In this document: piece after piece, positions 1 through 64,000 of the stretch
Position numbering within the stretch: position 1 is the first letter of the stretch
Layout: the number at the start of each line of letters is the position of its first letter
Source of the DNA: Vasconcelosia minhoensis LEGE 07310
Lineage (GTDB): Bacteria > Cyanobacteriota > Cyanobacteriia > Phormidesmidales > Phormidesmidaceae
DNA: 64,000 nt
Direction: 5' to 3'
NCBI RefSeq assembly: GCF_015207255.1
Contig: NZ_JADEXG010000003.1
Location: 1 to 64,000, forward strand
Notes under the pieces: model-generated
Database searches by the model: none
What the model was told of the DNA's origin: nothing
Seen by the model: only the letters and a program-made list of their open reading frames with translations
Made by a program: the position numbers and the translations under genes

Positions 1-1
1 G

Positions 2-148
2 GGGATGTACCGACTCAAAACCGTTTTCACAGGTGAGGTGTGTGCCAGAAAGATAGCAGCTCAAACCACCGAGTTGATGATTGAATGTAAGGCGCTCAAC
101 CGGATGACGCAGCTCGGAATGCCTGATAGCTACCGCGTTGCAGCCTAG
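2..148 (+). mobile_element. C-terminal end of an IS transposase (IS4/IS5-type DDE), cut by the window edge
   Basis: An open frame enters from the left edge and ends at TAG 146-148. The readable 47 residues run from MYRLKTVFTGEV to GMPDSYRVA. The pattern 'ALNRMTQLGMPDSYRVA' is typical of the C-terminus of DDE transposases of the IS4/IS5 superfamily in cyanobacteria. The catalytic triad would lie outside the window, so neither completeness nor activity can be judged. The next gene, cynA, starts 41 bases after the stop (or 125 if its second ATG is used), so the IS end probably supplies or replaces the cyn upstream region. No terminal inverted repeat could be fixed with confidence. Assignment to a particular IS family is uncertain. 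Confidence 0.7.
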
Positions 149-189
149 AAAACGACCGAGATGGGAAACCCCTGTCCCTTTCTCAATTC

Positions 190-1830
190 ATGCAACAAAG
201 CCCTTCTTCGGCCCAAACCTCATCCCGGTGGGACAATCTCAACTGCGATCGCGGCGAGCTCTCCGACTTGCAGATGGCCTGCATCATCTGCGGCGGTCAG
301 CACTTTACCCGCGACCATTGGGAGTTTATGCAGACCATGCCCGCCGACCCGGTGGATATGGTAGATGACCTGGTCAAGATGGGGCTGTACAAAGAAAATC
401 AGCTGCGGGCCGCCGACTCGGTCAACGCCTACGCGCTGAGAAAGGCGCTGTTCCTGAAAACAGTGGGTCGGGGCGACCCCCAGCGCGAAAAGCTGATTTT
501 GGCCCTGTGCCGGCAGGCGGGCGGGCTAGAGAATGCCTTTTCTGCCGCCTTTGGGCCGCAGGCGGGTCTGTTCTTTGCCGACTCCATTCGCAATAGTGGC
601 CATACGCGGCGAGAGTTTATGCGCAATTTGGCGGTGGGCGCGGCCCTGGTGACGCTGGCCAGCTGCGGCGGCGGCGATTCGGTGACCGAGGAGGTTCCTG
701 ACGACCCGGTTTCTACCGAAGGGCTGGAGAAAACCGAGCTGCAGATTGGGTTCATTCCGATTACCTGTGCCACCCCGATCATTATGTCTGAGCCCCTGGG
801 CTTCTACGAAAAGTATGGTTTCAGCGCCAAAGTGGTGAAGATGCCCAGCTGGGGCGCGGTGCGGGATTCTGCGATCGCGGGCGAGCTAGACGCCTACCAC
901 ATGCTCGCCCCCATGCCGATTGCCATGACCCTGGGCCTGGGGTCTACCGCCTTTGGCGTGAAGCTGGCCAGTATTGAGAATATCAACGGTCAGGCGATTA
1001 CCGTCGCCGAGCGCCACAAGGGCAAGGTGAATGGCCCCGCCGACTTCAAGGGCTTCACCCTGGGCGTCCCCTTCCCCTATTCCATGCATAATCTGCTGCT
1101 GCGCTACTACCTAGCCACGGGTGGACTGGACCCCGACGTCGATGTCAAAATTCGCCCGGTGCCGCCGCCGGACAGCATTGCTCAGATGGTGGCAGGGGAC
1201 ATCGACGCCTACCTGATGCCCGACCCGTTTAACCAGCGGGCGGTCTATGAAGGCGTGGGCTTCATCCACATGCTGACCAAGGAGCTGTGGCCGGGCCATC
1301 CCTGCTGCGCCTTTGCCGCCAGCGAGCAGTGGATTAGCGAAAACCCCAATACCTTCCGAGCCTTGAATAAATCGATTATCGAGGCCGCAGGCTATGCCCA
1401 AGATCCCAAGAATCGGCCTGAAATTGCGGCGGCCATCTCCGAGCGGGCCTTCCTAAACCAGCCGGTAGAGGTGGTGGAAGCCGTGCTCACCGGTAACTTT
1501 GAAGACGGCAACGGCAACACAATGGACGTGCCCGACCGGATTGACTTTGATCCCTACCCCTGGCAGAGCTTTGCCAACTGGATTTCTTCTCAGCTGGTGC
1601 GCTGGGACCTCCAGGGCGACGGCGGGGCAGAAACCATCATCCCTGAGCAAGGCTACGACGAAGTGGGCAAGGAAATTTTCCTGACCGATCTGGCCCGAGA
1701 GCTGGCCCAAGAGCTGGGTCAGACGCCGCCCTCCGATATCTATCGCACTGAGGAGCTCAAGTTTGACACCTTTGACCCTGAGAATCCGGGCGAGTATGTC
1801 GAAAAGCAGGTCAATGAATATGGCGTATAG
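190..1830 (+). CDS. cynA: Cyanate/nitrate-type ABC transporter substrate-binding lipoprotein with N-terminal extension
   Basis: This is a NrtA/CynA-family binding protein that would capture cyanate outside the plasma membrane and deliver it to CynB/CynD. From about residue 175 on, the protein has the NMT1/NrtA-like fold (IGFIPITCATPIIMSEPLGFYEKYG). A twin-arginine motif (RREFM, Arg140-Arg141) followed by a hydrophobic stretch and a lipobox (LASC, Cys159) indicates Tat export and lipid anchoring. Unusually, this export signal sits 139 residues into the frame, behind a segment that carries CIIC (31-34) and reads like a folded helical domain. No ATG lies close to the Arg pair. Later in-frame ATGs at 274, 358 or 379 are possible starts. 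Specificity is inferred from linkage to cynS; a nitrate-type ligand cannot be excluded from sequence alone. Confidence 0.85.
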   Translation: MQQSPSSAQTSSRWDNLNCDRGELSDLQMACIICGGQHFTRDHWEFMQTMPADPVDMVDDLVKMGLYKENQLRAADSVNAYALRKALFLKTVGRGDPQREKLILALCRQAGGLENAFSAAFGPQAGLFFADSIRNSGHTRREFMRNLAVGAALVTLASCGGGDSVTEEVPDDPVSTEGLEKTELQIGFIPITCATPIIMSEPLGFYEKYGFSAKVVKMPSWGAVRDSAIAGELDAYHMLAPMPIAMTLGLGSTAFGVKLASIENINGQAITVAERHKGKVNGPADFKGFTLGVPFPYSMHNLLLRYYLATGGLDPDVDVKIRPVPPPDSIAQMVAGDIDAYLMPDPFNQRAVYEGVGFIHMLTKELWPGHPCCAFAASEQWISENPNTFRALNKSIIEAAGYAQDPKNRPEIAAAISERAFLNQPVEVVEAVLTGNFEDGNGNTMDVPDRIDFDPYPWQSFANWISSQLVRWDLQGDGGAETIIPEQGYDEVGKEIFLTDLARELAQELGQTPPSDIYRTEELKFDTFDPENPGEYVEKQVNEYGV

Positions 1831-1847
1831 CGCGGGAGAAATGCACC

Positions 1848-2687
1848 ATGACGGTGAGTGAAGCATCGACCGGATCGTTAATACCTGAGGGCAGAGACTC
1901 TCTGCTCAAAAGCGAAGGGTTTAGAGCCTTTGCCCTGTTTATGCTTTCCCTGGGGCTATTCCTGCTGTTCTGGGAAGTCGGTGCCCGCTCAGGCTGGTTC
2001 GCCAAGGGGATGCCCACCGCGTCGAAGACCCTGGAGGAGTTCTGGTGGTGGACGACCAATCCCTTTTTTAGGAACGGGCCAAACGACCTGGGGATTGGCT
2101 GGAATCTGCTGGTCAGCCTGCGGCGGGTAGCGATTGGCTATCTCCTGGCCTCGGTAGTCGCTGTACCTCTAGGGATATTAATTGGCATTTCACCCATCGC
2201 CTACAAAGCGTTTAATCCTTACGTACAGCTGCTGAAGCCGGTTTCACCCCTGGCCTGGCTGCCCCTAGGTCTCTATATCTTTCGCGATTCCGAACTGACT
2301 GGAGTGTTCATCATCTTTATCTCCAGCATCTGGCCAACGCTGATCAATACGGCCTTTGGCGTCGCTGGTGTCGATAAAGACTACTTAGATGTGGCCAATA
2401 CGCTGGGAGCCTCGAGAATGCGGACCATTTTCAAGGTGATTATCCCAGCGGCACTCCCGAATATTGTGTCGGGGCTGCGCGTCAGTATGGGCATTGCCTG
2501 GCTGGTGATTGTGGCGGCTGAAATGCTTTTGGGAACCGGGCTGGGCTACTTCATCTGGAATGAGTGGAACAATCTTTATATTCCCAATATTTTAGTCGCC
2601 ATATTGGTGATTGGTCTGGTGGGTCTGCTGCTAGATAATATCTTTGCCTTTTTGGAGAAAGCGGTCGCATTTGGTCGAAACTCATGA
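1848..2687 (+). CDS. cynB: Cyanate ABC transporter permease
   Basis: This is the inner-membrane permease subunit of the SsuC/NrtB/CynB class (BPD_transp_1). It is 279 residues with about six predicted membrane spans, starting at residues 25-43. The cytoplasmic EAA-type loop that docks the ATPase is visible at about 180-205 (DVANTLGAS, then IIPAALP). It lies 17 bases after cynA, with a GGGAGAA ribosome site ahead of ATG 1848, and its stop overlaps the cynD start (ATGA at 2684-2687), so the two are translationally coupled. The partner genes make cyanate the likely substrate. Nitrate and sulfonate permeases have the same architecture. Confidence 0.9.
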
Positions 2688-3574
2688 GCTTAGCAACGAT
2701 GGACGGGGCTATTTCTGAGGAGCAGCGATCTCCCTCCGCTCAGGTCTCGATTCGCAACGTGACCAAGGTCTTCCCCGGCAAAAAAGGCTTTTTCAACAAG
2801 CTCACCGGCAAGGCCAGCAGCAACTTCACGGCGATTGAAGAGATCAGCATGGAGATCGAGCCCAACACGTTCGTCACCATTATCGGACCGTCGGGCTGCG
2901 GCAAATCGACGCTGCTAAATATGATTGCTGGGCTGATGCCAATTACCGGCGGCGACATCCTGCTCAACGGTGAGCCAATTACCGGGCCGGGGCCAGACCG
3001 GGGCATGGTGTTCCAAAACTACGCCCTGATGCCCTGGATGACCGTGGCAGAAAATATTCGATTTGCGGTGGAAACCGTCGATCCGAAAATTTCGGCCAAG
3101 CGGCGCGATCGCATTATCAAAGAGCATATCCAGCTGGTTGGCCTGACTGGGGCTGAGAAAAAGCATCCCCATGAGCTCTCCGGCGGCATGCGGCAGCGGG
3201 TCGGCATCGCCCGAGCCCTGGCCATCAACCCGCAAATCCTACTGATGGACGAGCCCTTCGGCGCGCTGGACGCCCTCACCCGCGGCTTTCTCCAAGACGA
3301 AATTGAGCGGATCTGGGAGCAGCAGCGCAAAACGGTGATCATGATTACCCACAGCATCGAAGAAGCCCTGCTGCTGTCCGATCGCATCGTGATGATGACC
3401 CGTGGCCCCGCCGCCCGGGTGGACGAAATCCTGGAGATCCCCTTCCCCCGACCCCGCAATCGAGAAACCATCGAACAGTATCCGGCCTATTCGGGGCTGA
3501 AGGCGGAGATGGAGCGCCATTTGTTCCGCGAGACGCGGGCGGTGGAAGAGGCGAGGATTGGGGGGAAGAAATAA
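2684..3574 (+). CDS. cynD: Cyanate ABC transporter ATP-binding protein
   Basis: This 296-residue cytoplasmic ATPase powers CynAB. All nucleotide-binding motifs are intact: Walker A GPSGCGKS (68-75), Q-loop Gln111, ABC signature LSGGMRQ (165-171), Walker B ILLMDE ending at Glu190, and H-loop His223. It belongs to the SsuB/NrtD/TauB branch and is the single-ATPase form without the extra binding-protein domain found in NrtC. It overlaps cynB by four bases and is followed 27 bases later by cynS, which completes a cynABDS operon. A short insertion (about residues 31-48, [12 protein letters not shown]) between the first strand and the Walker A region is common in NrtD-like subunits. Confidence 0.92.
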
Positions 3575-3601
3575 ACTTTGACATATCAAAGAGGACAAAC
3601 T

Positions 3602-4045
3602 ATGCCATTCCCAGAAGTCACAGAAAAGCTGCTCGCGGCTAAAAAAGCCAAAGGCCTCTCCTTTGCCGACCTCGAAGCCAAGGTAGGTCGCGATGAGGTT
3701 TGGATTGCGTCGGTGATCTACCGGCAGGCCAGCGCTTCTGAGGAAGAAGCCACCAAAATTGTCGAGGCGATTGGGGCAGACTCGGCCTTCATTGAGCCGC
3801 TGACGGAATGTCCGGTGAAGGGCGGTTTAGACCCGCTGGTGCCGACCGACCCGCTGATGTATCGCTTTTACGAAATCATGCAGGTCTACGGGATGCCGGT
3901 GAAAGCGGTGGTGCATGAGCATTTCGGCGACGGCATTATGAGCGCGATTGATTTCTCGATTGACGTTGAGCGGGAGGAAGATCCCAAGGGCGATCGCGTC
4001 AAAATCATTATGTGCGGCAAGTTCCTACCCTATAAGAAATGGTAG
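3602..4045 (+). CDS. cynS: Cyanate hydratase (cyanase)
   Basis: Cyanase converts cyanate and bicarbonate to carbamate and CO2. The carbamate then decays to ammonia and CO2, which supplies nitrogen and detoxifies cyanate. With ATG 3602 the protein has 147 residues, the normal cyanobacterial length. The frame is open upstream to 3578, but 3602 follows a good AGAGGA ribosome site. The catalytic residues align with E. coli Arg96, Glu99 and Ser122 at a constant offset of 8: Arg88 and Glu91 in YRFYEIMQ, and Ser114 in GIMSAIDF. The N-terminal helical DNA-binding-like domain and C-terminal cyanase domain are both present. It is the last gene of the transport operon. Confidence 0.97.
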
Positions 4046-4063
4046 ATTGCGAGGACTGATATA

Positions 4064-4741
4064 TTGGCGAGAAAGCATATGGTTAAGCACACATTTTCTG
4101 CTCTGTTTAAGTTTTGGAATAGCCGGGTGGCTTTAGCCATTGGGCTAGCAGGCATCAGTTCAATCGCGTTGGTTGAGCCAGCCTTGGCCCACCACCCGAT
4201 GGGCGGGGCTCTACCCGCTAATCTGTTCGAGGGGCTAATGTCCGGACTGGCCCACCCCATCCTCGGCCCCGACCACTTTGCCTTCATTGTAGCGGTCGGG
4301 CTGCTGGCTGCTGTCACCAACCTGGGCGGTTTGATTCCCGTAGCCTTTGTGCTATTGGGGCTGGTGGGCACGGGTCTGCATCTGGCGGCGGTCACTTTGC
4401 CGATGCCTGAGGTTTTCATTTCGGCTTCGGTACTGGGCTCTGGCCTGATGCTGGCATTGCGGCAGCGGCCACCGCTGACGGTACTGCTCGGGCTGGCGGC
4501 GATCGCGGGTCTCTTCCACGGCTACGCCTATGGTGAGGCGATCATTGGCGCTGAGATGACGCCGCTGATTGCCTACCTGGCGGGCTTTACTTTGATTCAG
4601 CTGGCGATTTCCCTGGCGGCGTTTTGGCTGGGGCGTTCACTGCTCAAGCAGGCGTCTCAGACGGGACTAACCTTCCGCTTCGCCGGATTTACGATTTTTG
4701 GAGCCGGAACTGCATTTTTAGCCTCGACCGTTTTGAGCTAA
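4064..4741 (+). CDS. HupE/UreJ-family metal permease
   Basis: This is a predicted nickel or cobalt permease of the HupE/UreJ family. An N-terminal hydrophobic signal (22-42) ends in ALA-HH, and about six membrane helices follow. The family metal-selectivity motif HPxxGxDH is present as HPILGPDH (64-71). Start choice: TTG 4064 follows GAGGA at a normal distance, while ATG 4079 gives a protein five residues shorter with a poorer site. It lies 18 bases after cynS, so it may be cotranscribed, although cyanase itself needs no metal. Nickel (urease, hydrogenase) or cobalt (B12) supply are the reasonable roles; which metal cannot be read from sequence. Confidence 0.82.
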   Translation: MARKHMVKHTFSALFKFWNSRVALAIGLAGISSIALVEPALAHHPMGGALPANLFEGLMSGLAHPILGPDHFAFIVAVGLLAAVTNLGGLIPVAFVLLGLVGTGLHLAAVTLPMPEVFISASVLGSGLMLALRQRPPLTVLLGLAAIAGLFHGYAYGEAIIGAEMTPLIAYLAGFTLIQLAISLAAFWLGRSLLKQASQTGLTFRFAGFTIFGAGTAFLASTVLS

Positions 4742-4768
4742 GGCGGTCAGCAACCCGTTCGAGTCGGC

Positions 4769-4796
4769 GCACCGGACAGCGAGGGCTGTCCGGTGC
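4769..4796. terminator. 12-bp hairpin after hupE
   Basis: GCACCGGACAGC and GCTGTCCGGTGC form a perfect 12-bp stem with a GAGG loop. It stands 27 bases after the HupE stop. There is no T-tract, so it may be an attenuating or RNA-stabilising hairpin rather than a strong intrinsic terminator. Confidence 0.5.
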
Positions 4797-4834
4797 TATG
4801 GATTCAGTGTTCTGAGATTTGAACCACAATACCG

Positions 4835-5299
4835 ATGAAAAAGCTAGTCCCTCCCTTTGACCGGGAAAGCGCGATCGCAAAAGTGCGCATGGCTGAAGAC
4901 GCCTGGAACAGTCGTGACCCCGACAAGGTTTCGATGGCCTATACCGAAGACAGCCATTGGCGCAACCGGGCCGAAATCTTTCAGGGCCGCGAGACGATCC
5001 GCGCCTTCCTGCGGCGCAAATGGGATAAAGAACTCGACTATCGGCTGGTCAAAGAGCTGTGGGCCTACGGCGAAAACCGGATCTCTGTCCGCTTTCAATA
5101 CGAATGGCATGATGATGCAGGCCATTGGTACCGCGCCTACGGCAATGAAAACTGGGAATTCGACGAAACTGGCCTGATGCGGCGGCGGGAGGCCAGCATC
5201 AACGATCGACCGATTCAGGCAGAAGATCGCCGCTTCCACTGGCCCGCCCCCGGCCCCAGACCTCAGGATCATCCGGGGCTGATCAACTCTCCCGTTTGA
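4835..5299 (+). CDS. DUF1348 (NTF2/SnoaL-like fold) protein
   Basis: This is a 154-residue soluble protein of the DUF1348 family, which adopts an NTF2-like cone fold. Family signatures are readable: [10 protein letters not shown] near residues 20-30, [10 protein letters not shown], then a Trp-rich strand ([23 protein letters not shown]). Members are small ligand-binding or stress-linked proteins with no settled reaction. The gene starts at ATG 4835, 93 bases after hupE and beyond a hairpin, so it probably has its own transcript. It is followed by a strong hairpin at 5350. Family assignment is firm, function unknown. Confidence 0.85.
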
Positions 5300-5349
5300 G
5301 AATGCAGCCGCAGTTCGGCTTCACGAGTTCTTCCCGATTTAAATTTATG

Positions 5350-5400
5350 CTGCACCCATATCGCTAGATCAGTCTAGTAACGATACGGGTGCAGTTGCTT
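5350..5400 (+). terminator. Long hairpin with T-rich tail
   Basis: CTGCACCCATATCG (5350-5363) pairs with CGATACGGGTGCAG (5381-5394) with one mismatch. An inner stem CTAGA/TCTAG around TCAG extends it. The tail TTGCTTTTGG follows. This is a plausible rho-independent terminator for the DUF1348 gene. Confidence 0.65.
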
Positions 5401-5548
5401 TTGGCGCGTCATCTTAGATGGTGCGCTGTCGCTGTGCAGCAATACTGATTGTCCTAAGGAATGTGGACAAAGGTATCAATTTATCACGAACTACAGCGTC
5501 GATCTTAGTATGGCTGATAGGTTTTGACCTTTATAAAATCGCAACGCT

Positions 5549-7156
5549 ATGGCTAGAGATACTTCCCGAGACGGCTTCAGAAATAAGCTTGAAACCTTTG
5601 CGCTAACGAATTTCAAGGGGCTATGGAATTTTATCCAGCGTACCGACGCCCTTGAGAGCAGCGTCAATAAATTTTTAATCAACAACGCTATTTACAAAAT
5701 TCCGACCCGGCCCTTTCCCTACAGCATGATGACGCTGGAAGAGCATATTCCAGACACCGACATTCCCAAAAAGACCGACACCTATACCTCCTGGGATTCG
5801 CTCACCGATCGCACCTATACCGGCCGTCATCTGCCGCCCGCCCCCGCCTTCAACCGCTCAGAGGCCCTACCCGAGCCCGAAGCCCTGGCGGTTTTATTTC
5901 GTAAAAAAGGCGGTGAAACCCGCTTCTCAGAAAAATCGACGCTGCTTTTTCCCTACTGGGTGCAGTGGTTTACCGATGGTTTCTTGCGTACCGAGCGCAA
6001 CAATCGGCTTAAGAACACGTCCAACCATCAGATCGACCTGTCGCCCGTCTATGGCCTGACTCGTAAAGCCAGCCATCTGCTGAGAACCTTTCAGGGCGGC
6101 AAGCTGAAAAGCCAGATCATCAATGGAGAAGAGTATCCCCAGTTTTATTACGAAGACCCCGAGCAGGATATCGTCAAAGCAGAGTTTAAGGGTCTCTACG
6201 AGCCACTCAATGACGAGCAGCGGCTGCCGCCGGAAAAGAAGGCCATGCTGTTTGCCATGGGGGTAGAGCGGGCCAATGTTCAGATTGGCTACGTCATGCT
6301 TAACGTTCTATGCCTGCGGGAGCATAACCGCATCTGCGACCTGCTGGCCCAAGCCTACCCTGACTGGGATGACGAGCGGCTGTTCCAAACGGCTAGAAAT
6401 ATCGTGGTCGTCACGATTATGAAAATTGTGGTGGAAGAATATGTCAACCACATTACCCCCTACCATTTCAACTTCAAAGTCGATCCGTCGGCCTTTACCC
6501 ATGAAAAATGGTACCGCCAGAACTGGATGAGTATTGAATTTGACTTTGTCTACCGCTGGCATAGTGCCCTGCCGGAGACGCTGGTGTACGACGGGCAGTC
6601 GGTGCCGATGGTCGCTTCGCTTTGGCATAACCAAATGCTCACCAGTCGGGGCCTAGCCGCCCTGATGGCAGAGACCTGTGCCCAGCCTGCGACCCAGATT
6701 GGATTGTTCAATACCCCAGAATTCTTAGTAGACCTGACGGAAGTGCCCAGCATTCGCATGGGGCGGCAGGTGCAGCTGGCCAGCTATAATGATTATCGCG
6801 AAATGTGTCAGTTCCCGCGCGTGACTGACTTTGACCAGATTAGCCGCGATCGCGACACCCAAAAATACCTCAAAGACTTCTACGGCACGGTAGACAACAT
6901 CGAATTCTACGTCGGCCTCTACGCCGAGGACGTTCGCCCCAATTCAGCTTTAGGGCCTCTCGTGGGTCGCCTAATCGGCATTGATGCATTCTCTCAGGTG
7001 CTGACCAATCCACTCCTAGCCGATACCATTTTTAATCAAGACACCTTTTCACCGGTAGGCTGGGAGAGCATTCACGAAACCCGGTCTCTCGAAGACATTG
7101 TTCATCGCAACATCCCTCAGACTGGGGAGCTGCCTAATATCACCTTTTACCGATAG
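5549..7156 (+). CDS. Cyclooxygenase-like heme peroxidase/dioxygenase
   Basis: A 535-residue member of the animal heme peroxidase superfamily, close to prostaglandin H synthases and lacking a signal peptide and EGF domain. Diagnostic blocks match cyclooxygenases: CLREHNRICD, LFQTARNIVV and FDFVYRWHSALPE. In the last block Tyr335 and His338 correspond to the COX radical tyrosine (Tyr385) and proximal heme ligand (His388). The distal-histidine block, QxFTH in COX, reads QWFTD here (Gln139 to Asp143), so the distal His appears replaced by Asp. This predicts weak peroxidase but possible dioxygenase chemistry on a fatty acid. The next gene is a decayed catalase-like gene, a family often paired with bacterial fatty-acid dioxygenases. 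The substrate is unknown. Confidence 0.88.
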   Translation: MARDTSRDGFRNKLETFALTNFKGLWNFIQRTDALESSVNKFLINNAIYKIPTRPFPYSMMTLEEHIPDTDIPKKTDTYTSWDSLTDRTYTGRHLPPAPAFNRSEALPEPEALAVLFRKKGGETRFSEKSTLLFPYWVQWFTDGFLRTERNNRLKNTSNHQIDLSPVYGLTRKASHLLRTFQGGKLKSQIINGEEYPQFYYEDPEQDIVKAEFKGLYEPLNDEQRLPPEKKAMLFAMGVERANVQIGYVMLNVLCLREHNRICDLLAQAYPDWDDERLFQTARNIVVVTIMKIVVEEYVNHITPYHFNFKVDPSAFTHEKWYRQNWMSIEFDFVYRWHSALPETLVYDGQSVPMVASLWHNQMLTSRGLAALMAETCAQPATQIGLFNTPEFLVDLTEVPSIRMGRQVQLASYNDYREMCQFPRVTDFDQISRDRDTQKYLKDFYGTVDNIEFYVGLYAEDVRPNSALGPLVGRLIGIDAFSQVLTNPLLADTIFNQDTFSPVGWESIHETRSLEDIVHRNIPQTGELPNITFYR

Positions 7157-7176
7157 TTAGGAACCTGATTCTATCT

Positions 7177-7199
7177 CCCTCTCCCGACTTGGGAGAGGG
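7177..7199. repeat. Dispersed palindromic repeat (CCCTCTCCC type)
   Basis: CCCTCTCCC-GACTT-GGGAGAGGG is a 9-bp hairpin just after the heme dioxygenase gene, followed by CCGGGGTGAGGGC. A related element lies at 49289-49313, followed by TTTGGGGTCAGGG. The shared stem and trailing GGGGT(G/C)AGGG point to one dispersed family. Confidence 0.7.
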
Positions 7200-7257
7200 C
7201 CGGGGTGAGGGCAATCCGAGAGTCCTCAAAAATAGAAGTTATTCAATCGCTATTTCC

Positions 7258-8044
7258 ATGAAACGCTTTACCGAATATCCCGAAAAAGAAGAGCAACAGT
7301 ATACCGAGCAGGTGGTTCAGGCCGCAACACTACTACGGCTTCTTTACCTCGGTGATGAAAGGCCGGATTTTCCCACTACTTTGGCTGCTGTTGCACCCCA
7401 AACAGTTTTCAGCCCTTAGGTCGATTACCCACCGCTACCCCAAGAGTTTGCTCACCGAGCGCTACTGGAGCGGATCGGCCTCTGCCCTAGGATTGCCGAC
7501 GAACTTCGATCCAGCGCAGCCAGGGAACGTTCCTGTGACCTATCCCGCTGTGGTTAAGTATGCTTTCACACCGGTGTCGAGTACGCCGCCCTATGACCGG
7601 CTGCCTGAGCAGGCTAGACCGAAGGCGGATCGCGATCGCGCCCAGTCCGCAGCTAAACAGGGCGCTCAGGACAACTACTATCGCGAGGAGCTGATCCAAA
7701 ATTTGGCAAGCCCAGAGGCCAAACACTGCTGGGCGTTTGAAATTCAGCTACAAACCCAGCCGCAGATGCCAATTGACGACGTTACAGTCGTGTGGCCAGA
7801 AAAAAAAGCGCCGTTCTTCAAGGTGAGTCGGCTAACGGTGGCGCATCAGACGGTCAATTTCGAGCAGCAGTGCGACTTTTGCGAAAACCTCCGCTTCTCT
7901 CCCTGGAATGGTCTGGCCGCCCATCGGCCGGTGGGTGCTCTGAACCGTCTGCGCAGTCAAGTCTATACGCTAGTCGGCAAATATCGTCAGCAAAAGCGCG
8001 GGGTTGACGATCAAGAACCGACAGGTGAAGAAAACTTCAAATAG
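7258..8044 (+). pseudogene. Catalase-family protein, internally deleted and frameshifted
   Basis: Two parts of a catalase-like protein lie in different frames. The 5' part from ATG 7258 reads MKRFTEYPEKEEQQYTEQVV and runs out at 7419. The 3' part, in another frame from about 7331 to 8044, matches the C-terminal half: LLTERYWS, then MPIDDVTVVWPE, and FSPWNGLAAHRPVGALNRLR, the family's characteristic ending. The central heme-pocket segment with the catalytic histidine and FSNG-type motif (about 150-200 residues) is missing. The gene is therefore probably dead. Such proteins usually decompose peroxides or rearrange fatty acid hydroperoxides beside dioxygenases, which fits the neighbour at 5549. 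Confidence 0.75.
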
Positions 8045-8108
8045 CAATGTGCCCAGCGAATTTGATTTGAATCTGGGTACCTTGGGCTTAGGTAGCCAGG
8101 ACTGACCC

Positions 8109-8873
8109 ATGGACTCGCGCAGCGTATTTTCAGAGCTAGATTTTACCGTCGTTTTGCCGACTTACAACGGGGCTAGCCGAATCCCGCAGGTACTGGAGAA
8201 GCTGTGATCGCAGATTACCCCTGATGCCTTTCGCTGGGAAATCATCGTGGTGGACAATAACAGCCAGGATGACACCGCTGCCGTCGTCCGGCAGTTTCAG
8301 CGAGACTGGGATAGCCCAGCTCCCCTACAATATGTCTTTGAACCTGAACAGGGGCTGGCCCACGCGCGTCAGTGCGGCGTTGAACAAGCCAGGGGCATCC
8401 ACATCGGTTTTTTAGACGACGATAACTGGCCTGCAGAAAACTGGGTCGCAGCCGCCGCTAAGTTTGGCCAGACCCATCCCCAGGCCGGGGCCTACGGCAG
8501 CCGCATTCAAGGCGCGTTTGAAACGCCGCCCGATGAAACCGTTGAACCGCTGCTGAGCTTTCTAGCGATTCGAGATCACGGCGACCGGGCCTATGAATTT
8601 CAGCCAACCCAGATTGAGCTGCCGCCCGGGGCAGGGTTAACCGTTCGTAAAGCGGCCTGGCTGGCCTGCATTCCCAAAACGCTGGTGAATATTACCCGGT
8701 CTGGCAATGACTATGAAATTTCGTTGCGCATGGCTAAACGGGGCTGGGAGATTTGGTACAACCCAGAAATGAAAGTTGAGCACTTCATCCCAAACAGTCG
8801 GCTCCAGCGGGAATATCTCCTAAAGCTCACTCACCTCTACGGACTCTGCACCTGTAAGCTGCTAATTGTATAA
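8109..8873 (+). pseudogene. HpsE-like family 2 glycosyltransferase with premature stop
   Basis: From ATG 8109 the frame reads as a family 2 glycosyltransferase (FTVVLPTYNGASRIP), then meets TGA at 8205-8207 (codon 33). It continues in the same frame through EIIVVDNNSQDDTAAVV, FLDDDNWPAENW and GAYGSRIQGAFE to 8873. A single C-to-T change of a CGA arginine codon would explain the stop (LEKL-R-SQI). Close relatives are HpsE-type enzymes of hormogonium polysaccharide synthesis. The C-terminus (TAA 8871) also falls about 50 residues short of that family. An internal GTG start at 8247 would lack the nucleotide-binding N-terminus and is unlikely to give a working enzyme. Confidence 0.8.
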
Positions 8874-9077
8874 ATTCGATGTCAACGGCTTCTACTTCTG
8901 TTTGTATATCAGGTGCCGGATTTTGATAGGGGTGCTGGTATAGCTCTAGTAGCGCCAGTCAATCCTGAGCATATTCCTGAACATGCATTACAACAGCGTT
9001 TGACTGCTCTGAAATGGTTCAGCTTAGGGCTACTGCATGCAGAGCAATACTGTAGAATTCTGAGCAGGTGTAACTGA
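8874..9077 (+). other. Unidentified open stretch after the broken glycosyltransferase
   Basis: The same frame as the glycosyltransferase stays open after its TAA, from 8874 to TGA 9075. It includes VPDFDRGAGIALVAPVNPEH and LTALKWFSLGLLHAEQY. No start codon fits and I do not recognise a family. The composition looks coding rather than random, so it may be the 3' end of another gene joined here by a deletion. Confidence 0.3.
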
Positions 9078-9080
9078 CCT

Positions 9081-9455
9081 ATGATGACCGACCTGCCGCC
9101 GCTGACCCTAGAAACAGTCCGGGCTATCCTGAATGAAGAACTGCCCGACCGCACCGTCAATCAGCTGGTCTGGCACTATCTGGGCTACCGCTACCAGCCT
9201 GAGCATGAGACCTGGGAAGCACCAACAAATTCCGTTTGGGCCGAAAAGTTTCCTCAGCCACCGGACTTTATCGAGAGCCGCCCGGCGACGGTGCAGCTGA
9301 CCCGCTCCATTCCTAAGGAAAATAAGCAGCTGCTGAAGCAGGTGCTCGGGTTCAAAGGCTACAGCGTCGATCAGCTCGTGCCTCGGCTGACGCGGCGGGC
9401 GACGATGGCAAACTGGTTGCTGAGCGCTTTGCAGGAGCGGGGGGAGTTGGACTAG
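9081..9455 (+). CDS. DUF1823 family protein
   Basis: A 124-residue cyanobacterial protein of the DUF1823 family. The conserved core is easily seen: NQLVWHYLGYRY, PQPPDFIESRPATVQLTRSIPKENKQ (in pieces) and KQVLGFKGY, then TRRATMANWLL near the end. Two adjacent ATGs (9081, 9084) could start it. It has no signal or membrane segment and is presumed cytoplasmic. Its end overlaps the end of the convergent kinase gene by four bases. The family is widespread in oxygenic phototrophs and has no assigned biochemical role. Confidence 0.88.
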   Translation: MMTDLPPLTLETVRAILNEELPDRTVNQLVWHYLGYRYQPEHETWEAPTNSVWAEKFPQPPDFIESRPATVQLTRSIPKENKQLLKQVLGFKGYSVDQLVPRLTRRATMANWLLSALQERGELD

Positions 9456-11248
9456 CGATCGCGCACGTAAATATGCACAAAGCCGTACTGGTTGCGCTCG
9501 ATTACGCCTTCAAAGCCGCCTTTTTTGAGCCGGTAGCGATCGCGCGCTCCCGTTCTCACGTCGTCCAGCCCCTGCTCGATTTTTTTGCTGGAGCTGCCGT
9601 TTAGCATCCCAATTAGGGTCGAGCGCATAATCAGCCGGTCGTAGGCGGGAGAGAAGGCGGCTTCGGCCTGCTGCACTTGACCAGACTCCAGGTCGTAAAC
9701 ATAGGCCAAGCTGGCCCGGTTGGGCACTAGGTCGTAAACAGCAGTGCGAAAGCGGTCGTTGCTGGACTGGCGGGTCGGGGAACCGAGGCGATCGCGAATT
9801 TGACTGGCGGCGGTGCCGGGGGCAAATCCGGGGACGGCGGCGATTGAATTCCCTCCGCCGGGCTGAGCTTCTGCCGGGCTGCCCCGATTGGCCAGCAGCA
9901 GCGGCAGTGATGAAGCCCGCCTAGCCGACGGGTCGGGAAGGGGCAAGCCGTTCTCCCAGGGAGGGTCATCCTCGTCCTCGTCGTCCTCGTCGTCATCCTC
10001 TGAGTCCGAGTTATCCTCTAGATCTGAACCGTCAGCGGGTTCTGGCAGTTTGGGCCTAGGCTCAGCTTCCTGGGATGGCGGCTCGATTTTGGGCAGGTTT
10101 ACTTCTGGCAGCCGCCTTTCGGGAAGAGAAGGTTTGGGCAGGTTAGCGAGTCCGGTGGAAAGCTGCTGCACCAGCCAAAAACCGCCTAGCCCAAAGGTAG
10201 CGATTGCTGCGATCGCGCCGAGCGCCATTACTGGAGCGCAGCCGCAGCCGGGGCGGCGAGCAGGCGCTGCGGGTTCTGACAGGGGCGGCGTTACCGCAAC
10301 GGTTGAGCGCGTAGGTTGAGCCGACGCAGACCGGTAGGCAGGCGCCGCGACCTGAGTTGGCCCGGTAGCACCCGCTGCAATCGGAGGTTGCGATCGCAGA
10401 TTAAATTGGTCAGGGACAGCGGCAGCAGTCGCCGATAGCAGCGCTAGCCAGCGGGCGACTGACTGGGGCCGGTCCTTTAGCTGAATCGCCATGCCCCGCT
10501 GAATTGCCTGCTCCACCCTAGGGCTGAGGTCGGGGCGAAGCTGGCTGGGAGGAATCAGAGGCTGATGCGATCGCAGCACCGCTGCTATCGGCACCTCAGC
10601 CGTCACTAGCGTATAGAGCGTCGCGGCCAGCCCGTAGACATCCGTGGCGGGCGATCGCTGCGCCCGGGGCACGTACTGCTCCACCGGCGCATAGCCGTCG
10701 GTAACAATGCTGGTATGGGTGGTCGAGGGATTCGCCGTTAGCTCTCGGGCAATGCCGAAGTCAATCAGAATCGCCTCGCCCGTGAGGTCGTGCACCATGA
10801 TGTTGTGGGGCTTGACATCGCGGTGCAGCAGCCCCTTGGCATGAACCGCCTGCAGCGCCTGGCCAATCTGCCGAATGTATTGCAGCGCCGTTGCCTCGGC
10901 CAGCGGCTGAGCCGGAGACACCAGGTCCGCCAGCGATCGACCGGGGATGTAGTCCATTACCATGTAAGGCAGTCCGGCTTCGACAAAAAAGTCGGTCACC
11001 CGTACCACATTGGGATGGACGCAGAGCGCTAGCCGCCGCGCTTCGTCCTGAAACTGCCGCTGCAGCTGTGGCGCTTCTGCTGAGGCCAGGGCCGTTTGAT
11101 TTAGCGTTTTGACCACAACCACCTGGTCTAAGACCGTCTGGTGAGCCCGAAAGGTCAGCCCAAAGCCGCCCTGCCCGATCACCCGATCGAGCTGGTATTT
11201 GCCCCCTTGCAGCAGCTTTCCCACTAGCGGCGCATCTCCTAGGTTCAC
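9452..11248 (-). CDS. Membrane-anchored Hanks-type Ser/Thr protein kinase
   Basis: A 598-residue receptor-like kinase. The N-terminal kinase domain (about 18-275) has a complete active site: glycine loop GQGGFG (25-30), ATP-binding Lys47, HRDVKPHN (His142, Asp144) and DFG (163-165). A proline/alanine-rich linker leads to one membrane helix (339-361). A highly acidic Asp/Glu run follows (about 409-428). Past it is a C-terminal domain of about 120 residues (from AAVPGFAPGTAASQIRDRLG) of the kind found in cyanobacterial STKs and presumed to be outside the membrane as a sensor. It stands alone between divergent and convergent neighbours, so its targets are not indicated by context. Confidence 0.9.
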   Translation of the reverse strand: MNLGDAPLVGKLLQGGKYQLDRVIGQGGFGLTFRAHQTVLDQVVVVKTLNQTALASAEAPQLQRQFQDEARRLALCVHPNVVRVTDFFVEAGLPYMVMDYIPGRSLADLVSPAQPLAEATALQYIRQIGQALQAVHAKGLLHRDVKPHNIMVHDLTGEAILIDFGIARELTANPSTTHTSIVTDGYAPVEQYVPRAQRSPATDVYGLAATLYTLVTAEVPIAAVLRSHQPLIPPSQLRPDLSPRVEQAIQRGMAIQLKDRPQSVARWLALLSATAAAVPDQFNLRSQPPIAAGATGPTQVAAPAYRSASAQPTRSTVAVTPPLSEPAAPARRPGCGCAPVMALGAIAAIATFGLGGFWLVQQLSTGLANLPKPSLPERRLPEVNLPKIEPPSQEAEPRPKLPEPADGSDLEDNSDSEDDDEDDEDEDDPPWENGLPLPDPSARRASSLPLLLANRGSPAEAQPGGGNSIAAVPGFAPGTAASQIRDRLGSPTRQSSNDRFRTAVYDLVPNRASLAYVYDLESGQVQQAEAAFSPAYDRLIMRSTLIGMLNGSSSKKIEQGLDDVRTGARDRYRLKKGGFEGVIERNQYGFVHIYVRDR

Positions 11249-11368
11249 TACAGGTCTTTGGCGGCCTCAGTCTACGCTAGCCCACCCTATCTTCACTCGT
11301 CATCCTACAGATTCCCGACCTTTCGCCGCCGTTACGGACAGGCTGGTCGGGGCCGGTTTCAATTGGTG

Positions 11369-11397
11369 GTAGAGGCCGGTTTGAAACCGGCCTCTAC
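11369..11397. repeat. 29-nt perfect palindrome
   Basis: GTAGAGGCCGGTTT-G-AAACCGGCCTCTAC is a perfect inverted repeat of 14 bp on each side of one base. It lies between divergently arranged kinase genes. A near-copy of its core (GGCCGGTTTCAA) sits 19 bases before it at 11351. Palindromes of this form are dispersed in many cyanobacterial genomes. Confidence 0.75.
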
Positions 11398-11456
11398 ATT
11401 GTCCCAACTCCCCCCAAATTTCGTTAGGATCGCTTTATCACCGCGAGCGCTAAACC

Positions 11457-13118
11457 ATGCTGACACCGCAAATTCTCACGCCGCGAATTATCTCGCGCCA
11501 GGGTGAGATCATCGAGGTCTTTCTCCGTCACGGCTGGGACTACATGCGCCGATTGGTCAGCGGCAGTGCACCCGACGAGCCCGACCTGCCCCCGCCCGCC
11601 GTCCTGCGCAACATTCTGATTGACCTAGGGCCGGTCTACATCAAGCTGGGCCAGCTGCTCAGCACCCGCCCTGACCTGCTTTCGCCTGCCTACATCGAAG
11701 CTCTCAGCACGCTGCAATCAACCGTGCCGCCGGTACCCGCCGCTGAGATGGAAATCTTTATTCGGCAGCAGCTGGCGCAGCCGCCAGAGGACCTGTTTGC
11801 CGAGATTGACTATAGCGCGATCGCGGCAGGCTCCATCGGTCAAACCCACAAGGCCGTACTCCAATCCGGGCAGCCGGTGGCGCTCAAGGTTCGCCGCCCC
11901 GGCATCGAAATCCAGATCAAGCGCGACGTTGATCTGATCAAAGACATTGCCCGGCTGGTTGCCACCACCCAGTTTGGCCAGCGCTACAATGTGGTATCCC
12001 TGGCCGAAGAGTTCAGCACGGCCCTATTTGCCGAGTTAGACTTCTCCACCGAAGCCAGCTATACCGATCGGCTGCGACTGTCGTTACAGAATAGCAAATG
12101 GTTTGACCCCAAACAGCTGGTTGTGCCGCAGATCGTCTGGTCCCTGACCGGGCCAAATCTGCTGGTCATGGAATGGCTAGAGGGTAAGCCGCTGCTGACT
12201 GCGGCAATCGGCGAGGGGCCATTACTCAACGGAGCAGAAACTAAACGTCAGGCGGTCACAACGCTACTGTTTCGAGCCTTCTTTCAACAGTATTTTGTCA
12301 ACGGCTTCTTCCATGCCGACCCGCATCCGGGCAATGTGTTTTACCTCAAAGACGGGCGAGTGGCGCTGCTCGACTGCGGCATGATGGGCAGCATCGACCC
12401 GCAGACCCGAGCAGCGCTAACCGAAATGGTACTGGCCATTGTCAACTCTGATGCCCAGCGCTGTACTCAGCTGACGCTACAGCTAGCCGAGCCGATAAAG
12501 CCCGTCAATCTGGTCCAGCTTGAAAGCGACTACAGCCGCTTACTCAGCCGCTACTACGGCCTCAATCTCGACCAGATTAATACCGCCGAAGCCTTCAGCG
12601 CAATCCTCGATGCCGGGACTCGCAACCATCTCCGCTGGCCGGCTAATATTGGCCTGTTTACCAAGTCCTTGGCGAATTTGGAAGGCGTTGCCCTCCAGTT
12701 TAACCCCGCCGTCAATCTGGTGGAAGAAATTCGACCCCTGATGGTAGACCTTTTCCGTCAGCAGCTGATTGGCGACGACCCGCTGCAAACGCTGCTGCGC
12801 ACCGGCCTGGAATTTCGTAACCTATCAATGTCAGCGCCACGACAGTTTGGCTTCTTGCTCGATCGCCTCAGCGACGAAACCCTAAGCTGGAATGTCAATA
12901 TCCAGAGCCTCAGTTCGGTGCAGCGGAGCATCGAGCAGGCGGCCAATCGTCGGGCCTTTAGCACCGTTGTCGCTGCCCTAATTATCGGCGCGGCGATTAT
13001 CTCAACCGGTCAGCAAACGAGCCAGCTTCAGTGGCTTAGCAACTCGTTGTTTGCAGCCGCGACGCTGTTGGGAATCTGGTTAATCATCAGCATTCTGCGT
13101 TCGGGCCGCTGGCGTTAA
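11457..13118 (+). CDS. ABC1/UbiB-family atypical kinase
   Basis: A 553-residue ABC1K (AarF/UbiB) protein. Members regulate prenylquinone and tocopherol metabolism at thylakoids or plastoglobule-like sites. Family hallmarks: KxGQ as KLGQ (63-66), the Ala-rich loop as AAGS (123-126) followed by IGQTHKA, the VALKV lysine (Lys144), DPHPGN, and LDCGMMG in place of DFG. Two C-terminal hydrophobic helices (about 500-545) suggest membrane anchoring, as in UbiB. ATG 11457 is used. Cyanobacteria carry several ABC1K paralogs and I cannot tell which one this is. Confidence 0.92.
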   Translation: MLTPQILTPRIISRQGEIIEVFLRHGWDYMRRLVSGSAPDEPDLPPPAVLRNILIDLGPVYIKLGQLLSTRPDLLSPAYIEALSTLQSTVPPVPAAEMEIFIRQQLAQPPEDLFAEIDYSAIAAGSIGQTHKAVLQSGQPVALKVRRPGIEIQIKRDVDLIKDIARLVATTQFGQRYNVVSLAEEFSTALFAELDFSTEASYTDRLRLSLQNSKWFDPKQLVVPQIVWSLTGPNLLVMEWLEGKPLLTAAIGEGPLLNGAETKRQAVTTLLFRAFFQQYFVNGFFHADPHPGNVFYLKDGRVALLDCGMMGSIDPQTRAALTEMVLAIVNSDAQRCTQLTLQLAEPIKPVNLVQLESDYSRLLSRYYGLNLDQINTAEAFSAILDAGTRNHLRWPANIGLFTKSLANLEGVALQFNPAVNLVEEIRPLMVDLFRQQLIGDDPLQTLLRTGLEFRNLSMSAPRQFGFLLDRLSDETLSWNVNIQSLSSVQRSIEQAANRRAFSTVVAALIIGAAIISTGQQTSQLQWLSNSLFAAATLLGIWLIISILRSGRWR

Positions 13119-13478
13119 CGGGCCAGCGATGAGGCTAGAAACAGACGCTGAGCGACAGGCTGAGCAGGGAGCCTACACGCTTGAGACGCTGAGCCTCAAA
13201 ACTAAGCTCAGCTTAGCTCAACGCTATGGGATAGAGCAGCCAGAACATGCGGCTAGCCAGCCGACTCGACTGCTGAATGGCCAGCCCAAACCTTCAAGCT
13301 GCATAGCTTGGGACTCACCACCTCTCAGGCTAACCGAGTCAGCCCGTACTGTTTGCTCTATCGCCAATATTTCAGCACCATGCTGGCATATAACACACCA
13401 GCAGACTATGCCCCTATGATGGCTCTATGATGATCTGATAGCGGCACAAATTTAGGCAGGCTGTTCTAACTCAATCGC
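13119..13478 (+). other. Gene-poor stretch with a possible C-terminal gene remnant
   Basis: No intact gene is evident. An open frame without a start runs from 13257 to TGA 13430 and reads SLGLTTSQANRVSPYCLLYRQYF in two overlapping halves. The segment NRVSPYCLLYRQYF resembles the end of AAA-like/winged-helix domains in cyanobacterial WD-repeat proteins, but the match is weak. The 96-codon frame beginning at 13129 overlaps it in another frame and has no recognisable features. Confidence 0.3.
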
Positions 13479-14147
13479 GTGGCATTCTTAATTTTTGACT
13501 TTGACGGCACCATCGCCGATACGCTCGATGCAATTGTGCGAATCACGAACCGGCTGGCAGCCGAATATGGCTACCCCCAGACTACGCCAGAGCGACTCAA
13601 GTACTATCAGACGCTGAATACTCAAGAGCTGCTAAAGCAGTCGGAAATTCCGTTCTATCAGCTGCCGTTTTTACTCCGCCGCGTCCGGCGAGAGCTAGGA
13701 GCAGAGGTCACTTCAATTTTACCAATTGCGGGCCTGCCAGAAGCCCTTCGAGCGCTGGCAGCAGAGCATCAGCTCGTGATTGCCAGCTCTAACTCGCCCC
13801 GCAATATCCAATTTTTCCTGGAGCAGCATCAGCTCAGTAGCGTGTTTAACTCGGTCTACGCCAATGTGGGGCTATTGGGCAAGGCTCGGGTGCTGAACCG
13901 GCTGCTCCGGCGGCTGCGGCTGGAGGCGCAGACAACGCTGTATGTCGGCGATGAGACCCGCGATATCGAAGCGGCGCGGCAGGTAGGAATCGCGATCGCG
14001 GCGGTCAGCTGGGGCTTCAGCAGTCGGCAAGCCCTGGCTAAGCACAATCCGACGTTTCTAGTGGATGCGCCCGGTCAGCTGGTCGAGACCGCACAGCACC
14101 TAGCGGACCTCGCCATCCCCGACCCAGGCCGGATGCGCCAGGAGTGA
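13479..14147 (+). CDS. HAD-superfamily hydrolase, phosphoglycolate-phosphatase-like
   Basis: A 222-residue haloacid-dehalogenase phosphatase starting at GTG 13479. Motif I is DFDGTIAD (nucleophile Asp7, acid Asp9), motif II SSNS near residue 105, motif III a conserved Lys (GKARVL), and motif IV GDETRDIEAARQVG. A helical cap lies between motifs I and II, as in the Gph/PGPase group. Its last 48 bases overlap the end of the convergent gun4. Phosphoglycolate is a likely substrate for photorespiration, but this family is promiscuous and the assignment is class-level only. Confidence 0.85.
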   Translation: MAFLIFDFDGTIADTLDAIVRITNRLAAEYGYPQTTPERLKYYQTLNTQELLKQSEIPFYQLPFLLRRVRRELGAEVTSILPIAGLPEALRALAAEHQLVIASSNSPRNIQFFLEQHQLSSVFNSVYANVGLLGKARVLNRLLRRLRLEAQTTLYVGDETRDIEAARQVGIAIAAVSWGFSSRQALAKHNPTFLVDAPGQLVETAQHLADLAIPDPGRMRQE

Positions 14148-14879
14148 AGCCATCATCCGAACGCCACGGAGCTGGTTAGATAGGGGCAAATGCCCCACCG
14201 GCGCGGAGAGGTCCCAGATAAATTCGTTGGGGTAGCGCGTCCAGGCGCCGTCCGTTCGCCAGGCTAACTGCTGCCAGAGCCGCTCCCAGTCCTGGCCGAC
14301 CCGGAGCCAGATAGCCCGCTGCTGGGAAAAGCCAAAGCGGTCTTCAGAGTAGACCCGCCAAAGCCGATCGAGGGTTTGCAGGTCACTCATGGGAAAGCCG
14401 TCTACCTCGGTGAAGTAAACCCATTTGCGCTGGATAGCGTCGGCCCCGGCCAGCTCGCACAGCTTTTGCAGGGTCAGGCGGTCGGCGGTTTGGTAGTCTT
14501 TCTGCACCAGCCGCTGCTGTAGCTCGTCATAGCTGATGCCGCGATCGGACTGGGGAGTGACGATGCCCTGGGGCAGCTCGGTTGCCAAAAAGGACTGGGC
14601 GACCTGGGAGGAATGCTGTGCCAGCAGCTGATAGATTTTGCCCTCAACCGGCTGGGGTTGTTGGGGCTGGCGCGATCGCAGCCGCTGGATCAGCAGCGGC
14701 ACGCCCACCTCGCCGGCCTCAGCCAGCGCCAGCGCCGCCGCCAGCTGCTTTTTCAGGCTTTCGGTGCTCAGCTGGTCAGCTAAAGCTCTCAGTTCTAAAG
14801 CGGCAGCGTCCTCCCCTTCAATGGAAAACGTATCCGCTGAAAAATTGCTCATTTCAAACTCAATTGGCACTATAGCCAT
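14100..14879 (-). CDS. gun4: GUN4, porphyrin-binding activator of Mg-chelatase
   Basis: GUN4 binds protoporphyrin IX and Mg-protoporphyrin and stimulates Mg-chelatase at the start of the chlorophyll branch. The C-terminal GUN4 domain (about 115-250) matches strongly: LCELAGADAIQRKWVYFTEV, FGFSQQRAIWL, FIWDLSAPVGHLPL and NQLRGVRMMASLLAHPAW. The N-terminal helical bundle found in cyanobacterial GUN4 is also present (ADQLSTESLKKQLAAALALA). Length is 259 residues from ATG 14879, or 250 from the internal ATG at 14852; neither has a clear ribosome site. It runs divergently from icd and overlaps the convergent HAD gene by 48 bases. Confidence 0.95.
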   Translation of the reverse strand: MAIVPIEFEMSNFSADTFSIEGEDAAALELRALADQLSTESLKKQLAAALALAEAGEVGVPLLIQRLRSRQPQQPQPVEGKIYQLLAQHSSQVAQSFLATELPQGIVTPQSDRGISYDELQQRLVQKDYQTADRLTLQKLCELAGADAIQRKWVYFTEVDGFPMSDLQTLDRLWRVYSEDRFGFSQQRAIWLRVGQDWERLWQQLAWRTDGAWTRYPNEFIWDLSAPVGHLPLSNQLRGVRMMASLLAHPAWVGDGEVR

Positions 14880-14936
14880 CCTAACGGTATACTGTTCGCC
14901 TGAATGTGCTGCCCCATTTTCTCACTTTCTGTACTG

Positions 14937-16358
14937 ATGTACCAAAAAATTAAGCCCCCTCAGGGCGATCGCATTCGTTTCGAAAATGCCCAGCCCGTCG
15001 TCCCCGACCATCCGATTGTTCCTTTCATCCGCGGCGATGGCACCGGCGTCGATATTTGGCCGGCGGCGCAGAAGGTATTCGACGCAGCAATTGCAGCAGC
15101 CTACGGCGGTCGGCGTAAAATCGCTTGGTTTAAGATTTACGCTGGCGATGAAGCCTGCGACCAGTACGGCACCTATCAGTATCTGCCGGATGATACTCTC
15201 AGCGCCATCCGCGAATACGGCGTCGCGATCAAAGGCCCGCTGACCACCCCCGTCGGTGGCGGCATCCGCTCGCTCAACGTGACCCTGCGGCAGATCAACG
15301 ACCTCTACGCCTGCGTTCGCCCCTGCCGCTACTATCCCGGCACCCCCTCACCCCACAAAACGCCTGAGAAGCTCGACATTATCGTCTATCGAGAAAACAC
15401 CGAAGACATCTATTTGGGCATTGAGTGGAAGCAGGGCAGCGAGCAGGGCCAGCGTCTGATCGAGCTGCTGAATACGGACCTGATTCCATCGACGCCGGAG
15501 CATGGTCAGAAGCAAATTCCACTCGATTCGGGCATCGGCATCAAGCCAATTAGCAAACACGGTTCGCAGCGGCTGGTACGACGAGCGATCCAACATGCGC
15601 TGCAGCTGCCGCCAGAGAAGCAGATGGTGACGCTGGTCCATAAGGGCAATATCATGAAGTATACTGAAGGCGCCTTCCGCGACTGGGGTTACGAGTTGGC
15701 GACGCAGGAATTTCGCCAGGAATGCGTGACCGAGCGTGAGTCTTGGGTGCTCAGCAATCGGGAACAGGACCCCGATATTTCCCTAGAAGCCAATGCTCGC
15801 AAGATTGAGCCCGGCTACGACGCCCTGACCCCCGATAAGAAAGCGGCGATCCAGTCAGAAGTCAAAGATATCCTCGATGCGATCTGGGACAGCCACGGCA
15901 GCGGCCAGTGGCGACAAAAAATTATGGTCAATGACCGCATTGCCGACAGCATTTTTCAGCAGATTCAAACCCGCCCTGATGAATATTCCATCCTGGCGAC
16001 GATGAATCTCAATGGTGACTACCTCTCAGACGCCGCTGCCGCCATTGTCGGCGGTCTGGGTATGGGACCGGGGGCCAACATCGGCGATCGCTGCGCTATC
16101 TTCGAGGCCACCCACGGGACCGCCCCCAAGCACGCTGGCCTAGACCGGATTAACCCTGGCTCGGTCATCCTCTCGGGGGTAATGATGCTCGACTACCTGG
16201 GCTGGACTGAAGCGGCCGAGCTGATCCGGCAGGGGATAGGAGACGCGATCGCCCAGCGTCAGGTGACCTACGACCTAGCTCGAATGATGGAACCCGCTGC
16301 CGAGCCGCTGAAGTGCTCTGAATTTGCTGACGCCATTATCGCCAACTTCTCAGACTAG
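14937..16358 (+). CDS. icd: NADP-dependent isocitrate dehydrogenase
   Basis: This enzyme oxidises isocitrate to 2-oxoglutarate, the carbon skeleton for ammonium assimilation and the signal read by NtcA and PII. ATG 14937 gives 473 residues, the normal cyanobacterial length. The frame is open back to 14904, but that start adds an atypical hydrophobic leader. Recognisable elements: [12 protein letters not shown], substrate-binding [22 protein letters not shown] (as two pieces), [14 protein letters not shown], and the NADP region [19 protein letters not shown]. The gene is divergent from gun4, sharing a short promoter region. Confidence 0.96.
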
Positions 16359-16388
16359 GTTTTCAGCCTAGGACAGTAGGCATTGCCG

Positions 16389-17510
16389 CTAGGGGTTCTG
16401 CTGCTGATTCTGCGGCTGATTCGACAGGCCCAGCGGATCTGAAAAGGTGTTGATTTGTCCCCCGCCGATCGGACGCCCGCCCGGCGGGCGTCCGATCGAA
16501 TAAGCCGAAGGTTGGGTACCCACCGACGGCGGCAGCGACGGCTGGGGCAGGGTCCGCTGGACATTTGGCAGATTGGCATTGGGCACAGTGGTCTGGCGGG
16601 GCACCCTGCTGCCGAAGGCGCCAGGTGCAGCCGGTTCTAAATTATTAAAGCCACCGGGCGCCGCATTGCTAAACTGGGGTAGATTGATTGACGCCGGAGG
16701 ACGATAGCCCGTTGTCCCCGGTGGCGGCGACATTTCGGGCGTTGTCCGCAGGAAGTTGATCGAGCCCCCCGGCAGCTGGGCCGGAGAAACGCCCTGCTGG
16801 CTAAACGGAGCCGCCGCTTCAGCCGATATGACTGAGCTGTCACTGTTCTCCCGGTCGGCACTATTCGCATTGCTAGAAGAGCGGCTAGCCGACTGGGCAG
16901 GCCGCGGCGGGTTCGCTGCATTCTGACTCTGGAGCCGCTCTGCGATCGCTTGGCCCAGGGCGCTGGAGGTCGAATTCGGGGCTGGGCCTGTTATTAGCGG
17001 TCGTCTACTGCTGGCCTCGGGAGCAGCGGGCATGCCTGGTAGAAAAGGTACCTCAGGGGACGCAGAATTCTCAGGTCCAGCGCCAATGAAGCGATACTGA
17101 TCAAGATAGGCGGCAAAGGGGCTATCGGACTGGCCACTGGCACCACGGCCGCCATCAGCCGCTGAGAGGTCTGAGCCAGTACCAGCAGCCGAACCGATCC
17201 GGGCTCGCTCGAGCAGAGAAGGTGAACCCGCCGTTTCGGGATTTAGGCTGGCACCGTTCAGCAGCGCATTTAGCGATTGTAAATCGAGTCCGCCTAATTC
17301 TTCTTCAGGCAGCAGAATTGCTTCATCATCGACCGTCGCCTCGTCGAGACCGGGTGGCCTGCGGAGTGATTCTAGCCAAGCGGGATTGCTGCGATATTCC
17401 CAGATAAAAGCCGCGATCAGCGCCATGGCTAAAACTGGACACCAGACTAGAGGACTGCCTAGCGGTCGGAGTCGCGCCGGCAGATATCGGAGAGAAGGAG
17501 GTAAAGCCAT
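16389..17510 (-). CDS. Single-pass membrane protein, Pro/Gly/Asn-rich
   Basis: A 373-residue protein with one N-terminal membrane helix (about residues 22-41, VWCPVLAMALIAAFIW). The rest is a long low-complexity outer or luminal part rich in Pro, Ala, Ser, Gly and Asn. It looks like a cyanobacteria-specific conserved hypothetical. No catalytic motif is visible. A 33-base perfect palindrome (16466-16498) is embedded near the 3' end and encodes SIGRPPGGRPIGG, which suggests insertion of a repeat into a tolerant coding region. It lies 30 bases downstream of, and convergent with, icd. Confidence 0.7.
   Translation of the reverse strand: MALPPSLRYLPARLRPLGSPLVWCPVLAMALIAAFIWEYRSNPAWLESLRRPPGLDEATVDDEAILLPEEELGGLDLQSLNALLNGASLNPETAGSPSLLERARIGSAAGTGSDLSAADGGRGASGQSDSPFAAYLDQYRFIGAGPENSASPEVPFLPGMPAAPEASSRRPLITGPAPNSTSSALGQAIAERLQSQNAANPPRPAQSASRSSSNANSADRENSDSSVISAEAAAPFSQQGVSPAQLPGGSINFLRTTPEMSPPPGTTGYRPPASINLPQFSNAAPGGFNNLEPAAPGAFGSRVPRQTTVPNANLPNVQRTLPQPSLPPSVGTQPSAYSIGRPPGGRPIGGGQINTFSDPLGLSNQPQNQQQNP
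16466..16498. repeat. 33-nt perfect palindrome inside a coding region
   Basis: The 16 bases CGATCGGACGCCCGCC are followed by one C and then their exact reverse complement. It lies in frame within the Pro-rich membrane protein. Such a hairpin is much stronger than the other inverted repeats in the window and has no T-tract. Confidence 0.8.
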
Positions 17511-17650
17511 AGGTTTAACTCAGCTGGCAAATTATTAATATTTTTTCTGAAACCGCACCGCCTGTGCCTCCATTATAGGTCTTAGTCTCTGAGATGACGT
17601 ACGCTTTAAAGCAGCGATGATCCACTGTAGTCTTTTCTTATTGAGCAGGC

Positions 17651-18379
17651 ATGACTTCTGAACCCGACCGGTTACCCGATCAGCCGCCTAGAGCTCAGCG
17701 CCGAGTGTCATTTAAAATTGGAAAATCTGATCAGCCGGTCAGCGGTCAGGCTGCTCGGGCCGATACCCACTCGCCACCAACCCTACCGAGCCAGCCTTGG
17801 CCTGGCGCGTCAGCGGCGGGACCGGCACCAGCGCTGCCTCGACTCAAGCAGGTGGCGATGAACAGTCATCGCCACGAGGTCAACCCGGCCTTGGCGATTG
17901 GCCTGCTCGGCGACATTCAGGCGGTCATCTTGACCTGGCAGGATGAGCTGCGCCAGGTTGTCAGCGGCATTCATGCCCTGTACGATGAGGGGCCTATTGT
18001 AGACGGTTGGCTAGAAACCTGTAGGGCTGGGAAACCCCTTCCAGGGCCGGGTAGCAGCCCCAATGCGGATCTGCTCCGCCACGGCGATACTGCCGACCTG
18101 ATGGACTATGTTGAAACGCTGGAAGCCAACCCAGCTGGGCCGCCAGCCACAGCCAACAGCACTGACGTAGCCCAGTATCGCTTTTGCTGCCTAGATGAAG
18201 AAGGCAAAATCCAATCGCAGCTCTGCCCACCGGCTCAGCTAACAACGGTTAGTACCGCGATCGCGCGTCACCAAAAGCTACGCCAGCTGCTCAGCCAGAA
18301 GCAATATCTAGAGGCAAAACTCAAGCGCGCCGTAACGGGTCTGACGACGGTGCGAGATGAGCTCGTGCCCCCCCGATAA
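17651..18379 (+). CDS. Conserved cyanobacterial hypothetical protein
   Basis: A 242-residue soluble protein starting at ATG 17651. The first 75 residues are Pro/Gln-rich and probably disordered. A structured region follows (VNPALAIGLLGDIQAVILTWQ), and the C-terminus is a coiled coil (about 200-235, RHQKLRQLLSQKQYLEAKLK). No known domain is recognised. It is divergent from the Pro-rich membrane gene and convergent with the DUF427 gene. The helical C-terminus suggests protein-protein contact. No function can be stated. Confidence 0.65.
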   Translation: MTSEPDRLPDQPPRAQRRVSFKIGKSDQPVSGQAARADTHSPPTLPSQPWPGASAAGPAPALPRLKQVAMNSHRHEVNPALAIGLLGDIQAVILTWQDELRQVVSGIHALYDEGPIVDGWLETCRAGKPLPGPGSSPNADLLRHGDTADLMDYVETLEANPAGPPATANSTDVAQYRFCCLDEEGKIQSQLCPPAQLTTVSTAIARHQKLRQLLSQKQYLEAKLKRAVTGLTTVRDELVPPR

Positions 18380-18393
18380 GCGCTACTCCCTGC

Positions 18394-18885
18394 TTACCAA
18401 CCCCAGGTTCCCACTGCCCCCTTAAAGGGGCCGACAATATTTTGCGTAATCCAGCCGCCGTAAAAGTCCCCAGGCTGAGCCTGCACGGCTTCCCCATCGA
18501 CGGTGCAGTCTACTCGGCTAGGATAGAAAGCGAGGTAGTCCTGAATCGGTTGGAAGGACTGGGTGGGCTGAGGATAGGCCCAGGCGACGTTGGCGGCGAT
18601 ACGAGCGCCTACCGTGAGCGTGTAATAGGTGGCCAGCCCCTTCCATTCGCAAAAGGTCTGCCGGGCCGTCAGCTGCAGGTACTGCATTTGCACGTCGGCC
18701 GGGGGAATGTAGTAGACCGGCGGATGGCTGGTTTCGAGCACTCGCTGCGATCGCTGGGTTTCAGCGATGATCGTCTGGTTGAACTGGATCAGAATGTGCT
18801 GACTGCTGGCTTCGAGAGCAGGCGGCCGGGGATAGTCCCAAACGGATTCTTGTCCCGGGCCAGGCGGGGTGCGTGAGATTGACAT
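18394..18885 (-). CDS. DUF427 domain protein
   Basis: A 163-residue protein with the DUF427 domain. The characteristic core is visible: YYIPPADVQMQYLQ, TFCEWKGLATYYTLTVG, ANVAWAYPQP, YLAFYPSRVDCTVDGE, and the ending FYGGWITQNIVGPFKG. The family is a small beta-rich fold, often annotated as nucleotidyltransferase-linked or simply of unknown function, and widespread in cyanobacteria and actinobacteria. It lies 45 bases downstream of the caspase-like gene on the same strand and could be read from the same transcript. Confidence 0.88.
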   Translation of the reverse strand: MSISRTPPGPGQESVWDYPRPPALEASSQHILIQFNQTIIAETQRSQRVLETSHPPVYYIPPADVQMQYLQLTARQTFCEWKGLATYYTLTVGARIAANVAWAYPQPTQSFQPIQDYLAFYPSRVDCTVDGEAVQAQPGDFYGGWITQNIVGPFKGAVGTWGW

Positions 18886-18930
18886 AGGTCCAGCAAGCGA
18901 CCGACGGACGGGGTAAAGGCTGCCCCTATC

Positions 18931-21123
18931 TTACTCCTTCCAACGCTGAATCGCCTGCTGAGCCGGCTCGTAGGCGGCGGTGCCGGGCGGAATCAGGACT
19001 GCCGCCCGAATCGCGTCCGCAGTGCGACCCTGGGCGGCTCGGGCCTGGGCAATACTGAGCATCCGCTCGCTCCACTCGTCTCTCAGCTGTCTAGCCGTAT
19101 CGTATTCGGGGTGCTCGACCGGCACTGCTTCGAGTTTGACGATGCCCTGCTGATAGCTACTGGCCTGGCCAGCCCGGGGAATATCCTGCGCCTGCTGGAT
19201 AATCTGACGACTATTCAGCCGCTGCTGCCAGAAGGCAATCCGATTCTGAGCCTGCTCGTAGAGCTGGGGTCGGTCCATCGGCAGCACCCGAGCCGCCGCG
19301 ATCGCGCTTTCTAAATTGCCGCTAGCCGCTCGCCCCTCCGCCAGGTCTAAAATCACCTGACTCCAGCGGTCGATATCCTGCTGGGCTTGCTCATAGTAAG
19401 GCTCGCCCGGCGGAATCTGTCGCGCCTTGGCAATCGCAGTGGCAAACGGGGTGGCCTGGGTCGGCTGGATTGAGGTTTTGGCCTCGGCCAGGGCTGAAGC
19501 ATTGACCTGATTGGCCTGGGAGACACCCGCCTGGGCGCGGTCTAAGACAGCCTCATAGGTGGGGGTCCGATCGGCCTCGGGTACCTGCTGAAGCAGCGCC
19601 AGGGCTTCAGAATATTGCTGATTGGCGATGGCGGCTCGAGCCTGGTCGAGCCGCGGCTCGTCACTGCTATCGGCAGCGGTGACAGCCACGGGCTCTCCCG
19701 CTGCCGGGGCCGGGTCTGGGGGCTCAGTCGCCGTGTCAATTCTGGCTCCGTCATCCGCATCTAGTCCAAGCTGTGCGGCCAGACCGCTCAGCACCTGATC
19801 AACCCGGCCCTGGTTGACCAGCAAAAAACCGCCCACAGCCGCAACCAGTACAGCAGCTAAGGCCCAGTTACGCCAGGGACTGCCAGCCGCAGCCTGGCGG
19901 CGCTCGGTGGACAGCTCAACTTCAGCAATGGCACCGGCAGTCGTAGGGTCCTCAGAAAGTTCAGCGCCCAGGTCCAATCGTTCGTCCAGGGAGCTTTCGG
20001 GTGAACCCGCATTGCCCGCACTGTCGAATCCCGAGTCCCAATCTTCAGCCAGCTCTAGTCGTTCATCGGTCTCGGCCAAATCTGGGTCGGCCAGATCTAA
20101 ATTGGCCAAATCTGAGTCAGGCAGATCTGGGTCGGGAAAACCAGGATTCGGCAGACCTGGTATTTCAGTTGCCGGGTCTGGGGAAACTGGGCTGACCGGG
20201 CTTTCCAGAAGGCCTGAGCGACTAGCTGGGCGGTCATCTGGGCGGTCTTCTGGGCGGTCTTCTGGGCGGTCTTCTGGGCGGCCATCTGGGCGGTCTTCTG
20301 GGCGGTCTTCTGGGCGGTCTTCTGGGCGGTCTTCTGGGCGGCCAGTCGATAGGGCGGTGCCGGTTGGGACAGGTAGGGCCGCGATCGCGCTCTGGGGAAT
20401 TACCATCAAAAACTTTTGCTGGTCCGGCAGTACTGCAACCGAGTTCTGAATGGGTCGCCAGTGGTGGTCACAGAGCTGGGGCAGCCGCTGACTGAGATAA
20501 ATTGCAATCTGATCCAGGGTGACGCAGCCGTGGGCGCCCATGCCCTCCAGCAAGGCCGCCGTAAACAGCCCGTGGCGCAAGGCCAGGGTTTCATGGGAAA
20601 ACTGCTCAGGCTGACAGGATAGCAGGGTAGGAATATCTCGCGTTTTAGCCAGCTGCAGGGTTTGACTGCCGATGGTCTGATTGGCCAAGGCACCTTGACT
20701 GCGATTGATATCCAACGCCAGCACAATGTTATGAGTGGGGGCCTGGCTCAGCATCGTCATCAGACCCTCAATTGCAATCCCAGTCTGAGCAATCTGGCCC
20801 GGATCGCCCTCTAGCGGCATCAGGTAATCCGCCTGCTCTAGCTGCACCCCATAGCCGCTAAAAAATATCCAAAGCAAATCGTCAGGCTGAAGTTTGGCCT
20901 GCACGTTCTGAATTGCCCGAGTAATGCTGGACCGGTCGGGATGGATGGCAGCATAGCCGGTCGCCCCTAGCCCCTCGCTCAGCAGCAGGCAGCATTCTGG
21001 TCTAAAGCCCGCCGACTCGACTAAAAACTGCCGCAGGGCCAGCGCATCGTTCTGTGCATGCATCAACGGCTGCAAAAACTGGTACTGATTAATGCCAACG
21101 ATAATTGCCCAGTAGTTAGCCAT
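18931..21123 (-). CDS. Orthocaspase-like protein with Tyr/Asn in place of the His/Cys dyad
   Basis: A 730-residue protein with an N-terminal caspase p20-like domain (about 1-245; WAIIVGINQY, DLLWIFFSGYG, IVLALDINRS). The two catalytic positions are substituted: SGHG becomes SGYG (Tyr91), and the Asp-x-Cys site becomes Asp138-Ile-Asn140. Protease activity is therefore not expected; Tyr/Asn variants are a known non-catalytic branch of cyanobacterial caspase homologs. A (RPED)n tract (262-297) and a degenerate Pro/Asp/Leu repeat (about 321-352) follow. One membrane helix (418-437) precedes a C-terminal region of helical hairpin repeats (ALLQQVPEADRT, ARQIPPGEPYYEQAQ). A scaffold or signalling role is inferred. 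Confidence 0.88.
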   Translation of the reverse strand: MANYWAIIVGINQYQFLQPLMHAQNDALALRQFLVESAGFRPECCLLLSEGLGATGYAAIHPDRSSITRAIQNVQAKLQPDDLLWIFFSGYGVQLEQADYLMPLEGDPGQIAQTGIAIEGLMTMLSQAPTHNIVLALDINRSQGALANQTIGSQTLQLAKTRDIPTLLSCQPEQFSHETLALRHGLFTAALLEGMGAHGCVTLDQIAIYLSQRLPQLCDHHWRPIQNSVAVLPDQQKFLMVIPQSAIAALPVPTGTALSTGRPEDRPEDRPEDRPEDRPDGRPEDRPEDRPEDRPDDRPASRSGLLESPVSPVSPDPATEIPGLPNPGFPDPDLPDSDLANLDLADPDLAETDERLELAEDWDSGFDSAGNAGSPESSLDERLDLGAELSEDPTTAGAIAEVELSTERRQAAAGSPWRNWALAAVLVAAVGGFLLVNQGRVDQVLSGLAAQLGLDADDGARIDTATEPPDPAPAAGEPVAVTAADSSDEPRLDQARAAIANQQYSEALALLQQVPEADRTPTYEAVLDRAQAGVSQANQVNASALAEAKTSIQPTQATPFATAIAKARQIPPGEPYYEQAQQDIDRWSQVILDLAEGRAASGNLESAIAAARVLPMDRPQLYEQAQNRIAFWQQRLNSRQIIQQAQDIPRAGQASSYQQGIVKLEAVPVEHPEYDTARQLRDEWSERMLSIAQARAAQGRTADAIRAAVLIPPGTAAYEPAQQAIQRWKE
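20233..20340 (-). repeat. Coding minisatellite, nine 12-bp units
   Basis: Nine tandem 12-base units (plus strand CTGGGCGGTCTT with variants) encode RPED, RPDG or RPDD repeats in the caspase-like protein. The unit is a multiple of three, so copy-number changes keep the frame. Two of the units differ by CAT for CTT. Confidence 0.92.
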
Positions 21124-21352
21124 GGAACATCCTCAAGGTGCCATTCTCAGCTTGCATGCGGCGGCCGGCCCGGGTTATTCGCTAAACTAGCCAACGCAGC
21201 GGTTAAAACGTCGCCCGGAAACACCCCAGAAAATACCACGATGCTCCGCTGACAGTAACGCGATTCTTTAAAAAAGTGTAGCGAATTCAATAAACTGGGA
21301 AACTTGATAAGTAATTAAGCGTCTCACCGCCGCTGCCCGTTTCCAATGGCCC

Positions 21353-21829
21353 ATGCCGATTGCCCGTCTTCTGTTAAATATCTGCTATAAGCCTATGCAG
21401 TGGTCAGCTCCCCAATCGTTTTCTCGGACCCGACGCCGCCTCCATCGCAGCGCGCAACGCTCAATTACGCTGGTTGGGCTAACGGCGCTGATGGGAGCAA
21501 CCGGGCTCTGGCTGACCGAGGCGCTAGTTGCACCACAGCCCTCCCAGATCTATACCTCTCGGCTCAGTCTTTTTCTGGGACGCGAACCCGGTGAAGCCTA
21601 CAGCAGCCTGATTTACCGGGCCGAGCGGGCCGCTCGAACGGGAGCTCAGCGCAGCTTTGCCCAAGATATTTTGATGCGAGAAGTGGTTGTCACCGTCGTT
21701 GCCGAAGACCCGAGTTCAGCGCTGCCTGTCCTGATCCTGCGGGTTAGCCGCGACCAGTGGTACCGCCATCCCGACCCTCGCCGTTGGGCATTTTACTACT
21801 CCGGCGACCCGGCCCAGCGCGCCGCCTGA
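21353..21829 (+). CDS. Conserved hypothetical, single membrane anchor
   Basis: A 158-residue protein from ATG 21353 with a basic N-terminus (SRTRRRLHRSAQRS) and one membrane helix (about 38-57, ITLVGLTALMGATGLWLTEA). A small outside domain follows, ending in ALPVLILRVSRDQWYRHPDPRRWAFYY. The last block looks like a conserved cyanobacterial signature, but I recognise no named family. It is divergent from the caspase-like gene, with 229 bases between them. Its topology suggests a thylakoid- or plasma-membrane-tethered domain of unknown role. Confidence 0.65.
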   Translation: MPIARLLLNICYKPMQWSAPQSFSRTRRRLHRSAQRSITLVGLTALMGATGLWLTEALVAPQPSQIYTSRLSLFLGREPGEAYSSLIYRAERAARTGAQRSFAQDILMREVVVTVVAEDPSSALPVLILRVSRDQWYRHPDPRRWAFYYSGDPAQRAA

Positions 21830-21937
21830 ACAGACCCAATTCACCTATTTAGATTGGCCTAAAAGCTACCCTTAGATAGGGGTCAATACCGGCTTAAAAG
21901 GGCACCATCAGGGGTAGACGCATTCGAGAGTAGCGAT

Positions 21938-22720
21938 ATGCCCCGCTCTGTCAGAGAACAGGTCAGCCAAGATATTCAAGCGGCAAAGCAGGCCGGTCAG
22001 GTGAGAGCCGAGCGGCTGAAAGAAATTGTTCGTAGTGCCGTGGCTCAGGCCCGCACCGAGCTCCAAGGCGGTTCCCAGGAGGTAGGACCGCTGCTGCGCG
22101 CCGCGATCGCGGCGGTCATCGACAGTCTACAAGACCGCGGTGAAACCCTTAAACAGGACGTCGCAGCGGCCATTGAGGGTGGGCTCGACGCCGTTAGCCA
22201 AACCGAACGTCAGCAGCTGTCTGCAACCCAGGCTGAAATCAAGCGTTTACAGGCCCAGGCCGACACCGAGACAGCCGCCCTCCAGCGCCAGGTCGATAGC
22301 GCCTTAGACAGTCTTAAGTCAGCCGCGGTAGATCAGTCTGAGCAAACCCAGAACAGCCTGACTAGTGCCATCGACCAGCTCAAGGACAGTGAAGAGTCGC
22401 AGCTGATGCAGAAGCGCTATGCCCAGCTCAAAACCCAGCTTGCCATTTTGCAAGCTAACCTATCAGCCCGCTATGGCGAGCAGTCCGAAGTGGTAAAGCA
22501 GTATCTAGATGAGGCTCAGGACTGGTACCAGCAGATGAAACCCCAGATGGAGGAAATTGCCGATACGGTCGCCGTGAAACAAGCCAACTTCGAAGCCCGC
22601 CTAGCCGACGCCGGTAAGGCGCTAGCCCAGCGGGAGCAAAGCGTTAAGCAGACGCTAAGAGAGCTGTGGGAGAGCGCTCGGGAAGCCTTTAACGAAGGCC
22701 CAGACCAAGACAAGCGCTAA
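21938..22720 (+). CDS. Long coiled-coil protein, apolipoprotein/LEA-like
   Basis: A 260-residue, almost entirely helical protein rich in Gln, Ala, Glu and Lys, with no Cys. Regular heptad-like and 11-residue amphipathic periods run from about 20 to 245 (SQTERQQLSATQAEIKRLQ, SEQTQNSLTSAIDQLKDS). It resembles apolipoprotein A/E-like or stress-protective helical proteins in pattern only. No signal peptide or enzyme motif is present. It starts at ATG 21938 and is followed by a clear terminator hairpin, so it is probably monocistronic. Confidence 0.65.
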   Translation: MPRSVREQVSQDIQAAKQAGQVRAERLKEIVRSAVAQARTELQGGSQEVGPLLRAAIAAVIDSLQDRGETLKQDVAAAIEGGLDAVSQTERQQLSATQAEIKRLQAQADTETAALQRQVDSALDSLKSAAVDQSEQTQNSLTSAIDQLKDSEESQLMQKRYAQLKTQLAILQANLSARYGEQSEVVKQYLDEAQDWYQQMKPQMEEIADTVAVKQANFEARLADAGKALAQREQSVKQTLRELWESAREAFNEGPDQDKR

Positions 22721-22739
22721 CTCTCGGCAAAATCTCGAA

Positions 22740-22775
22740 AAAACTCCAGCGTTCCTCAAAGCGCTGGAGTTTTGG
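22740..22775 (+). terminator. Intrinsic terminator after the coiled-coil gene
   Basis: AAAACTCCAGCG (22740-22751) pairs exactly with CGCTGGAGTTTT (22762-22773) around a 10-base loop, 19 bases after the stop. It has an A-run before and a T-run after, the layout of a bidirectional rho-independent terminator. Confidence 0.85.
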
Positions 22776-22864
22776 AATTTTGACTGAACTGCGACTCAAC
22801 CTTCACAGCTGCGGAGCGACTACTCGTACCCGACCAGGCCCGACTAGGTAGACTAGCCAATGGT

Positions 22865-23041
22865 CTAATAAGCTTCCCGCTCATAGTGCTTAGTGATGGC
22901 CCAGGCGGCATGAATGCTGCCGGGAATCCAACCCAGGATGGTCAGTAGAATGTTGATAAACAGTGCGCTGCTGATGCCATAGGTTAAAAATACACCCACT
23001 GGCGGCAGCAAAATGCCAAGGATAATGCGAAGTATTTTCAT
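22865..23041 (-). CDS. YqaE/Pmp3-family small membrane protein
   Basis: A 58-residue protein (MKILRIILGILLPPVGVFL at its start) with two membrane helices. The UPF0057/Pmp3 pattern is complete: ILLPPVGVFL in helix one, then INILLTILGWIPGSIHAAW in helix two, and a charged tail (ITKHYEREAY). Members protect membrane potential under salt or cold stress in yeast and plants, and are stress-induced in several bacteria. The gene stands alone between two terminators, on the opposite strand to its neighbours. The family call is secure; the physiological role here is inferred. Confidence 0.92.
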   Translation of the reverse strand: MKILRIILGILLPPVGVFLTYGISSALFINILLTILGWIPGSIHAAWAITKHYEREAY

Positions 23042-23504
23042 CGTTCGGGTTTGCCTGCTACGTTTCTGAGTTTATTATTATTGAATGAAGCGTAAATGTC
23101 TTCTGCCCTAAGATTCAGTTAACGTATTTATTCAGGAATATTTAAACGACCGGATGCACCGGCCGTTCATCCAAACAGCGCAATTAAATCGCAGTATTCC
23201 AGCGTTAACAAAACTTCAATTTCCGATCGGATTTGGCGCCACTGTTTCCTACAGCTTCTTGCTGCGGTTGCCCGCTGTTCACCCGCTGTTCACCCGCTGT
23301 TCACAGAGAACCTTTATCCGGTCTGAAATAGGGATTCCCTGACTTCTTGACCGCTGCCGGAACGACTCTATGAGGATTCAGGCTATCTTTCCAAACAGCC
23401 AGTTGCCCAAAAATATCTATCTGCATAGAGAGGCCAGCACCGGGTTCGTCTGCCATATTAATGAGTAACTTCAGAATTACTGTTAAAAAGTTGAGGGAAA
23501 CTCT
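23042..23504. other. Intergenic region with a triple 11-bp tandem repeat
   Basis: No convincing gene is present. Three exact tandem copies of CCCGCTGTTCA occupy 23271-23303. The 62-codon frame at 23154-23342 spans the repeat and looks non-coding. The region must hold promoters for the divergent Pmp3-type gene (23041) and the holin-like gene (23505), but no clear sigma-70 pair was found. Confidence 0.5.
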
Positions 23505-23897
23505 ATGCTTGGTTCTTTTATTGCGGCGCTAGTGACGGCCCTGAGTCTGCTAGTTGTCGATTTAATTATTCCTGGTGTCAGAATTGATACGTTTGTAGCG
23601 GCGCTTATTGCTGCCGTTGCTATCGGCGTCGTTAACGGCCTGATTCGGCCCGTCCTTCAAATCCTATCCCTGCCACTGACCCTTATTACCTTTGGGCTGT
23701 TTTCAATCGTGGTCAACGGCCTTTGTTTCTGGCTGGCCTCCCTGTTTGTGCCCGGCTTCAGCGTCAGTGGGCCGCTGGCCTTTCTGCTTGGGCCGATCGT
23801 ACTCTCCTTCGCCAGCACTTTCCTAAATCGCTATTTGGGTGAGCGTCGGCCTGGCCTGATGGGGACTGAGACGTCTGAGCTCCAAGATGGTGTGTAG
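23505..23897 (+). CDS. Phage-holin-4_2/YvlD-type membrane protein
   Basis: A 130-residue membrane protein with four predicted helices (about 4-22, 29-50, 58-80 and 85-108). The pattern NGLIRPVLQILSLPLTLITFGLF followed by VNGLCFWLAS is the signature of the 'phage holin family 4 superfamily IV' (YvlD-like) proteins. Despite the name these are chromosomal bacterial proteins not tied to lysis. The start is ATG 23505 after GAGGGAAA. A terminator hairpin follows at 23954. Its role is unknown. Confidence 0.85.
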   Translation: MLGSFIAALVTALSLLVVDLIIPGVRIDTFVAALIAAVAIGVVNGLIRPVLQILSLPLTLITFGLFSIVVNGLCFWLASLFVPGFSVSGPLAFLLGPIVLSFASTFLNRYLGERRPGLMGTETSELQDGV

Positions 23898-23953
23898 AAG
23901 CCGTGCATCTAGACTGGCTGTTTGGGATTAGTCGGTCTGCTTAAGTTCGGTTT

Positions 23954-23990
23954 GCGAAAGCAGGTGGCCCAGGCTGCCTGCTTTCGCTTT
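23954..23990 (+). terminator. Terminator hairpin after the holin-like gene
   Basis: GCGAAAGCAGG (23954-23964) pairs exactly with CCTGCTTTCGC (23977-23987) around a 12-base loop, followed by TTT. It lies 57 bases after the stop. Confidence 0.75.
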
Positions 23991-24016
23991 GAGGCGTTTA
24001 AGTAGGAAGCATCAGC

Positions 24017-25036
24017 TTGAAACTTTCGCAATATGTCAGCCTAATTGCCCTAATTCTGGCCCTGTATATTTTGTGGCAGATTCGTCAGGTCTTGCTACTG
24101 GCGTTTAGCGCCGTCATTCTGGCCACTGTCCTGAGTCAGGGCGTGCAGCGTTTGCAGCGGTGGCAATTGCAGCGCGGGCTGGCCGTGGTGCTGATGATTC
24201 TGGTTACCATCGCCCTGTTCGCGATTATTGTCGCTGGGGTCGTACCGCCGTTCGTGTCGCAGCTGCAGCAGCTATTTCAGCTCGTCCCCCAAGGGGTTGA
24301 GCGGCTCGAGAACCTGATTGACAACTTGGAGCTGATGGTTCCAGAAAAGTTTACGGAGAATCTCCGCGGCTTTAACGGCATCTTGCAGCAGCTCCAGGCT
24401 CTCGACGCTCAGATGGTCGTTGAGCGGTTCTATCTGCTGTTTTCCAACACGCTGACGATTTTGCTCAATATATTGCTGGTGCTGGTGCTGTCAATTATGC
24501 TGATGGCCGATCCTCAGCCCTACCAGCGGGCCTTTGTTCGACTGTTTCCAGCCTCCTACCGCGATCGCATTCGCGCCATCCTGCAGCAGTGCGAGGAGTC
24601 GATCGCGGGCTGGGCGCTCGGCATTTTTTTCAACATGACGATTATCACCGTCCTCAGCGGGCTGGGGCTCTGGCTGCTGGACGTACCGCTGGCCTTTGCC
24701 AGCGCGCTGCTGGCCGGATTGCTCACCTTCATTCCCAACATTGGCCCGGCGATCAGCGTCATTCCCCCGGTGGCCACGGCGCTACTGGCCTCTCCTTGGA
24801 AAGCGCTGGCAGTGGTAGGGCTGTATATCGGGGTGCAGCAGGTGGAAAGCAATTTTCTGACGCCGCTGGTGATGCAGAAGCAGGTTTCGATTCTGCCCGC
24901 GGTGACCCTGCTGAGTCAGCTCATCTGCGCCATATTTTTTGGCTTTTTGGGGCTGCTGCTGGCGCTGCCGCTGACGGTGGTGGCCCAGATCTGGCTGAAG
25001 GAACTCTGGGTGAAGCCGGTTTTAGATCAGAGCTGA
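24017..25036 (+). CDS. AI-2E family (PerM/YdiK-like) transporter
   Basis: A 339-residue membrane protein of the AI-2 exporter/PerM family with about seven or eight helices. The family fingerprints are a soluble segment after helix 3 (PPFVSQLQQLFQLVPQGVERL), then LLTFIPNIGPAISVIPPVATALL, and the C-terminal VESNFLTPLVMQKQVSILP. The start is TTG 24017 with AGGAAG seven bases before it; no better ATG exists in frame. Substrates vary in this family, including sodium/proton exchange and peptide-linked roles. Autoinducer export should not be assumed in a cyanobacterium. Confidence 0.88.
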   Translation: MKLSQYVSLIALILALYILWQIRQVLLLAFSAVILATVLSQGVQRLQRWQLQRGLAVVLMILVTIALFAIIVAGVVPPFVSQLQQLFQLVPQGVERLENLIDNLELMVPEKFTENLRGFNGILQQLQALDAQMVVERFYLLFSNTLTILLNILLVLVLSIMLMADPQPYQRAFVRLFPASYRDRIRAILQQCEESIAGWALGIFFNMTIITVLSGLGLWLLDVPLAFASALLAGLLTFIPNIGPAISVIPPVATALLASPWKALAVVGLYIGVQQVESNFLTPLVMQKQVSILPAVTLLSQLICAIFFGFLGLLLALPLTVVAQIWLKELWVKPVLDQS

Positions 25037-25221
25037 AACTGTTCCCACTGAAGCAAGCACGACAATAGGCCCGATCGTAGGGTAATAAAATTCTTAGGAA
25101 GGAAAAAATCTCTATACGACCCCTTTATACTGACGGAAGACATTCGTGTCAGGAAGAGATGACCATGTGAGTGGCACCATCGTAAGGTAAGTAGGATTTA
25201 AGTACGGAATAAGGGTATTGC

Positions 25222-26160
25222 ATGAAGCGGCTTGAGATAGTTCAGTGGGTTTGTCTGACGGCGCATCTGGTTTCGCTGGTGTTTGGGCTGGCCGGTTTGG
25301 TGATTGTGCTGCCCCATCCCGAGCTCGTGGCCGACCTGCCGCCGCTGGGCCAGCGTCTCTTTCAGCTCAGCATGGCCGGTGGCGGCATGGTTTACATCTT
25401 GCTGGGCGCGATCGCGGTAGCTATTTGGGGCTATCGGGTAATGGGCGGGCGACCCCTAGCACTGTTTATGGTACCGGCGCTGGGGCTATCGCTGCTGAGT
25501 GAACTAGTGGGTACCAGCACCGGCTTTCCCTTTGGCCACTACGCCTATCTCAGCGGGTTGGGCTATAAGGTGGCCGGGCTGGTCCCATTTACGATTCCAC
25601 TCTCCTGGTTTTACCTAGGTTTAGCCGCCTATTTGCTAGCCTACAGCGGCCTGCGGGCAGGCTTTAGTCGGCAGCGGGTCGGTGATGGTGGCGTCAGGCT
25701 GCTGGCCGTTGGCGGTGGGGCCGTACTGCTGACGGCCTGGGATCTGGTGCTCGACCCGGCCATGAGCCAGGCAGCGTTTCCCTTTTGGTATTTTCAGGAA
25801 GTCGGCGTTTTCTTTGGCATGCCCTACCGCAATCTGCTCGGCTGGGTGGGTACCGGGGCCATCTTTATGGGGATCGCTGCCCTGTTCTGGCGGCGGCTGT
25901 CGCTGCGGCTGTCGCGCCAGCAGCTGGTGCTGCCGCTAGTCGTCTATCTGATGAATTTTGCCTTTGGGGCGGTAATTACGGTAGCCCAGCTGCCGGAACC
26001 CTTCGGCATTCCGGTGCGGCTAGGCGTTTTGGTCGGGGTGATTCCAGCCATTCTATGCTGGCAGATGGCCCCCCTTGCCGATGTCTCAATCGCTGAAAGC
26101 CCGCCAGAGCAAGACGCGGTTGCAGGGACGCCAGAGCTGATCAGCGCCCTGCCGAAGTAG
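25222..26160 (+). CDS. cruF: Carotenoid 1',2'-hydratase-type enzyme CruF
   Basis: CruF hydrates the psi-end of monocyclic carotenoids, giving the 2'-hydroxyl used in myxoxanthophyll-type glycosides. The 312-residue protein has about seven or eight membrane helices. Family blocks are seen at SELVGTSTGFPFGHYAYLSGLGYK, split by the conserved Glu and Gly-His-Tyr, and at LTAWDLVLDPAMSQ and WVGTGAIFMG. It starts at ATG 25222 and is followed 15 bases later by the glycosyltransferase cruG, so the pair forms an operon. The adjacency greatly strengthens the assignment. Confidence 0.92.
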   Translation: MKRLEIVQWVCLTAHLVSLVFGLAGLVIVLPHPELVADLPPLGQRLFQLSMAGGGMVYILLGAIAVAIWGYRVMGGRPLALFMVPALGLSLLSELVGTSTGFPFGHYAYLSGLGYKVAGLVPFTIPLSWFYLGLAAYLLAYSGLRAGFSRQRVGDGGVRLLAVGGGAVLLTAWDLVLDPAMSQAAFPFWYFQEVGVFFGMPYRNLLGWVGTGAIFMGIAALFWRRLSLRLSRQQLVLPLVVYLMNFAFGAVITVAQLPEPFGIPVRLGVLVGVIPAILCWQMAPLADVSIAESPPEQDAVAGTPELISALPK

Positions 26161-26175
26161 GCCCGCAGTAACGGC

Positions 26176-27372
26176 ATGAATATTCTCGCAACCCTAGCGC
26201 TGCTGCTCCAGCTGCCGGCAGTAGCGCTGCTGCTAGCCCGGCTGGTGCGGGGACCCTTTCGCCAACCGCCGCTCCAGCCCGAGCGGACAACGCCAGACCT
26301 GCTCGGCAGCGTTAGCGTCGTCGTGCCAACCCTGAATGAGGCGGCGCGAATTGGCCCTTGCCTGGACGGGCTGAGCCACCAGGGGTACGAAGTCCGTGAA
26401 ATATTGGTAGTCGATAGCCGTTCCGAGGACGGCACGCCAGGATTGGTGAAGCAGCAGGGGGAGCGCGATCGCCGATTTCGGCTAATCACCGATGAGCCAT
26501 TGCCCCCGGGCTGGGTAGGGCGGCCCTGGGCGCTGCACACCGGCTTCCAGCAGATGGATTCTGGCAGCGACTGGTTTCTGGGCATCGATGCCGATACCCA
26601 GCCCCAGCCCGGGCTGGTCCCTAGCTTGGTCAAAGCCGCAGAGCTGCAGGAACTCGATCTATTGTCGCTGTCGCCCCGCTTCATCCTCAGGTCACCAGGA
26701 GAATTCTGGCTCCAGCCCGCCCTGCTGATGACGCTGGTCTACCGGTTTGGCGCAGCGGGGGAAGTCGCCAGCCAGCCGGAGCGGGCTATGGCCAACGGCC
26801 AGTGCTTTCTCTGTCGGCGATCGCTGCTGGTCAAACTGGACGGCTATCGCTCGGCTCGCGGCTCCTTTTGCGACGACGTAACGCTGGCCCGCCAGGCCGC
26901 CCTCAGCGGCGCTCGGGTCGGCTTTCTGGACGGTTCGCAGGTGCTGAAGGTGCGGATGTACGAGGGAATGCGCGAAACCTGGGAGGAATGGGGCCGCTCG
27001 CTCGACCTAAAGGATGCCAGTTCGCGATCGCAGCTCTACGCCGACCTGTATTTCTTAACCGCCGTTCAAGCCCTACCCTTTCTAATGACCGGGCTATTCG
27101 GGTTTGGCCTGGCCAGTTCTACTATCTACCCGACTCCCACTATCCTGACAGCCCTGGGGCTGAATGCCGCCCTGGTCGCAATTCGGGTAGCGCTGCTGGC
27201 GGCGGTTGCGGGCTCCTATGACTTTACCCAGTCTGCCCAGCGTCAAGGAGGCTGGCTGTTCTGGCTATCACCCCTGGCCGACCCGCTGGCGGTACTGCGG
27301 ATTGCGCTTTCCGCCGGGCGGCGGCCCCGGCAGTGGCGCGGCCGGCAGTACGGCGGATTCGACGGTATCTGA
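26176..27372 (+). CDS. cruG: Carotenoid 2'-O-glycosyltransferase CruG
   Basis: CruG transfers a sugar to the 2'-hydroxyl made by CruF, completing myxol-type glycosides of cyanobacterial membranes. The 398-residue protein is a family 2 glycosyltransferase: an N-terminal anchor (about 1-22), SVVVPTLNEAARI, LVVDSRSEDGT, the metal-binding GIDADTQPQPG block, and the acceptor-side FCDDVTLARQAALSG. Two or three C-terminal membrane helices follow. It is 15 bases downstream of cruF. The sugar used (fucose, rhamnose or chinovose) cannot be read from the sequence. Confidence 0.92.
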   Translation: MNILATLALLLQLPAVALLLARLVRGPFRQPPLQPERTTPDLLGSVSVVVPTLNEAARIGPCLDGLSHQGYEVREILVVDSRSEDGTPGLVKQQGERDRRFRLITDEPLPPGWVGRPWALHTGFQQMDSGSDWFLGIDADTQPQPGLVPSLVKAAELQELDLLSLSPRFILRSPGEFWLQPALLMTLVYRFGAAGEVASQPERAMANGQCFLCRRSLLVKLDGYRSARGSFCDDVTLARQAALSGARVGFLDGSQVLKVRMYEGMRETWEEWGRSLDLKDASSRSQLYADLYFLTAVQALPFLMTGLFGFGLASSTIYPTPTILTALGLNAALVAIRVALLAAVAGSYDFTQSAQRQGGWLFWLSPLADPLAVLRIALSAGRRPRQWRGRQYGGFDGI

Positions 27373-27436
27373 GCGAACATTATGGTTTGGGCCTATCCGC
27401 TTAACTAGAGGCATCCCGTCGTCTGTCCTGAATCCA

Positions 27437-28255
27437 ATGACTAGAGCCGCCTCTACCCAAACCGCCACCGCCACCCGGGCGCAGCCCGAGCTGGATCAGG
27501 ACCAGCCGAAACTCGCCGTCAGCGGCGTCTATAAGTCGTTCCAGTCCCAGGGCAAGCCGCTGATGGTGCTCCAAGATATTGACTTAGAGATCTATCCGCG
27601 AGAGTTTACCTGTCTGGTAGGGTCTTCCGGCTGCGGCAAGTCTACCCTGCTGAACATTGTGGCGGGCCTGATGTCGCCCTCGGCGGGCAAAATTGCGGTG
27701 GATGGTCGGCCGGTCACCGGGCCAGGGTCTGACCGAGGCATGGTGTTTCAAACCTATACCCTCTATCCCTGGCTGACCGTCGCCGGCAATATTCAGTTTG
27801 GCCTGAGGCTGCGCGGCATGTCGCGGGGAGAACGGCGCGATCGCGTCGCCTACTACCTGGACGTAGTTGGCCTGTCTCAGTTTGCCGATGCCTACCCCAA
27901 GCAGCTCTCGGGCGGCATGAAGCAGCGGGTCGCGATCGCCCGCGCCCTGGCCAACGACCCCGAGGTGCTGCTGATGGATGAGCCCTTTGGCGCGCTCGAT
28001 GCCCAAACCAAGGAGCAGATGCAGCAGTTTCTGCTCAGGCTGTGGCGGCAGACCCACACCACCGTGCTGATGATCACCCACGACATTGAAGAGGCGATTT
28101 TTCTCTCCCAGCGGGTCTACGTGATGAGCGCTCGGCCTGGAAAAATTAAGCGCACAATCCCCATCGAGCTGCCGCCCAACCGCGAGTTAGAAATTAAGCT
28201 AGACCCCGAGTTCATTGACATCAAGCGCGATATCATTCAGTCTTTGCATCGGTAG
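27437..28255 (+). CDS. SsuB/NrtD/TauB-type ABC ATPase without adjacent permease
   Basis: A 272-residue ATPase of the nitrate/sulfonate/taurine class with every motif intact: Walker A GSSGCGKS (62-69), Gln105, LSGGMKQ (157-163), DE (181-182), and ITHDIEEA with the switch His. ATG 27437 is preferred; the frame is open back to 27206 but that would run inside cruG. It lies 64 bases after cruG, yet no permease or binding-protein gene of this class is nearby; the nearest is cynAB, 25 kb away. Its partners must be encoded elsewhere. It is roughly as similar to bicarbonate/nitrate ATPases as to taurine ones. Confidence 0.88.
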   Translation: MTRAASTQTATATRAQPELDQDQPKLAVSGVYKSFQSQGKPLMVLQDIDLEIYPREFTCLVGSSGCGKSTLLNIVAGLMSPSAGKIAVDGRPVTGPGSDRGMVFQTYTLYPWLTVAGNIQFGLRLRGMSRGERRDRVAYYLDVVGLSQFADAYPKQLSGGMKQRVAIARALANDPEVLLMDEPFGALDAQTKEQMQQFLLRLWRQTHTTVLMITHDIEEAIFLSQRVYVMSARPGKIKRTIPIELPPNRELEIKLDPEFIDIKRDIIQSLHR

Positions 28256-28546
28256 CTAAAGGTCAGCCGTACCCTGATGACTCAGCGCTATCCTGCTTCA
28301 GCCTGGACCCACGCCAAAGCCTAAAGTTTCTCTCGGGGCTGGCGGGCGCATGGCTTTTGGTCATTCGCAGTCTTTCAGACAGCCCGCCCTGGGAAAACGC
28401 TCCAGGGGTAGAGCCAGCTGCTGGAGCGGAGTAGAAAAGGCCTGCTGTAGCTGTTATCCAAACTTTCGCCAGGAACCCGCCCTAAAATGCCAATTCTCGC
28501 CGAACATACGCTAGGCTGATATCCGTTAAACCGAGGAAATATTCTC

Positions 28547-29782
28547 GTGAGATGGAATTGCCTGCTCGTGGGCTGCTGCGGCCTGCTAACGGTGCTAGCG
28601 CCAGCAGCCTCGGGCCAGAGCCTAGAGGAGCTACGTCAGAGCTTGCCAGCGGCCTCAAGCGAGAGTCTGGATCGGCTGCAACAGGGTATTTCCGACCGTA
28701 CAGAGCCCGCTCCTGAACTAGAACGCTTGGCCCCAGCTGAGCCGTCAGGCCAACCTGGCCCCCAGCCTGAAACGGTGAATCCCAACCGCGTCAGCAATCA
28801 GCCTACGGAGGCCGCGACCCGACTCCGTAGCGTTAGCGCTACCGCAGAGGGCTTTTTTATCCGCACCGTCGGCACAATGCCCGAGGTACAGGTCAGCCGC
28901 TCAGACGGGGAAATGACGCTAGAGTTCAGCGATGCCGCAATTTCTTTCGGATTAGGTACCGAGCAGCTGCCGGTCGATCGTTACAGCGTCAGCGCTTGGC
29001 AGCTGGTCCAAACCGCAGCTGAGCCGCCGACCCTGCGGATGACGCTAACCCTGGCCGAGGGCAGTCCCGACTGGCAGGTCTCGACCCGCATAGACGGGGT
29101 GACGCTGGTACCCAGAGATGTTGCGATTGGAGATGTCCCCGATGTTGGCGCAGCGCTGCTGGAGCCGGTGGCTGTACCGCCGCCCGCCGGGCAGCTCACG
29201 CCGTCACCGTCGATGGGGTTCTCAGTCCCGAACGGACAGGTCACCGTCGTCATCGACCCTGGCCACGGCGGCAGGGACCCAGGAGCAGTCGGCATTGGCG
29301 GCCTACAGGAAAAGCAGGTCGTCAACGATATTTCCTATCAGGTCGCTGACAATCTGCGGCAGGCGGGAGTCAATGTGGTGCTAACTCGGGATAGCGACTA
29401 CGAGCTGGAACTGGAAGACCGCGTCCAGATTGCAGAACGGGCCAATGCCAATCTGTTTGTCAGCATTCACGCCAATGCAATCAGCCTCAGCCGCCCCGAT
29501 GTAAACGGGCTAGAAACCTACTACGCCAGTAGCTTAGGGCAGCGGCTGGCGCAGGCCATTCACAGCACGGTGCTGCAAACCATGGGAATGCGCGATCGCG
29601 GTGTCCGTCAGGCCCGCTTCTACGTTATTCGCAATACCTCCATGCCCGCTACCCTAGTCGAAACCGGCTTCGTCACCGGCGCAGAAGACCAGCCCAACCT
29701 ACGCGACCCGGCCTGGCGTAGCCGCATGGCAGCCGCGATCGCCCAGGGCATCCTCCTCTATATCCAGCAGAGAGGAGCTTGA
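28547..29782 (+). CDS. N-acetylmuramoyl-L-alanine amidase (AMIN + Amidase_3)
   Basis: A periplasmic zinc amidase that cleaves the peptide from MurNAc during septum splitting. The 411-residue protein starts at GTG 28547 with GAGGAA eight bases upstream, and has a signal peptide (about 1-23, ending ASG-QS). An AMIN-like targeting domain follows (about 93-190). The catalytic Amidase_3 domain (231-410) has the zinc ligands His240 in DPGHGG, Glu255 and His308 in SIHANA, and the catalytic Glu372 in VETGF. It corresponds to AmiC-type enzymes of filamentous cyanobacteria, which also make septal nanopores. It appears monocistronic. Confidence 0.93.
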   Translation: MRWNCLLVGCCGLLTVLAPAASGQSLEELRQSLPAASSESLDRLQQGISDRTEPAPELERLAPAEPSGQPGPQPETVNPNRVSNQPTEAATRLRSVSATAEGFFIRTVGTMPEVQVSRSDGEMTLEFSDAAISFGLGTEQLPVDRYSVSAWQLVQTAAEPPTLRMTLTLAEGSPDWQVSTRIDGVTLVPRDVAIGDVPDVGAALLEPVAVPPPAGQLTPSPSMGFSVPNGQVTVVIDPGHGGRDPGAVGIGGLQEKQVVNDISYQVADNLRQAGVNVVLTRDSDYELELEDRVQIAERANANLFVSIHANAISLSRPDVNGLETYYASSLGQRLAQAIHSTVLQTMGMRDRGVRQARFYVIRNTSMPATLVETGFVTGAEDQPNLRDPAWRSRMAAAIAQGILLYIQQRGA

Positions 29783-29830
29783 TCACGAAAAGCTATAATG
29801 CCCCCATGCTGACTGCCTGAGCATCCCACC

Positions 29831-30265
29831 ATGCCGTCCCCTTTCCCAGGAATGGATCCCTACCTCGAAGGCTATCTGTGGGCTGATGTTCATCACGCCC
29901 TGGCCAGCAAAATCCGCCAGCAGCTAGCGCCGCTACTGCGCCCTCGCTATACGGCTCGGCTCGAGGTTTATTGAGTAGAAGATACGGCTCCAGCAGGCGA
30001 AATTGGAATTCTCTACCCGGACGTAGAAGTGCTGCAGGTCACGCCAGCGCGCAGTATCGCAGCCGGAAGAGTACCCTCCCGCCGCCTCGACCGACCCCCG
30101 GTCAGCCAACGGCTGCTCCCACCTCCCGAACTCAGAGCTCCAATGGCCCAACTATCCTCCTGCCCCCAATTAGACTGTAATCCTACTTCGACTGTGATGC
30201 CGCTGGCTGCAACGCCATTAGAGTACTTCACAATAACTTTAATGGCGTTTGTGAATTTTTCTTAG
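29831..30265 (+). pseudogene. DUF4058 gene, interrupted by a stop and truncated
   Basis: ATG 29831 opens a typical DUF4058 N-terminus (MPSPFPGMDPYLEG, then ADVHHALASKI and LRPRYTARLEVY). It hits TGA 29972-29974 at codon 48. The same frame continues as GEIGILYPDVEVLQVTPA, which is again family-like, then becomes degenerate and ends at 30265. The C-terminal two-thirds of the family (usual length about 250 residues) are missing. Function in this cyanobacteria-rich family is unknown. Confidence 0.8.
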
Positions 30266-30359
30266 ACTGTTAACTTCCGATAGCTGCAATTCAGCTGACA
30301 AGCTTCTGGTGTAATAATGCTATCCATGAGCCATCGCCAGCCCTGGCATAGATTGCACT

Positions 30360-31241
30360 ATGAAAATTGCCAAACTGCTTTCCCTACTCCCCTTTTTGTT
30401 AATCGTTTTCAACTGGGGGTGTAGTTCGCAGGAGTCAGTGAATAATGACAAACTGATTGTAGGCGTGGTGGGTTATGGCGACTCCGAACTCTCCCTAGAG
30501 CGATATCAGCGCTTCCAAAACTATTTGGCAGAGCAAACAAAAACGCCGGTAGAGCTAGAGGTTGCCTATAACGAATTAAAGGCCGTTGAAGAAATTGAAC
30601 GCAGCAACTGGGATATTGTTTTTGCATCACCAGGTTTAGCCGCGATCGCTAACAAACAGGGCTATGTTCAGATGTTTCCCCTCGAAACTAGAGGCAACGC
30701 CAAATTTGGCCTGATCGTGACCCGCGCTGACAGTACTATCAATCAGCTCAGCGACCTTCAAGATAAAATCATAGCTCTAGGCGAGCGAGGCTCCGCATCG
30801 GGCTACTATCTGCCGCTCTACGACCTGTATGGCTTAACGCTCCAGGAAGTTCGCTTCGCCCCAACGCCTGAGTCCGTCATGGCCTGGGTAGAAGACGGGA
30901 CGGTCGATGCCGGTGCGCTTTCCGAAACGGACTTTGACACATTCAAAGCAGTCTATGGGGCTGAAAATTTTCGAATCTTGCAAAAAAGCCGTGCCATTCC
31001 ACCCGGCGTCGTTCTGATGGGTCAAATAGAGCGAAACCAAAGTGAATTTATCACCCGAGTGATGAGGGAAGCCCCCTCTAATGTGGTCAGCGACGCTAAG
31101 TATTTGCCTAACGCAAATTTGCCAAATTATGAATACTTCTTCCAAATTGTAGATAAAGTTCGTCCTTTAGAAGAGCGGATCAGTCAGCAACCTGCAACGC
31201 TGACCATAGATCGGTCTGAGGCAGAATCTAGGACTGAGTGA
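30360..31241 (+). CDS. PhnD-like solute-binding lipoprotein
   Basis: A 293-residue lipoprotein: signal peptide 1-20, lipobox ending in Cys21 (FNWGC), then a type 2 periplasmic-binding fold of the phosphate/phosphite/phosphonate (PhnD) class (LIVGVVGYGDS, YQRFQNYLAEQTKTPVELEV, WDIVFASPGLAAIA). No permease or ATPase of a Phn/Ptx system is adjacent. Instead a Hanks kinase follows 199 bases downstream, with a c-type-heme HAMP sensor beyond it. This suggests the protein serves as an extracytoplasmic ligand sensor rather than a transport subunit; that is inference. The ligand is unknown. Confidence 0.85.
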   Translation: MKIAKLLSLLPFLLIVFNWGCSSQESVNNDKLIVGVVGYGDSELSLERYQRFQNYLAEQTKTPVELEVAYNELKAVEEIERSNWDIVFASPGLAAIANKQGYVQMFPLETRGNAKFGLIVTRADSTINQLSDLQDKIIALGERGSASGYYLPLYDLYGLTLQEVRFAPTPESVMAWVEDGTVDAGALSETDFDTFKAVYGAENFRILQKSRAIPPGVVLMGQIERNQSEFITRVMREAPSNVVSDAKYLPNANLPNYEYFFQIVDKVRPLEERISQQPATLTIDRSEAESRTE

Positions 31242-31440
31242 TAGGAGCTCTGCCTATAGGAATATGGGATAATATTCTAATGTAACGGTCTAAATTTCGT
31301 CTGCATGCCCCTTGTCTGTAATGTCAGTGCGGCCCTGCTCACAATCATTCAGTCAGGTCTGGTCTAATCAGGTCTGCCGCCTATAGACACATTTGCATGA
31401 TAGCCCTATGTGACACCATATAGGGATACAGGATAGGGGG

Positions 31441-32703
31441 ATGCAGACATCGTACTGCGCTCAGGTCATGTCTCAGCCGATGATAGGTAAGCCAGAAATC
31501 CCTTCCGGGACGCTGATTGATAATCGCTACATGATTCAACACCTGCTGGGGCAGGGGGGGTTGGGGCGGACTTATCTGGCGTTCGATACCCGTCGCTTTA
31601 ATGAGCCCTGCGTGCTGAAGGAGTTTGCTCCCCGGGGCAGCGGTGCCCACAGTCTGCAAAAGTCGCGTGATCTGTTCAAGCGTGAAGCTGAGATCCTTTA
31701 CCAAATTCATCATCCGCAGATTCCTAACTTTCTAGCCTGCTTTGAGGGTGACGGTCGCCTGTTTTTAGTCCAGGAATATGTCGATGGAAGAACCTATTCG
31801 AATATTTTAAAGGAATATCGCAAACAGGGAAGCCATTTTTCAGAGGCGGCTGTTATAGACTGGCTAAACAAACTGCTACCCGTATTGGAATATATCCATC
31901 AGCACGACATCATCCATCGAGATATTTCACCCGACAATATTATGCTGCCTGCCGGTCGGGATCTACCAGTTCTAATTGATTTTGGGGTCGGCAAGCAGGT
32001 CGTAGACGGCGAACACAGCGACTCGGGCGCAGGGGGCGACGAAGAGGTTTCCTATGTGGGCAAGATGTCTCTGGTCGGCAAGATTGGCTACGCGCCCCAT
32101 GAGCAGATCCGTTTGGGTATTTGCTCTCCCAGCAGCGATCTCTATGCGCTGGGCGTTACCGCCGTTGTGATGCTGACCTGCAAAGATCCCTACGTGCTGA
32201 TGAATCAGTACACCCTGCAATGGCAGTGGCGTTCCTACACCGCAATTTCTGTAGAATTTGGCCAAATCCTGGACAAAATGCTGGCAGATACGCCCTCTGA
32301 GCGCTACCAGACATCCCGCGAGGTAATGACGGATTTGCACCAGTTAGCGCAATCAGACACCACCCGGGTAAGCTTGCCTGAGCCGCTGCCGCTCCCTGAG
32401 ACCATGGTCGTTCCGCCACTGGCAGCGGCTATGACCCTGCCGCCTCAGACGAATCATCCTGAGACTCGTTCGGCTGATAGGCCGACTCCCAAAGGTGCTG
32501 GGTCGCCACCGATAGAAGATGCGTTTATTCAGCAGTGTCAGGACGCCCTAGCGTACTATATTGGCCCAATGGCGGCCTTCGTTATTGAAGAAACGATGCA
32601 GTCAGAGCCCCAACTGAGCAGAACAGAATTTATCGACAGCCTGACCCAGGAACTACCCGATCCGAAAGAGGCGCTTGAGTTTAGGAAAAGAATATTAGGC
32701 TAG
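31441..32703 (+). CDS. Soluble Hanks-type Ser/Thr protein kinase with conserved C-terminal domain
   Basis: A 420-residue kinase with no membrane helix. The kinase domain (about 28-300) has GQGGLG (37-42), Lys60 in VLKEFAP, and HRDISPDN (His159, Asp161) with Ser163 replacing the usual Lys after HRD-x, then DFG (180-182). The Lys-to-Ser change is shared by many cyanobacterial kinases and need not abolish activity. A Pro-rich linker leads to a small helical C-terminal domain (about 358-420) with YYIGPMAAFVIEE, a pattern seen on other bacterial regulators. ATG 31441 is used, though ATG 31468 is possible. The flanking binding protein and heme sensor suggest one signalling unit. Confidence 0.88.
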   Translation: MQTSYCAQVMSQPMIGKPEIPSGTLIDNRYMIQHLLGQGGLGRTYLAFDTRRFNEPCVLKEFAPRGSGAHSLQKSRDLFKREAEILYQIHHPQIPNFLACFEGDGRLFLVQEYVDGRTYSNILKEYRKQGSHFSEAAVIDWLNKLLPVLEYIHQHDIIHRDISPDNIMLPAGRDLPVLIDFGVGKQVVDGEHSDSGAGGDEEVSYVGKMSLVGKIGYAPHEQIRLGICSPSSDLYALGVTAVVMLTCKDPYVLMNQYTLQWQWRSYTAISVEFGQILDKMLADTPSERYQTSREVMTDLHQLAQSDTTRVSLPEPLPLPETMVVPPLAAAMTLPPQTNHPETRSADRPTPKGAGSPPIEDAFIQQCQDALAYYIGPMAAFVIEETMQSEPQLSRTEFIDSLTQELPDPKEALEFRKRILG

Positions 32704-32741
32704 CTGCTTGGACAATGGCTGGGGAACAGGCGTGAATGGCA

Positions 32742-33701
32742 CTATCGGGGTGAATTTTGCTCTCCGTTACGGGTGGTTCGAGTTGATTGTGAACCAGTCG
32801 AGCGACGTCCTGAGGATGAATTAATCCGGTCCATCGCCATCATCAGACTGCGCTTCATACGAGTGAACGCCTGGGCAATGTTGCCTACTTCATCGTTGGA
32901 CGATTGCTCAAACTCGACACCCATGTTGCCCCGGCTGACTTCCTCAGCGGTCTTAACCATCCGCTTTAGCGGTTGAATCACCTGATTGTTGAGGAGATAG
33001 TTAATCAAAATGATAATTAGCACGAAGATGGCAGATACGATACTGAGCAGTAAAAGCGTAGCCTTATTGGCCTTCTCGATAACTGTACTGGCAGGTACAG
33101 AAATGACCTGAGCGCCGACAATTTCGCCTTCTTGCCAACCAAAGCCACCGCTTGCACCGTAAAATTCAATCATGCTAGCGGGCGCACGCTCTGGAGTGCT
33201 ATGGCACTCTAAGCAGCTTGCCTTTGAAATCTTGATCGGCCGAGCAAAATAAAAAATTCTGCGTCCCTGAGCGACCCTAAAACCTTCGGCACTGGTTTTT
33301 CTAGAATCCTGGCGAAAATCTTCAACAATTTGAGCCTCAAATTTGTCGGCTTTATCTCGCAAATTCGTCGGATTCAAAGTGGCTTCTTTATAGAAGTAGT
33401 CGTCATAGTCTGAATCCTTTCGCAAAGATTCGAAAACCTCCCGAGCCGAATAGGCTGGAACACTTTCTGGTAAGAACCGCCTCACCAGCTGGTCCGCAAG
33501 TTCTGGCTTGACTTGCGTATCCGTATATTCTCGCACTGAGTTCATCGTCTCCATCAGCAGCAGCGCGGTTGAACCCACTTCAGCTTGGGCATTCCTTCTG
33601 AGGACAGTCGATAGGGTAATGCCGCTGAGGACAATGCCGCCAATTAAAACCAGTAGGAGAGAAAGGGTAAATTTCTGCTTTAATTTTAGATTCTTGAACA
33701 T
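32742..33701 (-). CDS. Tll0287-like (DUF3365) c-type-heme sensor with HAMP domain
   Basis: A 319-residue membrane sensor. The first membrane helix is at about 12-35, then an outside Tll0287-like domain carries a c-type heme site CLECH (Cys163, Cys166, His167). The second helix is at 214-236, and a HAMP linker (237-290) ends in a short Ser/Arg-rich tail. There is no kinase, cyclase or methyl-accepting domain, so output must go through another protein. The gene is convergent with the Hanks kinase at 31441, 38 bases apart. Redox, oxygen or NO sensing is a reasonable family-based guess. The call is firm; the partner is inferred. Confidence 0.9.
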   Translation of the reverse strand: MFKNLKLKQKFTLSLLLVLIGGIVLSGITLSTVLRRNAQAEVGSTALLLMETMNSVREYTDTQVKPELADQLVRRFLPESVPAYSAREVFESLRKDSDYDDYFYKEATLNPTNLRDKADKFEAQIVEDFRQDSRKTSAEGFRVAQGRRIFYFARPIKISKASCLECHSTPERAPASMIEFYGASGGFGWQEGEIVGAQVISVPASTVIEKANKATLLLLSIVSAIFVLIIILINYLLNNQVIQPLKRMVKTAEEVSRGNMGVEFEQSSNDEVGNIAQAFTRMKRSLMMAMDRINSSSGRRSTGSQSTRTTRNGEQNSPR

Positions 33702-34650
33702 AAATAAGAAATGTCCTGAGGCAACCGGAGAATGGGCAAGCTGGAGAAGTAATCTGGAGAAAATATATACCGCCTTTCTATCATGCTACTCAGCCTGGGA
33801 TAAAGGCTCATAGCTGATAGAATTCGCTACAGTTCGCGTGGGCTCGGTTAAAAAAGCTTGGAAAATCAGGTATTGCCTCCGGTTCTAAAGAGTTTCTGTA
33901 AGTTCCCAAATGTTACAAATCGCTACATTATACCGATACCAGCAGCGGAAAGGGGCGATCGCAGTCCCCCTCAGGCCCCAATGCCCCAGAACTCAGCGGC
34001 TGAGCCTGACAGTACTGGGACAGCCAGGCCACCCCGGCAAACGAGCGCAGCGGCGTCACCACCAGGCAGAGCGGGCGATAGGGAAAATCGCCAGGCATAC
34101 CGACTGGAGCCCGCGAGTGGAGAAACCTGTAGTAGGTAGCTCACGCCGTCAATCTCAAGCTGACGAGTTAGCGCCTGCTGAGATTCGGCCCCATCGCCCC
34201 GAGCAGTCGCAATCGCCGCTTCATAACTCACCGCCTCCCAGCCCAGCTGCCGACTCAGCTGAGTGACGCCAGACCTGAGCCAGTCTAAAACCGAGGACTG
34301 ACGCAGGCGGCCACTAGCCCAAGCCAGGAATTAGAGTTAGCGCGAATCATCAGCATGTCCTGTTTATCGAGCTTCAGCTAAGGAAAATCTCTCGCGGCTG
34401 TAGGCGGCAGCTGTCACGTTACTGACGTCCCTCTGAGCAGCCGTTTCCCCTACTGAAATCTTTCTCAACCTTCTAGGACTGGACGATCTAGCCGACTGTG
34501 GCGAATTCCTGCTCCAGCACCACAGCATTTCATCATCATCTGAAGTTCAAATGATTTTTGAAAAGCCTCCGATCAGGGCTGCCGTCTCAGCATAGTCCGG
34601 TCAATCAGAGCCTCCCTTTCCGGGATTCGCTAACTCGAACGAGAGTCTGT
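33702..34650. other. Gene-poor region with remnants
   Basis: No intact gene is seen in this 0.9 kb apart from the frameshifted remnant at 33971-34356 on the minus strand. A short open plus-strand frame (34452-34595) reads EIFLNLLGLDDLADCGEFLL and ends at TAG 34593; it may be the 3' end of a lost gene. The plus-strand frames at 33858 and 33910 look like antisense shadows. Confidence 0.45.
33971..34356 (-). pseudogene. Frameshifted small hypothetical gene
   Basis: ATG at 34356 after AGGA opens MLMIRANSNSWLG. Losing one base near 34318 moves the frame into SGRLRQSSVLDWLRSGVTQL and then SYEAAIATARGDG, LEIDGVSYLLQVSPLAGSS and YAWRFSLSP, ending at 33971. The two halves read naturally together as one protein of about 128 residues, so I call it a frameshifted gene rather than two ORFs. 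I do not recognise the family. Confidence 0.5.
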
Positions 34651-34775
34651 GTAGCTAGAAAATCGAGCAGAATTGCCTGATGAGGCGCGCCGAGCGGCCT
34701 ATCTTCGGCTAGCTTTTCAGAAAATTTGTAGCCTCGCTGGATATCCGCGATCGCGCATAGCCCCAAATCCTATCC
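34651..34775. repeat. Direct repeat, copy 1 (duplicated 3' end of the Nudix gene)
   Basis: These 125 bases match 35800-35924 with about seven mismatches (about 94% identity) in the same orientation. They correspond to the last part of the Nudix coding region on the minus strand. The space between the copies holds exactly the two-gene nucleotidyltransferase module. Confidence 0.92.
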
Positions 34776-34793
34776 TTCCGTACCAACGCAGGA

Positions 34794-35078
34794 TTAGGTG
34801 GCGTTGCCGAATTCAAGTGCGTTGCAAAAGCTGTTGAGGCTACTCAACAGGGCATTGTAATAGAAATAAGCATCGTCCCGTTCGTCCTGCAGACGAGCAT
34901 ACAATTTTAATTCTGGCTCTGATGATAGATGACTTTTGGGAACGTCTAGGCCAGCTTCAGTTAAGCGTGTTGATGCGATTGCAATCAATAATGCACCGAC
35001 TGTTTCAGCTTTACCATTGTATAAATCCTCCAATCCAGGCAGGATAAATTCTGCCCCTGGTAACTCCTCAAGGTTCAT
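34794..35078 (-). CDS. Small partner protein of the nucleotidyltransferase module
   Basis: A 94-residue acidic protein, second gene of a coupled pair: its ATG overlaps the stop of the upstream nucleotidyltransferase gene (35075-35078). It reads LPGAEFILPGLEDLYNGKAE, then ALLIAIASTRLTEAGLDVP, and a helical C-terminus. Similar small proteins accompany DUF6036-type nucleotidyltransferases in other cyanobacteria, from memory of that gene arrangement. No DNA-binding or catalytic motif is visible. It could be the antitoxin-like or regulatory half of a two-gene module; this is inference. Confidence 0.7.
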   Translation of the reverse strand: MNLEELPGAEFILPGLEDLYNGKAETVGALLIAIASTRLTEAGLDVPKSHLSSEPELKLYARLQDERDDAYFYYNALLSSLNSFCNALEFGNAT

Positions 35079-35617
35079 AGCTCTCTTCCTTGCAATGCCT
35101 GCTGAATAAACATACTGACCCTACCTTTTAGAATCCCAGAATTAATAGAAGGAAAACGGATTAATTCAGGCTCGATAGCTTCAAAACAATCTCGCAAATC
35201 TTCTAATGAAAACAATCCTTGTGTATACATAGCTCGAACATCGTTAAGGTCGCGATCGTATCCCCTTGATAGCTTAGACAGTGCTTGGGCTGTAAAGTCA
35301 TAGTGGTAGAACGCAATTTGGCCGCGTTTGCCAATAAAAACGCTTCTATCACGCCATCCTGGAAGCGTTGGCAAGAAATCTTGGGGAGAGGCTAATTCTA
35401 TATTAATATTCAGTTCTTGTTTAAGCTTAGCGATAGCTTGGAAAATTCCTGGAGGTTCAGGGTCTAAGCGAATATCGACATCGACAGTAGAACTACGCCA
35501 TCCAATCAGTAAAGCACTAGCTCCTCCGGTAAAATAAATGCACCCTGAACCACGAGCTTCTCTGCCCAAAGTCGTCATAAGCTGCTCTATCTTTTTAGGA
35601 TCAATGTTTGAACGCAT
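35075..35617 (-). CDS. DUF6036/AbiEii-like nucleotidyltransferase
   Basis: A 180-residue minimal nucleotidyltransferase. The active-site pattern is seen as FTGGASALLIGW (Gly31-Gly32) followed by TVDVDIRL with the metal-binding Asp46 and Asp48, then a third acid region near NINIELASPQDFL. This is the MNT/AbiEii/DUF6036 arrangement. Relatives act in toxin-antitoxin or phage-defence pairs by modifying tRNA or a partner protein. It overlaps the downstream 94-residue partner by four bases. The pair sits between two copies of a 125-base Nudix-gene repeat and has lower GC than its neighbours, both consistent with horizontal acquisition. Confidence 0.82.
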   Translation of the reverse strand: MRSNIDPKKIEQLMTTLGREARGSGCIYFTGGASALLIGWRSSTVDVDIRLDPEPPGIFQAIAKLKQELNINIELASPQDFLPTLPGWRDRSVFIGKRGQIAFYHYDFTAQALSKLSRGYDRDLNDVRAMYTQGLFSLEDLRDCFEAIEPELIRFPSINSGILKGRVSMFIQQALQGREL

Positions 35618-35783
35618 GGTTTATATATACTGGGTCATTCATATAAATTGCTTGCTTGCCATAGTCTCTCAGATTCGGGATGGGCGATGTATTAAGTTGT
35701 CTAGCACGCCAAAGATAATAAGTAATGACTATTCTATTTCCAACCTTCCTGTCAAGAATTATTGAGAATAGACTATGCTCAAA

Positions 35784-36218
35784 TTAGCTGAGCGGCTGCG
35801 TAGCTAGAAAGTCCAGCAGAATCGCCCGATGGGGCGCGCCGAGGGGCCTATCTTCGGCTAGCTTTTCAGAAAATTTGTAGCCTCGCTGGATATCCGCGAT
35901 CGCGCATAGCCCCAAATCCTGTCCCTCATTCAGCTGAAGCTGGTCAGGCGACACTGTCAGCGGCCCATGGTAGAAGTGGCGAATGATCCTGCCGTCGTTG
36001 ATCTGTTTGTAGCGCGTGAGCTGGGGAGGTGTATAGCCAATCTCTTCGTCCAGCTCCCTGGACACGGCGGTATCGGCGTCTTCGCCGGGTTCTAGATGTC
36101 CGCCAAAAAAGGCCCAGTGGCCAGGGTAGATAATGCTGGGCAGGTCGTCTCGCAGCTGCATCAGGAAGCAGTTATCTCGGTAGAGGAGCGCGATCGCGAC
36201 TTCTAGCAGCTGACCCAT
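35784..36218 (-). CDS. Nudix hydrolase
   Basis: A 144-residue Nudix-family pyrophosphohydrolase. The Nudix box GX5EX7REUXEEXGU is perfect: GHLEPGE, then RELDEEIGY. The fold is preceded by YPGHWAFFGG, a layout common in MutT-like and NUDT-type enzymes. The substrate could be a damaged nucleotide, ADP-ribose or a similar diphosphate. Its 3' 125 bases recur at 34651-34775 beyond the nucleotidyltransferase module, so this is the intact copy of a partially duplicated gene. It starts at ATG 36218. Confidence 0.92.
   Translation of the reverse strand: MGQLLEVAIALLYRDNCFLMQLRDDLPSIIYPGHWAFFGGHLEPGEDADTAVSRELDEEIGYTPPQLTRYKQINDGRIIRHFYHGPLTVSPDQLQLNEGQDLGLCAIADIQRGYKFSEKLAEDRPLGAPHRAILLDFLATQPLS
35800..35924. 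repeat. Direct repeat, copy 2 (within the Nudix gene)
   Basis: Partner of 34651-34775, at an offset of 1149 bases. It lies inside the intact Nudix coding sequence (C-terminal residues about 99-139). The repeat ends within the gene, not at its stop codon. Confidence 0.92.
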
Positions 36219-36392
36219 CGATACCTGCCTTAAAGATAAACTAAGGATGAACTACGATAGCTGGCCTAGCGTTATCCAAATCGTTCAATTGATCTAAATC
36301 CTCTTCCTTGGGGACGATGGAAAGCCCAGTGGACTCTGCCAAAATAGAATAAATATGTCCAATCTCCTATTACCCCAATCTCCTAATTACCA

Positions 36393-36716
36393 ATGAGCCA
36401 TAACATCAAGATAGTGAAATCCATAACGCACGGCATAAAGCCACGTCGCCTGCTTATTCTATCATTAGCCCTATTGACTTTGGGCTCAGCCGGATGCCGG
36501 GTCACGCAAGAAGAGGCTGGCGAAGCTCCCGATGTTGACGTTGAGGTTGACCCTGGGGAAGTACCAGAGTACGACGTTGAAGGTCCTGATGTTGACGTCG
36601 AGTCTGAAACTAGAGAAGTGACGGTTCCCGAAGTAGAAGTTGAAACCGAGGAGAAGGAAGTAACGGTTCCTGATGTTGACGTTACATTGCCTGGGGAAGA
36701 AGAGGAGGGGAACTAA
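36393..36716 (+). CDS. Small acidic repeat lipoprotein
   Basis: A 107-residue protein with a basic start (HGIKPRR), a hydrophobic signal (about 20-33) and a lipobox ending LGSAGC (Cys35). The mature part is very acidic and built of imperfect Val/Pro/Glu/Asp repeats (VDVEVDPGEVPEYDVEG, then EVTVPEVEVETE and EVTVPDVDV). Such repeats suggest an extended, beta-prone, metal- or surface-binding tail. Related acidic lipoproteins are common in cyanobacteria but uncharacterised. It is followed 31 bases later by a methyltransferase gene on the same strand. Confidence 0.7.
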   Translation: MSHNIKIVKSITHGIKPRRLLILSLALLTLGSAGCRVTQEEAGEAPDVDVEVDPGEVPEYDVEGPDVDVESETREVTVPEVEVETEEKEVTVPDVDVTLPGEEEEGN

Positions 36717-36747
36717 TAGAAAACTAGGAAGCATAGCTTGAACTGCA

Positions 36748-37350
36748 ATGTCCTTCTCAAAGCGCAATCTTTTCAACCGCTGGGCTCCCTTTTATGACCT
36801 GCCCTTCACCTCTGTCTTTTATCAAGCTGTCCACAAGCGGCTGCTGGAGTTCGTTGAGCTTCCCGAGGCAGGGCAGGTGCTCGATCTGGGCTGCGGTACG
36901 GGCAAGCTGCTGAAACGCCTGGCTAAACGCCATCCCCAGCTTATGGGGACGGGATTAGATTTCGCCGACGATATGCTCCAGCAGGCCCGCCAGCAGAGCG
37001 CTGCCCCTGACCGTCTCACCTACGTCCAAGGCGGCACTGACACCATTCCCCTGCCCGACGACCAGTTCGATGCGGCCTTCTGCACCATTAGCTTTTTGCA
37101 CTATGCCAACGCGATCGCGGTGCTCCACGAAATCCATCGCGTTCTCAAACCCGGCGGCCAGTTCTATCTAGCTGACTACACCCTCCCCCAGTGGAGCGGC
37201 CAAACCGCTCTCCACGTCACCCAGGCCGACGTCCACTTCTACAGCCCCACCGGTCGCGAAACGCTGGCTCAGGAAACCGGCTTTCAGGTCGAAGGCCACC
37301 ACTACCTGCTCGGCCCGGTACTGCTAACCGTCTTCAGAGCAGAGGCATAG
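36748..37350 (+). CDS. Class I SAM-dependent methyltransferase
   Basis: A 200-residue methyltransferase of the UbiE/Methyltransf_11 type. The SAM-binding motif I is VLDLGCGTG (44-52), with motif II acidic residues in GTGLDFADDML, motif III at DAAFCTISFLHY and motif IV VLKPGGQFYLADY. The length fits small-molecule or lipid methyltransferases rather than full-length UbiE. It starts at ATG 36748, 31 bases after the acidic lipoprotein. The substrate cannot be predicted. Confidence 0.88.
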   Translation: MSFSKRNLFNRWAPFYDLPFTSVFYQAVHKRLLEFVELPEAGQVLDLGCGTGKLLKRLAKRHPQLMGTGLDFADDMLQQARQQSAAPDRLTYVQGGTDTIPLPDDQFDAAFCTISFLHYANAIAVLHEIHRVLKPGGQFYLADYTLPQWSGQTALHVTQADVHFYSPTGRETLAQETGFQVEGHHYLLGPVLLTVFRAEA

Positions 37351-37516
37351 GGCTTTTGCCAAAATGATAGAATTCTTACACCTTGAATAAGACATCTTCA
37401 TTCCGGACAGCGTGATTCTCGAAACAGGTTGGGCATTACGATTTGCCTGTCGCTTTAGACCAGACCAAGTATGTGAAGCATTTAGAAATCTCTTCGGCAG
37501 CCTACCTAACAAATCC

Positions 37517-38821
37517 ATGATGCAAAAAACGGTTTACAGGGTAGTTTCGGTGCTTCTGGCCTCGATGGGTCTGTTCGTCCCTAGCGATCGCGCTTCTCGC
37601 TTCGCTCAGGCTCAGAGCGCCCAGGTCGGCTCTCTCAATTCTTTTCGCGACGCCAATCATCGTCTTTGTAGTGAGCCTCAAGCGGAAGATGGGCGAATGC
37701 GAGGGCTGTGCTTTTTATTTCGCAAGCAGGGAGACGAGATTGTCGGCGATTACTACTACCCTTACGAAGGATCTAGCCTCTGTGTGTCGGGCAGAGTTAA
37801 CAACAACACCGTCACGGGGCAGGCGATCGAGCGGTTAACGACCAGTCGCCCGGCCCCTGAAAATTTGCCCGAAGATGACTTCACTGACTGGCGTCAGGAA
37901 GGCTTCTTAAAGGTCAGATACGCGGAGCGATTAGCGTCGCCTGAACGCATTCGATATCGAAGCCTACTACTTGACTTGAATGGCTTCTATCAGTACAATG
38001 CCGGTCCCGTCGTGCCGCCTCAAAACTGTCTCAGACAGGCCAATCGGTCGATTGGCCCATCGGACTCAGTTCCCGACTATTTACAGGAAGTCGGCCAGTC
38101 GCCTTTTTATGAGCTACCCGTTTATCTCGATCAGCGCAGTATTTTACAGCTTGAGGATAATCTCTATCGCTATCGTACGATTATCGGCGTAGATACCCGT
38201 GAGAGTGAATCCGACCTAATCGTAGACTGCGACAACGCCGATCAGGTCAGAATTGTGAGAGTTCGCTACTATGATGAAGCTGGGCAGGTCAGCGAGGTGG
38301 AAGAGATCGATCAGGTCCAGTCCGTCTCACCTGAGCCGCCCGATACGGCTAAATACAATGCAAATCAGTCCATCTGTAGCAGTAGTGAAATTGGTAGGAC
38401 TCTTCCCTCAGAGGTCACCTACGAGCGTTATTACAATGACCGCTTTGACTATTCTGTACTCTATCCTGACAATATTGTAACGCCCCAAGACCGGCCTACC
38501 AATCTGGATGGTCGAGACTTTCGCTCTCCAGACGGACGGATCACGATGCAGGTCTTTGGCGCCAACAACAGTCTGGGGCGCACGCTTGAAGAACGTTATC
38601 GAGAAGCGCTACAGACAGAAAATCAGAATGTGACCTACCAGTTCATAGAAGATGACTTTTTTGTCATCTCCGGCTACCAAGGAAATGACGTTATCTACCA
38701 AAAAACGATGCTGGTCAACAACGTCTTTAAGACCCTAGAGATCCGCTATGACCGAGCCCTACAGCCTGAGTTCGATTCTGTCGTGACTGATATTTCCAAT
38801 TCGTTCAGGCCAATGCCCTAG
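37517..38821 (+). CDS. Exported protein of unknown function
   Basis: A 434-residue secreted protein. ATG 37517 is preferred because it yields a proper signal peptide (residues 1-33, VYRVVSVLLASMGLFV, cleavage near AQA-QS); the frame is open from GTG 37412. The N-terminal part (HRLCSEPQAEDGRMRGLCFLF, FRKQGDEIVGDYYYP, then SLCVSGRVNNNTVTG) resembles cyanobacterial lipoprotein-like modules with paired Cys. The C-terminal part (YNDRFDYSVLYPDNIVTP to SNSFRPMP) looks like a PsbP/DUF1795-like fold. No enzyme motif is evident. A hairpin terminator overlaps its stop. Confidence 0.7.
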   Translation: MMQKTVYRVVSVLLASMGLFVPSDRASRFAQAQSAQVGSLNSFRDANHRLCSEPQAEDGRMRGLCFLFRKQGDEIVGDYYYPYEGSSLCVSGRVNNNTVTGQAIERLTTSRPAPENLPEDDFTDWRQEGFLKVRYAERLASPERIRYRSLLLDLNGFYQYNAGPVVPPQNCLRQANRSIGPSDSVPDYLQEVGQSPFYELPVYLDQRSILQLEDNLYRYRTIIGVDTRESESDLIVDCDNADQVRIVRVRYYDEAGQVSEVEEIDQVQSVSPEPPDTAKYNANQSICSSSEIGRTLPSEVTYERYYNDRFDYSVLYPDNIVTPQDRPTNLDGRDFRSPDGRITMQVFGANNSLGRTLEERYREALQTENQNVTYQFIEDDFFVISGYQGNDVIYQKTMLVNNVFKTLEIRYDRALQPEFDSVVTDISNSFRPMP

Positions 38822-38863
38822 CCCTCAAGCCCAACAGGTTTCCGAGGTATTGGACTTGAGGGC
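38821..38863. terminator. Bidirectional terminator between convergent genes
   Basis: GCCCTCAAGCCCAA (38821-38834) pairs with TTGGACTTGAGGGC (38850-38863) with one mismatch around a 15-base loop, followed by AAAA. It serves the convergent genes ending at 38821 and 38870. Confidence 0.75.
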
Positions 38864-38869
38864 AAAAGC

Positions 38870-39463
38870 CTACTGCACGTCGAGGACAATTAGCTGATCT
38901 GGCTCGATAACGACCACCTGATCCGCCGTGAGGTTGCCCACTGCGGCGCCAGCGGCTGCACCACCGATCACTTCGCCAAGGTCGATGTCGCCGAGCAGTT
39001 CACCCAGGACGGCACCGCCCGCGGCTCCGATTGCAGCGTCTTCGCCAATCGAACCGGCAGACGTGTCGCGCGGATCCTTTTGATCGTCTAAGACCCGTGA
39101 GGTCGCCTGCAAGCTGTAGGCCTGATCGCCCACGATTGCCGTATCGGCAATGTAGCGCAGGCCGTCCTCTCCAGCCGGCTCATAGCGACCTTGAATAATC
39201 GTTCCGACGGGGAGATAAACACCGTTGACGGTGGCGGCGCGCTCTAGCTCCAGATTGTAGGAATAGTTACGATCCTCATTCAGGTAGAGTGTCCCATTCT
39301 GGGCGCTAGATGCTTCAAGGGTAGCGGCCTGCGCAATCAGCGTGGGAGAAGTTTGCGCTCTAGCGGCGGTAGTGCCCATTAGCATGGCAATTCCGGCTGT
39401 CCAGGCCAGCATTTGGGCTACTGGCATTCTAGGAGAAGAAAGGGTTTGAGCAATAGCTTTCAT
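38870..39463 (-). CDS. Exported glycine-zipper protein
   Basis: A 197-residue protein with a signal peptide (1-36, MLAWTAGIAMLMGTTAARA-Q). The mature part begins with a beta-rich domain (TLYLNEDRNYSYNLELERA, VGTIIQGRYEP) and ends in two glycine-zipper segments (AAIGAAGGAVLGELLG and GEVIGGAAAGAAVGNL). Such zippers insert into or oligomerise at the outer membrane. The C-terminal LIVLDVQ is hydrophobic. It matches a recurrent cyanobacterial exported family of unknown function. Confidence 0.75.
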   Translation of the reverse strand: MKAIAQTLSSPRMPVAQMLAWTAGIAMLMGTTAARAQTSPTLIAQAATLEASSAQNGTLYLNEDRNYSYNLELERAATVNGVYLPVGTIIQGRYEPAGEDGLRYIADTAIVGDQAYSLQATSRVLDDQKDPRDTSAGSIGEDAAIGAAGGAVLGELLGDIDLGEVIGGAAAGAAVGNLTADQVVVIEPDQLIVLDVQ

Positions 39464-39542
39464 ATCGCGTTTTGTTCATTAGCTAGTCTATAATCCTATT
39501 GTGTCAAACCAAATTCATGATGACTTCTCCTAATTGTTGAAT

Positions 39543-39677
39543 ATGGCCTCTCTCTCGAGTATGAAATTATCGGAAGTTAGATACGTCTGTCCAAGCGCTA
39601 CGGATAACGGATTTCCGTTTCCTGAAACAACAGGCTATGTTGAAGGTTATCCAGTTCAGCTAGAGGAAGTGTTTTAA
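39543..39677 (+). CDS. Possible 44-residue ORF
   Basis: ATG 39543 to TAA 39675 encodes 44 residues, including EVRYVCPSATDNGFPFPETTG and YPVQLEEVF. It lies in the gap between the glycine-zipper gene and the MFS gene, without a clear ribosome site. The sequence looks protein-like rather than random, but no family is recognised. It may be a small peptide gene or a remnant. Confidence 0.3.
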   Translation: MASLSSMKLSEVRYVCPSATDNGFPFPETTGYVEGYPVQLEEVF

Positions 39678-39678
39678 G

Positions 39679-40956
39679 TCATTTAGTATGTATCTCATTG
39701 CCTTCACCAGTCTGGTTGGAGCGTAACTTTCGATCTAGGAAGACTAAGATTCCGATTGTCAAAATAGTGCTGAGGGCGGCGGCGAGCCAGAAGCGGTGGG
39801 CGACCTGGGCTGACTGGTCGAGCGCCCAGCCGCCGAGGGGCGGGCCGATCATATAGCCAAAGGCCCAGCACATCGAGTTGACCGAGAGATAGACGCCTCG
39901 CAGGGCGTCGGGGGCGAGCATAACCACCATAGAAGAGGCGATTGGTGTGTAGGCCACCATGGCTAAAGACATGACGCTGAGGGCCAGGACGGCCCAAACA
40001 ATTGTTGCATGGGAGACAGTGCCAGCCGTCCAGACCAGACAAAAGCCTACTGCCCAAAGGGTTGCCGAGATCATCAGGGCTCTTGACGGGCGCAGCTGGC
40101 GCAGGGCGCGGGCGACCGGCAGCTGGCAGAGGGCGGCGAAGGCGACATGCCAGGTGAACAGGTAGCTGAGGGTTGATTCTTCTAAGCCCTGACGCGATTC
40201 GTCCCCTGGGAGAAACTGGCTGAAGTAGACCGGCAGCGTGCTTTGAATCTGGGCTAAGTAGGTTGTAAAGAGAATGTTGACCGTGAAGTAAATCAGCAGC
40301 CGCGTGTCTTTTAGGGCCGTGCTCCAGCCTTGGAAAAAGCTGCGATCGCTAGCCTGGGACTGGAGGGTTTCCGCGATCGCAACCCAAATAATCCCAAAAA
40401 ACAGCACATAGCTGATGCCGTCGATCACAAACAGCGCCCGGTAGGCCCCGGTGGCTGAAATCAGCGCGCCGCCCATGACTACCCCCAAGCTCAGACCCAA
40501 GCTGTCGGCCAGCCGGGTAATCGCATAGGCCTCATTGCGCTGGGCCTCGGTGGTGATATCGGCCACTACCGCTTCGGTTGAAGGCCAGTACAGGCCGACC
40601 CCCAGCCCCATCAGCAGATTGCCAAGGACGAAGCCGCTAAAGTCCTGCGCCAGCACCAGCGCCACGTCCGCCGCGGCTGAAATCGCCGCCGATAGCAGCA
40701 GCGTCCGCCGCCGTCCCCAGCCGGGCGAATCGGCCAGCGAACCGCCCAGGAAGCGGCCAATAATCCCACAAACCGACTGGCTGCCAATCCCGATCCCCAC
40801 CAGCGTGGTCGATAGCCCCACCTGTTCGACAAAGAAAATGGGCGCGTAGAATAGCGTAAAGCCAATCCCGATCTGCGACAGCAGCCGCCCCCCAGCCAAA
40901 ATCCAAACCCGCCGGTCAAAGCGCGCTAGGCTGCGCCACCAGCTACCCCATGCCAT
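39679..40956 (-). CDS. Major facilitator superfamily transporter
   Basis: A transporter with about twelve helices (425 residues from ATG 40956; the frame opens at 41019 but that leader, MTICACLAIHHWH, looks non-native and lacks a ribosome site). The MFS motif between helices 2 and 3 is present as GRFLGGSLADSPGWGRR, and the first helix reads WILAGGRLLSQIGIGFTLFY. A central loop (SDRSFFQGWSTALKDTR) separates the two halves. Efflux of drugs or metabolites is the usual role of this subgroup. The substrate is unknown. The gene diverges from ligA. Confidence 0.88.
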   Translation of the reverse strand: MAWGSWWRSLARFDRRVWILAGGRLLSQIGIGFTLFYAPIFFVEQVGLSTTLVGIGIGSQSVCGIIGRFLGGSLADSPGWGRRRTLLLSAAISAAADVALVLAQDFSGFVLGNLLMGLGVGLYWPSTEAVVADITTEAQRNEAYAITRLADSLGLSLGVVMGGALISATGAYRALFVIDGISYVLFFGIIWVAIAETLQSQASDRSFFQGWSTALKDTRLLIYFTVNILFTTYLAQIQSTLPVYFSQFLPGDESRQGLEESTLSYLFTWHVAFAALCQLPVARALRQLRPSRALMISATLWAVGFCLVWTAGTVSHATIVWAVLALSVMSLAMVAYTPIASSMVVMLAPDALRGVYLSVNSMCWAFGYMIGPPLGGWALDQSAQVAHRFWLAAALSTILTIGILVFLDRKLRSNQTGEGNEIHTK

Positions 40957-41109
40957 TTTTCTGCCCCGTGCGATCGCGCTATGCCAATGGTGAATTGCCA
41001 AACACGCACAAATCGTCAATTGTAAGCCGATCTGGGCCAGGATTTGCCTGGGGTGCCGGGACTTTGAGTAGTAAGGTTATACTAGTCCGTAAATTTATCC
41101 AAAATTTAG

Positions 41110-43200
<2,091 letters not shown>

Positions 43201-43244
43201 CGCTGATAGGAGCGGGAGAGTTAGCAAAAGGCGCTTGTCGATCT

Positions 43245-45029
43245 ATGAAGGCATCGTTTGAGAATTTCTCTAGCGAGGATTGGTCTGGGGCATCCGCCTG
43301 TCCTAGCGGTCTTGGGTCAAAGCGTCGGCAGCGAAACTGGCGTTCTTTGAGCCATTGGACGATTGGCTTGGGTTTGGGCCTGGCAAATGCGGTCCTGATA
43401 GCAGTACCTAGCCAGGCAGCGGAGCGGGTGACGTTTTCCTACGGCGCGATTGAGCGTTCGGTCTCGGTGGAGTCGCTTGCCATCTACGCTAACGAAGGCC
43501 GACTGACCGAAGAGCTGCGGCCCTACACCCGCTACTTCGACGACGATACCCTGGTTCAGATTCGCGCCCTTCTAACCGAGCGCTTGGACTTTGACGTCGT
43601 CGCCGTCGCTCAGTTTCTCTATACCGATCAGGGCGAATATTTGCTCGCCCAGGCGGGCGATATTGTCCGCACCGGCAGTCGGCTGCCTGGCGATCGAGCG
43701 CTGCGGGGGGCGCTGATTCTGGCGGCGGCAGAGGGGATAGGCGGGCTGTCAGTGCTGAATGTTTTACGCTACTTTCCGACCGAGAGTTTGCGGATTGATC
43801 TGAGTAAGGGGCTCGTCATTGCTCGTCAGATTAACCAGACGCTCAGCCAGTCGGAAGCGGCGCTTCAGCTGGTGGAACAGCTGGCGGCTGAGCAGGTGGC
43901 GCAGGAAGTCGCCCAGAACCCAGTACCCGAACCCGAACCAGCTGTGGTGTCGCCGCTGCTGACCGGTCAGCTAATACCCCAAATTGGCCCCTATTCGGTG
44001 GAACGCCGCTCTTATTTTCTCAAGGCCAGCCAGGCGCCAGTCGATGTCTATCTGCCAGCGTTTGAAAGCCCGCAGAGTCCGCTGCTGGCCCGACCCGCGA
44101 TCGTCATTTCCCACGGGCTGGGCAGCGATCGCACCTCCTATGGCTACCTAGCTCAGTACCTCACGTCCTACGGCTTTGTGGTGATTAATGTGGAACATCC
44201 GGGCAGCAGCGCCGTGCAAATTCAGTCGCTGCTGACGGGGCGCGCGACCCAGGTCGTTCCCGACGATGAATTTGTCCGTCGGCCCGTGATGATTTCGGCG
44301 CTGCTCGATGAGCTAGAGCAGCGATCGCGGCAGGATCTGAAGCTGGCCTCCCTGATTGATTTTCAGCAAATCGGCGTGATTGGTCAGTCCTTTGGGGCCT
44401 ATACGGCGCTAGCGCTGGCCGGGGCGCCGATCAATTTTGGCCTGCTACAGATGGACTGTCCGCCGGCCGATTTCAGCATCAACCTATCGCTGCTGCTCCA
44501 GTGTCAGGCGCTGGCAGTAGCCCCAGCCGATCTGGGCAGTCAGGACCTGTCTGATTCCCGAGTGAAGGCCGCGATCGCGGTGAACCCAATCAGCAGCCAG
44601 CTTTTTGGCGAAGCCAGCCTCAGCCAAATCCAAATTCCGACGATGCTGATCGCGGGCAGCGCCGATACAATTGCGCCCGCCCTGCCTGAGCAAATTGAGC
44701 CCTTTAGCTGGCTGACGACGCCCGATCGCTACCTGCTGCTGATGCAGGGCGCGACCCATTTTTCGACCATTGGCCCGACGGAGACGGGCAGTGAAGCCTT
44801 CCTGCTGCCGCCGACCGTGCTGGGTCCGGCCCCGCCCGTGGCCCAGGCCTACCTACAGGTGATGAGTCTGGCCTTTTTTGAAACCTATCTCGATAACCGG
44901 CTGGACTACCAGGCCCTGCTCACCAGCCGCTTTGCTGCCCGCCTCAGCCAGCCCGATATCCCTCTCAGCCTGATTCGCGCCCTGACTGAGAGTCAGCTCG
45001 ACCGTCGTTTAGATGCTGCAACAGATTAA
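43245..45029 (+). CDS. DUF1400 alpha/beta hydrolase (secreted)
   Basis: A 594-residue exported hydrolase typical of cyanobacteria. The signal region is at about 36-58 (ending PSQA-AE). The DUF1400 domain spans 60-190 (FSYGAIERSVSVESLAIYA, ELRPYTRYF), and the alpha/beta-hydrolase domain about 250-550. The catalytic residues are visible as Ser382 in GQSFGA, Asp474 in GSADTIAP and His505 in GATHFS. Members are annotated as dienelactone-hydrolase-like, lipase or platelet-activating-factor acetylhydrolase-like; the substrate is unknown. It is 44 bases after ligA and six bases before truB, probably cotranscribed with truB. Confidence 0.88.
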   Translation: MKASFENFSSEDWSGASACPSGLGSKRRQRNWRSLSHWTIGLGLGLANAVLIAVPSQAAERVTFSYGAIERSVSVESLAIYANEGRLTEELRPYTRYFDDDTLVQIRALLTERLDFDVVAVAQFLYTDQGEYLLAQAGDIVRTGSRLPGDRALRGALILAAAEGIGGLSVLNVLRYFPTESLRIDLSKGLVIARQINQTLSQSEAALQLVEQLAAEQVAQEVAQNPVPEPEPAVVSPLLTGQLIPQIGPYSVERRSYFLKASQAPVDVYLPAFESPQSPLLARPAIVISHGLGSDRTSYGYLAQYLTSYGFVVINVEHPGSSAVQIQSLLTGRATQVVPDDEFVRRPVMISALLDELEQRSRQDLKLASLIDFQQIGVIGQSFGAYTALALAGAPINFGLLQMDCPPADFSINLSLLLQCQALAVAPADLGSQDLSDSRVKAAIAVNPISSQLFGEASLSQIQIPTMLIAGSADTIAPALPEQIEPFSWLTTPDRYLLLMQGATHFSTIGPTETGSEAFLLPPTVLGPAPPVAQAYLQVMSLAFFETYLDNRLDYQALLTSRFAARLSQPDIPLSLIRALTESQLDRRLDAATD

Positions 45030-45035
45030 AAAACT

Positions 45036-45950
45036 ATGGAATCTGGCTTTGTCAACTTAAATAAGCCTACAGGCTGGACGTCGCACGACTGCGTCGCACG
45101 GCTGCGCAAGCTGTTTCAAACTCGCAAAATCGGCCATAGCGGTACGCTAGATCCGTTGGCAACCGGCGTTTTACCGATTGCAGTTGGCCGCGCCACCCGA
45201 CTGTTGCAATATCTGCCCGACGACAAAGCCTACCGCGCGGTGATTCGCTTTGGCCTTGTCACCACAACCGATGATTTGGAAGGGGAGCCGCTGATGCAAC
45301 AGCCGGTGCCCCACCTAACTCAGGCTCAGGCTGAGTCAGCCCTACCGCAGTTCCTTGGGACGATTCAACAGATTCCACCCCGGTTTAGCGCCGTCCAGGT
45401 CGCGGGCCGCCGCCTTTACGACCTGGCCCGACAGGGCAAGTCAGTCGAGATTCCAGCGCGGACGGTCACGATTGATCGTTTGGTCGCCCGCGCCTGGCAG
45501 CCGGGTGAGTTTCCTGAGCTAACCCTCGACATTGCCTGCGGAGCGGGCACCTACATTCGCTCACTGGCTCGTGACCTGGGCGAGGTGCTGGGCACGGGCG
45601 CTACGCTAGCGGCCCTACTACGAACTCAGAGCAGCGGCTTCAGCCTAAAAGATAGCTGTTCGTTTGAGCAGATAGAAGCTGAGTTGGCGGCGGCGCGATC
45701 GCTGATTGTCCCCCCCGGCAAGGCGCTGGCATGGCTGCCCAGTCTTTCCCTAACGCCTACCCTGGCTCGTCGCTGGTGTCTGGGTCAGCGGCTGCTTTGG
45801 GAATCCGCCGCGCCCCTCGATCGGCCCTTGCGCATCCTGGATGGGGCCGGGCGCTTCCTCGGTGTTGGTGAGATAAACCTGATTGAACAAGATCCCGTCC
45901 TCAGCCCTAGACGAGTTTTTGACACGGCTATGTTGCGCCCCGATTCCTAA
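45036..45950 (+). CDS. truB: tRNA pseudouridine-55 synthase
   Basis: TruB converts U55 in the T-loop of tRNAs to pseudouridine. The 304-residue protein has the catalytic block GHSGTLDPLATGVLP with the nucleophile Asp39, the RNA-binding NKPTGWTSHD start, YRAVIRFGLVTTTDD, and RFSAVQVAGRRLYDLAR. The C-terminal extension typical of cyanobacteria is present. It starts at ATG 45036, six bases after the DUF1400 hydrolase stop. Confidence 0.96.
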   Translation: MESGFVNLNKPTGWTSHDCVARLRKLFQTRKIGHSGTLDPLATGVLPIAVGRATRLLQYLPDDKAYRAVIRFGLVTTTDDLEGEPLMQQPVPHLTQAQAESALPQFLGTIQQIPPRFSAVQVAGRRLYDLARQGKSVEIPARTVTIDRLVARAWQPGEFPELTLDIACGAGTYIRSLARDLGEVLGTGATLAALLRTQSSGFSLKDSCSFEQIEAELAAARSLIVPPGKALAWLPSLSLTPTLARRWCLGQRLLWESAAPLDRPLRILDGAGRFLGVGEINLIEQDPVLSPRRVFDTAMLRPDS

Positions 45951-46179
45951 GTCCGTTGACAGCAAAGATAAGCGCTGTGCCAACATGCTTTTGACCACAG
46001 CTCCTGAGCTATGAAGTGGCGTAGGTCTCAAGGCAGAGGCCACACCAGTCTAAATATAGAGGAGCCAGATTTCAACTTCTGTATTCAGCAGGAGTGATAA
46101 CCTGATAGAGCCCTTTATGCTGTAGCTCAATCAGTCGTTACAGGACTATTTGTGCTGTGAGTTAGAGGATGAAGATAAG

Positions 46180-46398
46180 ATGAGCAAGAGACCCAGTAAC
46201 ATCATTATAAAAGTTTTCATTTCTATTGCTGCTGTTTTTGGTTTTTTTGTTCTAGGAAACTGGCTGATTAAAATTCAGCGAAATGAAAATATTAGAGGTG
46301 ATGGCGTAGGCAATATCTCTCAAGAAAATTTTGAGATTGCCTCGCAGATCTTACCCTTTGAAATCCTTAAAGATGATTCTAGGCCCTTTGGGCTATAG
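46180..46398 (+). CDS. Small single-pass membrane protein
   Basis: A 72-residue protein from ATG 46180, with one N-terminal membrane helix (about 9-28, IIIKVFISIAAVFGFFVLGNW) and a soluble tail (GDGVGNISQENFEIASQILP). The codon use is AT-rich compared with truB. It lies in a gap between truB and a run of exported proteins. No family is recognised. GAGGATGAAGA upstream provides a plausible ribosome site. Confidence 0.55.
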   Translation: MSKRPSNIIIKVFISIAAVFGFFVLGNWLIKIQRNENIRGDGVGNISQENFEIASQILPFEILKDDSRPFGL

Positions 46399-46520
46399 CT
46401 ACAAAACTTAATCGGAAAAACAACTGATTATGTCTGCGGAAAGAGGCTTATTCAACTTTGGTTGAGATAAGTTTTGGGCATCAATAATCGTTTCTTTTCT
46501 AGACGAGGAGTCAACATTTG

Positions 46521-47156
46521 ATGAATTCGAATGCCATACTAAAACGTTTGGGTGCTGTGGGATTTGCCTTCAGTGGCTTTTGGTTAGCAGCCGTACCTCT
46601 AGCTAGGCCTGCGGCAGCTCAAACCAGTGAAGTCAACTGTCCTCAGATATTTTACAGGGAGCCTTTCACCAATCGAGTGAGTGCGCCCGCAGGCTGCCCA
46701 CCTACTGAGTATCAGAAACTTAGACAGAACTCCGAGGCAGATGACTTAGGCGATAGCGACCAGCCCAACACAGCTGAGGAGCTGCGGACTCCTTCACCAG
46801 CCTCAACGACAGTCCCTCCGCGACCTGAAGATCGAAGTCAGGCGATTGCTACGGTTTCGCTTCGAAACAATCAGCTAACCGTTTCACTTAATAATAATAC
46901 TGGTGCGACAGTAGTCTATGAAGTTGTGGGTAATACGCCTAGCAGAATGCTGATGGCTGATGAATCAATTATGCTTCAGGGTATTCCACTGCCAGCAACG
47001 ATTACCGTTACCCGCCAGGATGAAGGGCTGCTCGATGTAGCCGCTGAGAGCACACAGGCAGGAATGCTAGAGATTTCGCTCACTCCAGAGCCTGCTTTAG
47101 ACGATACCCAGGGCGTTATTCGAATTCGGGAAGACGGCCAGGTATTTACCAACTAA
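46521..47156 (+). CDS. Exported hypothetical protein
   Basis: A 212-residue protein; ATG 46521 is preferred to the TTG immediately upstream at 46518. It has a signal peptide (about 1-34, cleavage near AAA-QT), and the N-terminal mature part carries a Cys pair (VNCPQIFYRE, APAGCPPTEYQ). A Pro/Ser-rich linker leads to a small beta domain (ATVSLRNNQLTVSLNNNTG, YEVVGNTPSRMLMADES). It resembles short cyanobacterial secreted domains and has no catalytic motif. It stands 137 bases before the next lipoprotein gene on the same strand. Confidence 0.65.
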   Translation: MNSNAILKRLGAVGFAFSGFWLAAVPLARPAAAQTSEVNCPQIFYREPFTNRVSAPAGCPPTEYQKLRQNSEADDLGDSDQPNTAEELRTPSPASTTVPPRPEDRSQAIATVSLRNNQLTVSLNNNTGATVVYEVVGNTPSRMLMADESIMLQGIPLPATITVTRQDEGLLDVAAESTQAGMLEISLTPEPALDDTQGVIRIREDGQVFTN

Positions 47157-47292
47157 ACTTTGAATTCAACCTAACGATAGATTGGTTGGGTGCGAATAAT
47201 TGTCTACCGTATTGGGATATCTTTTTACGGACATCATTCCTCAGCGCTTGACTGCTATCAAAAACATTGAATTTGTGGAGATTACAACTAAA

Positions 47293-48093
47293 ATGATCGA
47301 CTTTCTATCACGCAAACGCCGATTGGCTGCTGGTCTAATGCTGGCTGCTTCAGTCACAGTCGTATCAGCCTGTGCTGAAACTCCAACGGCAGAAACCACG
47401 ACTGAGGAAGAGGCGGCTGAAAATGTCACCCAAGAGGAGCTATCCAGCGGTGCTGAAGGGCTAATAGGCGAGACCGTTTCAGTTCGCGGTGAAGTTGAAG
47501 AAATTATTGGAGAGGCTTCGTTCCTGTTTGAGGACGAAGCTTTTGGAGAAGAAAGTGTTCTGGTCATCAATGCGTCCGGTGAGGCATTAGTTCTACCCGA
47601 TCCGGGTGACAGCGAGGTCCAGGTGACTGGAGAAGTGCAGCAGCTCGTGATCGCTGATGTAGAGAGTGAATATGGGCTTGATCTGGATCCTGAACTGTAC
47701 GTTGATTATGAAGATCGTCCGGTCGTTATCGCCCAGTCTATTGCCCTCGCACCCGATCCGGGCGAGCTAACCAGTAATCCTGAGCTGTACTATAACCAGG
47801 TCATCGCCGTTACGGGTGAGATAGAAGAGGAGTATTCTCCAACCACCTTCTCTATCGATGAAGAAGAGTTGTTTGGTGATGAAGACCTGCTAGTCATCAG
47901 CCAGATGGCTGCACCACAGGCTCAAGATGGCGAAGAAGTTACCGTTACAGGTATTTTACGTCCCTACATCGCAGCAGAGTTTGAAAATGAGTACGACCTA
48001 GACTGGGATCTGTCAGTCCAAGAAGAGATTGAGGCGGAATATAGTGAAAAGCCCGTATTAGTGGCTGATGAAGTCTATCCGTCTGCAATGTAG
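47293..48093 (+). CDS. Two-repeat acidic lipoprotein
   Basis: A 266-residue lipoprotein. ATG 47293 gives a proper signal with lipobox VSAC (Cys27); the frame is open from 47200. The mature part is two homologous repeats, about 49-150 (ETVSVRGEVEEIIGEASF to DRPVVIAQ) and 158-261 (QVIAVTGEIEEEYSPTTFSI to EKPVLVADE). Each has an OB-like strand pattern ending in a conserved EYxLDLD/EYDLDWD segment. The net charge is strongly negative. A terminator at 48181 follows. A solute- or metal-binding role would be guesswork. Confidence 0.78.
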   Translation: MIDFLSRKRRLAAGLMLAASVTVVSACAETPTAETTTEEEAAENVTQEELSSGAEGLIGETVSVRGEVEEIIGEASFLFEDEAFGEESVLVINASGEALVLPDPGDSEVQVTGEVQQLVIADVESEYGLDLDPELYVDYEDRPVVIAQSIALAPDPGELTSNPELYYNQVIAVTGEIEEEYSPTTFSIDEEELFGDEDLLVISQMAAPQAQDGEEVTVTGILRPYIAAEFENEYDLDWDLSVQEEIEAEYSEKPVLVADEVYPSAM

Positions 48094-48180
48094 ATCTGCC
48101 ATGTAGATTAGTCTAAACCCATCCAGAACTAACAATGCATCGCAACCTTTAATTAACTTTAATTAAAAGGTTTGCAAAAC

Positions 48181-48212
48181 CAAGCAGGCCCGATTTTATT
48201 TAGGCCTGCTTG
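48181..48212 (+). terminator. Terminator after the two-repeat lipoprotein
   Basis: CAAGCAGGCC (48181-48190) pairs exactly with GGCCTGCTTG (48203-48212) around a 12-base loop containing ATTTTATTTA, 88 bases after the stop. An AAAA run precedes and ACTTCT follows. Confidence 0.65.
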
Positions 48213-48330
48213 ACTTCTGTATTGCTATCGCTCTATCAGCACCGTCAAGCGCCGCTAATTCTGGTGCTTGGGCATTAGGTTTTAGACCGACTAGAGTTAA
48301 TCGGGATGTTGATTAAAGCTACCCTACCAG

Positions 48331-48450
48331 TACAGCGAGCCAAACCGCACCGGAGACTATATCTGGTATATTTCCGACGTTAGCAAGTTCAAAGCGCACT
48401 ATCCTAGCTGGGACTCAAGGCGTAAACAAGCCGCATTAATCCTTGGCTGA
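48331..48450 (+). pseudogene. 3' remnant of an NAD-dependent epimerase
   Basis: A 39-codon open frame ends at TGA 48448 and reads [20 protein letters not shown] then KAHYPSWD. This is the C-terminal signature of CDP-paratose/tyvelose 2-epimerase-type SDR proteins (ENRIGDHICYISDLSKF and similar). No upstream part of such a gene exists in the window. It overlaps the last bases of the convergent deacetylase gene. It is therefore a truncated relic. Confidence 0.75.
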
Positions 48451-49155
48451 TTGCTGCTCGGCTAGCGTTGATAGGGTCACGACGTCATACCCCTGCGCCT
48501 GGAGGGCTGGCAGGATTTGCTTTAGGGTTTTGGCGGTGCGATCGCCCCTTCCTGGTCCATCGTGCAAAACGATAATGTCGCCCGGCCGTACCGAGCTGAG
48601 GATAAACTGGCTAGCGAACTGTGGCGAAGCGATATGGGTATCGTAGGGAAACACCGAACCCAATACCAGCTGCCGCCGCTGCCGACTGACCGTGGCCACC
48701 ATGCCCGGACTGTACCAGCCCATGCCCGGACGCAGCCAGCGAACGGGACCATAGTCGGCCAGGACCCGATCGGCCTCCAAGACAGCTGCCTCAAAGTCAG
48801 TGGCGGATAGGAGAATGCTGGCCTCATCTTCGGTCAGGTGGTTACCCAGCTCATGTCCAGCGGCTACCATGCGGGTCAGGTTTTGCTCACGCCCCGGCAC
48901 CCGCCGGCTGATGATAAAGAAGGTTGCCTTGGCGTCATAGCGGTCAAGCACGTCGAGGATTTCATCGGTTGCTTCACTGGGCGCGTCATCGATAGTCAGG
49001 GCCACGGCCTGAGCGTCGGTATCAATATAGTAAGTCGCTCCAGGGCCGACCCGACCAATCAGGTTGAGCAGCCAGCGTGGCTGAATCAGCAGGCCCACCA
49101 GAACCGTCATACCCAGACCGCTGAGAAGACCGAGCTTGAGTTTCCAGTGTTTCAT
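48436..49155 (-). CDS. NodB-type polysaccharide deacetylase, membrane anchored
   Basis: A 239-residue protein with an N-terminal membrane anchor (about 6-25) and a NodB/carbohydrate-esterase-4 fold (about 48-235). Motif 1 TIDD (Thr54-Asp57) is intact. Motif 2 reads [11 protein letters not shown], so the usual second zinc His is Asp110. Motif 3 is [11 protein letters not shown], and the C-terminal motif VLHDG is present. The changed zinc ligand is shared by some cyanobacterial relatives, so activity may be altered rather than lost. The likely substrate is an N-acetylated cell-surface polymer. Confidence 0.85.
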
Positions 49156-49288
49156 CAGCTGCTGAAGTTTTGGTACGATGCAGAGTGGCTTGAGTTTGAG
49201 TGACCCATAGATTCTAACCCTTCATCCCCTAGCCCCTTTTTCCACGCGAGGGGAGAAGGGAAGCCGGAACGGACAGACCGTTTCAAAG

Positions 49289-49313
49289 CCCCTCTCCCAG
49301 GGCGGGAGAGGGG
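49289..49313. repeat. Dispersed palindromic repeat (CCCTCTCCC type)
   Basis: CCCCTCTCCC-AGGGC-GGGAGAGGGG, followed by TTTGGGGTCAGGG, is the second copy of the family seen at 7177-7199. A partial inverted piece (CCCCTTTTTCCACGCGAGGGG) lies 60 bases before it. It occupies the spacer between the deacetylase and VOC genes. Confidence 0.75.
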
Positions 49314-49387
49314 TTTGGGGTCAGGGTCTAAGGGCTAAGGTTCCGGTCTACTCAAGCGCGTGCTAGCAGAACATCAGGACTTCCCCC

Positions 49388-50329
49388 ATGGCGCAGACTT
49401 CCCAAAACTCGGTTCAATCGGTTCAGGCGATTGGCCTGACGGTTTCGGACGCGGATCGGGCGATCGACTACTTCACCGGCGCGTTTACGTTTAAGGTCGA
49501 TTCAGACATCACGGTCAGCGGCGAAGAGGCCGACTACCTGTTCGGTGTGTTTGGCTCTAAGGTGCGGCTGGTGACGCTGCGGCTGGGTCAGGAGCAGATT
49601 CGCCTAATGCAGTTTCTCAGCCCCGCTGGTCAACCGGCCCCGACCGATACCCAAAGCAACGACCTGTGGTTTCAGCACTTTGCCATGATCGTCACCGACA
49701 TGGATAAAGCCTTCCAGCGGCTTCAGGACTACCCCTACGAGGCGATTTCGACGGAGCCTCAGACGCTGCCAGGCGGGATTCAGGCATTTAAGTTTAGGGA
49801 TTTTGACGGTCACGGGCTGGAGCTGCTGCTGTTTCCAGAGGGCATTGGCAGCGATCGCTGGCATCAGCCTACCGATGACCTCTTCCTCGGCATCGACCAT
49901 TCCGCTATCAGTATTTCTAGCACCCAGCAAAGCCTGGCCTTCTACAAAGATATCCTCGGCTTTGAGCTGGCGGGCGATACCCTGAATCAAGGCCCCACCC
50001 AGGGGCATCTCGACGGTCTGTTTGGGGCCAAGGTGATCGTTACCTCGCTGAGCCCGGCCCAGGGTGGCTTAGGCGTAGAGTTTCTCGACTATCTGACGCC
50101 CCCCGGCGGTCGTCCCGCGCCGCTGAGCCATCGGACAAACGACCTGATTCATATGCAGTACGAGTTCGTCGTCAGCGATATAGAAGCGACGGTTGAAGCA
50201 TTAGAAAAGGCCCAGGCTCAGTTCGTCTCGCCTAAAATCGTTGACCTTTCTGGGACGGAGCTGCCGTTTCAGAAAGCTGTGCTGCTGCAGGACCGCGATC
50301 GCCATGCCATCTTGCTGGTTCAAAATTAA
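49388..50329 (+). CDS. Two-domain VOC (glyoxalase/dioxygenase fold) protein
   Basis: A 313-residue protein of two VOC repeats (about 12-150 and 167-312). The first has VQAIGLTVSDADRAIDYFTG and FRDFDGHGLELLLFP, and the second IDHSAISISSTQQSLAFYKDIL and LLQDRDRHAILLVQ. Metal-ligand candidates are His and Glu residues in the paired FDGHGLEL and GVEF positions. The family includes glyoxalase I, extradiol dioxygenases and resistance proteins. It may bind a small metabolite; the reaction is not predictable. It starts at ATG 49388. Confidence 0.85.
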   Translation: MAQTSQNSVQSVQAIGLTVSDADRAIDYFTGAFTFKVDSDITVSGEEADYLFGVFGSKVRLVTLRLGQEQIRLMQFLSPAGQPAPTDTQSNDLWFQHFAMIVTDMDKAFQRLQDYPYEAISTEPQTLPGGIQAFKFRDFDGHGLELLLFPEGIGSDRWHQPTDDLFLGIDHSAISISSTQQSLAFYKDILGFELAGDTLNQGPTQGHLDGLFGAKVIVTSLSPAQGGLGVEFLDYLTPPGGRPAPLSHRTNDLIHMQYEFVVSDIEATVEALEKAQAQFVSPKIVDLSGTELPFQKAVLLQDRDRHAILLVQN

Positions 50330-50370
50330 GTAGGCGGATTGAATACCCTATTAAGGTTGCCTACCTCCGC

Positions 50371-51384
50371 ATGGCAAGGACATTGATGAAGGGCGAAAAA
50401 TTTTCCATAAAGCCGCAAGAGTCTGCATCGGACTTTATCCGTAAGTCCTATTTAGGGCTTGCTTTAGTAGGGCTTACGCTATTAACTCCATTTGCAGTGA
50501 ATAACCTCATGCATGGACGTTATTTCTTGGGGGTAGGTGCCTTTGCAATCATTGCTGTTCTTGCTTTTAATGCTTGGATGGTTGTCCGCTATAATCGCTA
50601 CTATACTCTCTTAACTTTTCTAGGGCTCGTGCCCGCTATACTTTTCTTTCTCAGCCTTTCCATGCTTAGGCAGGGAATGATCGGTGTATTGTGGGCCTAT
50701 CCGGCTGTATTATCATTTTATTTTATGCTGCCTGAGCGCAGAGCTTGGATAGCTAACCTAGCCCTGATTGTTATTGTTTTTCCTCTGGCATGGAACATCA
50801 TCGAGCAGGCTCTAGCGATGAGGCTGATAGCAACACTATCAATGGTAAGCATTTTTTCAGCTATCTTTATTCGAGCGATTACAGAGCAGCAGAATAAGCT
50901 GAAAACGCAGGCCGTTACCGACCCGCTCACGGGGCTTTTAAATCGGTCACTGCTGCATGGTAAGCTCGATTGGGCGGTTGCACAAAGTAAACGTACTGGC
51001 ATACCAATGACCCTCATTAGCTTTGACATTGACCACTTTAAGTCAATTAACGATACCTTTGGTCACGATGTGGGGGACAAAGTTTTGCGCAGCGTTAGTC
51101 ATGTATTTAAGCTGCGCTTTCGCCGTTCTGATAAGGTTTTCCGATTGGGCGGCGAGGAGTTTCTACTGCTGCTGTATGATACTAACATTGAGGACGGGAA
51201 GCAGGTCTCTGAGGAAATACGTCAGTCAATTGCGGCGCTCAAGCTTCTCCCTGATCAAGCTGTTACAGTGAGTACTGGCGTAGCTACCCTGCGGCCAGAA
51301 GAAGATTGGAAGCAGTGGATAAAACGTAGCGATGCCAATCTCTATCGTGCTAAAACGAGCGGACGCAACCGTACTGTAGCCTAA
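50371..51384 (+). CDS. Membrane diguanylate cyclase (GGDEF family)
   Basis: A 337-residue c-di-GMP synthase. Five or six hydrophobic helices (about 28-168) form an unrecognised MASE-like sensory region. The GGDEF domain follows (178-335), with TDPLTGLLNR, SFDIDHFKSINDTFGHDVGD, and the active-site loop GGEEF (260-264). An allosteric inhibitory site RxxD is present five residues before it (RRSD, 251-254), so product inhibition is likely. No EAL domain is present. Its codon use is more AT-rich than its neighbours. It would influence motility or biofilm choice. Confidence 0.92.
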   Translation: MARTLMKGEKFSIKPQESASDFIRKSYLGLALVGLTLLTPFAVNNLMHGRYFLGVGAFAIIAVLAFNAWMVVRYNRYYTLLTFLGLVPAILFFLSLSMLRQGMIGVLWAYPAVLSFYFMLPERRAWIANLALIVIVFPLAWNIIEQALAMRLIATLSMVSIFSAIFIRAITEQQNKLKTQAVTDPLTGLLNRSLLHGKLDWAVAQSKRTGIPMTLISFDIDHFKSINDTFGHDVGDKVLRSVSHVFKLRFRRSDKVFRLGGEEFLLLLYDTNIEDGKQVSEEIRQSIAALKLLPDQAVTVSTGVATLRPEEDWKQWIKRSDANLYRAKTSGRNRTVA

Positions 51385-51471
51385 TGTTGATCAACGCTCT
51401 TTCATAACAAAACTCGATTTTTAAGATCCGAATTGTTGCCAACAGTTTAGTCAACACAAACAAGTCTTTTT

Positions 51472-51945
51472 ATGGATGAGCTATTAGCCCTACTCTATCA
51501 GTCCTTTCCCGACGGTGTTACCGGAGTCACGCTGTTGCTTTTTCGAGTCGGGGTTGGCTTTCTGTTTGTTCTCCACGGCTATCCTAAGCTGAGACATCTC
51601 CAGCAGTGGGCTGACGCGCTCAAGGTGCCTACGCCGCTCTGCCTTCTGTCTGCGCTATCGATGTTTCTCGGCGGTATGGGGCTGATAGTCGGGCTGCTGA
51701 CGCCGCTGGCCAGCGGCTCAATTTTAATCTCAATGCTTTACGCCATTTTTCGCGAAATTGTCAAAGGCGATCCCTTCGTTGCCCCGGACCCCTATCTGCT
51801 AGAGGGCTACTATCAAGGTCCTGACGGTCAGCAGGGCGAACCACCCAGCTCGGAGAAAGCCTTCATGTTTAGCCTGATGCTGCTGCTAATTATCATCTTA
51901 GGCCCCGGCGCTTTTTCTTTGGACGCACTCATTCTTGATCGCTAA
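51472..51945 (+). CDS. DoxX-family membrane protein
   Basis: A 157-residue protein with four membrane helices (about 19-36, 52-74, 77-95, 131-150). The DoxX pattern is present: LLLFRVGVGFLFVLHGYPKL, then LGGMGLIVGLLTPLA. DoxX members occur in sulfur oxidation, oxidative stress (with SodA and others) and many unassigned membrane roles. It starts at ATG 51472, 87 bases after the diguanylate cyclase, and probably has its own promoter. The precise function is not known. Confidence 0.85.
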   Translation: MDELLALLYQSFPDGVTGVTLLLFRVGVGFLFVLHGYPKLRHLQQWADALKVPTPLCLLSALSMFLGGMGLIVGLLTPLASGSILISMLYAIFREIVKGDPFVAPDPYLLEGYYQGPDGQQGEPPSSEKAFMFSLMLLLIIILGPGAFSLDALILDR

Positions 51946-52047
51946 TTAGTATGCTGATTTAAAATCTGAGAAAAGCGTGAAAATCCCTATGGATGTTGAG
52001 TTCTTCGGGCTCATTTATCCTATACTTGCTCAAATTCATATTGAGTT

Positions 52048-52287
52048 ATGCCCAGACGTACAAACGATATGCCAAGACGCATTTTCACTGCGCTGACTGA
52101 GGAGCAGGAGGCATTGCTTCCTATGTATCGCGATAAGTGGCGGGCGATTCAAATATCTACTGAACCAATTGATCAAGACAAAGTTTCAGAGGCAATTAAA
52201 GCTGCATACGTAATTAGCGACTTTTCTGGCTCTTCTGGAGTTATGGTGATAAGTGAAGTTAATCAGAAAAGAAAGCTAACAGTCTAG
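52048..52287 (+). pseudogene. 5' fragment of a DUF6745-like gene
   Basis: ATG 52048 opens a 79-codon frame: RIFTALTEEQEALLPMYRDK, then KVSEAIKAAYVI. This is the N-terminal signature of much larger cyanobacterial DUF6745-type proteins (ALTPEQEALIPVYREKWRAI). The similarity is lost at about residue 56. The frame then runs into the end of the ISL3 transposase and stops at 52287. The rest of the gene is absent. Confidence 0.7.
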
Positions 52288-52905
52288 CTCGGAAATTATC
52301 AAAGCTAGAAAAGCCATAAGCCTTTCGTTTTATCAGCTTCAACCTATTGTTAATTCCTTCCATCACGCCGCTAGTGGTCTGATTCAGAAAGTAATTACAA
52401 ATGCCATCCAAATGATTCCGAATCGTCTTTAGGACATCACAATAGATAGGCCGAGCATTTTTTAGTCACCGCAAGAGGCTCGCTTGACCCTGCTTAACCG
52501 TGCGACAAGCTTCAAATATCTCTCTGAATTCTTCTTTCAGCTCATAGGCCGTTCTCAAACGCTTGGAATGGTTCAAAACGCGAGCTAGCTTAGTCTGCTC
52601 TTCCGGGTTCAAATCCACACCGTTTTTCACTAAGACCCGCTTGCTCCCTTTCAGCGTCATTTTCGTTTGTCTACGAATCTGATTGAGTTCTTCATTTACC
52701 GCTCTCATCACATGAAATCGGTCATAGACGAGCTTTGCTTTCGGAAAAACCACTTTGACCACTTTACCAAATCCACCCCACATATTGACACTGACTTCTG
52801 CCACCTGCTCTCTCAGCTCAATCGGTTGCTGCTTCAGAACCGCAATCATCTCTTCCTGGCTATGACTGTCAATCACTTCCAATAATTCGCTGCGCCTGGG
52901 CCACA
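52259..52905 (-). mobile_element. C-terminal half of an ISL3-family transposase, with an internal stop
   Basis: On the minus strand the frame from 52905 reads RRSELLEVIDSHSQEEMIAV, AEVSVNMWGGFGKVVKVVFP and LVYDRFHVMRAVNEELN, the ISL3 DDE core. TGA at 52468-52466 interrupts it, and the same frame resumes as IRNHLDGICNYFLN, TSGVMEGINNRLKLIKRKAY and GFSSFDNFRARLLAFFSD to the natural stop at 52259. The N-terminal half, with the zinc-binding and HTH domains and the first catalytic Asp, is missing. The element is inactive. Its upstream end joins a toxin remnant. Confidence 0.9.
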
Positions 52906-53058
52906 ATCAATCCGTAGTTCTGATACGCCTTGTCAGACTGATATGACGTCGCCTGGATTGCCCATCGATAAACGGCGAATGCGAATGTCTATACGCGCTT
53001 TTGCTTGACGATCGCGCAAGGATTCAAACCAATTAATGTAAGTCTTGGTCTGACGAAT
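52903..53058 (-). pseudogene. HigB-like (RelE/ParE superfamily) toxin remnant
   Basis: The minus-strand frame from 53058 reads IRQTKTYINWFESLRDRQAK then IDIRIRRLSMGNPGDV, the N-terminal half of 'addiction module killer' HigB-type toxins. It meets TGA at codon 42 (52935-52933) and continues as QGVSELRIDCGPG before ending at the transposase junction. The start codon and C-terminal strands are missing, and TAA precedes the frame. No antitoxin gene accompanies it. Confidence 0.8.
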
Positions 53059-53130
53059 TTAAAGTATGACTCAAGAGTATCCTACAGGATACGTAAAAGC
53101 CAAGAGAAATCATAAGATTTTCTTACTGGA

Positions 53131-53200
53131 TTGGGGCCAGTCCTGCGGTTGGTTCTAGAGCTGGCGGAGTAAGGCCCAGACGCGGGCCAGCGGGCCAAAG
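53131..53200. repeat. Diverged duplicate of an internal response-regulator segment
   Basis: This stretch (TACTGGATTGGGGCC, GGTTCTAGAGCTG, GCGGAGTAAGGCCC) matches 53501-53575 inside the neighbouring regulator gene in the same orientation, with several substitutions and small gaps. It lies just beyond the regulator's 3' end. On the minus strand it can still be read as LARVWALLRQ against LARVRALLRR in the gene. Confidence 0.75.
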
Positions 53201-53213
53201 GTAGTTCGGTCTA

Positions 53214-53894
53214 CTACTCCCCTGAAGGCGAGCCAAACCGGTAGCCTTTGCCATACACCGTATGAATCAGCGCCGAGCCCTGCTCAATCTTGCGGCGCAG
53301 CAGCCGCATTTGGGCGGCGAGGGCATTGCTGCTGGGCTTAGCTCCGCCCCAAACCGCATCGTAAATTTGCTGATGGGTCAGCAGCTGGTGGGGGTGCTGC
53401 ATTAGGTAGGCTAACAGCTGGGTTTCTTTTTCAGACAGCTCAATGGTGCGCTGGCGGCGCTGGGCGATTTGATTGACCTGGTCTAGGGTCAGATCTTCAT
53501 ACTGGATTGGGGCTGCCGCAGTCGGTTCTAGGGCTGACGGACGGCGGAGCAAGGCCCGCACCCGAGCCAGCAGTTCCCGCAGCTCAAAGGGTTTAACTAA
53601 GTAGTCATCGGCACCGGCATCAAGGCCGTCTACGCGGTCATCCAGGGTGTCTTTGGCCGTGAGAAAGAGGACGGGGGTGGTTTGGTGGCGCGATCGCAGT
53701 TCCCGACAGATCTCCAGCCCGCTCTCCCCTGGCAGCATCCAGTCCAAAATCAGCAGGTCATAGTCGCCATTCAGCGCTAGCTCGCAGCCCGCCTTGCCAT
53801 CGGCGGCCACATCCACCTTGTAGCCCTGCCGCTGCAGCAGTCGAGTTAAGGGCTCCGTCAGCTCTACCTCATCATCAACTAGGAGGATATGCAC
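53214..53894 (-). CDS. OmpR-family response regulator
   Basis: A 226-residue two-component regulator. The receiver domain (about 1-118) has the acidic pocket Asp7-Asp8, phospho-acceptor Asp51 (LLILDWMLPG), and Lys in YLVKPF. The OmpR winged-helix domain (about 130-222) ends with the usual HTVYGKGYRFG. It resembles the RppA-type regulators of cyanobacteria (photosystem and pigment gene control), but no RppB-like histidine kinase is adjacent, so I give no symbol. Only five bases separate it from the upstream bciB stop, so they are probably cotranscribed. A piece of the gene is duplicated just downstream. Confidence 0.92.
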   Translation of the reverse strand: MHILLVDDEVELTEPLTRLLQRQGYKVDVAADGKAGCELALNGDYDLLILDWMLPGESGLEICRELRSRHQTTPVLFLTAKDTLDDRVDGLDAGADDYLVKPFELRELLARVRALLRRPSALEPTAAAPIQYEDLTLDQVNQIAQRRQRTIELSEKETQLLAYLMQHPHQLLTHQQIYDAVWGGAKPSSNALAAQMRLLRRKIEQGSALIHTVYGKGYRFGSPSGE

Positions 53895-53899
53895 TGCGG

Positions 53900-55087
53900 T
53901 TACTTGGGCAGCTTATACTGGCAGACGATTCGCTTGGCGTATTCGGGCACGTGCTGCTCTAGCTTCTCAGGATGGTTGCGCTGGGTATACAGATAGTTGC
54001 GGGTAAAGTGGGAGTCAATGGAGAAGCGGGCGTACTCCAGCCCTTTGGGACCGACCTTTTCAATCACCACGCCCATCAGCTGAGCGGCCCACATCGGCAG
54101 GGTGACGCCTTTGTCGTAGGCAGGGATGCTATTTTGGACGGCCTGTTTGCGATCGCCCTTGGCCATTACCGGCTGCGTCTCTAGCTGCTCCATGACGATA
54201 TCGAGCATTTCCTGTCCAGTTTCATTCCGCACCACGAGCCACTGCCAGCCAAAGGGCGCGCCCATGTAGCCCACTACCAGATCGGCCAGCGAGTTGACGT
54301 AGTCAAAGCAGCTCATACAGGACGGGGCAAATACGTCCTTGAGCTGATTGGTCTTGAGGCCAAAGAACGGCACTTTCTCAATCGAGCCGTCCTCATGCTT
54401 AAAGTGGACTCGGAAATCCTGCATAAACTCGTAATGCACCACCGTTTCGGGCGAACGGCTGGTCGTATCCAAGAATTTTTGCAGGCCCTCGCGGGTGACG
54501 TTATCGACGCAGGGGGTTCCCAGCACATAGAGCTTCTCCAGCCCTAATTTATCCTGAACGGACCGCAGCGCCTGGATCTGACAGCCGACGCCAATCACCA
54601 GCAGCCGCTTCATCCCCGACTGCTCTACCTGTTCTAGAACTGATAGGTTGGGCGAAAGCGTCGGCTTATTCACCCGGGCCGCCAGAATTTCCTCCGGCGT
54701 TCTGGCAATCACCGGCATCGGCTGAAACCGGTCGGCTTCGGAATTCTGCACGCAGACGACGCCTTCTACCAGGCCCCGATTCAGCATTTCAATCGCTGTC
54801 GTGCTGACGATGCCGGTCCACTGTGCCCCCTCAATCGGCTGCTGCTTGCGAGCGGCCATCATCTGCTGATGCACGCCAAAATAGAGGTCGTCTTCACTAT
54901 CCAAATCGCGGCTGCGACCGTGGGCAGCGGTCTCTAGGTCGGCCACCTGCTGGTTGATAAAGGCGCAGGCCTCTTTGACATAGTGAATATAGTGGGTATC
55001 GCAGAGCCCACATTCGCTACAGAGTTCTTTGGCCGGGCGGGGCGCCCCCGGCTTCAGGGCTTTGGCTTTCTTGTGCGCCAGCGTCAT
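53900..55087 (-). CDS. bciB: Ferredoxin-dependent divinyl (proto)chlorophyllide 8-vinyl reductase
   Basis: BciB reduces the 8-vinyl group of divinyl chlorophyllide in chlorophyll synthesis. The 395-residue protein is of the FrhB type (F420-hydrogenase beta-subunit fold) with iron-sulfur cysteines: CSECGLC (Cys23, Cys26, Cys29), further Cys in GVGCQIQALR, VLGTPCVDN and FAPSCMSCFDY. These match the cyanobacterial Slr1923-type reductase and the related 7-hydroxymethyl chlorophyll a reductase. Role assignment rests on the cyanobacterial context. The response regulator gene follows five bases later. Confidence 0.88.
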   Translation of the reverse strand: MTLAHKKAKALKPGAPRPAKELCSECGLCDTHYIHYVKEACAFINQQVADLETAAHGRSRDLDSEDDLYFGVHQQMMAARKQQPIEGAQWTGIVSTTAIEMLNRGLVEGVVCVQNSEADRFQPMPVIARTPEEILAARVNKPTLSPNLSVLEQVEQSGMKRLLVIGVGCQIQALRSVQDKLGLEKLYVLGTPCVDNVTREGLQKFLDTTSRSPETVVHYEFMQDFRVHFKHEDGSIEKVPFFGLKTNQLKDVFAPSCMSCFDYVNSLADLVVGYMGAPFGWQWLVVRNETGQEMLDIVMEQLETQPVMAKGDRKQAVQNSIPAYDKGVTLPMWAAQLMGVVIEKVGPKGLEYARFSIDSHFTRNYLYTQRNHPEKLEQHVPEYAKRIVCQYKLPK

Positions 55088-55201
55088 CGAATGTCAGCTT
55101 CCAAAAATTCACTTATGATCACGATACCGCAAGGCTCGGTTGATTTACCCGGCCGTAATCGTTGGTAAAGCAATCGGTCGAACCGTTTTCTTTCAATATC
55201 T

Positions 55202-56029
55202 ATGCCCGAAGGTCCTGAAATTCGCAAAGCCGCCGATCGGGTTGAACGCGCGATCGCGCCCTACCCCGTTAGCGAAATCTTCTTCGCCTTCGACCACCTC
55301 AAGCCCTACGCCGAGAAGCTGACGGGTCGTCAGATTGAGGCCGTCCAGACCCACGGCAAGGCGATGCTAATCCGTTTTGATAACGACCTGAGCATCTATA
55401 GCCACAATCAGCTCTACGGTAAGTGGATGGTGCGGAATACCTATAACTATCCCGAGACTAACCGTCAGCTGCGGCTGGCGATTCACAATGAAAAAAAGTC
55501 GGCCCTGCTCTACAGCGCTTCTGACATAGCTGTGCTGACGCCGCCGGAAGTTGAGCAGCATCCCTTCCTGAGTAAGCTCGGCCCTGATGTGCTCGACCGG
55601 ACGCTGACGCCCCAGGCAATTCAAGACCTGCTCAAATCTCGCTCCCATCAGCGCCGCCAGTTCACTACCCTGTTTTTAGACCAGCATTTTCTGGCAGGTG
55701 TGGGCAACTACCTGCGCAGCGAAATCCTGTTTGTCGCCCGCCAGCATCCCCGCCGCAAGCCGGTGGACTGTAGCGATGAGGAACTTTTGGCTTTGGGGGA
55801 GGCCGCGATCGCGGTGCCCTACCAGTCCTACCAGTACAGCGGCATCACTAACGACCTTGACCTTGCCAACCGACTCAAGGCCGAAGGCGTTTCCCGACGG
55901 CAGTATCGCCACTGGGTCTTCAATCGCGACGGCAAGCCCTGCTACGTCTGCGGCACGCCGATTTGTAAAGACTTTGCCAGCAGTCGGCGATTTTACTACT
56001 GTCCCGTCTGTCAGTCTTTAGATGATTAG
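55202..56029 (+). CDS. nei: Endonuclease VIII-type DNA glycosylase
   Basis: A 275-residue Fpg/Nei glycosylase-lyase that removes oxidised bases and nicks the abasic site. The N-terminus is the catalytic MPEGPEIRK (Pro2, Glu3), with Lys53 in HGKAML. The H2TH domain is at about 125-215 (FLAGVGNYLRSEILF), and a C-terminal zinc finger (CYVCGTPI, then YYCPVCQS). The glycine after the start and the YGKW segment place it nearer to Nei than MutM. Its last four bases overlap the convergent cobS gene. Confidence 0.9.
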   Translation: MPEGPEIRKAADRVERAIAPYPVSEIFFAFDHLKPYAEKLTGRQIEAVQTHGKAMLIRFDNDLSIYSHNQLYGKWMVRNTYNYPETNRQLRLAIHNEKKSALLYSASDIAVLTPPEVEQHPFLSKLGPDVLDRTLTPQAIQDLLKSRSHQRRQFTTLFLDQHFLAGVGNYLRSEILFVARQHPRRKPVDCSDEELLALGEAAIAVPYQSYQYSGITNDLDLANRLKAEGVSRRQYRHWVFNRDGKPCYVCGTPICKDFASSRRFYYCPVCQSLDD

Positions 56030-56796
56030 ACGCTGGTACCAATAGTCAGACAGCAGAATACCAGCGCTTCAGTCCATTCCACCACCGCCCCGTAGGTGTC
56101 GCCCGTATGGCCGCCCAGCTTGCGGTCAAAGTAGGCCGCCAATATCATCGACCCGCCCCAGCCGCCGATTAGAGAAAGCCCAATCGGCAGCCAGGACACC
56201 CAGCCCAGCAGCCCCAGCAGTCCGGTCAGGCCCAGCAGTCCCAGTCCACTGGGTAGCGTATCCCGGCCTGACCGAATCGCCTTTTGATGAAACGCACCCT
56301 TGCCCTCGGGTCGGAGATAGTCATACCGGGCGATCGCCCACTGCTGGCCCCAGCGGCCCCAGCCCGCCGCCACCATCAGGGCAAAGGCGCGGTATTGGGG
56401 CAGCGAGGCTAGGGCAGTCACCTTTAGCAGCAGCAGCGCGATCGCGGCCATTCCCCCAAATGCGCCCATATGACTATCGGCCATCACCGCCAGCCGCCGC
56501 TGCGGTGGCACCGCTAGTCCGTCTGCCGTATCCATCACACCGTCTAAGTGCAGGCCGCCGGTCAGCGCCAGCCAACCCATCACAATCAGCGCACTACGAA
56601 CCAGCAGTGGCATGTGCAGCAGTCCCAGCAGCCCATCGGCCAGGCCCAGCCCAAGGGCTAATACAACGCCGACCAGCGGGGCGAACTGCGCGGTGCGCTC
56701 AAAGGCGACGGGCCAGCTTGCAGGCAGCGGCAGGCAGGTGTAGAACATCAGCGCGCCGTTCCAGTGGGAGAGCGCGATCGCCAATCGATTAGGCAT
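56026..56796 (-). CDS. cobS: Adenosylcobinamide-GDP ribazoletransferase
   Basis: CobS joins adenosylcobinamide-GDP with alpha-ribazole in the last steps of cobalamin (or pseudocobalamin) synthesis, in the membrane. The protein has about seven helices. Core family motifs: FYTCLPLP, GGLHLDGVMDTADGLA, DSHMGAFGGMAAIALLLLK, and TGDTYGAVVEWTEALVF. ATG 56796 (MPNRLAIALSHWNG) is preferred, giving 256 residues; the frame is open to 56832. It overlaps the convergent nei end by four bases. No B12 riboswitch was seen upstream. Confidence 0.92.
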   Translation of the reverse strand: MPNRLAIALSHWNGALMFYTCLPLPASWPVAFERTAQFAPLVGVVLALGLGLADGLLGLLHMPLLVRSALIVMGWLALTGGLHLDGVMDTADGLAVPPQRRLAVMADSHMGAFGGMAAIALLLLKVTALASLPQYRAFALMVAAGWGRWGQQWAIARYDYLRPEGKGAFHQKAIRSGRDTLPSGLGLLGLTGLLGLLGWVSWLPIGLSLIGGWGGSMILAAYFDRKLGGHTGDTYGAVVEWTEALVFCCLTIGTSV

Positions 56797-56832
56797 CACT
56801 CTTTTCTCTGTAACCTTCCATATCGACGCCAA

Positions 56833-57180
56833 GGTTTGATTAGGTCGGTAAGGGTAGTTTGTTGGAGCGGTTTACAGTTCGTCCACCAGGGTGGCTAAAT
56901 CCGCTAACAGATAGATATCTTTAAGCACAGACATTTGCTAAAACGAGAAATCTAAGTGCTATCGGTTTTTCCATCGAGTAGAGCGTCTTAGCGACTTTTT
57001 GACACAAATTTAGACGAGCTTTAATAAAGCTTAAAGTGTAGGTCGTTGTCTGCAAAATCCGCAAAAACAAGCATTCCATACCCCGTAAATTCGTATATCT
57101 TGGGTATAGATTTCACCGACGACCGCCGCTTCAAACGAGCCTTGCGCGATTTTGCCTGGTGGTTACCCTAAAACTATTCT
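56833..57180. other. Intergenic region between cobS and the next gene
   Basis: This 348-base divergent spacer holds no firm gene. A 20-codon minus-strand frame (56872-56934) reads MSVLKDIYLLADLATLVDEL; it may be a leader peptide or a relic. A small AGCTTTAATAAAGCT hairpin is at 57018-57032. No cobalamin-riboswitch signature could be found upstream of cobS. Confidence 0.4.
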
Positions 57181-57630
57181 ATGAGCTATCCCCATTCCAG
57201 CGACGTCCCCCTTCCTGCCCCCTGTCTTGTCGATCAGGGTGTCATCGTTAGCAAAGCTGATATGCTAAGGCTGCTGCGCGGGCTAGGCCGAGTTCGCTAC
57301 ATTCACGAACAAGACGAACAGGCGACTAGCCAGGGCGAAGGCTACGTGGTCGAAATTTTTTCTGACCCGCAGCAGGCGACTCTAGTCGCTAACTGTAGCC
57401 TTTACATCAACGTTTACAGTTTTGACTATTTAGAAATGGGCCAGTCTGAGCAAACGCCTTATTTTGACTTGGTTCAGGTTCATCGCCGTCTCCGACTCAT
57501 TCCGCTATCGAATCCGCTGCAAGAGCAGGCCAGCCGCCACATCAACGCCGCTGCTCTAGAAGCGATGGTCACTGAAGCCCTTTCTGCCAGCTGGGATGCC
57601 TGCCTGGATGACGACGGTCTGCCTTCCTAA
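57181..57630 (+). CDS. Conserved cyanobacterial hypothetical protein
   Basis: A 149-residue soluble protein from ATG 57181. After a short disordered start it reads VIVSKADMLRLLRGLGRVRY, then a beta-rich segment (YVVEIFSDPQQATLVANCSLYINVYSFDYLEM as two strands). It ends in a helical tail. This looks like a cyanobacterial ortholog group without a named domain. It is 85 bases before tgt on the same strand, and possibly cotranscribed with tgt and psbK. Confidence 0.7.
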   Translation: MSYPHSSDVPLPAPCLVDQGVIVSKADMLRLLRGLGRVRYIHEQDEQATSQGEGYVVEIFSDPQQATLVANCSLYINVYSFDYLEMGQSEQTPYFDLVQVHRRLRLIPLSNPLQEQASRHINAAALEAMVTEALSASWDACLDDDGLPS

Positions 57631-57715
57631 CATAGGCTTTAGAAGCAGGCTTTAGGCCGAGGCTTTGGCTGCTATTGTGGCAGTGAGGCTTCACTTTTGT
57701 GCTTAGGATAGGACA

Positions 57716-58873
57716 TTGCCCGCCAAATTTTCGTTTCAGTGCCAGGCCCAGTGCAGCCATACGCAGGCTAGGGCCGGTACGTTCCATACGCCCCATGGTC
57801 CCGTCCATACGCCTCGCTTTATGCCGGTGGGTACCCTGGCAAATGTCAAAACGGTGACGCCGGCTCAGCTCCAGGCAGCTGGGGCAGAAATGGTGCTGGC
57901 TAATACCTATCACCTCCACCTCCAGCCGGGCGAAGACCTGATTGCTGAAGCGGGCGGGCTGCATTCCTTTATGGCCTGGCCCGGCCCAATCCTGACCGAT
58001 TCGGGCGGGTTTCAGGTCTTCAGCCTGAGCAAAATTCGCACCATCTCCGAAGACGGCGTCGTTTTTCGCTCCCCCCGCGATGGCCGTCTGATCGAGATGT
58101 CTCCAGAGCATTCCATCCATATTCAAAACCAGCTCGGGGCCGATGTAATTATGGCCTTCGACGAATGCCCGCCCTATCCAGCCGATCGGGAAGCCGTAAT
58201 CGCCGCCACCGACCGCACCTATAGCTGGCTGAAGCGCTGTATCCAAGCCCATCAGCGATCTGACCAGGCGCTGTTTGGCATTGTCCAAGGCGGCGTCCAT
58301 CTGGATCTGCGTCAAGCCGCTGCTGAGCAGCTGGCCCAGCTAGATTTGCCGGGATACGCCATCGGCGGCGTCAGCGTGGGGGAGCCGCCCGAGCTGATCA
58401 AAAAAATTGTCAAAGCCACGACGCCGCTGCTGCCGCCTGATCGACCCCGCTACCTGATGGGGGTGGGGACCTACCGGGAAATGGCCCAAGCGATCGCGAG
58501 CGGCATCGACCTGTTTGACTGTGTGATTCCCACCCGCCTAGGCCGTCATGGCGCGGCCCTGGTACGGGGCGAACGCTGGAATCTGAAGAACGCCCGCTTC
58601 CGCCGCGACCTGACGCCGATGGATGCCGACTGCCCCTGCTACACCTGCCAAAACTTCAGCCGCGCCTATCTCTGCCATCTGATTCACGCCCAGGAGCTGT
58701 TGGGTTACACACTGATATCAATTCACAACATCACCGAGCTGATTCGGTTTACTCAGCAGATCCGCCAGGCTATTTTGCAAGACCGCTTCGCAGAGCAGTT
58801 TCAAGCCTGGCTACAGCCGTTAGAAAAGGGACAATCATCAGCCGATTTGACGCAGAGCGGGCGAGAAGCATGA
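57716..58873 (+). CDS. tgt: Queuine tRNA-ribosyltransferase
   Basis: Tgt replaces G34 with preQ1 in tRNAs with GUN anticodons. The start is TTG 57716 with AGGA eight bases before it; 385 residues. The catalytic residues are visible: Asp95 in [11 protein letters not shown] (general acid/base) and Asp268 in LFDCVIPTR (nucleophile). The C-terminal zinc site is CPCYTC with the distal His in LIHAQELLG. Next downstream is psbK, the arrangement known from several cyanobacteria. Confidence 0.96.
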
Positions 58874-58925
58874 TAAAATTTGAAGCAATTATTAAACTTA
58901 TTTTTTGAGAGAGGTTAACGTCTCC

Positions 58926-59060
58926 ATGGAAGCTGCCCTACTCGCCACGCTGCCCGAAGCCTACCAGCCCTTTGGTCCCCTGATCGATATTCTGCCGCTG
59001 CTTCCGCTCTTTTTCCTTTTGCTGGCCTTCGTCTGGCAAGCCGCAGTCGGGTTTAGGTAG
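58926..59060 (+). CDS. psbK: Photosystem II reaction centre protein K
   Basis: PsbK is a small subunit of the photosystem II core that stabilises plastoquinone and CP43 binding. The 44-residue frame starts [19 protein letters not shown] and has the single membrane helix [20 protein letters not shown], ending VGFR. The N-terminal eight or so residues are the removable leader and LPEAYQPF marks the mature start. It lies 52 bases after tgt behind GAGAGAGG. The stop at 59058 is directly followed by a Uma2 relic in the same frame. Confidence 0.96.
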
Positions 59061-59297
59061 ACGATTTGGGCGAGGCGCGATCATTGCCTTGACCATGGCG
59101 CTCAGATGGGCTGGCTGATTGACCCCGATGAACAAACTGTTTTTGTGTATTTACCAGAACGACGGCTGGAGGTATTTGACCGGTCAGAACAGCGCCTGCC
59201 CGTTCCTGCCTTTGCCAGCGAGCTGGGTTTGACGGTAGGCGCTGTGTTGGGTTGGCTCCTGGAATGGCGGACTTCAGGCGGATTTCAATTCGACTAA
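59061..59297 (+). pseudogene. C-terminal relic of a Uma2-family gene
   Basis: After the psbK stop the same frame reads DHGAQMGWLIDPDEQTVFVY, then LPVPAFASELGLTVGAVLGWL to 59297. This is the ending of Uma2-family (restriction-endonuclease-fold) proteins (ENGAQLGWLIDP, LTVGDLFGWL). The catalytic N-terminal two-thirds are absent. ATG 59106 could start a 63-codon ORF but it would lack the active site. The end overlaps the convergent DUF697 gene by four bases. Confidence 0.85.
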
Positions 59298-59857
59298 AGG
59301 CGAGACAGCAGTTCTTTTTTCTTGGCTTGAAACTCTTCTTCGGTAAGGATGCCTTGGTCTTTGAGCTTGCCGAGCTGTTCTAGGGCCTGATAGACTTTGG
59401 CAGCGTCGTCGCCTTTCTCATTCTCTAGGTCAGAGACGTAGGTTTTGCCGCGTTCAAAAGCCGAGTCGTAGGCGGTTCTGAGCTGTTCTTCGACAAAATT
59501 GTTGAGCGTGCCGGAATTTGAGAAATGACTGATCGCAACCTGGCCGACGGCATAGGTGGACGCACCCGAGGTCAGGGCCATGGAAGCGCCACCAAGTAAC
59601 GTGCCAACGCCGGGAATAGTTTTGATGAAGCTGGCCCCAAGGCGAGCTAAGGTCGTGCCGGTCAGGGCTGAGACAAAGGCTTTGCCGGTGCTTCTCGAAT
59701 ATTCAACGCCGTAGAGGTGGGCCAGCTGCTGGAGCATCTCCAGCTGGATGGCGGTGACGGCGGCAAAGTCAACTAAGGGAATGGGGATAAGGCCGCCGCC
59801 GACTGACCACAGCACGTGGGACTGGATGATTGATTCTGCTTCGGTGCGCTGGCTCAT
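59294..59857 (-). CDS. DUF697 membrane protein with C-terminal SHOCT domain
   Basis: A 187-residue protein from ATG 59857 (AAGGGAG at a proper distance; ATG 59863 is too close to it). The DUF697 region (about 5-120) has hydrophobic helices (GGGLIPIPLVDFAAVTAIQLEML, GTTLARLGASFIKTIPGVGT, in pieces). A SHOCT domain ends the protein (ALEQLGKLKDQGILTEEEF, QAKKKELLSR). SHOCT segments mediate oligomerisation or recruitment. DUF697 proteins accompany GTPases and stress roles. The exact function is not known. Confidence 0.85.
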   Translation of the reverse strand: MSQRTEAESIIQSHVLWSVGGGLIPIPLVDFAAVTAIQLEMLQQLAHLYGVEYSRSTGKAFVSALTGTTLARLGASFIKTIPGVGTLLGGASMALTSGASTYAVGQVAISHFSNSGTLNNFVEEQLRTAYDSAFERGKTYVSDLENEKGDDAAKVYQALEQLGKLKDQGILTEEEFQAKKKELLSRL

Positions 59858-60082
59858 GAACATGACTCCCTTAGAAGGACGACGTTTGACCGTATTCTAG
59901 CCAGCCTTTTTTTGGGCCAGCATCCTGATAAACACCGGCTTGTTTCATTCTTGATTTATGGCCGATCGGGTTTTGCGATCGCGAACCCGTATCCTCAGTT
60001 TTTGCAGATGATTCGCAGATGATTTGCAGGTCAGCTGGGCACTCTAACCCCGAGACCCGTTTGCCGTCATTCACCGATTATT

Positions 60083-61624
60083 ATGCCGTTTGCTGCCAGC
60101 GTTCGTCAGTTTCAGACCCTGGTGATGTCGTTTCACCCCGTGATTGTGATGGAAACGGTGGAGGAAGAGCGGGTGCAGAATTTGCTCAATAAGGCGACCC
60201 TAGATATGCAGCTGCCCGTCTTTGAATGGAGCATTGCCCAGGGGCTCTGCCGGTTAGACGGAAACTCCCTCAATCGCTGGCAAAACGAATATGCACCGCC
60301 GGGCACCCATCGACCCCAGGCGCTGGAAAATACCGAAAACCCGCTGGAAATGCTGCGGCATATTCAGCAGCTCAACTATCGGGCGATCTACTGGCTCAAA
60401 GATTTTGCCACCCAGCTGGACGATGGGGTGGCGAGTCGCCTGTTTCGCGAAGTGGCCCATCAGTTTGCCTATAATCAGTCGGCACTGGTGGTGACCGGCG
60501 AGCGGGTTTCCCTACCGCGCGAGGTGGCCCACGAGGCGGTGTATTTTGATATGCCGCTGCCGGATCGCGACGAGCTGCGGGAAGCGATCACCCAGGCCGT
60601 GCAGTCGCTCAAAGGAAAAATTAGAGTCAATATCACTCCCGAAGAGCTCCAGGGACTGGTGCGCACCGCCCAGGGGATGACCCTGAAGCAGACCAAAAAA
60701 GCGATCGCGTTTGCCGCCCTGGAAGACGGGCAGCTCACCGCTAGCGACATCGACCGGGTGCTGGAACGCAAAACCCAGATTATCCACGAAACTGGCCTGC
60801 TTGACTACATTCCGTTAGAAAAAAATAAGGCGCAGCTAGGCGGTTTTGACCACCTAAAGCTTTGGCTAGCCAGGGCACGGGTCGGCTTCGGCGAGCAGGC
60901 CCGCAGCTTTCACCTGACGCCGCCTAAGGGCATTTTGATTGTCGGCATTCAGGGCTGTGGCAAATCCCTGGCAGCCAAAACCATCGCCCAGGAATGGGGC
61001 ATGCCGCTGCTCAAGCTCGACGCCGGTCGCCTCTACGATAAATACATCGGCGGCTCTGAGAAAAACTTTCGCCAGGCGGTATCGCTGGCAGAGAAAATGG
61101 CCCCCGCCGTGCTCTGGATTGACGAAATTGAAAAAAGTATGGGCAACACCCAGAGCGATGCCGATGGCGGGCTGAGCCGTCGTCTGTTTGGCTCGTTTCT
61201 GACCTGGCTACAGGAAAAGTCCCAGGAAGTGTTCGTGGTTGCCACCGCCAATGACCTGTTCCAGCTGCCGCCGGAGCTGCTGCGCAAGGGCCGCTTCGAC
61301 GAAATTTTCTTTGTTGACCTGCCCGATGCCCAGGACCGGGCGGCGATCTTTCAAATTCACCTGCTGCGCCACCGCCAGGACCCGGCTCGATTTGACCTGC
61401 CGCAGCTGGTGCAGGCGACCGACGGCTTCAGCGGGGCTGAGATTGAGCAGGTGATTATTACCAGCCTCTATCAAGCGATCTACGAGCGCTGCCCGGTGAA
61501 TACGGCGCTTTTAATTCAAGCAGTCAAGGCAACGGTGCCGCTGTCGGTTTCTCGCCGGGAAGATATTCATCGGCTGCGCAACGTGGCCCAGGAGCGGTTC
61601 GTCAAGGTTAAATCGTCTGGCTAA
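60083..61624 (+). CDS. ycf46: AAA ATPase Ycf46
   Basis: Ycf46 is a conserved AAA ATPase encoded also in red-algal plastids and linked to inorganic-carbon use in cyanobacteria. The 513-residue protein has the family's N-terminal domain (about 1-245, [24 protein letters not shown]) and one AAA domain (about 250-505). Walker A is GIQGCGKS (288-295), Walker B VLWIDE (343-348), and the arginine-finger region reads [12 protein letters not shown]. The length and order fit Ycf46 rather than FtsH or Cdc48. Confidence 0.92.
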
Positions 61625-61627
61625 ACC

Positions 61628-62725
61628 TTAGGGACTGTTCCGGTCTGACAGCGGCAGCGCCAGCTGTAAATGCTCTACTCGCTGCGCCCCCTGAGCTAGG
61701 TTGGAAATCGAGATCCCCAGCAGCCGCACGGCCTGCTGCCGGTCTAGATGCAGCAGCAGCAGCCGTTCAGCCGTGTTATAGATTAAAGCCCTATCGCCAA
61801 ACGGCTCAGCTAAGGTGCAGCTCCGCGTCATTTGCTGATAGCTGGCATATTTTACCTTCAGCGTCAGCGTGTGACCGTAGCGCTGGTGGTGGTCGAGGCG
61901 GTCTTTGACCGTCTGCGCGATCGCGCTCAGCTGTTCCCTCATTTGCGTCAGATCTCGCAAATCCTCGGCGAAGGACTGTTCCGCGCCGACTGACTTGCGG
62001 ATGCGGTTGGGGTTCACCAGGCGGTCATCCTGAGCTCGGGCTACAAGGTAGTAAAATCGCCCCGCTTTGCCAAAGCGCTGAGTCAGCTCGGCTTCGGGCC
62101 ACTGCTTCAGGTCAGCACCGGTATGGATGCCTAGGGCCGCCATCTTGCGGGCGGTGGCCGGGCCGATGCCGTGAAACTTTTGAATGGGTAAACCCTCAAC
62201 GAACGCCTTGGCCTGGGTGGGGGCAATCAGGTGCAGCCCGTTGGGCTTATCCAGGTCGGAGGCAATTTTGGCCAGGAATTTATTAATCGAGACGCCCGCC
62301 GAGGCCGTGAGCTGGGTTTGGTCGAAGATCTCCTGCTTGATTTGACGCGCGATCGCGGTGGCCGAAGCCAGCCCAAGCTTATTCTCAGTGACGTCCAGGT
62401 AGGCTTCATCCAGCGACAGCGGCTCCACCAGGTCGGTGTAGCGCCGAAAGATGGCGCGAATCTGCTGGGAAACCGCCCGATAGGCATCAAATCGGGGTTT
62501 GACAAAAATCAGCTGGGGACAGCGCTGGGCCGCAATCCGGGCGGGCATGGCGGAATGGATGCCATACTGGCGCGCCTCATAGCTGGCGGCGGCGACAGCG
62601 CCTCGCTGCTCGGGCCTGCCCCCCACGACGATGGGCTGACCGCGATAGGGCGGATGGTCTCGCTGCTCGACCGCAGCATAGAAGGCATCCATATCAATGT
62701 GAATGATCTTGCGAGGCGTAGCCAT
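61628..62725 (-). CDS. dinB: DNA polymerase IV (Y family)
   Basis: A 365-residue translesion polymerase with the catalytic acids visible: Asp11 and Asp13 in HIDMDAFYAAVE, and Asp106-Glu107 in SLDEAYLDVT. The palm is followed by a helix-hairpin-helix thumb (FHGIGPATARKMAALGIHTG) and the little-finger domain with KYASYQQMTRS. The C-terminal clamp-binding end LPLSDR is a plausible beta-clamp motif. It is convergent with ycf46, three bases apart. Confidence 0.95.
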   Translation of the reverse strand: MATPRKIIHIDMDAFYAAVEQRDHPPYRGQPIVVGGRPEQRGAVAAASYEARQYGIHSAMPARIAAQRCPQLIFVKPRFDAYRAVSQQIRAIFRRYTDLVEPLSLDEAYLDVTENKLGLASATAIARQIKQEIFDQTQLTASAGVSINKFLAKIASDLDKPNGLHLIAPTQAKAFVEGLPIQKFHGIGPATARKMAALGIHTGADLKQWPEAELTQRFGKAGRFYYLVARAQDDRLVNPNRIRKSVGAEQSFAEDLRDLTQMREQLSAIAQTVKDRLDHHQRYGHTLTLKVKYASYQQMTRSCTLAEPFGDRALIYNTAERLLLLHLDRQQAVRLLGISISNLAQGAQRVEHLQLALPLSDRNSP

Positions 62726-62850
62726 ACCCCTGTAGTGCTTCTGTACTATCTCACTCTACTGCACCTTTGATGATTCGAATATCAGTAAATAGGACCTGTG
62801 ACGATTTGGAGTTTACCCAGTACAGTAAGTCAATATTCTATAGCTACTGA

Positions 62851-63765
62851 ATGAAGCAATATTCTCCCATCACCGTTATTTTCTATCTGATTGGTCCAGC
62901 GCTAATCATTGTCAGCCATATCGGATCGCTGCTCGTGCTGATTACGGGGCTATCGGCGGGCGCGATCGCCTGGATTATCTTTCTGTATCTCATTCGCATG
63001 CTGGCAACGACCGGCATCTACCATCGCCTGCTGACGCACAAAAGCTATCAGGCTCCCGCACCGGTACTATGGATTGGCAGTATCGTGGCAGCAGCGGCAG
63101 GGCAGATGGGACCCAGCTGGTGGAAAGCCCATCATATGGCCCATCATCGCCACGCCGACCAGGCTACGGATCCCCATTCTCCCTATGTCCCCACTCAGGG
63201 CGCAGAAGCGTTCTATCGGTCTCAGGGGGGCTGGCTGCTATCGCCTGCATTTTTCCCCGACCGGCTGCCAAGCGATGTGGAGCGCGATCGCGTCCTCTGG
63301 GTAATCGACCGGCTGCATTTTGTGCCGATGTTAGCCCTCGGGGCCGTTTCCTATACCATCGGCGGGCTAGAGTACCTGGGTGCTTTTTTCCTCAGCACAA
63401 CGCTGCTGTTCCACGGCGTCCAGACTGTCAATTCCCTGGCTCACCTCATCGGTAAGCAACCGTTCCTGACCAACGACCATAGCCGCAATAGCCGGTTCGT
63501 GGCATTCCTGACCCTGGGGGAAGGCTGGCACAATCTGCATCACGCCTTTCAGTCCTCCAGCCGTCACGGCATTACCCTTCGCGCCGGGCGGGTAGTCTAT
63601 CTCCCCGACCCCACCTTCAGTTTTATAAAAATGCTTGAGTTCTTGAAATTGGCCTCCAAGCTCAGGCTGCCTGCCGAAGCAGATTTACTGGCCCGTTCTA
63701 GAATTGAAAACTTTGAAGAGCTGACATTCTTGCCCTATAGGAAAGCCAAGCCTGCGGTGAGATAA
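62851..63765 (+). CDS. Acyl-lipid/acyl-CoA fatty acid desaturase
   Basis: A 304-residue membrane desaturase with three His boxes: HRLLTH (58-63), HMAHH (95-99), and HNLHH (227-231) in GEGWHNLHH, plus four helices. The order and spacing match Delta9-type (DesC/OLE1) enzymes that insert the first double bond, using di-iron and ferredoxin. Another regiospecificity cannot be excluded. It starts at ATG 62851 and is separated from dinB by a divergent 125-base spacer. A terminator is at 63871. Confidence 0.9.
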   Translation: MKQYSPITVIFYLIGPALIIVSHIGSLLVLITGLSAGAIAWIIFLYLIRMLATTGIYHRLLTHKSYQAPAPVLWIGSIVAAAAGQMGPSWWKAHHMAHHRHADQATDPHSPYVPTQGAEAFYRSQGGWLLSPAFFPDRLPSDVERDRVLWVIDRLHFVPMLALGAVSYTIGGLEYLGAFFLSTTLLFHGVQTVNSLAHLIGKQPFLTNDHSRNSRFVAFLTLGEGWHNLHHAFQSSSRHGITLRAGRVVYLPDPTFSFIKMLEFLKLASKLRLPAEADLLARSRIENFEELTFLPYRKAKPAVR

Positions 63766-63870
63766 GCCTGGCAACGGGGTACGGTGGCAGCTAAACAAGG
63801 TCTCATCGTGCCTTAGAAATTTTAGATTAAGTTCCAGAATCTGGAAAATTTTCCTCTTACCAAGCAATAT

Positions 63871-63894
63871 TAAAGCCTCATTCCTGAGGCTTTA
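63871..63894. terminator. Terminator hairpin after the desaturase
   Basis: TAAAGCCTCA (63871-63880) pairs exactly with TGAGGCTTTA (63885-63894) around TTCC. A-rich and T-rich flanks suggest a bidirectional terminator. No further gene can be seen from here to the window end. Confidence 0.75.
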
Positions 63895-64000
63895 TTGATG
63901 TCTGCTGCAGTGTAAATAGCAATAAATTCTTAAATTTTGAAAACAAAGCCACTTACTAACCAAATGTTTGGCTATAAATCAAGGATTAAGAAGATCTCTT

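Follow-up and report, generated by a model that had tools for sequence, protein, structure and literature searches.

A nucleotidyltransferase toxin-antitoxin-like module between a cyanobacterial Nudix gene and a remnant of its 3' end: probable import anchored in a donor gene end

Insertion with long target duplication has been reported for R-M systems (Nobusato 2000 and Furuta 2010, as cited in PMC3031569 and PMC3874152), and the locus described here resembles the insertions of those cited accounts in its small, putatively addiction-type unit, its lack of mobility genes and its long direct repeats of variable length. How small toxin-antitoxin (TA) or R-M modules change their chromosomal site without mobility genes has been a question since those reports. 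A second system, homology-facilitated illegitimate recombination (HFIR), was described in transformable bacteria and proposed for the T6SS effector-immunity arrays of Vibrio cholerae (PMC5361080). One homologous anchor, one non-homologous end and an additive insertion would be common to these arrays and the present locus, as would the displacement of old gene 3' ends as remnants in serial rounds. The third system is transformation in pneumococcus, for which interchromatid integration creating duplications was modelled and tested; there, as proposed here, donor DNA bridging two chromosome copies gives rise to a duplication, whereas the pneumococcal process requires repeats in the recipient, and its studied example duplicates 107 kb (PMC3784515).

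The window (the whole 64-kb stretch of DNA analysed, from Vasconcelosia minhoensis LEGE 07310) contains, in minus-strand order, an intact Nudix hydrolase gene, a spacer, a nucleotidyltransferase gene (NT), the gene of its small partner (PT) and a second copy of the Nudix 3' end (Table 1). The two copies of the gene end form a direct repeat of 138 bp (92% identical; core of ~132 bp), which a repeat search returned as the top self-match of the window with 200 bits, the runner-up having 125 bits. A previous sequence-only reading of this DNA had placed copies of ~94% identity at 34651-34775 and 35800-35924, and these proved to be the inner part of the 138-bp repeat. It had also described a coupled nucleotidyltransferase and small partner between the copies, as is indeed found: the start of PT overlaps the end of NT by 4 bp (ATGA) on the same strand. 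More precisely, the module lies downstream of an intact Nudix gene, to which only one of the two copies belongs. That copy, on the right, forms the 3' end of the gene; the left-hand one is a remnant, a fragment without the Nudix start and box, joined on its upstream side to the module and continuing in frame as VRVSESRKGRL up to a stop at 34605. The tails of the two copies differ, the intact copy ending in PLS* and the remnant in QTLVRVSESRKGRL.

Table 1. Features of the Nudix locus in the window
Feature	Position	Strand	Basis or remark
Intact Nudix hydrolase gene, 144 aa	35784..36218	-	ORF; Pfam NUDIX E 9e-13; Nudix box GHLEPGEDADTAVSRELDEEIGY
Repeat copy 1, end of the intact Nudix gene; stops 6 bp short of the stop codon	35790..35927	-	
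AT-rich spacer, 172 bp, 36% GC, Nudix stop to NT start	35618..35789	-	
NT, DUF6036 nucleotidyltransferase, 180 aa	35075..35617	-	Pfam PF19502 E 8.9e-9
PT, 94-aa all-helical partner	34794..35078	-	ORF; predicted structure
Repeat copy 2, Nudix 3'-end remnant	34641..34778	-	Repeat search, ORF
Whole insert between the repeats, 1011 bp	34779..35789	.	GC 42%
Weak DUF1822-like fragment	33971..34231	-	Pfam 14.6 bits, under the cut-off of 25

The GC content of the insert lies below the 56% of the window, and the spacer, which is not common to other module loci, is presumed to be the promoter region. Downstream of the remnant, the DUF1822-like fragment lies in sequence otherwise poor in genes. Rfam and tRNA scans around the locus gave no match. 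A composite transposon was considered and rejected: no IS copies flank the module, and the flanking repeat was identified by repeat search and Pfam as the end of the Nudix gene. Elsewhere in the window, a 71-bp tandem-like repeat was noted at 20214-20344, as well as a 388-bp pair of 68% identity at 2891-3275 and 27626-28004, 24.7 kb apart.

NT is a member of DUF6036 (PF19502), with 35.8 bits against a Pfam gathering cut-off of 23.6, and residues G31, G32, D46 and D48, of its GG and DxD motifs, are invariant in an alignment of 28 sequences. Its structural model (pLDDT 90) has nucleotidyltransferases as best PDB matches, with a Foldseek probability of 0.99 but E-values of 0.004-0.013, and the predicted fold is closest to MenT1, TM1012 and LnuA-type enzymes. 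With DUF6036 nucleotidyltransferases and the MenT1/MenAT1 nucleotidyltransferase toxins the pair has in common a nucleotidyltransferase fold, the GG and DxD motifs and a small operon partner. PT has no Pfam match; its confident helical model, compared with PDB structures also with a view to homology with MenA, gave no significant match, and the protein has no evident resemblance to known antitoxins. The toxin role of NT is predicted. The MNT-HEPN type was rejected, PT having neither the invariant R-x4-6-H motif nor a HEPN Pfam match. PADLOC returned no match for NT or PT and a weak match of the Nudix protein to PDC-S07. Both genes are intact at 50 distinct loci, with an overlap of typically 4 bp, and this overlapping, co-occurring two-gene operon is of the kind that characterizes type II toxin-antitoxin systems; the earlier suggestion that the cargo looks like a toxin-antitoxin pair is in keeping with it. 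NT is broken beside an intact PT at seven loci and the reverse is found at one, counts that are small and whose asymmetry has to be discounted for the greater length of NT. Because NT is lost more often than PT, the counts weakly hint that NT would be the toxin and PT its antitoxin.

The Nudix gene is present in 61 of the 65 family genomes, essentially as a single copy, and the 29 family loci compared have no neighbours of this gene in common. In the same 65 genomes NT was detected in 17 and PT in 23, at other places; this Nudix gene is absent from all other module loci that were fetched. The module is apparently mobile and the Nudix gene is not, and the idea of a mobile cargo inserted at the 3' end of a gene that is left intact is supported. 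At the class level NT occurs in 41 of 340 genomes, and the module is scattered patchily over the cyanobacteria, which account for nearly all of the 74 named module loci fetched. A relative in Gemmatimonadaceae (L266; 42-44% identity) has the reversed gene order, with PT upstream of NT.

Where module copies are less than 90% identical, similarity ends upstream at 4 bp from NT (median) and downstream within the last codons of PT, and even some pairs at 94-95% have only 6-39 bp upstream in common. Conserved termini, transposon ends or cassette ends were not found among the 47 module loci compared. These limits bear on site-specific integration at gene 3' ends, by an element with a tyrosine or serine recombinase or as an integron cassette. 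Some islands do enter at the 3' end of a gene and leave it restored, and the sequence-only reading had suggested such a mobile island; against it stand the targets that vary between loci, the absence of a recombinase among the neighbouring ORFs scanned with Pfam and of a tRNA at the locus, and the lack of an att core and of conserved ends in modules that cease to be homologous at the start of NT and close to the stop of PT. We regard site-specific integration as scarcely credible.

As a bracket, we considered a non-repetitive direct repeat flanking the module within 1 kb. Brackets were present at 13 of the 65 complete module loci tested, several of them short or intergenic and some at related loci that are not fully independent, versus 30 of 1743 pseudo-modules (Fisher 8e-10) and 19 of 975 control positions (1.7-1.9%). 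Their lengths are 29-463 bp, plus one IS-like pair of 1.3 kb, and ~80% of the module loci have no detectable bracket. Loci of DUF5615 toxins, an unrelated family, were bracketed in 8 of 25 cases; the controls gave 0/24 for Uma2, 0/27 for Nudix, 0/29 for coxC and 2/221 for random positions. Clear brackets involve coxC in Shackletoniella antarctica (463 bp, 98.5%), the gene of a HigA-like antitoxin in Leptolyngbya PCC 6406 (323 bp, 97%) and that of an SNF2-type helicase in Thermosynechococcaceae MS004 (281 bp, 97%), gene names at bracketed loci being read from ORFs save where Pfam is cited. A GFA gene at L092 has the same bracketed layout. Long repeats of variable length, at different loci and without mobility genes, are the features by which insertion with long target duplication is recognized. 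If the two parts of the structure arose independently, part of the Nudix end having been duplicated in tandem long ago and the module having landed between the copies later, each single step would be ordinary; yet many loci with different genes would need the same coincidence, and TA-like modules have brackets at least 10 times as often as control positions, so that this course of events is very improbable.

The copies themselves carry information about their origin. In all nine cases with a gene, the end of the repeat lies between -19 and +30 bp from the stop codon, where the fusion of two orthologues with unrelated downstream DNA would be expected to place it. Third codon positions hold 109 of the 163 differences in the nine true gene ends. 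In the five youngest of these they hold 32 of 44 (p 1e-7), and 29 of the 44 are synonymous where 30% would be expected (p 9e-7). No excess of third-position or synonymous differences is seen in repeats that lack a real gene. The copies thus appear to have diverged as functional orthologues, in different lineages, before they met, and divergence should have preceded joining, since codon sense would hardly have been under selection in a truncated remnant. In this they differ from the R-M duplications as presented in the cited accounts, and the repeat, made of copies that diverged as orthologues, would be at least partly an imported gene end and not a duplicated target.

The positions of the differences point in the same direction. 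The copies in the window differ at 11 sites, nine of them in the last 61 bp of the gene (p 0.013, modest alone), followed by 76 identical bp and then by two differences at the outer edge, where the repeat may have been extended by chance. At L081, six of seven differences fall in the last 55 of 463 bp (p 2e-5), and at L084 eight of ten in the last 64 of 323 bp (p 7e-5). At all three loci the differences gather beside the module, with few or none in the inner part, a pattern that suggests a short donor tail followed by recipient sequence present twice; the simple mosaic is absent at L134 and L136. Gene conversion between the copies could also produce differing edges around an identical middle.

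According to strict long target duplication, some recombinase-free step copies 60-460 bp, the copies start identical and the remnant decays. The architecture agrees with the R-M insertions as cited, which are long, variable and of the order of 100 bp, and the central stretches of 76-360 bp that are identical or nearly so are compatible with a copy of the recipient's own target. Decay, however, predicts differences at all codon positions and along the full length, whereas those observed are biased towards synonymous sites and clustered, and target copying offers no reason for repeat ends at stop codons. The synonymous bias, together with the match between gene ends of different species described below for ArsR, is at odds with a repeat that merely copies the recipient's target. 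Because of the codon bias and the ArsR tree, we reject pure target duplication as the main account, and consider it unlikely for this locus. The sequence-only reading had likewise taken the copies for a duplicated target, which has to be revised in favour of a gene end that appears to be donor-derived.

An integration of the Campbell type, in which a circle with the module and the 3' part of an orthologous Nudix gene enters by one crossover and the middle of the repeat is later converted, would yield the same order of intact gene, module and gene-end copy and would account for donor divergence. A plasmid search found the module only on Leptolyngbya boryana plasmids, which speaks for such circles, and no relative of the module was found on viral contigs, which speaks against them. 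Moreover, divergence would be expected along the whole repeat unless it was converted, and a circle already joining the module to each target gene would be required. This explanation appears improbable, more so than target copying.

Genomes of relatives allowed the joined pieces to be traced at two other loci. The check for an empty site that had been suggested succeeded at the sibling coxC locus and failed in the window, for whose remnant flank the 65 family genomes, all of distant relatives, gave no useful empty site. Empty coxC sites occur in congeners including G048, G047, G045, G042, G031 and G026, where coxC is directly followed by the flank that lies behind the remnant in S. antarctica. 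In G029, the closest relative, coxC is followed instead by the 193 bp found between intact coxC and PT in S. antarctica. Comparison of the flanks in these congeners and in G029 therefore shows two haplotypes of one locus joined end to end.

At the ArsR locus, three congeners carry three different cargos between a remnant of the ArsR end and the intact ArsR gene; those at L090, L092 and L323 (G007, G006 and G003) were noted as DUF433/DUF5615, RHH-GFA and Uma2. The ArsR gene end is an apparent hot spot of insertion. The G003 remnant beside RHH-GFA groups with the intact ArsR end of G006 as its sister (87%, support 0.99) and is closer to the intact end of another species than to its own intact copy (80%), a match that had been predicted from serial insertion and was borne out. 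Between G003 and G006, RHH-GFA and the ArsR end are 95% identical over 1214 bp, while neighbouring genes reach 76-78%, which indicates that the cargo moves together with the gene end. A homologous junction with donor DNA up to one side of it, as in HFIR, is seen in the mosaics of the window, L081 and L084 and at coxC and ArsR.

We propose that NT-PT was probably acquired by an additive, homology-anchored import of the HFIR kind, which brought in the module plus a donor gene end. The model for the window is carried over from the sibling loci because neither a donor haplotype, sought in family genomes and module loci, nor a close relative with an empty site was found for it. The donor would have been a related cyanobacterium with the module just behind the orthologous Nudix gene, and natural transformation is the presumed route. 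Homologous recombination would have taken place between the last ~60 bp of the donor gene and the recipient Nudix gene, while the opposite end of the imported DNA would have been attached, without homology, inside a second copy of this gene, ~130-145 bp before its stop. Cyanobacteria are typically polyploid, and the second copy presumably lay on a sister chromosome. The outcome would be additive: an intact Nudix gene with a donor tail, the module, a remnant with the native end and the native downstream sequence. Accordingly labelled by origin, the last ~61 bp of the intact gene are putatively donor-derived and the remnant is the likely native Nudix end. Under selection for a whole gene, duplications would be retained in preference to deletions, and cargo of an addiction type would be hard to lose. 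Repeated rounds of HFIR anchored in the end of one gene would stack cargos with remnants in between. In contrast to V. cholerae, the anchors here are the 3' ends of unrelated conserved genes and the cargo is a TA-like pair; the old gene stays whole with its donor tail, and the remnant marks a long direct repeat.

More broadly, and tentatively, since we hold this generalization to be slightly more open to doubt than to belief, addiction-type modules in cyanobacteria might spread without a recombinase of their own by riding with the 3' end of an adjoining conserved gene, which would serve as their anchor in the next genome and keep the host gene whole; repeated rounds might stack modules between remnants, and 'long target duplications' might at least partly be recombinational imports. 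The duplicated piece would record its origin, with donor-type synonymous changes beside the module and a recipient-type flank behind the remnant, and this record separates target copying from homologous import. A TA-like gene with a gene end on one side and a remnant of that end on the other is a simple signature for genome-wide searches; the import model predicts hot spots behind conserved genes, as at ArsR, and the mechanism becomes testable in transformable laboratory cyanobacteria.

Several module loci have peculiarities of their own. At L080/L207 (Leptolyngbya cf. ectocarpi), a fragment of a second module (NT end, PT start) lies upstream of the module, at 209-337 and 1688-1816 in oriented coordinates, with a ParDE-like pair in between. 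The module of L135 is surrounded by a dense family of repeats of ~70-300 bp, and that of L263 (Sphaerospermopsis kisseleviana NIES-73) is flanked by a pair of identical direct repeats of 1343 bp, which may be IS copies. At L153, a HEPN-MNT-like pair (1045-2282) lies right behind PT and has a bracket of its own, a repeat of ~218 bp of a neighbouring gene end.
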